Positions 1 through 35,777 of a stretch of 35,777 nt of DNA are shown piece by piece. The stretch covers positions 1 to 35,777 of the forward strand of contig JAHLVZ010000019.1 in NCBI GenBank assembly GCA_019058165.1, in the 5' to 3' direction. Both the position numbers and the translations under genes were made by a program. Numbering within the stretch: position 1 is the first letter of the stretch; each line of letters opens with the position of its first letter. Below the pieces are notes generated by a model. That model saw only the letters and a program-made list of their open reading frames with translations. It made no database searches and was not told where the DNA came from. This DNA comes from Candidatus Heimdallarchaeota archaeon (GTDB lineage Archaea; Asgardarchaeota; Heimdallarchaeia; JABLTI01).

Positions 1-2
1 GA

Positions 3-683
3 ACCATCGAGCGACCAGAAATAGCCGCTACTATGTATGATTCCGTTGGACGACAAGACCTTGTAGGAGAGTCACAAGAACATCGTGGTGAACAAGCACT
101 TTCCCAAGGGAAAATTGAGGAAGCGAAAGTTGCCTTTGCAGAAGCTGTAAAAGCCTATGATGAATCAAATCAACCTAAAGACGCTTTACGAGTGGAGGAG
201 CGTTTAAAGAAGTTCAATTTATTGGATAAATTCAGAGATTATGCTGCAGATGGGAATGCAGAAGCTGCTGAAGATATGATTGATGATATCTCCGCAAGCT
301 TTCCTGCTATTGCAATTTCCGATTTATATGCTGAGATTGCAGCAGTTCTTGAGAGGAGTGGTCGCCCTTCAGATTCAGTTACATACTATGATAAAGCTGC
401 AGATTCTACAAATAATCCTTTGAAAAGACAAGGATATGTGAATGCCTTGCGAAGAGTTGGCTCACAGATTGCCGCACAACGAGGAAAAGGAGAAACTGTT
501 GCTACTTCGAATTTATCAGAAAATTGTATAGTATGTAAACGTCAAATACGTAAAGGAGATCGAATCGTAGCGTGTCCTCATTGCAGTAAAGTAGCACATT
601 ATTCACACTTTGTAGAATGGGTAAAAGTGCAAGGTACATGTCCAAGTTGTCACGCTAGATTAAAAGTAGATGATTTCAAATAG
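3..683 (+). CDS. TPR-like alpha-helical protein with C-terminal RING-like zinc finger (5' end truncated by window)
   Basis: The frame stays open upstream of the listed ATG to the window edge (TIERPEIAATMYDSVGR...), so the start is outside the window. C-terminus CIVC-x12-CPHC-x4-H-x2-H-x10-CPSC fits a RING/treble-clef finger. The N-terminal part has helical TPR-like repeats. Confidence 0.75.
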   Translation, partial: TIERPEIAATMYDSVGRQDLVGESQEHRGEQALSQGKIEEAKVAFAEAVKAYDESNQPKDALRVEERLKKFNLLDKFRDYAADGNAEAAEDMIDDISASFPAIAISDLYAEIAAVLERSGRPSDSVTYYDKAADSTNNPLKRQGYVNALRRVGSQIAAQRGKGETVATSNLSENCIVCKRQIRKGDRIVACPHCSKVAHYSHFVEWVKVQGTCPSCHARLKVDDFK

Positions 684-742
684 TAAGGAAATATCTTAAA
701 ATACCTCGAACTATTTTCGTTTTACATTATTGCTGTGATGCT

Positions 743-1672
743 ATGGTCAATAAAGCTATTCTGGAATTATGCGATCGAATCCTTGCAGATTATGATTTAG
801 CAACTAAATTAACTGCTGAAGAGATTAATGAGTTAATTGAACGATTTATATTTTTGAAGAAAGGGAAATCAATCTTAAAACGTATTAAAAGTGGATCAGC
901 ATTAGTGGTTGGAGACATTCATGGTGATTTCGATATATTGAAATCTATTATTGATGGTTTCACTAAAAATGATCATATCAATCACTTAATTTTTCTTGGT
1001 GACATAGTAGATCGAGGTTCACAATCAATTGGATGCTTGAATTTACTTTATGCTTTGATAATTAAATGCCCAGATAGAGTTCACATTGTGAGAGGGAACC
1101 ACGAAGCTATCTCAGTAAATTCTAGATATGGATTTTTGACAGACATTAGAAATTTCTGCGAATTATCAGAAACAAAAGAAAACACAACAAATAACTCCTT
1201 GCCTGAATTATATGTCAACTTCAACAGGTCTTTTGGAACCATGCCTTTAGCACTTGTTCATGAGGAGTTCAGATACTTTTTTGTCCACGGCGGGATTCCA
1301 ATCGAACCCATTTCTTTAAAGGAAATCAACGATCTGCCAAAAGCAGATTTACTTCTTAGCAATCCAACCATAAAACAAATGCTTTGGAATGATCCTCGAG
1401 AAGGAGTCGAGACGTATAGTCATAGCATAAGAGGAGATGGAATCTATATTTATGGTCAGGAAGTTCTTGACAATTTCCTGAAAAAAAATAATCTGAAAAT
1501 GATTATAAGAGCACATGAAGTTATTCCGGATGGACATATCTACTTATTCAACAAAAAATTGCTTAGTTTATTTACCTCAGAGGATTTCTATCAGGGTGTT
1601 AGTGGGAAAGTTGCGAAAATAACTGATAAAGGTAAAATCAAGATTTTTCATCCCTCAACAAATTCATATTAG
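743..1672 (+). CDS. PPP-family serine/threonine protein phosphatase (PP1/PP2A-like)
   Basis: Motifs GDIHG, GDIVDRG, RGNHE, HGG, WNDP and IIRAHEVIPDG in PPP order. Confidence 0.9.
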   Translation: MVNKAILELCDRILADYDLATKLTAEEINELIERFIFLKKGKSILKRIKSGSALVVGDIHGDFDILKSIIDGFTKNDHINHLIFLGDIVDRGSQSIGCLNLLYALIIKCPDRVHIVRGNHEAISVNSRYGFLTDIRNFCELSETKENTTNNSLPELYVNFNRSFGTMPLALVHEEFRYFFVHGGIPIEPISLKEINDLPKADLLLSNPTIKQMLWNDPREGVETYSHSIRGDGIYIYGQEVLDNFLKKNNLKMIIRAHEVIPDGHIYLFNKKLLSLFTSEDFYQGVSGKVAKITDKGKIKIFHPSTNSY

Positions 1673-1680
1673 TAACACGA

Positions 1681-1688
1681 TTTTTTTT
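1681..1688 (+). terminator. Poly-T tract after the phosphatase gene, possible archaeal T-rich terminator
   Basis: Run of eight T shortly after the stop at 1672. Confidence 0.4.
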
Positions 1689-1733
1689 AAGAGGAAACTC
1701 TGGGGAACTACTTTCTAGATGCAAATATGAATC

Positions 1734-3647
1734 TCAAATCCAAATAAGTCCAAAACCAATCCATAAGAACACTGATACCGTTGATAAGACGATTATACCT
1801 ACAATATCCAGTATTGACCCTACTCGAAATATCTCTTTCACACTAAAATAGCCCGTTGAATAACTTATCATTGTTGGGGGCGTGCCAAATACTAATGCAT
1901 AATCAATACTTGAACCCATTGCTACAATTAAAGCCAACATCGTAGGGTCGATTTGCAAACTAATAGCAATAGGAATAACTAAGGGAATCAGCATTGCAGC
2001 ACTTGCTGTATTACTAGCAACAGCTGTAACTAGAAGCGAAATCCCACCAACAATTAATGCAATTACAATGAAATGTTTTCCTTCAATAATACCCATTTTA
2101 GAAGCAATCCAGTCACCAATCCCTGTAGCAACTAACGCATCTCCTAAGCTTAAACCCCCACCGAATAAGAATAAAGCATTCCAATTGACATTCTTAACAT
2201 CTTTTACTTCTAACAAATTGAATCCGAAAATTAGCACAACTGCTATTAGAGCTACAATACCAGAACTAATTGCAACAACTCCATTGGTCCAATTTTTCAG
2301 AGGGGTTGCCATTAACCAGAGAACAATGGTGAAGATGAATATTGCTACAGTAACCCACTGCTTCTTGTTCATTTTACCCATTTTCTTTAAATCATCACGA
2401 AAGACGATTTGAGCTTCTGCTAAGCTTTCCTTTGAGATTTTTGGCTTGAAAACTAGGAGTATGTACCCCCAAATAATGAAAAGCATAATTAAAACAAATG
2501 GTAATCCAAATCCTATCCATTTCAAGAAGGAAATTTCTACACCCACATCCGATAAACCTGCTATAGCAATGGGATTTGCTGGGGTTCCAATGACAGAAGC
2601 AATACCTCCAGTGGTTGCTGCATAACCAATTCCTAAAATTAATGCTTTCCGGAAACCAGAGAGGTTTTTCTCTCGACCACCACTTTCAATTTGCGTTACT
2701 AAAGCAATAGCAATGGGAATCATAACAGCAGCACTAGCAGTATTACTCATCCACATGGAGAGAAAGGCTGATACGCTCATTAAAAGTAAAATCAACATAG
2801 ATGGACGAATACTAGCATTACCTATTATGCCAAGAGCTAAACGTCGGTCTATATTGTGCTTCTTAAGTGCTTCAGCAATTATAAAACCACCAAAGAATAA
2901 AGCAATAACTGGATCAAAGAATGGTTGTAAAGCATCTCCCGTTGTAGAAATGCCTGAAATGACTACAATAATCGGTACTAAAAATGCTCCAACGATTGTA
3001 GGAACAATTTCAGAAATCCAAAGACCAGCAATTACAACTAGTAACCCTATAGCTACTCCTGCTTTAAATGGAACTGCCATACTAAAATAAATAACGTCAA
3101 TATTTTTTCCTAATTCTGCACTGCGAATGGTCTCAATTTTCGTGGGACGAACTTTTCGATCCATGTCAACTCCATTAATGTTACTGGAAATGAGATTCAA
3201 TTCTAAATTCTGAATGGAATTGTTTGTATTATCTAATATTCCTACTCTGTATTCAACTTTAGAGTGAGTAGATGACTTGTAAGCTTGATCCACAAAAATA
3301 ATACAGGAATTACCATTACCACTTAGAGATCTAATAATTTCAATATTAGTGGTATCAGCAGTTTCTGCCATGTTTATATCAAAAATAATATCATTATAAG
3401 CACTAAAAGTTAGTCGAACTTGATATTGACCTGCTTCCATATTTGCGGGTCCAAGAAAAGAAACACCAATAGCTACTCCAATGAGAACAAAAGCAATCAC
3501 TGATTTTCTTATAAGCTTCTTTTTTTTCGCTTGTTTTTCTTCGGGAGTCAATTCTTTTTTATCTGAATCTGCTTTTGTTTTTTGTTTATGAGGTTCTTTA
3601 ATATCATTTTCTAAAGATATTTTTCCATTTGCTTTCTCTTTGGACAT
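1734..3647 (-). CDS. DASS/SLC13-type (divalent anion:Na+ symporter) membrane transporter
   Basis: Many TM segments and duplicated SNTASAAVMIPIA / SNTASAAMLIPLVIPIA motifs typical of DASS. Charged Lys-rich N-terminal tail plus an extra N-terminal extracytoplasmic domain. Confidence 0.85.
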   Translation of the reverse strand: MSKEKANGKISLENDIKEPHKQKTKADSDKKELTPEEKQAKKKKLIRKSVIAFVLIGVAIGVSFLGPANMEAGQYQVRLTFSAYNDIIFDINMAETADTTNIEIIRSLSGNGNSCIIFVDQAYKSSTHSKVEYRVGILDNTNNSIQNLELNLISSNINGVDMDRKVRPTKIETIRSAELGKNIDVIYFSMAVPFKAGVAIGLLVVIAGLWISEIVPTIVGAFLVPIIVVISGISTTGDALQPFFDPVIALFFGGFIIAEALKKHNIDRRLALGIIGNASIRPSMLILLLMSVSAFLSMWMSNTASAAVMIPIAIALVTQIESGGREKNLSGFRKALILGIGYAATTGGIASVIGTPANPIAIAGLSDVGVEISFLKWIGFGLPFVLIMLFIIWGYILLVFKPKISKESLAEAQIVFRDDLKKMGKMNKKQWVTVAIFIFTIVLWLMATPLKNWTNGVVAISSGIVALIAVVLIFGFNLLEVKDVKNVNWNALFLFGGGLSLGDALVATGIGDWIASKMGIIEGKHFIVIALIVGGISLLVTAVASNTASAAMLIPLVIPIAISLQIDPTMLALIVAMGSSIDYALVFGTPPTMISYSTGYFSVKEIFRVGSILDIVGIIVLSTVSVFLWIGFGLIWI

Positions 3648-3747
3648 TTACTCATCACTTTCAGTAGTTACGATAAACTATATTCAGATAAGTAATACGG
3701 CAGATGAATGATATTTATGAGTTGTGATTAATTTTGGATGAAACTGT

Positions 3748-4512
3748 TCAAGTTCCCATATAATAAATAATCATCAAAATAAGATAAACTAGCATAGGTA
3801 TACCGGTAGCTATAGCTGTTTCTAACCATGAAAACTCACATGCTGGCTTTGCAATGAAGACAATGTAAATACTTGATGCTGCAAGACCTAAAAAGTGGAT
3901 AATTAAACCAACTATACCAATAAAAGAATGTCTGATGAAACTCATATCATCAAAAATCGCAGAAAAGTCATATGGATTTGGATCTCTCCAAGGTAGTGCA
4001 ATAAGAAATAAAATACCAGTAATGAGTTCCGAAAAAACAATAGGCATCATTCCATAACCCACTGCGGCACGAATTTGTTTTCTGGAAGCTTTACCTCCTA
4101 ATAATCGGGTCATTAATCTGATAACCCATGTTCCTAAAAGCCAAATAATCGTTGGTAAAAGCAAAATAGCTATCCAGCCAATTAGGAATACAACCGGATA
4201 AAATTTCATATCGAGTAATCTTGTGTGCATAACAAATGATAATACTTGTAGAGCCAATCCAAGCGAAATTGCTACAATGAATAAGAAAGCTCCTTTCGAA
4301 TCAGGATTATCTGCAATTTCTTGAGCAATAACTCTTGGCTTCACTATAAGAGACTTAATTCTGAACCAAACTTCTTTGTAGGTAACTGGAGCGAAAATCT
4401 TTTGTTCATATGTAACAGTTAAATCTGCCCCACAAAATGGACAAAGTAAGTATCCTTGAGGAGAGACTTCGTTACATATCGGGCAACGAATAATTACATC
4501 TTCGGTACTCAT
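3748..4512 (-). CDS. Yip1-domain membrane protein with N-terminal zinc ribbon
   Basis: N-terminal CPIC..CPFC zinc ribbon, then several TM helices in a Yip1-like arrangement (..YKEVWFRIKSLIVKPRVIAQEIADNPDSKGAFLF..). Confidence 0.65.
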   Translation of the reverse strand: MSTEDVIIRCPICNEVSPQGYLLCPFCGADLTVTYEQKIFAPVTYKEVWFRIKSLIVKPRVIAQEIADNPDSKGAFLFIVAISLGLALQVLSFVMHTRLLDMKFYPVVFLIGWIAILLLPTIIWLLGTWVIRLMTRLLGGKASRKQIRAAVGYGMMPIVFSELITGILFLIALPWRDPNPYDFSAIFDDMSFIRHSFIGIVGLIIHFLGLAASSIYIVFIAKPACEFSWLETAIATGIPMLVYLILMIIYYMGT

Positions 4513-4660
4513 ATTTTTTACTCCAGAATAACCTTATTGTAGCTAATAAAGAATCTTCAGTTTTAAGCTAAAATAACCTTTCGAAATTATCAAATTTTAT
4601 TTACAAAGAAGGATATCATTTATTAGATTCATAAAACAAGATAATTTGGTGGTTTGATTT

Positions 4661-5272
4661 ATGAAAAAAGTGCTATTAACGGGCTTTGAGCCTTTTGGTA
4701 AAGACAAAATAAATCCTGCTTTAGAGTTAATAAAAAAGATGGCAAAAGAAGAAATCCCAGATGTAGCATTAACAACGAATAAATTACCAGTTGTTTTTGG
4801 TGAAGCAATCACTGAATTAATTTCAGCTATTGAAAAAACAAAACCTGATTTGGTTCTCTCTCTGGGACAAGCTGCTGGAAGAATGGTGGTTTCAATTGAG
4901 AGAATTGGTTTGAATATGAATGATACCGATCATGCGGATAATGCAAGCAACAAACCAAGAGATGAATTAATTGTTGCTAATGGCCCTGCAGCCTATTTCA
5001 CAACTATAAATGTTAGAAAAACTTACCAAGAAATTAAGAAAGTAGGTATCCCTGTAAGAATATCAAATTCAGCTGGAACATATGTTTGTAATAACATAAT
5101 TTATGGAGTTTTACATCATCTAGTCACCAATAATCAAAATCACATCAAATACGGATTCATTCACATACCCTATCTACCATTCCAAGCAGCAGAAAAACCA
5201 AGACCATTTGCATCCCTACCGTTAGAAATTATAGAGAAAGCTGTCCGAATAGCAATTAACGTTAATATTTAA
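4661..5272 (+). CDS. pcp: Pyroglutamyl-peptidase I
   Basis: KKVLLTGFEPFGKDKINPA start, SIERIGLNMND (Glu), SNSAGTYVCNN (Cys), FIHIPYLP (His): complete C15 triad. Confidence 0.92.
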   Translation: MKKVLLTGFEPFGKDKINPALELIKKMAKEEIPDVALTTNKLPVVFGEAITELISAIEKTKPDLVLSLGQAAGRMVVSIERIGLNMNDTDHADNASNKPRDELIVANGPAAYFTTINVRKTYQEIKKVGIPVRISNSAGTYVCNNIIYGVLHHLVTNNQNHIKYGFIHIPYLPFQAAEKPRPFASLPLEIIEKAVRIAINVNI

Positions 5273-5305
5273 TTAACAAAAGAAAAATGGGGGAATATTA
5301 TCTTT

Positions 5306-6019
5306 TTACACGTTCAGTGTTACTAGAACTTGTTCAGCAGAAACTCCTATCACAACATCTCCAGGAACTAATGGAGCAGAATAAATATAGGTGCCATTGT
5401 AAAGATCTGTTGTTGCAGCAGCGTTGACTGTTACTTGAGAGTACCCTTGATAAGTAATCCCAAAAACTGTTTCATAATAGAAATCAATTATAGCGTTAGT
5501 AGCTGTATTTGTGTAAGTAAGAGTATAGTTGACATTATAGCTTAATTGGGTTACAATAGACATGTAGTTGCATTCCATATAAACATCAATATCACCCCTG
5601 AAGGACATGCGTCCATTAGTACTTACTAATTCAACTGGAAGAACAGCGGGTATTAATTCATCAATCTCGAAAACAGCAATATATCCCTTACTCAGCATTT
5701 GTACTTCTGCAAAATCAAGCCAATCTTGTAAGAGGAGACCTGCAGTAGTATTACTATCAATTATAGTAGCAGGTTGAGAGAAATTCGCTAGCATAGATTT
5801 GACATAAGCATTCGTTTCTGTTCTAAAATTATCAAATGTTGATTGGAATTCTTCTATTTCCAGTCCTTCTGTGTATTGGGTTCGGTTTAATTCGTAAACA
5901 ATGTTGATAAAAGATAACATGTAGATTGTCATTATTACGGCGCAAACTAGAAAGATTTGCCCTCTTTTGTTATCTTTCATGAATTGTTTGATTTTGTTGC
6001 GTTTCATTTTTTCACCCAA
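5306..6019 (-). CDS. Pilin-like secreted/membrane protein with class III-like signal peptide
   Basis: N-terminal MKDNKRGQIFLVCAVIMTIYMLSF (KRGQ followed by a hydrophobic helix). Confidence 0.6.
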   Translation of the reverse strand: MGEKMKRNKIKQFMKDNKRGQIFLVCAVIMTIYMLSFINIVYELNRTQYTEGLEIEEFQSTFDNFRTETNAYVKSMLANFSQPATIIDSNTTAGLLLQDWLDFAEVQMLSKGYIAVFEIDELIPAVLPVELVSTNGRMSFRGDIDVYMECNYMSIVTQLSYNVNYTLTYTNTATNAIIDFYYETVFGITYQGYSQVTVNAAATTDLYNGTYIYSAPLVPGDVVIGVSAEQVLVTLNV

Positions 6020-6464
6020 CCAATCGCCATAATTCTAAGTGAATCACTCTGTACTGATTCAAAATTGTATCATATCCAAACAGAAAGTAATCAGCAGCTC
6101 CGACTGATGCATCTGCTGGCGGAATTCTTTCCCAATATAAACTAAAAATATTCGTTCCAGCATCATCTTCAACAGATAATCGCCAGAAGACATTTTCAGG
6201 CAAAGCATTATCAATACTATCAGCAAGTTCTGTTGTCAGTAAATTATAAACCAAAGGTTTCAAAGTTCCTGCGCTATTCAAAGATTCGAGAGTGTTATAC
6301 CCAATTTCGGATAAATTATCTGGATAGGTTTTATCTGTAGAAAATTCAACTTGATAAATAGCAATCATCAATAAAATTAGTACTGATAATGCTATGAAGA
6401 CTTCTATCAGGAATAGTTGTCCTCCCTTTTTGTGTCGAATTTTTAACTTAGATATTGGGGCCAT
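6012..6464 (-). CDS. Pilin-like protein with class III-like signal peptide
   Basis: MAPISKLKIRHKKGGQLFLIEVFIALSVLILLMIAIYQ; KKGGQ plus hydrophobic helix. Internal Met chosen over the longer track ORF (6491). Confidence 0.6.
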   Translation of the reverse strand: MAPISKLKIRHKKGGQLFLIEVFIALSVLILLMIAIYQVEFSTDKTYPDNLSEIGYNTLESLNSAGTLKPLVYNLLTTELADSIDNALPENVFWRLSVEDDAGTNIFSLYWERIPPADASVGAADYFLFGYDTILNQYRVIHLELWRLVG

Positions 6465-7567
6465 ACATATAACACCGCCTTGAATAAGCATTCCCTAATA
6501 ACAACGATTTTTTCAATTTTCACGATTTGCTTATTATCTGGTATCAAATCAGCACCATAAATTGTGCCAAATTTCTCACTTAATTGTGAAGGATAGACAA
6601 ACACTTTTCTCTGGAAACCAGAGACTGAATCTGCAGTTGCTATAGAAACACAAGTACCATTAGTGGGGATTCTTAGATTAAAGGTCTCAGTAGTACTTGG
6701 ACTAGCAATTATTGATGACTCATTGCCAAATTGCTCATTTCCTTCAGTATAAGGATACAAAACAATAGCACTTAAACTGGTTAGTGATCCCACAAAAGAT
6801 GTTTGAATATTTGCCAATCCATTATTTGAAATGTTCTCTTGAACAATTAATTGTAATCCGAAATTAGTTTCGGTTCCGATAACAACCTCTTCATAATCAA
6901 CAGCATAAATCCCGATCTGACTTTGCGCAAAAACAACCAAAGTATAATATCCATCTGGTAAAACAGCGACTCCTGTTGAAAAACTCAAGTCTAAAATACC
7001 AGAAGTATCTGTTTGGGACTTTTGAGTAAAAACAACAGTATTATTTGGTGCTACTACAAAACTCCAAACATTGCAGTCTCCTATTGATGTTGTAATATTG
7101 ATCGTACCAATTGGTTGAGATAAAGTCAATGTTGAGCTAACATCAAATATTGACTCAAGTTTTAATTGAAAACCAATTTTATTTTCTAACGACATATTTT
7201 GTTTCAGGTTTTCATAACTCAGACTAAACAACGCATGAGGATTTATCCGAGAAATCTTATTTGCATCTAAACTTGTAGTGCCAATCTCTCGTAAGCCAAA
7301 GGAGTTAAATTCTGTACTATATTTATACTCCCAATCATTGGGATATCCTGTACTTGAAAAGAATACTTCTGAGACCTGATTCGCTGAGGATTCAAAAGCT
7401 CTGTTATCTAAATTTTGATATTTTGGTTCTAGAAAATTCAGAGATAATACAATTACTTCAGCAAACATAATCATGAAAATAATCATTGCGAGAGCAAAAT
7501 CAACTCCTTGTATCTGCCCTTTCTTGTTTCGCCAAATATTTCTTTTCATTGAGGATCCACCAATCAA
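6443..7567 (-). CDS. Pilin-like protein with class III-like signal peptide and large extracellular domain
   Basis: MKRNIWRNKKGQIQGVDFALAMIIFMIMFAEVIVL: KKGQ plus hydrophobic helix, then a beta-rich Ser/Thr/Asn-rich domain. Confidence 0.6.
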   Translation of the reverse strand: MIGGSSMKRNIWRNKKGQIQGVDFALAMIIFMIMFAEVIVLSLNFLEPKYQNLDNRAFESSANQVSEVFFSSTGYPNDWEYKYSTEFNSFGLREIGTTSLDANKISRINPHALFSLSYENLKQNMSLENKIGFQLKLESIFDVSSTLTLSQPIGTINITTSIGDCNVWSFVVAPNNTVVFTQKSQTDTSGILDLSFSTGVAVLPDGYYTLVVFAQSQIGIYAVDYEEVVIGTETNFGLQLIVQENISNNGLANIQTSFVGSLTSLSAIVLYPYTEGNEQFGNESSIIASPSTTETFNLRIPTNGTCVSIATADSVSGFQRKVFVYPSQLSEKFGTIYGADLIPDNKQIVKIEKIVVIRECLFKAVLYVWPQYLS

Positions 7568-7782
7568 ATGATCAACATAAGCTCAAAAGTGTCATGATTT
7601 ATTTTTGCTATAATTATGTGATTATTCAAGTTCTAAAACCTTTTCGCTTGTGGTATTTAGTTTAGCGAATTGAGGAATATGTATTTTTTCACTTCCTACA
7701 AAAAAACAAGCCATAAACCCATCTAGTATCCACAAACACAGAATTTATTTAGCATAAACATGTAAAGGTAAACACTATTAGA

Positions 7783-7797
7783 ATCCCTATAAGGGAT
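7783..7797. promoter_or_regulatory. Perfect inverted repeat ATCCCT-ATA-AGGGAT in the divergent intergenic region
   Basis: Read directly from sequence. Includes a TATA-like CTATAAGG core and lies about 60-80 nt upstream of the TadC-like start. Confidence 0.35.
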
Positions 7798-7859
7798 AAC
7801 ATGGCAATAATTATTTATTTGTGAAATTTAATATTCACATTAAGCGAGGAAGAAACAAT

Positions 7860-8747
7860 ATGCCTAAGATTCCACAAAAAACTCAAACTACGATTTGGGT
7901 TATCTCCATATCTATAGGAGTAGCAATGGGTGCTATTGCTGCTTTAATTTTTGCAGGAGTATTTAATCTTCATGAGCAAATAACCGCAAGTGACTTCATA
8001 GCATTTGGTATATTACTTACGATTGCTCCTCCATCTGTCGCATTTTTCATTGATAATAATTGGAGAAGTGGTATAGATGCTAACTTGCCAAATCTATTGA
8101 GAGACATTGCTGACGCTCAAAGAACAGGATTATCCCTACCAAGAGCAGTTTCGGAATCATCCAAAAGAAACTATGGTCCATTAACACCTGAATTGCAGAA
8201 AATGGCTGCAAAAATTTCTTGGGGAATTCCCTTCGATCAAGCAATGCGTTCATTTACAGATACTGCTGATACAGAATTGAATAATCGTGCTGCTATTCTT
8301 ATTCTCGAAGCACAAAGATCAGGTGGGGTTATAGAAGATATATTTGATTCAGCACAGAAACATGTTGAAGACATTCTTGCGCTTAGAAAAGAAAGATTAG
8401 GTCAAATGAAACCTTACATTTGGATTATTTATGCAGCGTTCATCATTTTCTTGTTAGTAATTGTTGTGTTGTTTAACACATTCTTTTACCCAATGTCGGA
8501 GATGTATACAGAATTCCAGGGGAATCAATTTACAAATCTGGGACTGAATCCTCAAGTCTTAGAATCGTATAAAATCCTCTTTCTACACATGACTATAGTT
8601 GAAGGATTATTCAGTGGACTTGTAGCAGGAAAAATGGGCGAAGGAAAAGCAAAATCAGGCTTAAAACATTCTTCAATCATGATTTTGATTGGTTGGATAA
8701 CATACAAATTAACCATAGAACTCCAGTTGATAGAGATAAACATGTGA
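7860..8747 (+). CDS. TadC/FlaJ-like type II secretion F-domain membrane protein
   Basis: LLRDIADAQRTGLSLPRAVSESSKRNYGPLTPELQKMAAKISWGIPFDQAMRSFTD.. T2SF domain with flanking TM helices. Start chosen at internal ATG 7860 after a purine-rich stretch; the track ORF begins at 7821. Confidence 0.8.
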   Translation: MPKIPQKTQTTIWVISISIGVAMGAIAALIFAGVFNLHEQITASDFIAFGILLTIAPPSVAFFIDNNWRSGIDANLPNLLRDIADAQRTGLSLPRAVSESSKRNYGPLTPELQKMAAKISWGIPFDQAMRSFTDTADTELNNRAAILILEAQRSGGVIEDIFDSAQKHVEDILALRKERLGQMKPYIWIIYAAFIIFLLVIVVLFNTFFYPMSEMYTEFQGNQFTNLGLNPQVLESYKILFLHMTIVEGLFSGLVAGKMGEGKAKSGLKHSSIMILIGWITYKLTIELQLIEINM

Positions 8748-8754
8748 AAACACG

Positions 8755-9183
8755 GTGGTTGAACACTTGGCAAAAATAGAACAAGAAGTAAAGGAAATGA
8801 AAACAGCGATTACAGAGCTAGAAGGAAAAATTGACAAATTACAATTTTTCCTCGTCCAAATTATGAATAAAGTAAATGAAGGCGGAGAACAAGCTTCAAG
8901 TGGAGCTCCTACAGGTGCTGCACCGGGAGGAGCTATCTCAGTAGATATTACTCCTTTGGAAGAACGCTTAGAACAGCTCTCAAATGTTATGGTTTCTAAA
9001 GCAGACCTAGAACCAATCACTCAAGCACTGAATAACTTACGAGATGAGCGAGTAAAGGAAGCAGAAGATACAATTGATAATGTAACTGTTCTCTTAGAGA
9101 AGGGCTTAGCATTAACAGAATTAACAGCTTCTTTGAAGGAAATAGAAGCTCACCTTCAAGAATTGATTACCCCACCAAAGTAG
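8755..9183 (+). CDS. Coiled-coil protein, probably co-transcribed with the TadC-like gene
   Basis: GTG start 7 nt after the previous stop. Two heptad-rich helices separated by a Gly/Ala/Pro-rich linker. Confidence 0.6.
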   Translation: MVEHLAKIEQEVKEMKTAITELEGKIDKLQFFLVQIMNKVNEGGEQASSGAPTGAAPGGAISVDITPLEERLEQLSNVMVSKADLEPITQALNNLRDERVKEAEDTIDNVTVLLEKGLALTELTASLKEIEAHLQELITPPK

Positions 9184-9294
9184 TCAGTGCAGAATCTAAA
9201 TCATCATTGTTTTTCCTCCTCTATTATCTTCTTTTTTCAATAATTTTTTAATGAAGGAATTCTGTTTTTTCTTATTGAACTCAAAGGACGATGA

Positions 9295-9576
9295 TTGGAA
9301 ATGAAAAATGCTACACTCAGAACTAAAAAAGGCTTAATTGAAGTGGAACTAAGCATAGAAAATAATCGAATGTCCACACTAAAGATTACCGGTGATTTTT
9401 TCATCTATCCTGAGGAAGCACTAGAAATTATTGAACAAGAGTTATTGGGTATTACAATAGACAAGGAACAACTCAAAAACAAAATTGAAGAAATCTATAA
9501 GAAACAACAAATATCCACTCCTGGAATTACAATTAATGATTGGGTTACAGTAATTTTGAAAGCAATCAATCTTTAA
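9295..9576 (+). CDS. Stand-alone lipoate-protein ligase C-terminal domain (LplB-like)
   Basis: LKITGDFFIYPEEALEIIEQELLGI is characteristic of the LplA C-terminal domain. TTG start at 9295 or ATG at 9301. Confidence 0.7.
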   Translation: MEMKNATLRTKKGLIEVELSIENNRMSTLKITGDFFIYPEEALEIIEQELLGITIDKEQLKNKIEEIYKKQQISTPGITINDWVTVILKAINL

Positions 9577-9635
9577 ACATATTTAAAAACGCTATCTAAA
9601 ATTTATCAATAATTATCATAGATGAGTGGGTTAGT

Positions 9636-9908
9636 GTGAAAATAACTTTCGACTTTAAAGGATCGATTTTTGGTCAAAAAGAGAAAATTGTCTTAACATT
9701 GAAAGATAATCTTTCAGTTTTAGCTGCTCTTAAAGAGCTAGCTTCACAAATCTCATCACTCGAGACGTTACTCTTTAAAGAAGATTCATTACGTAATGAT
9801 ATCCTTGTATTTGTTGATAGAACAGATGTAATAACAATGAAATTGCTTGAAATGTCTTTAGAAGACGGACAACAAATCACTGTCTTACCACTTGCTCATG
9901 GTGGCTAA
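9636..9908 (+). CDS. Ubiquitin-like/MoaD-like beta-grasp protein ending in Gly-Gly
   Basis: 90 aa, ..NDILVFVDRTDVITMKLLEMSLEDGQQITVLPLAHGG: MoaD/Urm1/SAMP-like C-terminal strand and diglycine. GTG start. Confidence 0.75.
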   Translation: MKITFDFKGSIFGQKEKIVLTLKDNLSVLAALKELASQISSLETLLFKEDSLRNDILVFVDRTDVITMKLLEMSLEDGQQITVLPLAHGG

Positions 9909-9947
9909 AAGTAAATAAAAGATGAATAAAAGGAGAGCTTGATTTAG

Positions 9948-12008
9948 ATGAGCTTGATAGAGAAAATTTCGAATTTAATGACTAATCAAAAAAAGATAAG
10001 AAATATTGCTCTAGTTGCTCATATAGACCATGGAAAAACAACTCTATCAGACTCTCTACTTGTATCCGCAGGTGTTTTAGCTCCATCTATAGCGGGAGAA
10101 GCACGTGCCTTAGATTTTTTACCTGAGGAGCAAAGACGCGGTATAACTATGAAAACCGCGAATATTTCATTAATTGTCAAAAAAGAAGATGAGGAATTTT
10201 TAGTTAATTTAATTGACAGTCCTGGTCATGTAGATTTTTCTGGTAAAGTTGCGCGAGCCTTACGAATTGTTGATGGTGCAATAGTGGTTATAGATGCTGT
10301 AGAACAAGTTATGGCGCAAACAGAGACAGTTATTAGACAATGTGTAACTGAAGGTGTTAAACCGATTCTCTTCATTAACAAAGTAGATCGTTTAATCAAT
10401 GAATTAAAATTAACTCCAACACAAATTGCAGAAAGAATTGAGATAATTTATAATAATTTTAATACCTTGGTAAAGAGGTTCTCAAAAAATTCCACAGTGC
10501 CAAAGTGGCGAAGCTCAACGAGAGACGGAAGTGTGATATTCGGTTCTGCTCTTCATCGCTGGGCAATTTCAATCCCAATTGCTAAAGAGACTGAAATAAC
10601 ATTTGATCAAATTGTTGAATACTACTCAAAAAATGAAATTGAAACTTTGCAACAAATATTACCAATAGAGAAACCTTTGATTGATATGATCATTAATCAC
10701 TTACCAGACCCAATAACTGCTCAAAAATACAGGATACAGAACATTTGGAAAGGAGATTTGTCTTCTGATGTTGGACAGGCAATGATTAATTGTCAAGCAG
10801 AGGGAGAGGTCATACCATTAGTTTTTGGTTCAACGAAAATTTTGATGGATAAACATGCAGGACTATTAGTATTAGGGCGTATTTTCTCTGGAGTACTAAA
10901 GGAAAAAACAAACGTAATACTCCTAAACACAAAAGAAACAAAGAATATACAAAGTATATTTGTCTTTATGGGAGAAGATAAAAAACGAGTAACTCAAGTT
11001 CCTGCTGGTAACACAGTAGCAATCTCGGGTCTAGGTGAAATAAATCCAGGGGAAACACTCGTAAGTCTAAATCAAAAAGAAATGTTGCCTTTTGAAGAAA
11101 TAAAATATCTTGCAAATCCCGTTGTTACTGTTGCAATAGAACCAGAAATGCTTCGTGACCTGCCACAACTTAAGAAGGTTCTCGAGCGATTTGACTTGGA
11201 GGACCCAAATCTCCTCATAAGAATTGATGACCAATCAGGTGAAATCCTCTTAATGGGATTGGGCGAATTACATCTCGAAACAGTAGTAAATGATGTTTCC
11301 TTATTGGTTAAATGCTCATCCACATCACCTCTTGTCATTTTTGTTGAAAGAATTAGTAAACCAAGTGGAGAAATATCTCGAGATGAATTTGGTTCAAAAG
11401 TGAAATTACTCGTAGAATCTAATACAGAAGATACAATCTCAACACCATCAATTAGCAAGGAAATTGGGGATTACAGTGAAGGATTAAGTCAATATAAAAA
11501 TGAGATTATTATTAAGAAATCTATAATGAACAAATTTTCAAAGGAAGCGATTGAGAATATTTTAGTGGGAATAAGAAGTGCATTGATTTCGGGACCAATC
11601 TCTTCTAAACCAGTTTCTGGTGTTCGAGTCAAAATTATCGATTTCGAAGCTACTGAGGGCGAGAAATTCGAGCATACAGTTCCTTTACTAAGAAATTCTG
11701 TGTGGGACGCAATGCGCAAAGGAGAAATCGCTACTCAAGAACCCATCTATAAGATACAAATCACAACCCCTGTGATGTACCTAGGAAAAGTGACTTCGGT
11801 TATCCATAAAAGAAGAGGGGATATAATTGATGTTAGATCTGATCAAGATCTCGTCATAATTTCAGGGATTCTGCCTGTCGCTGAATCTTTCAAGATAGAT
11901 CAAGACTTACGATCCGATACTGAAGGAAGAGCATTTTGGCAAATGTCCTTTGAACGATATGAGATAATTTCAGAAACTCGCTTAGAGGAATATAAACAAA
12001 AGCAGTAA
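9948..12008 (+). CDS. EF-2-like translational GTPase paralog lacking the diphthamide loop
   Basis: AHIDHGKTTLSDSLL, RGITMKTANIS, DSPGHVDFSGKV, NKVD. Domain IV reads GVRVKIIDFEATEGEKFEHTVPLLRN instead of the canonical HxDxxHRGxxQ motif. Confidence 0.9.
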   Translation: MSLIEKISNLMTNQKKIRNIALVAHIDHGKTTLSDSLLVSAGVLAPSIAGEARALDFLPEEQRRGITMKTANISLIVKKEDEEFLVNLIDSPGHVDFSGKVARALRIVDGAIVVIDAVEQVMAQTETVIRQCVTEGVKPILFINKVDRLINELKLTPTQIAERIEIIYNNFNTLVKRFSKNSTVPKWRSSTRDGSVIFGSALHRWAISIPIAKETEITFDQIVEYYSKNEIETLQQILPIEKPLIDMIINHLPDPITAQKYRIQNIWKGDLSSDVGQAMINCQAEGEVIPLVFGSTKILMDKHAGLLVLGRIFSGVLKEKTNVILLNTKETKNIQSIFVFMGEDKKRVTQVPAGNTVAISGLGEINPGETLVSLNQKEMLPFEEIKYLANPVVTVAIEPEMLRDLPQLKKVLERFDLEDPNLLIRIDDQSGEILLMGLGELHLETVVNDVSLLVKCSSTSPLVIFVERISKPSGEISRDEFGSKVKLLVESNTEDTISTPSISKEIGDYSEGLSQYKNEIIIKKSIMNKFSKEAIENILVGIRSALISGPISSKPVSGVRVKIIDFEATEGEKFEHTVPLLRNSVWDAMRKGEIATQEPIYKIQITTPVMYLGKVTSVIHKRRGDIIDVRSDQDLVIISGILPVAESFKIDQDLRSDTEGRAFWQMSFERYEIISETRLEEYKQKQ

Positions 12009-12108
12009 AAAATTGACTGCAAAAAAAGAATCGTATAAGCTACTAATTGACTATCTTTTTAAACTTGAAAAAAAGATATTAGATGAAAATTATATATTAT
12101 TCTGAAGT

Positions 12109-12771
12109 ATGGTGAAGAGTAACGTGCGACGAATTAAAGATGATTTAGGCAAAACAATTGACGAAGCTGATAACTTAGCGAAAATGATTATGATTGAGCA
12201 AGGGATTGATGCTGCCTATGAAATCGACGAACCCATCTCACGAAGCTATGCATTTTGTGACTGCATAATAGCTATTTCTGAATTTGCCAGGGAAACAAGT
12301 AACTTTGAAACTCTAGAAAGAACTCAACCATTACTTGAACAAATTACAAATAAAGGTGCAACAGCAAGAGCTCTCAGTTATCTAGCAGTAGTCCTCTCTG
12401 CACTAAATCACGAAGAAGAAGCTGAAAAAGCATTACTTGATTCAATAAAATACGCTTCAGAAATAGGAGATGACTTTGATCGAAGAGACGCTTTACTTGA
12501 TATTGCCACTTCTGCTGCAGATATGTCATTTTTATTGAATAAACGCAAATTAGTTAATTTAGGATTACAATTTCAGGATCAATTAACAAAAGGACAAAAA
12601 GCATATCTCTATGGTTATCTTTCAACAGTTCTTCCATCCGAAGAAGGCACTCAGTTAATGAGAGAAGCTATGAACATAGTAAGTCAAATAAAAGATCCAA
12701 TTACAAGATCCAAAGTTTCATTAGAACTTGCAACTCTTCTAACAAGCAATCCAAAACCACTTGAAGAATAA
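12109..12771 (+). CDS. TPR/alpha-solenoid-like repeat protein
   Basis: Helical repeats such as ARALSYLAVVLSALNHEEEAEKALLDSIKYA and RRDALLDIATSAAD. Confidence 0.55.
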   Translation: MVKSNVRRIKDDLGKTIDEADNLAKMIMIEQGIDAAYEIDEPISRSYAFCDCIIAISEFARETSNFETLERTQPLLEQITNKGATARALSYLAVVLSALNHEEEAEKALLDSIKYASEIGDDFDRRDALLDIATSAADMSFLLNKRKLVNLGLQFQDQLTKGQKAYLYGYLSTVLPSEEGTQLMREAMNIVSQIKDPITRSKVSLELATLLTSNPKPLEE

Positions 12772-12784
12772 AAAATAAAAATCA

Positions 12785-13486
12785 CTAGAAATAATCGAAG
12801 AATCTCACTACTTTTCTTCCTTCTTTAGGAGTAAAGATAATCTTAAAGAAATTAGCAATGTCATGTTGATCAATTGGTTTTTTTCTCGGTTGAGTTTTTT
12901 GATTTCGAAGTGCCTCTAATACTTTCTCCTCAGTTGCTTCTCCATCAATTTCCACTATACTATAACAAGTACCAATAGCATGTACATGATGCGCATCAGA
13001 ACCACCAACTTCGCTGAAACCATTGTGTTTGAACGCTACTTTAGCCATAATATTTGGAAAATTAAGAAAGATCTTAGCGAATCCATTATAGAATTCCATA
13101 GCATCTGCTTTTAAGGTATAAGCTTTCCAGCCAACACTATTGTGAGACATAAATGGGTGAGGGATAATTGAAACTCCACCCAAATCACTGATTAATTCTA
13201 TAGTTTCTTCCGATGGTCGATTTGGAGGAATTTCCTCGTTAATACCATAAGCGATAATATGTCCATCTGCAGTATCGACTTCAACACCTGCTAAATAGAT
13301 CTTCTCTTTGTCTTTAGCTTTAAACATCTCAGTTACTTTTTTGGCAAAAGCGAAATCATTATGAGCAAGTAAACCCGCACCATCAAGCCCTCTAGAACGT
13401 AAAACACTTGGAATGTGTTGGTATTTAACACGCTCATCTACATGAACGTGAAAATCAATAGCTAAATGCTTCTTCTCTGAGGACAT
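12785..13486 (-). CDS. PHP-domain metal-dependent phosphoesterase
   Basis: AIDFHVHVD, LLAHNDF, IIPHPF, GGSDAHHVHAIG: PHP metal-binding motifs. Confidence 0.8.
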   Translation of the reverse strand: MSSEKKHLAIDFHVHVDERVKYQHIPSVLRSRGLDGAGLLAHNDFAFAKKVTEMFKAKDKEKIYLAGVEVDTADGHIIAYGINEEIPPNRPSEETIELISDLGGVSIIPHPFMSHNSVGWKAYTLKADAMEFYNGFAKIFLNFPNIMAKVAFKHNGFSEVGGSDAHHVHAIGTCYSIVEIDGEATEEKVLEALRNQKTQPRKKPIDQHDIANFFKIIFTPKEGRKVVRFFDYF

Positions 13487-13620
13487 GATGTATCAAATAT
13501 TAAGAATCCCTTTTAGAAATTTTTCACTAATCCCTTGAAATAAAGTCGGATTTTAAGAGGGAAAATCTTTTGAGTAAGCACTGTGTTTTTATTATACCTT
13601 TTAAGGAGGGTACTACACAT

Positions 13621-13818
13621 ATGGTCGTTAAAGTACTAGAAATCATTGGAAGTTCCCCTAAGAGTTGGGAAGATGCAGCAAATACTGCTGTAAAAGAAGC
13701 ATCAGAATCCATTCGTGGAATAAGTGGTGTTGATGTAATTAATTTTACAGCTGTTGTAAAAGACGGAAAAATTGTCAAATACAAAGCTTGTTGTAAAATT
13801 GCTTTTTCAGTAGAATAG
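13621..13818 (+). CDS. Dodecin-family flavin-binding protein
   Basis: MVVKVLEIIGSSPKSWEDAANTAVKEASESIRGISGVDVINFTAVVKDGKIVKYKACCKIAFSVE. ATG 13621 is preceded by AAGGAGGG at 13603-13610, so the track start (13570) is probably too early. Confidence 0.88.
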   Translation: MVVKVLEIIGSSPKSWEDAANTAVKEASESIRGISGVDVINFTAVVKDGKIVKYKACCKIAFSVE

Positions 13819-13838
13819 CTAGTTAACTAGTAAAATTT

Positions 13839-13880
13839 GAAGGGATTCAACCCTTCCTCTACTTTTATTTTTTAAGAATC
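13839..13880 (+). terminator. Hairpin plus T-rich tract downstream of the dodecin gene
   Basis: GAAGGG (13839-13844), loop ATTCAA, CCCTTC (13851-13856), then a pyrimidine/T-rich stretch. Confidence 0.6.
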
Positions 13881-13903
13881 TAATAGATTAGTGTCTAGTT
13901 TAC

Positions 13904-14341
13904 TTAATATTTGTGAATGAATCGTGCTCGTTCAGAAAAGCTAAATTTTTCCATATCTTCCCTTATGAGTAATCTTAACTGATGTTCAAAATCCTCTGTA
14001 ATGACATTTTGTTTCATCAGATCAATTATCTTGCTGGTGTTTACTAGCTCAGGATCTATTTCTAATAGCTTTTTTGTATGGCTTACTTCTAAGGCATTAA
14101 ATTCATCATTTAATTTCGGATTATCTATAAATTGGCATATCAAGTGAGGTTTATCTTTTAATCCATCATCAAAGAGAATAGCAGTTATTTTAGCTGTTAA
14201 TCTAGGATCATTTTTTTGGACGTAATCAGGATTAAGAAGCAATAGATTACCAAGTAATCCATAAAATTCCTTATAATTCTCCCCTATAATTTCCAAACAA
14301 GCACTTTCCAAAAGTGTTTTTTCTTTCAAGTAGTTCCCCAA
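13904..14341 (-). CDS. Hypothetical helical protein
   Basis: 145 aa ORF with coherent composition and no competing ORF. No family recognised. Confidence 0.5.
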   Translation of the reverse strand: MGNYLKEKTLLESACLEIIGENYKEFYGLLGNLLLLNPDYVQKNDPRLTAKITAILFDDGLKDKPHLICQFIDNPKLNDEFNALEVSHTKKLLEIDPELVNTSKIIDLMKQNVITEDFEHQLRLLIREDMEKFSFSERARFIHKY

Positions 14342-14468
14342 TTTTTTCCTTGTAAATAGTATAGTTAATTAATTATTTAAAACTTGATAAATTTTGAAGT
14401 AATGAAACAAATTTTAAGTGAAAACTTTCGCTTATCTCTCTATAGATGTGTTTTTAGTTTGAAGATAT

Positions 14469-16463
14469 TTGGAACACTGGGTGCGACTAGTATTGATTGA
14501 ATTCAAGTTAACGAAGGGTCTAACTCCGAAAGGTGATCAGCCTAAAGCGATCAAAGCAATAGTTGATGGTTTCAAGAAAGGATTAAGTCGTCAAGTACTG
14601 AAAGGAGTTACAGGCTCAGGCAAGACATTCTCAGTTGCAAATATAGTAGAGAAATTACAAGTACCCACACTAGTTTTGTCACCAAATAAAACCCTTGCAG
14701 CTCAACTTTGTTCAGATTATAGACGATACTTTCCTGATAATGCTGTTGAGTACTTTGTGTCATTCTATGATTATTATCAGCCAGAAGCGTACGTTCCCCG
14801 GACAGACACCTATATTGGCAAGGACACTTCCATTAATGAAGAAATTGAAAAGATGAGACATGCTACAACTCACGCTCTTGCTACTAGAAGAGATGTCATC
14901 ATCGTTGCAAGTGTATCAGCTATTTTTGGTTTAGGGCCACCTCAAGCATATCGTACTATCCTTAATCTTGAAAAAAATGTAACTGTAAAAAGAATGCAGA
15001 TTCTCAGAAGATTAGTTGCTTTACAGTATGAGAGAAATGATTTTGAATTGAAAAGAGGAACATTTCGAGCGAAAGGTGATACCATAGAGATTTTTCCACC
15101 TCATTCTGATAAGACAACTATTCGCATTGAAATGTTTGGAGATACTATTGAAAAAATAACAGAAAACGAATATCCAACCGGTAAGAAGCTAAACGAAATA
15201 GAATCGTTTAATGTTTTCCCAGCAACTCATTATATGACTGAAGAAGAAACAATTTCAGGTGTTGCTGATAAAATCAGAAGTGAACTTGATGAGAGAATAA
15301 CCTATTTTGAAGAAAAGAATCTGCTTTTAGAGAAGCAGCGGATTTCTGAAAGAACACGTTATGACCTCGAGTTGTTACAATCAATAGGTTATTGCCCTGG
15401 GATTGAAAACTACTCTATGTATTTAGACAATCGTAATTTCGGAGAACGTCCATTTGTTTTATTAGATCATTTTCCTGAGGATTTCCTTATGGTTATTGAT
15501 GAATCCCATATTACTATACCTCAAGTTGGTGGTATGTATGCGGGAGATCGTTCACGAAAACAAACGTTAGTTAATTATGGTTTCCGACTTCCTTCAGCAC
15601 TTGAGAATCGTCCTCTTCAATTTGAAGAATTTAAAGCTTTTATGAAAAAAGTTGTTTTTACTTCAGCAACTCCAGGACCATATGAGTTCGAACATGGAGA
15701 AGCTATTGTTGAACAAATTATTCGTCCAACTGGACTGGTCGACCCTGAAATTATCATCAAACCTATTGATAATCAAGTTGATGTGCTACTTGATGAAATA
15801 GTAAAACGTGTAAAAATCAAAGAACGAACTTTAGTTACCACATTGACTAAAAGAATGGCTGAAGAGTTAGCTCAATACCTTGCTGAGAAAGGAATTAAAG
15901 CGGAATACTTGCATTCAGAAATTCAAACTATTGATAGAGTATCAATCTTGCGTGATTTGCGCAAAGGAAAATTCGATGTTATTGTTGGAATTAATCTTTT
16001 ACGAGAAGGTTTGGACCTACCGGAAGTATCATTGGTTACTATATTAGATGCAGACAAAGAAGGTTTTCTCAGATCTCAACGTTCCCTCACTCAAATTATC
16101 GGAAGAGCTTCGAGGAACATAAATGGAAGGGTGATTCTTTTTGCTGATAATATGACTAATTCGATCAAGAGAACAGTAGAAGATAATAATCGTAGGAGAA
16201 GAATACAAATACAATACAACAAGAAACACGGCATTACTCCACAAACAATCCAAAAATCATTGGAAGACATAACTGATGGCTTAATAAAATTAGAGAAAAT
16301 TCCTGCAAGGAAAGCCCAAGAATTCAGGCAAATGGAAGAAAGTGATTTAGTTCTCGTTCTTATGGAGTTAAAAGATCAAATGAAAGAAGCAGCACAAAAA
16401 CTTGAGTTTGAAAAAGCAGCTGAAATCCGTGATTTAATCCGTGAATTAGAAGGCGCAAACTGA
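14469..16463 (+). CDS. uvrB: Excinuclease ABC subunit B (UvrB)
   Basis: GVTGSGKT, SFYDYYQPEAYVP, VIDESH, TSATPGPYE, IIRPTGLVDPE, GINLLREGLDLPEVSLVTILDADKEGFLRSQRSL, C-terminal UVR motif. The true start may be TTG at 14493. Confidence 0.95.
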   Translation: MEHWVRLVLIEFKLTKGLTPKGDQPKAIKAIVDGFKKGLSRQVLKGVTGSGKTFSVANIVEKLQVPTLVLSPNKTLAAQLCSDYRRYFPDNAVEYFVSFYDYYQPEAYVPRTDTYIGKDTSINEEIEKMRHATTHALATRRDVIIVASVSAIFGLGPPQAYRTILNLEKNVTVKRMQILRRLVALQYERNDFELKRGTFRAKGDTIEIFPPHSDKTTIRIEMFGDTIEKITENEYPTGKKLNEIESFNVFPATHYMTEEETISGVADKIRSELDERITYFEEKNLLLEKQRISERTRYDLELLQSIGYCPGIENYSMYLDNRNFGERPFVLLDHFPEDFLMVIDESHITIPQVGGMYAGDRSRKQTLVNYGFRLPSALENRPLQFEEFKAFMKKVVFTSATPGPYEFEHGEAIVEQIIRPTGLVDPEIIIKPIDNQVDVLLDEIVKRVKIKERTLVTTLTKRMAEELAQYLAEKGIKAEYLHSEIQTIDRVSILRDLRKGKFDVIVGINLLREGLDLPEVSLVTILDADKEGFLRSQRSLTQIIGRASRNINGRVILFADNMTNSIKRTVEDNNRRRRIQIQYNKKHGITPQTIQKSLEDITDGLIKLEKIPARKAQEFRQMEESDLVLVLMELKDQMKEAAQKLEFEKAAEIRDLIRELEGAN

Positions 16464-16547
16464 AAATTCAGAACCTTTAAGCAATTCTTTAAAAAGCGAG
16501 TATTTTATCTTTAAACAAGTAAAAACACCAATTCCAGTGATGTTATT

Positions 16548-17153
16548 TTGGGAAATCAAGAAAAGAAACAAAAAAAATCTGAAGATGTAAGTTTAGAGGT
16601 ACAGAAAACTAAGAAAAAGAAATCTTCGGAGCCTATTCTTGCTAAGTTAATAAAAAGTGAGATTCTTATCGAAGATCACCAAGATGCAAGAATAATTTAT
16701 GACAATGGTTACTATGGTCTTCTCAATAAAGATAAAACCTTATCTCTGAATTTTGAGGAAGCACTTCACTTACTGGAAAGAGATGTCATAAAAATCGCAG
16801 ACGAAAATGGTGTTTGGCTTGATGTGAGTAATTGTGCTTGGATATTCTCTGAAAGAAAGGATAGTTTCTGGTCAGATTATTTAGTCTATAAGGACTTACG
16901 AAATAGAGGATATATTGTAGGACAAGGCATTAGTGACGTAGTAAAATACCGACTTTATCCGCGTGGGGCAAAAATAGGTCAAGAAGTTGCGAAAATTATG
17001 GTTACACCCTTAGGAGAGGGTATGACAATTAATATTGAAAGTTTAGATGAAATTGTAACCCAAACTCAAAGTTTGAAGAAGAAATTGTTAATTGCTTGCG
17101 TTGATCGATTGGGTGATGTTTCTTATTATGAGTTACAAACACTCTTCAATTAA
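16548..17153 (+). CDS. tRNA-splicing endonuclease (EndA)-like protein
   Basis: SDYLVYKDLRNRGYIVGQG..KYRLYPRG..SLKKKLLIACVDRLGDVSYYEL matches the EndA catalytic domain, but the expected catalytic His position reads Val. Confidence 0.8.
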   Translation: MGNQEKKQKKSEDVSLEVQKTKKKKSSEPILAKLIKSEILIEDHQDARIIYDNGYYGLLNKDKTLSLNFEEALHLLERDVIKIADENGVWLDVSNCAWIFSERKDSFWSDYLVYKDLRNRGYIVGQGISDVVKYRLYPRGAKIGQEVAKIMVTPLGEGMTINIESLDEIVTQTQSLKKKLLIACVDRLGDVSYYELQTLFN

Positions 17154-17171
17154 GAGTAAATCAGTAAATAG

Positions 17172-17888
17172 TTGTGGGAAACAATGACTGGGAATAAAAA
17201 AGCAATTCAAGAAATGAAGAGAAAAGCAGCAAAAGAAGCACTCAAATTCGTTAAAGATAGGATGGTTCTTGGAATCGGTAGTGGATCAACAGTTAGAGAA
17301 TTCATAAAGCTATTAGGAACCTCGGATTTTGACACCCAAGAAATCGTTTGTATACCAAGTTCACTTGATACCGAAAACATGTTAATAGAAAATAATATGG
17401 TGGTTGGAACATTAAACCAATATCCTGTTATTGATTTAACTGTTGATGGAGCAGATAGAGTCGATAAAGACTTAAATGTAATCAAGGGCGGTGGGGGTGC
17501 ATTATTAAGAGAGAAGATAATTGCTGCTGCTGCTAAAGATTTAGTTATCATTGTTGATGAATCAAAAATGGTTGATGAATTAGGAGGAAGTTTTCCAATT
17601 CCTGTCGAAGTAATCCCTCATGCAAAAGAATTCGTTAAGAAGAAATTACTTGCTCTACAAGGTGAACCTGAATTACGGATAGCTTCAGATAAACTAGGAC
17701 CTACAGTAACAGACAATGGTAATGTCATCCTGGATACAGATTTTAAGATAATTAGTAATCCTACGATATTTGAAGGAATTTTAAACAATATTCCAGGTGT
17801 TATGGAAAATGGTCTTTTCCCAAACTACATAGTAAGCAGAGTAATAGTTGCAACTGAAAAGGAGATAAAAGTAAAGGAAAAAACGTGA
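17172..17888 (+). CDS. rpiA: Ribose-5-phosphate isomerase A
   Basis: LGIGSGSTVREFI, DLTVDGADRVD, IKGGGGALLREKI, VDESKMV, PIPVEVIPHA. Confidence 0.94.
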   Translation: MWETMTGNKKAIQEMKRKAAKEALKFVKDRMVLGIGSGSTVREFIKLLGTSDFDTQEIVCIPSSLDTENMLIENNMVVGTLNQYPVIDLTVDGADRVDKDLNVIKGGGGALLREKIIAAAAKDLVIIVDESKMVDELGGSFPIPVEVIPHAKEFVKKKLLALQGEPELRIASDKLGPTVTDNGNVILDTDFKIISNPTIFEGILNNIPGVMENGLFPNYIVSRVIVATEKEIKVKEKT

Positions 17889-17899
17889 TTTAGATAAAG

Positions 17900-19747
17900 T
17901 TATTTTTGCTTTGCGTAAACCGTTTCTCCTTTGTTAATCATTCTAATGATTTCCCTTGCAATAGAAGTAGCACGTTCTATTTTGATCTCGCCTTTTTTGC
18001 CAATTGATCCTTGGAATAATGCCTTTTCATTTGTAGAGATTTCTACATTAATCCCTCGCAAATCTTCTTGAAAGCTTAGAATAACATGTGTTTTGGTAAA
18101 TCGAATATCAACTGGTAGTTGACCTTGGAGTTGTGCTTTATCTGTTGAGTTAGTGGGTTCATCATCATAATGTAGTGCTTTGACATCAATTCTCATACCA
18201 ATTTTCTTTTCAAGCTCAGTAATTGTTTTCCCTTTTCGACCAATTATTAGTGGAATTTCGTCTTCTGGCACTTCAACTCGTATTGAATTTTTACTCAACT
18301 TTGTAATCCTAATTTGTTTCGAGTTAATTTGACGACGAATAATTCTTTCTATTTCCTTCTTTTCTTGTGGTTTCATTGGTAGAGATGGTTGAGCACTTAC
18401 ACTACCAACAGGAATAACAGATACTTGTTCACCGAAAACAAAGATGTCATATTTTAATTTATGAGTTTCAAAATCTCTTACTTCAATTACCGGACGTGCA
18501 AGATCTCTTTCTTGCATACCAGAAGGAACTTTTACTGTCATCTTAAGTTCTAAAACATCACAAATTTCTCCATCTTCGATGAAGATAACGGTATCAAGAA
18601 TGCTTGGTATCATTCCAAGATCGATTCTTCCAATAAAGCGCTGAATTGCTTCAATTGCTTTTGTGGAATGAATTACCCCTACTAATCCGATTCCCGAGAG
18701 ACGCATATCAGCAAAGGCCTCAAAATCAGGGGTTTTTCGCAATTCATCAAATATAACGAAATCAGGTCTCATAAGTAACATGATATCAGCAGTTTTCCTA
18801 AAATCACCAGCAAGAGTTGTGTATTGTGATACTTCAGGTCCTACTTGCAGATCTCGAGGTTTTTCAACCGTTTTCACGGTTTTATTTTGCGCTGCATAGA
18901 AATCAGCTAATGCTTGCGCAAAAGTTGATTTTCCTGCACCTGGTGATCCAGCAACTAAAACTCCTTCTGCTCTCTTTTTCAATCTCTCTAGTAAATTTGG
19001 AGAGAGTTTGTAATAATCTAAAGAAAGTTTTGTAATAGGTTTAACGGCAGTAATCTCAAGAGCATCAGAAAATGGTGGTTGAGCAATAACAATTCTCATA
19101 GATTCAAGTTGGATAACCTTTACTCCTGGCTCATCCATTTCAATAAATGAATCCGGTGTAACACGTGCAATGGAAAGAATATCTAAGATTAATTCATCAA
19201 TTTCTTCATGAGTTGTTGGGTTCTCATGTATCTTTACTAATTGCCAATCTCCGGGTTTTCCTTTCTTTGCTTGTGGAGGAACTTTTTCTCTGATGTGTAC
19301 AGACATAGTTTGTTCATCAAAGAAATCGAATATTCTTACAAGCGGTTTCTTCTTAGGTGTTTGTTTTAGATATTCAACAAGAATTCCCTCAACTTCACAC
19401 ATAGAGACAAGAATTTTATCGCTGGTGAAAACAACTGCATCATGTTCACGAGCTACATCTCTTATTCTCGCATCTAATCCTCCTGAAGATGCTAATCGAA
19501 TTTCTTCAAGCTTTGGTCTTTCCCCTGCAAGAGTGATGGGAACCCCCATACGTTTACATTCAAATCGAAGATTCTTTAATTCCTCTAACCCTTCAAAACC
19601 TTTGGCTCGATGATTATTTGCCATATTCTCAATTTCACTTATCACTACGTGTGGAATAATAACTTCTACTACTTTTCCTTCGAGAGCAAGAATTTCTTCT
19701 ACGATAAACTTTGAAACAATCACACTGGTATCTGGTACAATTTTCAC
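17900..19747 (-). CDS. PIN domain + PilT-type ATPase + KH domain protein (archaeal PINc-ATPase)
   Basis: N-terminal IVPDTSVIVSKF..SEIENMA PIN motif, Walker A VAGSPGAGKSTFAQALADFY, C-terminal KH IPLIIGRKGKTITELEKKIG. Confidence 0.9.
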   Translation of the reverse strand: MKIVPDTSVIVSKFIVEEILALEGKVVEVIIPHVVISEIENMANNHRAKGFEGLEELKNLRFECKRMGVPITLAGERPKLEEIRLASSGGLDARIRDVAREHDAVVFTSDKILVSMCEVEGILVEYLKQTPKKKPLVRIFDFFDEQTMSVHIREKVPPQAKKGKPGDWQLVKIHENPTTHEEIDELILDILSIARVTPDSFIEMDEPGVKVIQLESMRIVIAQPPFSDALEITAVKPITKLSLDYYKLSPNLLERLKKRAEGVLVAGSPGAGKSTFAQALADFYAAQNKTVKTVEKPRDLQVGPEVSQYTTLAGDFRKTADIMLLMRPDFVIFDELRKTPDFEAFADMRLSGIGLVGVIHSTKAIEAIQRFIGRIDLGMIPSILDTVIFIEDGEICDVLELKMTVKVPSGMQERDLARPVIEVRDFETHKLKYDIFVFGEQVSVIPVGSVSAQPSLPMKPQEKKEIERIIRRQINSKQIRITKLSKNSIRVEVPEDEIPLIIGRKGKTITELEKKIGMRIDVKALHYDDEPTNSTDKAQLQGQLPVDIRFTKTHVILSFQEDLRGINVEISTNEKALFQGSIGKKGEIKIERATSIAREIIRMINKGETVYAKQK

Positions 19748-19990
19748 TGATAATTACACATCCTTGCAATTCAAATAACTATGATTAAATTAAGCTTTAA
19801 ATGCTTTCTTTTAATTCGTAAGTTTCTATGTTCTATCCTATTTTTAGTTATCTAAATTTTTTTCCCCGAAATTGAATTATTACTCGTATTAAAAACAATG
19901 TGATTTTTTCAAAACAAACCAAATACATATACATTTAACTCAAAAATTGTAATTAAAGTGTAAATTAATTGCTTTAAACAGTGAAAGATA

Positions 19991-20458
19991 ATGACCCATA
20001 TGAATGCCTCTGAGGAAGAAAACCAAAAATTTGAACAAGAAGAAATTGAGGAAGGAGATATAGATCTTACAGCTCTTACACCAGAGGAAAAAGATGCGTT
20101 AATTCTTGAAATGCAATCAGAGGAAATGATGAAGAAACAAGAACAAGTAAAAGAAACTTTAACTCCTCCTGTAAAAAAGAAGAAAAGACGAAAGAAAAAA
20201 AGCCCACCATCAGGAGCTGACATTGCTCCCGGATTTGGTTGGGTCGTTATTAAAATGGCATCTGCAATGACATTTAGCATGGTATTTATCTTAATAGGAC
20301 CAATACTCACTATTTTTTCAATTGTAAAACTCATCCAAACGCAATGGACTATTGACTGGAATGCATTGTACTTTTCGGGCTATATTATTTTCATATTTGC
20401 AGGTATCGGGATGGTAATTAGTTCCTATTATTTATTCAAGTACATTATCAGGGACTGA
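19991..20458 (+). CDS. Small membrane protein with acidic N-terminus and Lys/Arg-rich linker
   Basis: EEEN..EEIEEGD, then VKKKKRRKKKSPP, then two predicted TM helices. Confidence 0.6.
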   Translation: MTHMNASEEENQKFEQEEIEEGDIDLTALTPEEKDALILEMQSEEMMKKQEQVKETLTPPVKKKKRRKKKSPPSGADIAPGFGWVVIKMASAMTFSMVFILIGPILTIFSIVKLIQTQWTIDWNALYFSGYIIFIFAGIGMVISSYYLFKYIIRD

Positions 20459-20551
20459 TATATCTGCGAAAAGTCTATTCAGTCAAATAAAATCTACTTA
20501 TAAAGTTAAAAAGGGAATGAATGCATTCCTACAATAGTGTAGATAAATCTA

Positions 20552-20764
20552 CTATCCACCTTTAAGAATCGGCAGAACAATGATTTCATCATTTTTCTCG
20601 ACAAGTTGTTCTAATTTTGCACGAGAACCATTGACTAGGATAGTATGTCTATCAAGATTTTTAATCCCTACTTTCAAAAGAAATTCCTTTAATTCCATTC
20701 TCTCCTCTGGGATAAATTTCAGTATACTGCTTTTTCCAGATTCAGAACCGCTCAAACATTTCAC
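20552..20764 (-). CDS. Ubiquitin-like/ThiS-MoaD-like small protein ending in Gly-Gly
   Basis: 70 aa, ..LDRHTILVNGSRAKLEQLVEKNDEIIVLPILKGG: beta-grasp sulfur-carrier/modifier pattern. Confidence 0.72.
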   Translation of the reverse strand: MKCLSGSESGKSSILKFIPEERMELKEFLLKVGIKNLDRHTILVNGSRAKLEQLVEKNDEIIVLPILKGG

Positions 20765-20933
20765 CTTAGGGAATGAATAGTATATTTATAAGATTATAAG
20801 ATAAATAATAATCTTTCCTATATTTATTTCAATTCTTTTAGAATATGAATCTTATTATTTTAATGTAAAATTAATTATATTCAAAAGATAACTTAATTTA
20901 TTAGGAAATTTTGTATGTGAGAATAAAATTCTT

Positions 20934-21533
20934 CTAAACCGGCTTGGGAAACACCATTTGTGAGATATTTTTTGACACTCGACGTTTCTTTGTTTCAATT
21001 ACTTGATCATGAATCCACTGAAAAGCCTCGTATATCCCTAACCCGGTGATAGAGCTTGCTTTTTGTACATGAATAGTTCGATCGAACAATCCTGTAAGTT
21101 GAAAGAGGTGAATAATATAAGCAAGCGAACAAACATTAGGCAAATCCTGTTTCGTAGCGAGAACTAGAATTGGAATATCAGGATTACAATAATTATTGAT
21201 TGCTTTATGGAAGATATCTTTAGCTAATGGTAATCGAGTAATATCACTTGAATCAACGACGAAAATTAAAATATCTGCTCTTTCAATGTACGCCGGCCAA
21301 AAGTGACGAAATACTTCTTGCCCCCCAAGATCCATAACGGACATAGATAATTTGCCAAGTTTGAAATTCTCGTGATTTACACCCATAGTAGCTATAGTTT
21401 CACGAAACTCACCTTTCTTTAGAAAGCTAAGGATTGAAGTTTTACCAGCATTATCTAAACCACACATCGCAATATTGACTTTACGATCAACTTTTCCAAA
21501 GAGTTTTGCTAGGAATCCCAATTTTTTTTCCAT
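20934..21533 (-). CDS. Arf-family-like small GTPase
   Basis: GLDNAGKTSIL (G1), DLGGQEVFRHFW (G3), ATKQDL (G4), N-terminal amphipathic LGFLAKLFGKV. Confidence 0.9.
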   Translation of the reverse strand: MEKKLGFLAKLFGKVDRKVNIAMCGLDNAGKTSILSFLKKGEFRETIATMGVNHENFKLGKLSMSVMDLGGQEVFRHFWPAYIERADILIFVVDSSDITRLPLAKDIFHKAINNYCNPDIPILVLATKQDLPNVCSLAYIIHLFQLTGLFDRTIHVQKASSITGLGIYEAFQWIHDQVIETKKRRVSKNISQMVFPKPV

Positions 21534-21694
21534 CCGTTATTACCTTAATTTGAAGAGCAATTAGAGGTATCAAAAAAAGCATATAAACTCCACTTACAAT
21601 TACAAAATCATCCAGAAGAATGAACTGCTAAGACAAAAATCAATATCAAATAAATATGTTAAATTGGCAGTCTTAAAATCTTAAGACTAACCAA

Positions 21695-22564
21695 TTATTC
21701 TTTACCATTATCTTTAGGAACAAAGATTTTGAAAATTTCTTCACTTTCACGACTTAATAAAAGATCTTCTCGAGATTTAAAGAGCTCACGCAAATTTGTA
21801 GGAATCTGTAAAGCACCAAACGCATCACTGAAAACTGGAATGTTTTTCTCATCAGCAAATCCATGTCTTACACTTGTTATGCGACCATCTACTAAGAGCA
21901 TGGTTCGATATCCTCGAGCGATTAGTCTTCTATCATGAGTCGCTAGTATCATTGTCACTCCAAGATCTTCATTTATTTTTTCAAAAAAGCTAATAATCTT
22001 TTCTGAAGTTTGCGAATCAAGCTCTCCAGTAGGTTCATCTAAAACAACGAGTTCAGGTTTGTTGGATAATGCTACTGCCAGTGAAATTCTTTGAATTTCT
22101 CCACCAGAAAGTTGAGTGGGTTTGTGATGCGCACGATCCAGTAATTCTACTTCCTCAAGTAATTCTTTAGTTCTTGCCATCCTTTCCTCTCGAGGAACTC
22201 CAAGAATTCGCATGGGAACTTGAATATTTTGAGATGCAGATAATTCCCAAATAAGATTCATTTGCGGAAGTTGCCAAACAACACCTACTCTCTTTCTTCT
22301 ATAATCAACCATTTCTGCTCGAGTAAACTTGGCAATATCAGTATTTCCAACCCTCACAACCCCTGCTGAAGGTTTCAAATTACCTGCCAAAATGTTCAGC
22401 AGAGTCGATTTGCCAGAACCACTAGGACCTACGCAAAGGGTGATTTCCCCTTTGTTAATTTTCATTTCTAAACCACGAAGAGCAGGAACTCGAACTCTAT
22501 TTTTCTCATCTGCATAGATTTTTATCAAGTCCGTACATTCAACAAATATTTCGTTATTTTTCAA
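21695..22564 (-). CDS. ABC transporter ATP-binding protein (MacB/LolD type)
   Basis: Walker A GPSGSGKSTLL, Q-loop WQLPQMN, signature LSGGEIQR, Walker B LVVLDEPTGELD, H-loop ATHD. Confidence 0.93.
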   Translation of the reverse strand: MKNNEIFVECTDLIKIYADEKNRVRVPALRGLEMKINKGEITLCVGPSGSGKSTLLNILAGNLKPSAGVVRVGNTDIAKFTRAEMVDYRRKRVGVVWQLPQMNLIWELSASQNIQVPMRILGVPREERMARTKELLEEVELLDRAHHKPTQLSGGEIQRISLAVALSNKPELVVLDEPTGELDSQTSEKIISFFEKINEDLGVTMILATHDRRLIARGYRTMLLVDGRITSVRHGFADEKNIPVFSDAFGALQIPTNLRELFKSREDLLLSRESEEIFKIFVPKDNGKE

Positions 22565-25416
22565 ATTGATTTCAACGCCCCGCTAATCTTTTTACGAGTG
22601 TTAATAATAATTGGAATAATCGTACTAAGCAAACTTACACCGAACACTACAAGTGTAGTCCAAACAACTTTCATGACCGGGAAAACCATTTCATGTTTAG
22701 GTATTTCTGAACCAATTCTTAAAACTTGCATCAATAAAACAGATATCCCGACGCCTAATCCTACACCGATAACCATGGTGAAAATCAAAACAATAACAGC
22801 TTCTGATATGAAAAAGTTGAATAATTGTCTTGGTCTTATGCCGAATGATTTCATAACAGCAATTTCTTTTTCACGTTCAATTCCTTGAACAATCATCATA
22901 GTAATTAAAGTTGCAGAAGAGATCAGTAGGGAGATAATGAAACTAGAATTCAAAGCTCCAAAAAGCACGGTGGCTTTTAATGTCCCCTCAGAAATAAGTG
23001 CCATGTCTTCAATATTATCAGTGTCATGCTGGGTAGAAATCTCAATGAGACCGGCAATCTCACTAATACTGTACCCCTCCATCACTTTGACATACAATTT
23101 ACCTTGAACATCATAATCGTTTCTAGCAATTGAAAACGGTAGGGAAAGATTACCAATCAAACCAACATTAATTTCTTTCGCTGTCGTTTGAGGAACGGTA
23201 TTGTAAAGTGTTGGCCAATATTCATAATAATCAACGACATGAACAGGATAGAATCTTTCCACAACATCAGATCCTTCTAAAACCCAATTACTAATTAGAA
23301 AAGTAGAGTTTTCATTTAAGGAGAGTAAATCTATTTCGTTTTGTTGTCCTATGACATCAGTATCATTTTGGATTGAATCTATTAAGTCATCAATTCCTCT
23401 ATCATTCGTATATTCACTTTCCTGAAATGCAGCTTTACTATGATTATCCAGTTCTATACCCATTATTTTGATCTGGTAGAGAAGATCACTTTCAGTATTA
23501 GATAATTCTAAAACACCTACATAGGTTGCTGCTTCAATCCCCTCCATAGCTTCAATGGTTTCCTTATATGTTGGAGTTAAGACATCCACGCCATTAATTA
23601 CAATATCTGCTCCCAGGTTGTAGTAATTATCTTCCAAATCAAATGCTCTATATGAATCAGGAACGATCATAGTTGCAACTGTTAACGTGAAAGTTATTGT
23701 CATCAAAATTATGGTTCTACTAGTGGAACCTTTTCTCCTAACAGCATTCCTTGCGGAAACTGCGGAGATTTCCAGTCTAGGAATTTTGAAGATTAAATTA
23801 GACAAGGACTTTACAATTATAGGATAAATTCTCGTAATAATCATTATTGCCCCAACAATAATCAGTATAGGAGCTGGAGCTGCAAAAAAGATTGCAAACT
23901 CTATAGCAGTATCAGACGTTCCTTGTATCTGCGAAAAGGAAATAAGCCACATTAATAATCCAAGGAATAGGACAAAGAAATCCAGATAGAAGCGTTCCCA
24001 GAAGGGAGGTTTTTCAACTCGCTCTTGCAATGCTTCTTCAACTGATGTTTTGGTTTTTCTCCAAAGAGAGAATATATTGGATAGGAAAGCAATCCCAAAC
24101 CCAATAGCTAAAGAAATTCCAATTGTTTTTAAGTTTAAAGCAAATTCAGCTGCATTTCCTCCAAAACTGAAGAACTCATCGCTTTTCAAAGCAACATAGG
24201 TATACGGCCAACCAATTAACAATCCAATTAAAATGGCTATTAATGAGAAAACAACCAGCTCAAAAATCATAAATCCAAAAAGCATTTGCCTAGACGATCC
24301 CCTTTGATGGAAATTATGCACTTGTATATCTCTTTGTTTTTTAACCTGGTTACTAGCAAAAGCCGTTAGAGTTAACGCCATGCCTAAAGTCGGTAACATA
24401 AAGACTAGTAGAAATATCTGAAAGATTCTAAACTCACGTCTGAAGTTAGACAATAATGGGAGCACTTTAGTGTTAAGACTTAATTCTAGGTTAGGTGAAT
24501 CATATACATCTACAAGACTTATAAGAGACTCTTGAATACGATTAATGAAAACTTGCAAGCTCCCTAGATGGTCATCTAATTCAAAAACACTAAATCTTTG
24601 AATATCAAAAATCATTCTCCCTAATACAGAAAACTCCAAACTGGAAAGATAAATTGATTGTACCAAATTTTGTACATTTTCAAAATCAGTAATAATTACT
24701 TCCTGACCTAAACTTAAAACCATAGATATTAGAGTCATTAACTCAGGAGGAACATTTTGCGAGTTGTAGATTATATCATCAATATTTATTATTCCACTAA
24801 ACCCAATAATTTGACCCGCATTTCCTATTCCTGCTTGATACGAATCCCAAGGGTTTCCTCGATCATCAATCTTTATATAAGCACTATATGTGTCACTGAT
24901 GTTTAGATTAGTGCTTTCTAAAGTTTGGGTATTTGTAATAATGGCGTATTCACCGGGATTAGGAGCTGTTCCTTCAACCATCAAGCTATCTAGTATTCCT
25001 AAATTCAAATACTGTCGATCTATGCCTATGACATAAGTATCATGAAATTCATTCTGTTGAAATATTTCATTATAAAGTAATAAGTAGAAGAATCTAAACG
25101 ATATCCATTCCTGGAATGCCAGGTCCTCCTCAACAAAACCAGCGTCTTCAAGTTCATTGATTATAGATGCCTCTAAAATTGGTTGAAGCTGAATCCCTGG
25201 ATATCTTATATTATCAATTTGCGCTTCCACATACGTATCAGATGTATTCGCAGCAAACTCACTGAAAGCATTGTGCCGAAAACTATCTAGGAAAAAGATA
25301 TTCTGTGTTATCATTGCAATGCTAATGCTTAACCCTACAACCGTAATGATAGCTAATCTTCTACTGATTCCAATGAATTTTAAATTCAATTTAAAGAGTT
25401 CATTGATTTTTCCCAT
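22561..25416 (-). CDS. FtsX-like ABC transporter permease
   Basis: 951 aa, N-terminal TM plus large extracellular domains. C-terminal EREKEIAVMKSFGIRPRQLFNFFISEA FtsX motif. Overlaps the ATPase gene by 4 nt. Confidence 0.88.
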   Translation of the reverse strand: MGKINELFKLNLKFIGISRRLAIITVVGLSISIAMITQNIFFLDSFRHNAFSEFAANTSDTYVEAQIDNIRYPGIQLQPILEASIINELEDAGFVEEDLAFQEWISFRFFYLLLYNEIFQQNEFHDTYVIGIDRQYLNLGILDSLMVEGTAPNPGEYAIITNTQTLESTNLNISDTYSAYIKIDDRGNPWDSYQAGIGNAGQIIGFSGIINIDDIIYNSQNVPPELMTLISMVLSLGQEVIITDFENVQNLVQSIYLSSLEFSVLGRMIFDIQRFSVFELDDHLGSLQVFINRIQESLISLVDVYDSPNLELSLNTKVLPLLSNFRREFRIFQIFLLVFMLPTLGMALTLTAFASNQVKKQRDIQVHNFHQRGSSRQMLFGFMIFELVVFSLIAILIGLLIGWPYTYVALKSDEFFSFGGNAAEFALNLKTIGISLAIGFGIAFLSNIFSLWRKTKTSVEEALQERVEKPPFWERFYLDFFVLFLGLLMWLISFSQIQGTSDTAIEFAIFFAAPAPILIIVGAIMIITRIYPIIVKSLSNLIFKIPRLEISAVSARNAVRRKGSTSRTIILMTITFTLTVATMIVPDSYRAFDLEDNYYNLGADIVINGVDVLTPTYKETIEAMEGIEAATYVGVLELSNTESDLLYQIKIMGIELDNHSKAAFQESEYTNDRGIDDLIDSIQNDTDVIGQQNEIDLLSLNENSTFLISNWVLEGSDVVERFYPVHVVDYYEYWPTLYNTVPQTTAKEINVGLIGNLSLPFSIARNDYDVQGKLYVKVMEGYSISEIAGLIEISTQHDTDNIEDMALISEGTLKATVLFGALNSSFIISLLISSATLITMMIVQGIEREKEIAVMKSFGIRPRQLFNFFISEAVIVLIFTMVIGVGLGVGISVLLMQVLRIGSEIPKHEMVFPVMKVVWTTLVVFGVSLLSTIIPIIINTRKKISGALKSI

Positions 25417-25510
25417 GTAGGTCAGCTCAAATACTTACAATAGATAAACTCATAGTAAATTTATAAAAAGTGAATTAAAGTATTCCTAAAACACTTGGAA
25501 ATCAGAAAAG

Positions 25511-25541
25511 AAAAAAAATTTGAAGGTTTAAAATCCTTCAA
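25511..25541 (-). terminator. Intrinsic-type terminator for the DUF35/thiolase/HMG-CoA synthase unit
   Basis: Stem TTGAAGG (25520-25526) / CCTTCAA (25535-25541); on the minus strand it is followed by an 8-T run (complement of 25511-25518). Confidence 0.65.
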
Positions 25542-25551
25542 TTACTAAATT

Positions 25552-25965
25552 CTATTTCTTCTTATGATTCGGGTAACCTTTTGGTCGGAATTTGAAGCCG
25601 TAAGTAATAACTCCTTCTTTTCCTTCTGAAGAAATTTTTCTAAACGCAAATTCAACGAGCATATCAATTGAAACTTCATCCTGATTAACTGCAACCACCT
25701 GTGAAGTTAATCGTGGTCCTTCATCTAACTCGATTATTGCTAAGCAATAAGGAATACTGCTATTGAATCCCTTAGGAGGAGTGTAGACCCAGGTGTAACT
25801 AATAATTTTTCCATACCCAGAGTAAAAGAATGGTTGTAGTTCATTCGAATTGCATTTTATGCAACGATTACGTTCTGGGAAATACAATATCTCACACTTA
25901 GCACATCTTGTACCTTCAAGTCTGTATAATGAATGAATTCTTCGCCAAAATCTCGGAACTGACAT
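25552..25965 (-). CDS. DUF35 zinc-ribbon/OB-fold protein (thiolase/HMGCS accessory)
   Basis: MSVPRFWRRIHSLYRLEGTRCAKCEILYFPERNRCIKC. Start moved to the internal Met to avoid overlap with the thiolase gene. Confidence 0.88.
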   Translation of the reverse strand: MSVPRFWRRIHSLYRLEGTRCAKCEILYFPERNRCIKCNSNELQPFFYSGYGKIISYTWVYTPPKGFNSSIPYCLAIIELDEGPRLTSQVVAVNQDEVSIDMLVEFAFRKISSEGKEGVITYGFKFRPKGYPNHKKK

Positions 25966-25966
25966 T

Positions 25967-27130
25967 TTATTCACCTCTTGAAAAAACATTAACAACACAG
26001 GTTGCGCCTGAACCTCCAATATTATGCGTTACACCTACGTTATTATTTGTTACTTGCCGTTTTCCAGCTTCGTTTCGTAATTGATGGAACACCTCAATAA
26101 CTTGGTAAATCCCAGTTGCCCCAACAGGATGACCCTTTGATTTTAGTCCACCACTTGGATTAACTGATATTTTACTATTAAGAGCAGTTTTACCTTCAAG
26201 TGAAAATTTCCCGCCTTGACCCTTTTTACAGAATCCAATATCTTCAAGCGTAATTACTTCAGCAATTGTGAAGCAATCATGAACTTCAATAAAATCTACA
26301 TCTTTTGTTGTAATTTTTGCCATATCAAATGCTGTTTTAACAGCTCTTTTAGTAGATTCCATGGTTGTAATGTCTGGTCTTTGATGCAAAGCAATATGGT
26401 CTGTTCCAGCACCAGTTCCAGTAATATATATAGGATCATCAGTATATTTCTTAGCTAAACTCTCTTTTGTAACTATAACTGCTGCAGCACCATCACTTAC
26501 AGGTGAACAATCAAATAATCTAATTGGATCAGCAATTATTCGAGATTTCATAGCTGTGTCCATGGTGATTTTCCTTCTAAATTGAGCATCAGGATTAAGC
26601 GAACCATTATCATGATTTTTCACTGCTACACTGGCAAATTCCTCAAGAGTGCTTCCATATTTATGCATGTGAGCTCTCATCATAAGTGCAAAGAGAGCTG
26701 GGAAAGTTGCTCCTACTCCGAGTTCCCATGAACTATCTGAAGCTGTTCCTAAAGCTGTTGTAACATCACCAATATCGATAAGATCAGTCATTTTTTCTAC
26801 ACCAACGACTAATGCTGAGTCATAATAGCCAGCACTAATCGCCATCATAGCTACCCTGAGAGCTTGTGATCCACTTGCACATGCAGATTCAACACGTAAT
26901 GCTGGGGCATTCACTCCAGAGTGAGGACCAATTAGAGCTGAAATGTGTTCTTGTTGATTGAAAATGCCTGATGACATTGAACCAATAAAAGTTGATTCGA
27001 TTTCTTTAGGGTCTATATTTGCTGATTCAATTGCTTTTGAAATTGCTATATCAGTGAGACCACGAAGACTGTTCTCATACCATTCACCGATTTTAGTATT
27101 ACCAACACCAACAATTGCTATTTTTTCCAT
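25967..27130 (-). CDS. Thiolase / acetyl-CoA acetyltransferase
   Basis: ESACASGSQALR active Cys, VNPSGGLKSKGHPVGATG, C-terminal NIGGSGATCVV. Confidence 0.92.
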   Translation of the reverse strand: MEKIAIVGVGNTKIGEWYENSLRGLTDIAISKAIESANIDPKEIESTFIGSMSSGIFNQQEHISALIGPHSGVNAPALRVESACASGSQALRVAMMAISAGYYDSALVVGVEKMTDLIDIGDVTTALGTASDSSWELGVGATFPALFALMMRAHMHKYGSTLEEFASVAVKNHDNGSLNPDAQFRRKITMDTAMKSRIIADPIRLFDCSPVSDGAAAVIVTKESLAKKYTDDPIYITGTGAGTDHIALHQRPDITTMESTKRAVKTAFDMAKITTKDVDFIEVHDCFTIAEVITLEDIGFCKKGQGGKFSLEGKTALNSKISVNPSGGLKSKGHPVGATGIYQVIEVFHQLRNEAGKRQVTNNNVGVTHNIGGSGATCVVNVFSRGE

Positions 27131-27143
27131 TGTTTATCCTCCA

Positions 27144-28196
<1,053 letters not shown>

Positions 28197-28534
28197 GATT
28201 AATCACATTCTTTTATTTAACCTGAAATTGTTTTTTTTTTTAGTTTTCATACAATATACGTAACTGCTCAAAAGTAAACATAGGTATATTTCAATATTTT
28301 CTTATCCTATCAAAATTATTGACAGTTTCCATATTTTTGTCATTCTCATCGGAATTTTCAGAACAGTTCTTGCTTCATTAAAAGTATTTATTAGGTGTTT
28401 AGCTCAATAACCAGATAGTAATCAAATTCAGAACGATTAATCATAATCGTTGGTTGAATTGATATTAAATAAAGTGTAATGTTAATATCTTGAAATTAGA
28501 TAATTATTAAATGTTTAAACCATGAGGTTTTTTT

Positions 28535-30841
28535 ATGATTAACAAAAAAATGCATGCTCTTATCTTTTTTAGCTTCTTCTTATTGCCATTGGCATTTGGG
28601 TCATATGCGTCCGCCCAACTACCCGATGCTCCAATAGAATTAAGCACATTCAATCCACTTGTGAAACACGATACAAGTATGGATTTAAACAAAAATAAAG
28701 TTCATGACCATTTAGAGAACATTGTAAGTAATGGTTTTGAGAGTGAATATTATACAACTATCGTTACTTTTGTTACACCTCTAAATGAGAGGATTAGAAA
28801 TAGCATTGAATCACTAGATGGTATCATAGTTAGTTCTTGGTCCGTTATTTATGGTGCTGCTGTTAGAATTAAAGGAACAGAAATTGGTGCCTTAGCAGCG
28901 ATCCCTGGTGTCAATTTTGTGACAGAGAACTATAAAAGTAAAAGAATGCTTAGCACAAGCGTTCCCCAAATAAATGTTCGCCCCTACGTTTGGGATACTT
29001 TAGGTTTTGAAGGTGATGTAAATGATGCTATTGCGATCATAGATACTGGTATTGATGATAGTCATCCAGATTTCACTGGAAGAGTTTCCCATTGGGAAGA
29101 TTTCATCGGACATGATGTTTATACCGCAAGTGATGAATATGCAACTGCCACTGACTGGAATGGTCATGGAACTCATGTTTCAAGTATCGCAGCTGGATCA
29201 GGTACTGGTGCAGAAACTGCAGCAAACGTGGAAATATCAGGAACAATTGGATTACCTCATTTAGATGAATTATATGGCTTAATAAACCATGTAGAAGTGG
29301 AAACTACAGGAACTGTATCTTTCGAAATTTGGTGGGATGAAACAGATGGATCGAATAATCCAGCAGATACCTTATTTCTAGTTATAGATACAGATTTAGA
29401 TGGTTCATTTAGTGATGAAACTCCTATAATTGATGATTACTCTACTGCACCACTAACTCATACAACTGCATCACTTTCCCCAGGGAAATATACATTCATT
29501 ATCGGACCTTACGAAGGCGGTTCACCCTCTTCAGAAATTGGTAGAGCAAAAATTCAATACAAGATTACTCGTCCAGCTTCTTCGGCATCTGATGGGAATA
29601 ATAAATATCGAGGTGTTGCTCCAGGTTGTGAAATCGTTGCTTTGAAGGCTTTAGATGATGTAGGAATTGGTTCTCAAACAGAATTTACTGATGCTTTGGA
29701 TTGGATAGCTGTAAATGGTGATACTTATAATATAGCAGTAGTAAGTATGTCTTTAGGATTTGATTCAGAAATCCCCGCAGTAGATAATGCAATAAACAAT
29801 CTAGTTTCTCTAGGATATGTTTGTGTGGCTGCTGCTGGTAATGGTCATACAGATGGTGATTATGTTTATTCCCCTGGTACAGCAAGCAAAGCAATTACCG
29901 TTGGAGCTATAGACGATGTTGACAAAGTAGCAATTTATTCCTCAAACGGTGACACCGGATCTGGCAAACCTGATATTTTGGCTCCTGGTGGAGCATACAA
30001 AGATCCTATTGGTGCAGATGAAAACACTCACCCAATTGTTGCTGCTGATACAAATGATAAAGACGTTATTGATTTCTTATCAGGATCTCCAACCACTTAT
30101 TGGGAAACTGAACTGAACACAGATGATTACATAGCTTTTCAAGGAACAAGTATGGCTACTCCACATGTTGCTGGATTAGCTGCTTTAATGATACAAGCAA
30201 TGGGCTCAGATTGGACTCATACAGAAGCAAATGTGCTTTTCATAAAGAATATTCTCTGCGGAACCGCAACGGAAGTTCGGTATGGTGAAATATACGATAT
30301 ATATAGTAATTCTCCAACATTGAATAGAGGTGCTAGAGATTTGGTTGAAGGTTTTGGCAAAGTACATGGCGATGCAGCGATTGAAGCATTTCTCTCAACA
30401 TATTCCGCTGGAACTAATGTTACTGAAACACTTAGTAGTTCACCGACTGGCATGCAAAGCTGGGCTCGAAAAGTAGAATTAGTTGAAATGATTGAATTCA
30501 CAGCGGGTATTGAAATGGATGGATCTGCTGATTATGATCTTTATTTGTATGATCCCTCAGTAGATGTAACATCAGCTTCAGCAATTTTGACGAGTAGTAC
30601 CACCGCAACAGCAGGCGTACCCGAAAATATCCTTTATACACCTGCAAACAACAAGACAGTCTATCTTGTAGTTAAACGAGTTGGTGGTTCTGGTAGTTTC
30701 ACTCTTTCAGCAGAGGCAACCAAAACAGGTACACCTACTAATTCCTTTACCTTCCCATTTGGGATACCATTTGCTGCGTGGATCGTTTTAAGTACAATTG
30801 GATTAACCAGTGTGATCCTAATAGCTAGAAAGAGAAAATAA
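28535..30841 (+). CDS. Secreted, membrane-anchored subtilisin-like (S8) serine protease
   Basis: Signal peptide, IIDTGIDDSHPDF (Asp), NGHGTHVSSIAAG (His), AAAGNG (Asn), GTSMATPHVAG (Ser), C-terminal TM anchor followed by RKRK. Confidence 0.93.
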   Translation: MINKKMHALIFFSFFLLPLAFGSYASAQLPDAPIELSTFNPLVKHDTSMDLNKNKVHDHLENIVSNGFESEYYTTIVTFVTPLNERIRNSIESLDGIIVSSWSVIYGAAVRIKGTEIGALAAIPGVNFVTENYKSKRMLSTSVPQINVRPYVWDTLGFEGDVNDAIAIIDTGIDDSHPDFTGRVSHWEDFIGHDVYTASDEYATATDWNGHGTHVSSIAAGSGTGAETAANVEISGTIGLPHLDELYGLINHVEVETTGTVSFEIWWDETDGSNNPADTLFLVIDTDLDGSFSDETPIIDDYSTAPLTHTTASLSPGKYTFIIGPYEGGSPSSEIGRAKIQYKITRPASSASDGNNKYRGVAPGCEIVALKALDDVGIGSQTEFTDALDWIAVNGDTYNIAVVSMSLGFDSEIPAVDNAINNLVSLGYVCVAAAGNGHTDGDYVYSPGTASKAITVGAIDDVDKVAIYSSNGDTGSGKPDILAPGGAYKDPIGADENTHPIVAADTNDKDVIDFLSGSPTTYWETELNTDDYIAFQGTSMATPHVAGLAALMIQAMGSDWTHTEANVLFIKNILCGTATEVRYGEIYDIYSNSPTLNRGARDLVEGFGKVHGDAAIEAFLSTYSAGTNVTETLSSSPTGMQSWARKVELVEMIEFTAGIEMDGSADYDLYLYDPSVDVTSASAILTSSTTATAGVPENILYTPANNKTVYLVVKRVGGSGSFTLSAEATKTGTPTNSFTFPFGIPFAAWIVLSTIGLTSVILIARKRK

Positions 30842-30858
30842 TTCAAAAATGTTCATAG

Positions 30859-30912
30859 AATGGAAGCTGGAAAATAAGTTGCTTCCATTTTTCTTCTCTC
30901 TTTTTTTTCATA
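30859..30912 (+). terminator. Hairpin plus poly-pyrimidine/T tract after the subtilase gene
   Basis: AATGGAAGC (30859-30867) / GCTTCCATT (30881-30889), then TTTTCTTCTCTCTTTTTTTTC. Confidence 0.65.
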
Positions 30913-30957
30913 GTTAAGCAAGAGCTTATTACTTTTGATATTACCACGTTTAATTAG

Positions 30958-31001
30958 TTATATATACAGAATGATGTAGTACACTAATAACATTTAGTGT
31001 A
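30958..31001 (+). promoter_or_regulatory. Candidate promoter: TATA-like element and 8-bp palindrome upstream of the SMC operon
   Basis: TTATATATA near 30958-30966 and perfect inverted repeat TACACTAA (30980-30987) / TTAGTGTA (30994-31001). Confidence 0.35.
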
Positions 31002-31205
31002 GCCGGTGAGCAGAAAAATACTTTCGCTTAACTCCTTTCAAACTTCTTATTTAAACAGATAAACAAGAGGATATAGTTAGACTGAAGGAAAGAGTCAATG
31101 AAAAGAGGGAAGAATAGGAGAAAATCGATAGATTGTTCTATTGGAATATCTCACAATCAGATCTTTTGCACTTCGTCTAAAGTAAAGCAGCGGAGTTAGG
31201 AATTT

Positions 31206-34205
31206 ATGAATGGAAAAGCTAAACTATTCCAAAAAATTACCATGGAAAACCTAATGCTTCACGAATTCACGGTAGTGGATTTAGCTAAAGAAGCTATTTC
31301 ATTAATTACAGGAGCAAATGGTTCTGGAAAAACCCAAGTACTGGATGGATTAACCTTATGTATAGGACATATTCCTGCTAGAGCAAAAGCAAAAGGTGTT
31401 GGTAGTTTAGTCGGGAAAAATGATGATTTTTCTAAAATTACTTTAGAAATAGCTAATCCAATTATAAATGGTCGAAGAGCAATTCAAACCTTGGATAAAG
31501 ATCTAAATTCAGTGATAGATTTTGGTACATTTAAGGTCACAGCTAAAATATCCCGGGATGATAGTTCCGTCACATATAGCATTAATAACTCAAGAAGAAT
31601 TATTCGCGGAAGATTGGTTACAAGACGAGATGTTAGAAGAGTCTTTGAATCAATTGGAGTTCGTGGCGATAATAAATTAGCATTTACAGGGGAAGGAACA
31701 GTAGATGATTTTGCATCGAAAAGCCCCAAGAGAAAATTGGAAGTTCTCTTAGAAGTAACAGGACTAAAACAATATCGAGAAGAGGTAATAACCTCTCAAG
31801 AGACACTAAAAGCAAGCATCCAAGAGATTGAACCATTAAAAAGAAAGTATGAAACTGAAAGCAAATTGCTAAACCTATGGAACGATGCAATGAAGATTCT
31901 AAATCAAAAGAAGAAACTAATGATAATGAAAACAAAATTGGAAACAGAACTTGCTTGGTCATCTGTGACTCGATTAGAGAAACAATTAGAGGGGCTAAAT
32001 AAGCAGCGACTAACAATTGTAAAGCAAAAAAGCGAGAATGAACAAGCGATAAGCAAAAAGAAATCTGAAATTGATTTAGCAAATAATAGATTACAAGTCT
32101 TGAAAGAAGAATTAGAATTAGTAGAAGAACAAGAGAGAATAAAGAATAGAAAGTTAATCACGTTAGAAGCTCAAATCCAAAACGATCAAGAAAATATAGG
32201 GAATTTTGGGAAAGAGATTGATCGATATAACGAACAAAAAAGTGAAATGGAAAAAATCATTGCCACAAAGAATCTAAGTGAAAAAGATAGAAAACTCCAA
32301 GACAGACAAGAAGCTCTGATAATAAAAACAAAAAAATTATCCATGATTCAAGAAAAATACTCCAAGGCAGATAAAGAACTCCTCCTTCACAGAAGAAGGA
32401 TAATTGTTGAACCACATTACGACTCCTTTTCTTCAGATGAAGAAACATATTCCGGACAACGCTTAACAAAGTTTGAAGAAGACCTAACAAATTCTGCGAA
32501 AATTTTCCATCATAAAATTAGAAAACAATCCATGGATAAAGAAATCATTGGACCAATAATTTCCTTAATTGAAATTAAGGAGGGAAAGGAAACTTGGGGA
32601 AATGCAGTTAAAAATCTCGTTGGTCGCAATCTTTATGCCTTTTTAGCTAAAACAGATGAGGCATATAGATTTGCAAAGAGATTGTATGATGAAACATGGC
32701 CTCGATGGAAACCCCCAATTTCAGTATACAAAGTATCTGCAGAAGATGCCAAAAAAGCATCTGAAACTATCAAAAAACCTCCATACAAAGAAGTTTATGA
32801 TATTGCCAGTAATCTCCTATCAGGTAATCCTCATGCATTAGGCTTTCTGAAAAGAGTAGTAAAAGCTGGTGTTGCTGAGGATAAATATGATCCAAATGCT
32901 CTAACAAACATCGCAAGAGATTCCCGCATTAATATCCTAACAAAATCAGGAAAAAGCTACTATTTATCTCATGGAGGATTCGGGAGACCACCTGCACCTA
33001 TGAAGAATGCTTTTGGTTGGAAGATAAAGGCATCAGAAGGAAAGCAATTCACAAACATAAATAATGAAAGGAAAACACGAGTTACAATCGCACGATTAGA
33101 AAAAGAAACCCGAGATCTAAAAATCGATGAGATAAAAACCCTGAAAGAAATAACAAAAATGCATCAAGAAATTCAAGCATTAGGAATGCCTGATGAAAAA
33201 ATCTTAGGTAAAATTGAAACCATAAATGAAATCATCGCTACAATCGAGGCGAAAACACAGGAATATAAAATACATCGGAATGGATTGAAACTAGAACTCA
33301 ATGAAGCTGAAGATGATTTTGCTACTTATTCCATAAAAAAGAATGAAGTAAAAAGAAATATTGAGGATATTAAAGAAACAATCGAATTGCTCCGAATAGA
33401 ATCTCATAGTTTAGTTGAGAAATCTACTCGGCTTCTCACACTAGAGTTAAACTTTGATTCTGAATATGAAACTCATTTACAAGAAAAGAATGAAAGAGAG
33501 GAACGAGCAAGGCAGAAAGGAGAACGACCAGAAGAAATTAGAAATTATTCTGAAATAAGGGATGAGTTAAACCGAATTGAAGGGCATTTAGATTCAATTG
33601 GAATCAGTAATGTAGATGAAGATAAAATAGATGCTCAAAAAGTGAAAGTGGAATCTTTGAAAATTTATATGGTTGAAAGAGAGGAACATATCACTAATTT
33701 ACGAGCAGATTTAGAAGCTAGATTAGCATTTTGGAATGGGGAACTACAAGAAGTTATTACAAATATTACACGTTCAATGAAACTCCTTTTGGGAGGAATT
33801 TTTGAGAAAATAAGATTGAAAGTAACTAACATCAATAAACCAGAAGATGCAGGATTATACATAGAAGCGATCACTAAAGGGAAAGCTTATCGTGATTTTC
33901 GAGAACTAAGCGGAGGAGAAAAAGTCCTAGCAATTGAAGGACTCATTTTAGCAATGCATACTCTAACGGATTCACCAATCCATGCTATTGATGAATTCAC
34001 ACAGAGATTAGATGAGAAAAATAAAGCATTGGCTTTCAGTATTGCAGTAAGAACACAAAAACTAGCTGGAGAAAATTCTCGTTTTGTTCCTCAGTTTATT
34101 CTTCTTTGTCCTGATGCTCTAGACGTTGATGTATCTGATAATATCAATCATATGGTTGTTTCTGAGATGAAGGTGGTAAAAGCTGAACATGTTAGAAGAC
34201 AATAA
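31206..34205 (+). CDS. SMC-family ATPase with SMC5/6-like features
   Basis: Walker A GANGSGKT; head, coiled coil, hinge (GPIISLIEIKEGKETWGNAVKNLVGRNLYAFLA), coiled coil; signature LSGGEKVLAIEGLILAM; Walker B region IHAIDEFTQRLDEKNKALAF. Confidence 0.9.
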   Translation: MNGKAKLFQKITMENLMLHEFTVVDLAKEAISLITGANGSGKTQVLDGLTLCIGHIPARAKAKGVGSLVGKNDDFSKITLEIANPIINGRRAIQTLDKDLNSVIDFGTFKVTAKISRDDSSVTYSINNSRRIIRGRLVTRRDVRRVFESIGVRGDNKLAFTGEGTVDDFASKSPKRKLEVLLEVTGLKQYREEVITSQETLKASIQEIEPLKRKYETESKLLNLWNDAMKILNQKKKLMIMKTKLETELAWSSVTRLEKQLEGLNKQRLTIVKQKSENEQAISKKKSEIDLANNRLQVLKEELELVEEQERIKNRKLITLEAQIQNDQENIGNFGKEIDRYNEQKSEMEKIIATKNLSEKDRKLQDRQEALIIKTKKLSMIQEKYSKADKELLLHRRRIIVEPHYDSFSSDEETYSGQRLTKFEEDLTNSAKIFHHKIRKQSMDKEIIGPIISLIEIKEGKETWGNAVKNLVGRNLYAFLAKTDEAYRFAKRLYDETWPRWKPPISVYKVSAEDAKKASETIKKPPYKEVYDIASNLLSGNPHALGFLKRVVKAGVAEDKYDPNALTNIARDSRINILTKSGKSYYLSHGGFGRPPAPMKNAFGWKIKASEGKQFTNINNERKTRVTIARLEKETRDLKIDEIKTLKEITKMHQEIQALGMPDEKILGKIETINEIIATIEAKTQEYKIHRNGLKLELNEAEDDFATYSIKKNEVKRNIEDIKETIELLRIESHSLVEKSTRLLTLELNFDSEYETHLQEKNEREERARQKGERPEEIRNYSEIRDELNRIEGHLDSIGISNVDEDKIDAQKVKVESLKIYMVEREEHITNLRADLEARLAFWNGELQEVITNITRSMKLLLGGIFEKIRLKVTNINKPEDAGLYIEAITKGKAYRDFRELSGGEKVLAIEGLILAMHTLTDSPIHAIDEFTQRLDEKNKALAFSIAVRTQKLAGENSRFVPQFILLCPDALDVDVSDNINHMVVSEMKVVKAEHVRRQ

Positions 34206-35052
34206 TGATATTGAAGTAGAAATATCCATTTCGGAATCAACAAATAAAGAAGACAGTGAGAAATCTTCTAACAAATCAAAACCAAATAATAATCCGGAAA
34301 AACCGAAAAAGAGTTCAAAGAAAAAGCATGCTAGTGATGGGGTTGAGAAATTATTGTGGAGTGTCGCAAAGAAATACAAGTCTTTGTTAGACAAAGGAAC
34401 TGTTCCGCAAATAGCTGAAAGCGAAGAAGATCGAATAGAAGTATCTGACGCATACTTGAACATTTCTAGTAATAGACACAGACAATTAGATGCTCGAGTG
34501 TACCAATCTCTCACTAAGATGCAAAGAACTAGAGATACTAAAGTAGCTTTAGAGGGAACTACAGAAAGAGATCGTTTACGTATGATTGCATGGGAAGTGA
34601 AGATACGCACTAAAGCCATTATGTTTATGCCCGGAGATAATACACTGGACATGGATATGTTTAATCTACATGAAGTTGGTGGAGTACAGATCATTGAAGG
34701 TGACGATAAAGAACTTCTTGTTGAAGATGAAATTCTAGAGGGAAAAGGCATAGCGATCATGGAATCGCTACCATTACGCAAATTAACGAAAGAACAAAAG
34801 GAATCTTTGAAAAAAGAATTCCTGAAAAAATTTGGTGGAAAACAATTCAAAATTTCTGATCTTGAAAGCAAAATCGACAGTATTTCTGCTGACTTGATAT
34901 CACTCTTAGTAAGAGAAAAGCAAATAATGCTTTTGCGAACAGGAAAAGATTCACTTGAAATTATTCCTATGGAAACTGCTTCTGAGAGGATAGATGAGCT
35001 TGATCTGGTAAATCAATCAATTGTGATTACTCCTAAAAAAACAAGAAAATAA
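34189..35052 (+). CDS. Candidate kleisin subunit of the SMC complex
   Basis: Start overlaps the end of the SMC gene by 17 nt. Acidic/Lys-rich N-terminus, helical middle, and C-terminal winged-helix-like segment (FKISDLESKIDSISADLISLLVREKQIMLLRTGKDSLEIIP). Confidence 0.55.
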   Translation: MLEDNNDIEVEISISESTNKEDSEKSSNKSKPNNNPEKPKKSSKKKHASDGVEKLLWSVAKKYKSLLDKGTVPQIAESEEDRIEVSDAYLNISSNRHRQLDARVYQSLTKMQRTRDTKVALEGTTERDRLRMIAWEVKIRTKAIMFMPGDNTLDMDMFNLHEVGGVQIIEGDDKELLVEDEILEGKGIAIMESLPLRKLTKEQKESLKKEFLKKFGGKQFKISDLESKIDSISADLISLLVREKQIMLLRTGKDSLEIIPMETASERIDELDLVNQSIVITPKKTRK

Positions 35053-35073
35053 TGATTAATAGAAGGTTGAAAA

Positions 35074-35700
35074 ATGATTGAAAATCAATCAAATAGTGAT
35101 GAAGAACAAGTTGAAAAAAGTTCTATTAATAATGTAAGAGAAAAATTAGAGGAGGACTTCGGTGAGATCGACCCTCAATTATTCCTTGCTTTAACTTCCA
35201 GACGACGTATGGAAAATGACTCATTGGCTTTTGGAGTATCTAAAAGACACTTAAGGAATAAAACAGGTTTAACCCTTCTTGAACTTGAGACTTTGTTAGA
35301 AGATTTTGGAAGAAATGTGAAGCGACTTGGCTTGGAATTAATTTCGTATGTAGTTGATAATGAAGTTTGGTATTGCTTACGATCTATCTATGTTGTTCCA
35401 AACGAATTGTCATTAGATGAACAAGCTGTTCTCGGGACAATAATTTATCTAATAGAGAAAACTACCGATCATCGAAGACGAGAGGAGATACCTATTACCT
35501 CAACCATCCTTTTCGACCGTTTAGTAAAACGAGGTTATTATTCAGAATACTCCTTAACAAGAATTTTGCGAACCTTAGTTACTGCGGGTTATATTAAGAG
35601 AGGTGGGAACAAGATACGATACGGAGCTAGAACGAAAATAGAGATCGCATCTGAGAGAAGAAAGGAAATCGCCGATAGAACTGAGGGAATGTTGCTCTAA
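35074..35700 (+). CDS. Candidate KITE-type (ScpB / Nse1-Nse3 MAGE-like) tandem winged-helix protein
   Basis: Two winged-helix-like modules; LGLELISYVVDNEVWYCLRS..LSLDEQAVLGTIIYLIEK..ILFDRLVKRGYYSEYSLTRILRTLVTAGYIKR. Third gene of the SMC unit. Confidence 0.6.
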   Translation: MIENQSNSDEEQVEKSSINNVREKLEEDFGEIDPQLFLALTSRRRMENDSLAFGVSKRHLRNKTGLTLLELETLLEDFGRNVKRLGLELISYVVDNEVWYCLRSIYVVPNELSLDEQAVLGTIIYLIEKTTDHRRREEIPITSTILFDRLVKRGYYSEYSLTRILRTLVTAGYIKRGGNKIRYGARTKIEIASERRKEIADRTEGMLL

Positions 35701-35724
35701 AAAAGAAAAAGAAGGTAGCGAAAA

Positions 35725-35777
35725 ATGGCTGTAATAACAACTTCAACAGTATCAATTCGTTGCGCAGGACATAATGG
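35725..35777 (+). CDS. 5' fragment of a further ORF, truncated by the window
   Basis: ATG after a purine-rich leader 24 nt downstream of the previous stop: MAVITTSTVSIRCAGHN... Confidence 0.4.
   Translation, partial: MAVITTSTVSIRCAGHN

Follow-up and report, generated by a model that had tools for sequence, protein, structure and literature searches.

A conserved Asgard archaeal operon predicted to encode a compact Smc5/6-type SMC complex

To our knowledge, Smc5/6 is the least understood of the eukaryotic SMC complexes and the only one that has both KITE subunits and ubiquitin/SUMO ligase activity. The Asgard archaea, to which the Heimdall group belongs, are the archaeal group nearest to eukaryotes, and a compact archaeal counterpart of Smc5/6 (Smc5, Smc6, and Nse1-4) would permit a direct comparison bearing on how the complex originated, whether the connection to a ligase was there from the start, and in what way a homomeric version works; the origin of Smc5/6 would thereby become testable in an archaeon. 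Two further groups of systems share the plan of an SMC protein, a kleisin, and KITE subunits, namely, bacterial Smc-ScpAB with archaeal Smc-ScpA, and the operons of the Wadjet JetABCD and MukBEF/MksBEF type. Archaeal SMC5/6-related SMCs were already described in 2021 by Yoshinaga and Inagaki (cited in PMC9389158); in the description given by the citing paper, they likewise branch with SMC5/6, and neither a kleisin nor an operon is mentioned there.

We analyzed a stretch of 35,777 nucleotides from a Candidatus Heimdallarchaeota archaeon (the window), at the end of which lies an operon of four genes in the order SMC, kleisin-like protein (P2), KITE (P3), and RING-like zinc protein (P4). Its features are as follows.

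31206..34205, + strand: SMC5/6-clade SMC ATPase, 999 aa (Pfam SMC_N match; best profile matches to SMC6 and then SMC5; grouped with SMC5/6 in the tree)
31311..31334, + strand: Walker A, GANGSGKT, SMC residues 36 to 43 (conserved in 18 aligned homologs)
32541..33005, + strand: approximate hinge region, SMC residues ~446 to 600, with no CxxC (near full-length alignment to SMC6)
33906..33995, + strand: signature LSGGE (SMC residues 901 to 905) through Walker B IDEFTQ (DE at 929 to 930), aligned with DEINQ of SMC5 and DEFDV of SMC6
34189..35052, + strand: P2, kleisin-like protein with a predicted Nse4-type fold, 287 aa (AF2 model; top Foldseek match 7qcd_F)
34318..34608, + strand: N-terminal helical domain of P2, residues 44 to 140, with invariant E79, D81, R82, D101, and R115
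34789..34992, + strand: C-terminal winged helix of P2, residues 201 to 268 (AF2 model)
35074..35700, + strand: P3, predicted KITE-type tandem winged-helix protein, 208 aa (AF2 and Foldseek)
35725..35777, + strand: start of P4, RING/FYVE-like zinc protein, first 17 codons, MAVITTSTVSIRCAGHN (RING-type PDB matches of the family)

The original prediction, made from this DNA alone, had listed three same-strand ORFs with a 17-nt overlap (SMC/P2) and a 21-nt gap (P2-P3), and these are present as described. P4 is cut by the end of the contig and window, so that the final 53 bases hold its first 17 codons; its frame resumes on another contig of the same genome (C85), with some 8 codons missing in between, as judged from a close relative (L001).

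The SMC protein used as a query found a match in 41/60 genomes of the class, in a few cases only weakly and to another SMC. When 231 Asgard genomes were searched with a profile, 51 reached E<=1e-30, four of which are distant single-SMC forms. With profiles of the four proteins, synteny could be followed through 40 loci of the Heimdall group and other Asgard archaea: the order SMC-P2-P3 on one strand is kept in 39 of them, the sole exception being L077, and P4 comes next in all 36 loci with enough DNA downstream. Because order and strand are so widely kept, the arrangement is not a product of chance. The proposed operon of three thus stood the comparison across Asgard genomes that had been suggested for it, but the fourth gene, from 35725, had been overlooked. 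Neighboring genes of the operon frequently overlap by a few bases at their stop and start codons, which suggests translational coupling. The host genome has a single match of this SMC family, there is one SMC gene per operon, and the loci checked by profile have one KITE gene each; therefore, SMC and KITE are both likely to act as homodimers, unlike the eukaryotic heterodimers.

By its sequence, the operon SMC is a member of the SMC5/6 clade, in keeping with the SMC5-type features noticed at the outset. Its ATPase motifs are intact, and the CxxC zinc hook used to recognize Rad50 and the ASRP proteins (ClsN, Sph) is absent from the whole protein. Against PDB, the family profile recovered yeast SMC6 (3.7e-49) and human SMC6 (1.2e-40), followed by SMC4 and SMC5, and the alignment to yeast SMC6 runs nearly end to end, the hinge included. 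A profile of the C-terminal head alone placed human SMC5 at the top (6.1e-21); yeast SMC5 ranked second and human SMC6 third, and SMC1A scored only slightly lower. The family further shares with SMC5 and SMC6 the Walker B context, DEFTQ in the operon SMC, and a subsequent QF-L-P motif. In a Rad50-rooted tree built from some 228 alignment columns of the C-terminal head, in which the eukaryotes are represented by only five sequences taken from PDB alignments, the family groups with SMC5/SMC6, and not with canonical SMC or Rad50, with support of 96/90. A nesting of the archaeal family within the SMC5/SMC6 split, seen in the first tree, was not significant (p-AU of 0.265 for an SMC5+SMC6 clade) and was dropped.

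A competing explanation is that the operon encodes a divergent canonical archaeal condensin, Smc-ScpA(B), and that its likeness to Smc5/6 arose by convergence or is an artifact of long branches. Smc-ScpAB likewise has a kleisin and KITE subunits, the NCBIfam models for canonical SMC do match the operon SMC, albeit far below cut-off, and long branches are present in the tree. Nevertheless, the grouping persists at 96/92 once these branches are removed, and an AU test rejects a grouping with canonical SMC (p-AU 0.001). The host genome also encodes a separate canonical SMC, directly upstream of a kleisin-like 300-aa gene that we assign by eye as ScpA, and the head of this SMC, used as a control, gives the reverse profile ranking, with matches to SMC1-4 at 1e-19 to 1e-31 and to SMC5 at only about 1e-5, archaeal and bacterial Smc also ranking high. 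We accordingly regard the condensin explanation as very improbable; relative to Smc-ScpAB and Smc-ScpA, the Asgard SMC is of another clade, and its operon has a RING-like fourth gene.

Family f3 appears to differ from the host in its complement of SMC genes. In four genomes of this family (G004, a single contig, G021, G002, and G025; 88 to 95% complete), the operon SMC is the only full-length SMC-like gene among the SMC_N matches, one 792-codon frame of unassigned identity being present besides it in G002, and searches for a canonical SMC in G004 and G021 gave no match. The operon SMC is thus likely, on these gene surveys, to be the only SMC of the family, which suggests that it can manage chromosome organization alone. 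A gene of ~1,030 aa lying upstream in f3 was a candidate for a second SMC, but it reads as a secreted-type protein and was discounted.

The two partners following the SMC gene were placed chiefly by predicted structure. The AF2 model of P2 (pLDDT 65) comprises a helical N-terminal domain, a disordered linker, and a C-terminal winged helix, the last as the original prediction had read from the sequence, and its best Foldseek match is 7qcd_F, i.e., Nse4 (E = 2.6e-3). Nothing rose above cut-off for P2 in Pfam or NCBIfam, a scan of all homologs gave no useful match, the profile against PDB chains gave no clear sequence-level result, and a sequence-level profile comparison with yeast Nse4 (a query differing at one residue from the PDB copy, 7tve_G) gave no match. 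The protein encoded at the kleisin position next to a distant SMC5/6-like gene of Asgard archaea (L119, G088) independently matches Pfam Nse4_C, at an E value of 0.0013 that is below cut-off. Hence P2 is tentatively a kleisin with a fold nearest to that of Nse4; the Foldseek score alone is weak, and the architecture fits. The AlphaFold model of P3 (pLDDT 83) bears out the tandem winged helices, and its top Foldseek match is Nse1 (7dg2_A, 5.7e-4), followed by a chain of the MAGE-G1/NSE1 complex, ScpB, MukE, and JetABC chains, with TM-scores of at most 0.48. On its own, P3 has nothing above cut-off in Pfam or NCBIfam, and its profile against PDB chains gave no clear sequence-level result; its homologs show sub-threshold matches to Nse1, MAGE, MksE, and ScpB, mixed with those to other winged-helix families. 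The structural comparison supports a predicted KITE fold for P3; within it, the nearest Foldseek relative is Nse1 rather than Nse3/MAGE, to which the protein had been likened.

Taken as a set, an SMC of the SMC5/6 clade, a kleisin architecture, a KITE fold, and a RING-like zinc protein make it very probable that the operon encodes an archaeal Smc5/6-type SMC complex, and we infer that SMC, P2, P3, and P4 physically assemble. The minimal Smc5/6 relative that had been proposed here is therefore upheld with corrections: the head stands apart from canonical archaeal SMC and Rad50, and the partners have predicted kleisin and KITE folds. The likeness to eukaryotic Smc5/6 extends over the clade of the SMC head, a KITE nearest to Nse1, a kleisin nearest to Nse4, and, encoded beside the KITE, a candidate RING-like domain. 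The Asgard operon differs in having one SMC gene, not an Smc5 + Smc6 heterodimer, a single KITE gene, not two KITEs (Nse1 and Nse3), and a candidate RING that has its own chain and a different spacing of zinc ligands; neither an Nse2 SUMO ligase nor Nse5/6 was seen within the operon. Because the SMC and KITE heterodimers of the eukaryotic complex are lacking, we do not class it as a eukaryotic-type Smc5/6 complex; by analogy, it would work as a homomeric Smc5/6-type DNA motor. In such a motor, two SMC copies would pair at the hinge, the kleisin would close a ring by placing its N-terminal helical domain on the neck of one SMC and its C-terminal winged helix on the head of the other, and a KITE dimer would bind the linker of the kleisin; powered by the binding and hydrolysis of ATP, the motor would then capture DNA and probably extrude loops. 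The operon SMC very probably belongs to the SMC5/6-related group of Yoshinaga and Inagaki, with which we compare it through the citing paper's description. Within the searchable literature, which is incomplete, we found no description of Asgard partner genes (kleisin, Nse1-type) alongside SMC5. The partner set and its ubiquitin-like linkage (see below) hence provisionally appear to be new, as had been anticipated for the non-SMC genes, while SMC5/6-related SMCs of archaea were already known.

The same core might alternatively serve as an SMC-based antiplasmid or antiviral defense akin to Wadjet or Lamassu, with a nearby ubiquitin-like cassette as its tagging effector. JetABC also combines an SMC, a kleisin, and a KITE and contributes chains to the P3 fold matches, a defense library gave weak LmuB/JetC matches, and bacterial ubiquitin-like defense operons resemble cassettes of the Ubl-E1-E2-JAMM kind. 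Moreover, human Smc5/6 restricts viruses (PMC10586767). Yet the operon has no gene for a nuclease of the JetD kind, none of the loci whose gene order was read showing a JetD Toprim nuclease; it is essentially single copy with the same order across whole families; it holds what is apparently the sole SMC of f3; and its SMC resembles SMC5/6 far more than MukB/JetC. We therefore consider a mobile defense system unlikely and housekeeping chromosome maintenance and repair the most likely role of the predicted complex.

P4 bears on a possible ligase function. Its eight conserved Cys/His ligands (C-x2-C/H, C-x2-C, C-x2-C, C, H) are compatible with FYVE-type cross-brace fingers as well as with a RING; the PDB matches of the family are mainly RING E3s (best, RNF4 at 3.7e-4), and in Pfam, the RING models score weakly, as do FYVE/IBR-like ones. 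In eukaryotic Nse1, a variant RING lies beside the second winged helix and acts as a ubiquitin ligase with Ubc13/Mms2 (PMC8750328). KITE and RING thus share one chain in Nse1, whereas the Asgard parts are separate adjoining genes. From its sequence, P4 may possess E3 activity; docked on the KITE/kleisin module, as the Nse1 RING is within one chain, it would recruit an E2, so that the complex itself or targets bound to chromatin would receive the tag.

Downstream of P4 in the host genus lie genes for a JAMM protein, a ThiF/E1, a ubiquitin-like protein, an E2-like protein, and a protein of ~105 aa. The JAB and ThiF matches exceed the Pfam cut-offs, the E2 match is sub-threshold (9.6e-4) with a candidate catalytic cysteine invariant in six homologs, and the ubiquitin-like protein is a putative assignment from size, context, and conservation. 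Family f11 has a ubiquitin-like protein, an E2, a P4 paralog, and a transglutaminase-like protein, divergent beside the SMC operon. The cassette E2 is confined to three lineages (f1, f7, and f11, the f7 contigs being too short to show linkage) and occurs in 19/231 Asgard genomes, all 19 of which have the SMC operon. The tag would be supplied by this dedicated ubiquitin-like protein and E2, both in the host genus and in two further families. Families f2, f3, and f4 keep P4 without the cassette E2 and have general ubiquitin E2s; hence, the coupling of operon and cassette is not general.

This last distribution, the weak RING scores, and the structural role assigned to the Nse1 RING in early fission yeast work (PMC8750328) would all fit a real SMC-kleisin-KITE core in which P4 is a structural zinc subunit devoid of ligase function and the cassette an unrelated neighbor. 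That is a real possibility, against which stand the adjacency of cassette and operon in two Asgard groups with differing orientations, the occurrence of the cassette E2 solely in genomes that have this SMC, the P4 paralog within the f11 cassette, and the general ubiquitin E2s found in 15/15 genomes tested. We tentatively entertain, at somewhat less than even confidence, the view that the Asgard complex represents an ancestral type of Smc5/6: its KITE and RING parts would not yet have been joined in one gene, as they are in Nse1, SMC and KITE would each form homodimers, and the complex would be linked to ubiquitin-like conjugation. If true, an SMC motor became coupled to protein tagging before eukaryotes arose. 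The nearest described counterpart of the cassette is the Caldiarchaeum ubiquitin operon (PMC5654768, PMC6043591), which likewise combines an archaeal ubiquitin-like protein, E1, E2, Rpn11/JAMM, and a small RING protein. The Asgard cassette differs in following an SMC operon and in its divergent ubiquitin-like protein, which ends in VG or in a short tail beyond it.

In the host genus, P4 (the RING/FYVE-like zinc protein), JAMM, E1/ThiF, a ubiquitin-like protein, an E2-like protein, and a ~105-aa protein are encoded by consecutive genes immediately 3′ of the SMC operon, as at the following loci.

L004 12530-16168, P4 to ~105-aa protein
L065 7984-11590, same row
L197, contig C85 of the window's own genome, same row

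In family f11 (L110 to L115), the operon is adjoined by a divergent cassette encoding a ubiquitin-like protein, an E2-like protein, a P4 paralog, and a transglutaminase-like protein. On the 5′ side of its SMC operon, the window encodes a large subtilase, and a gene of similar size is retained at that position in most host-genus loci; bacterial-type excision repair is represented in this Asgard genome by UvrB.

Window 28535-30841, subtilase
Window 14469-16463, UvrB

Family f3 (L050, L063, and other f3 loci) appears to have lost the canonical archaeal SMC, with the SMC5/6-type gene alone retained. Further three-gene sets (an SMC with ~235-aa and ~165-195-aa proteins), possibly representing other SMC-kleisin-KITE systems, were recovered from other Asgard genomes; the third protein of L071 weakly matches ScpB.

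L121 5744-10197, three-gene set
L071 2-3422, three-gene set

Another Asgard SMC type has an AAA ATPase gene directly 5′ of the SMC.

L119 5824-12626, SMC with upstream AAA ATPase gene
L118 4048-8107, same arrangement
L068, same arrangement

In L119, the SMC is followed 3′ by a protein matching Pfam Nse4_C (E 0.0013, below the cut-off) and then by two further genes.
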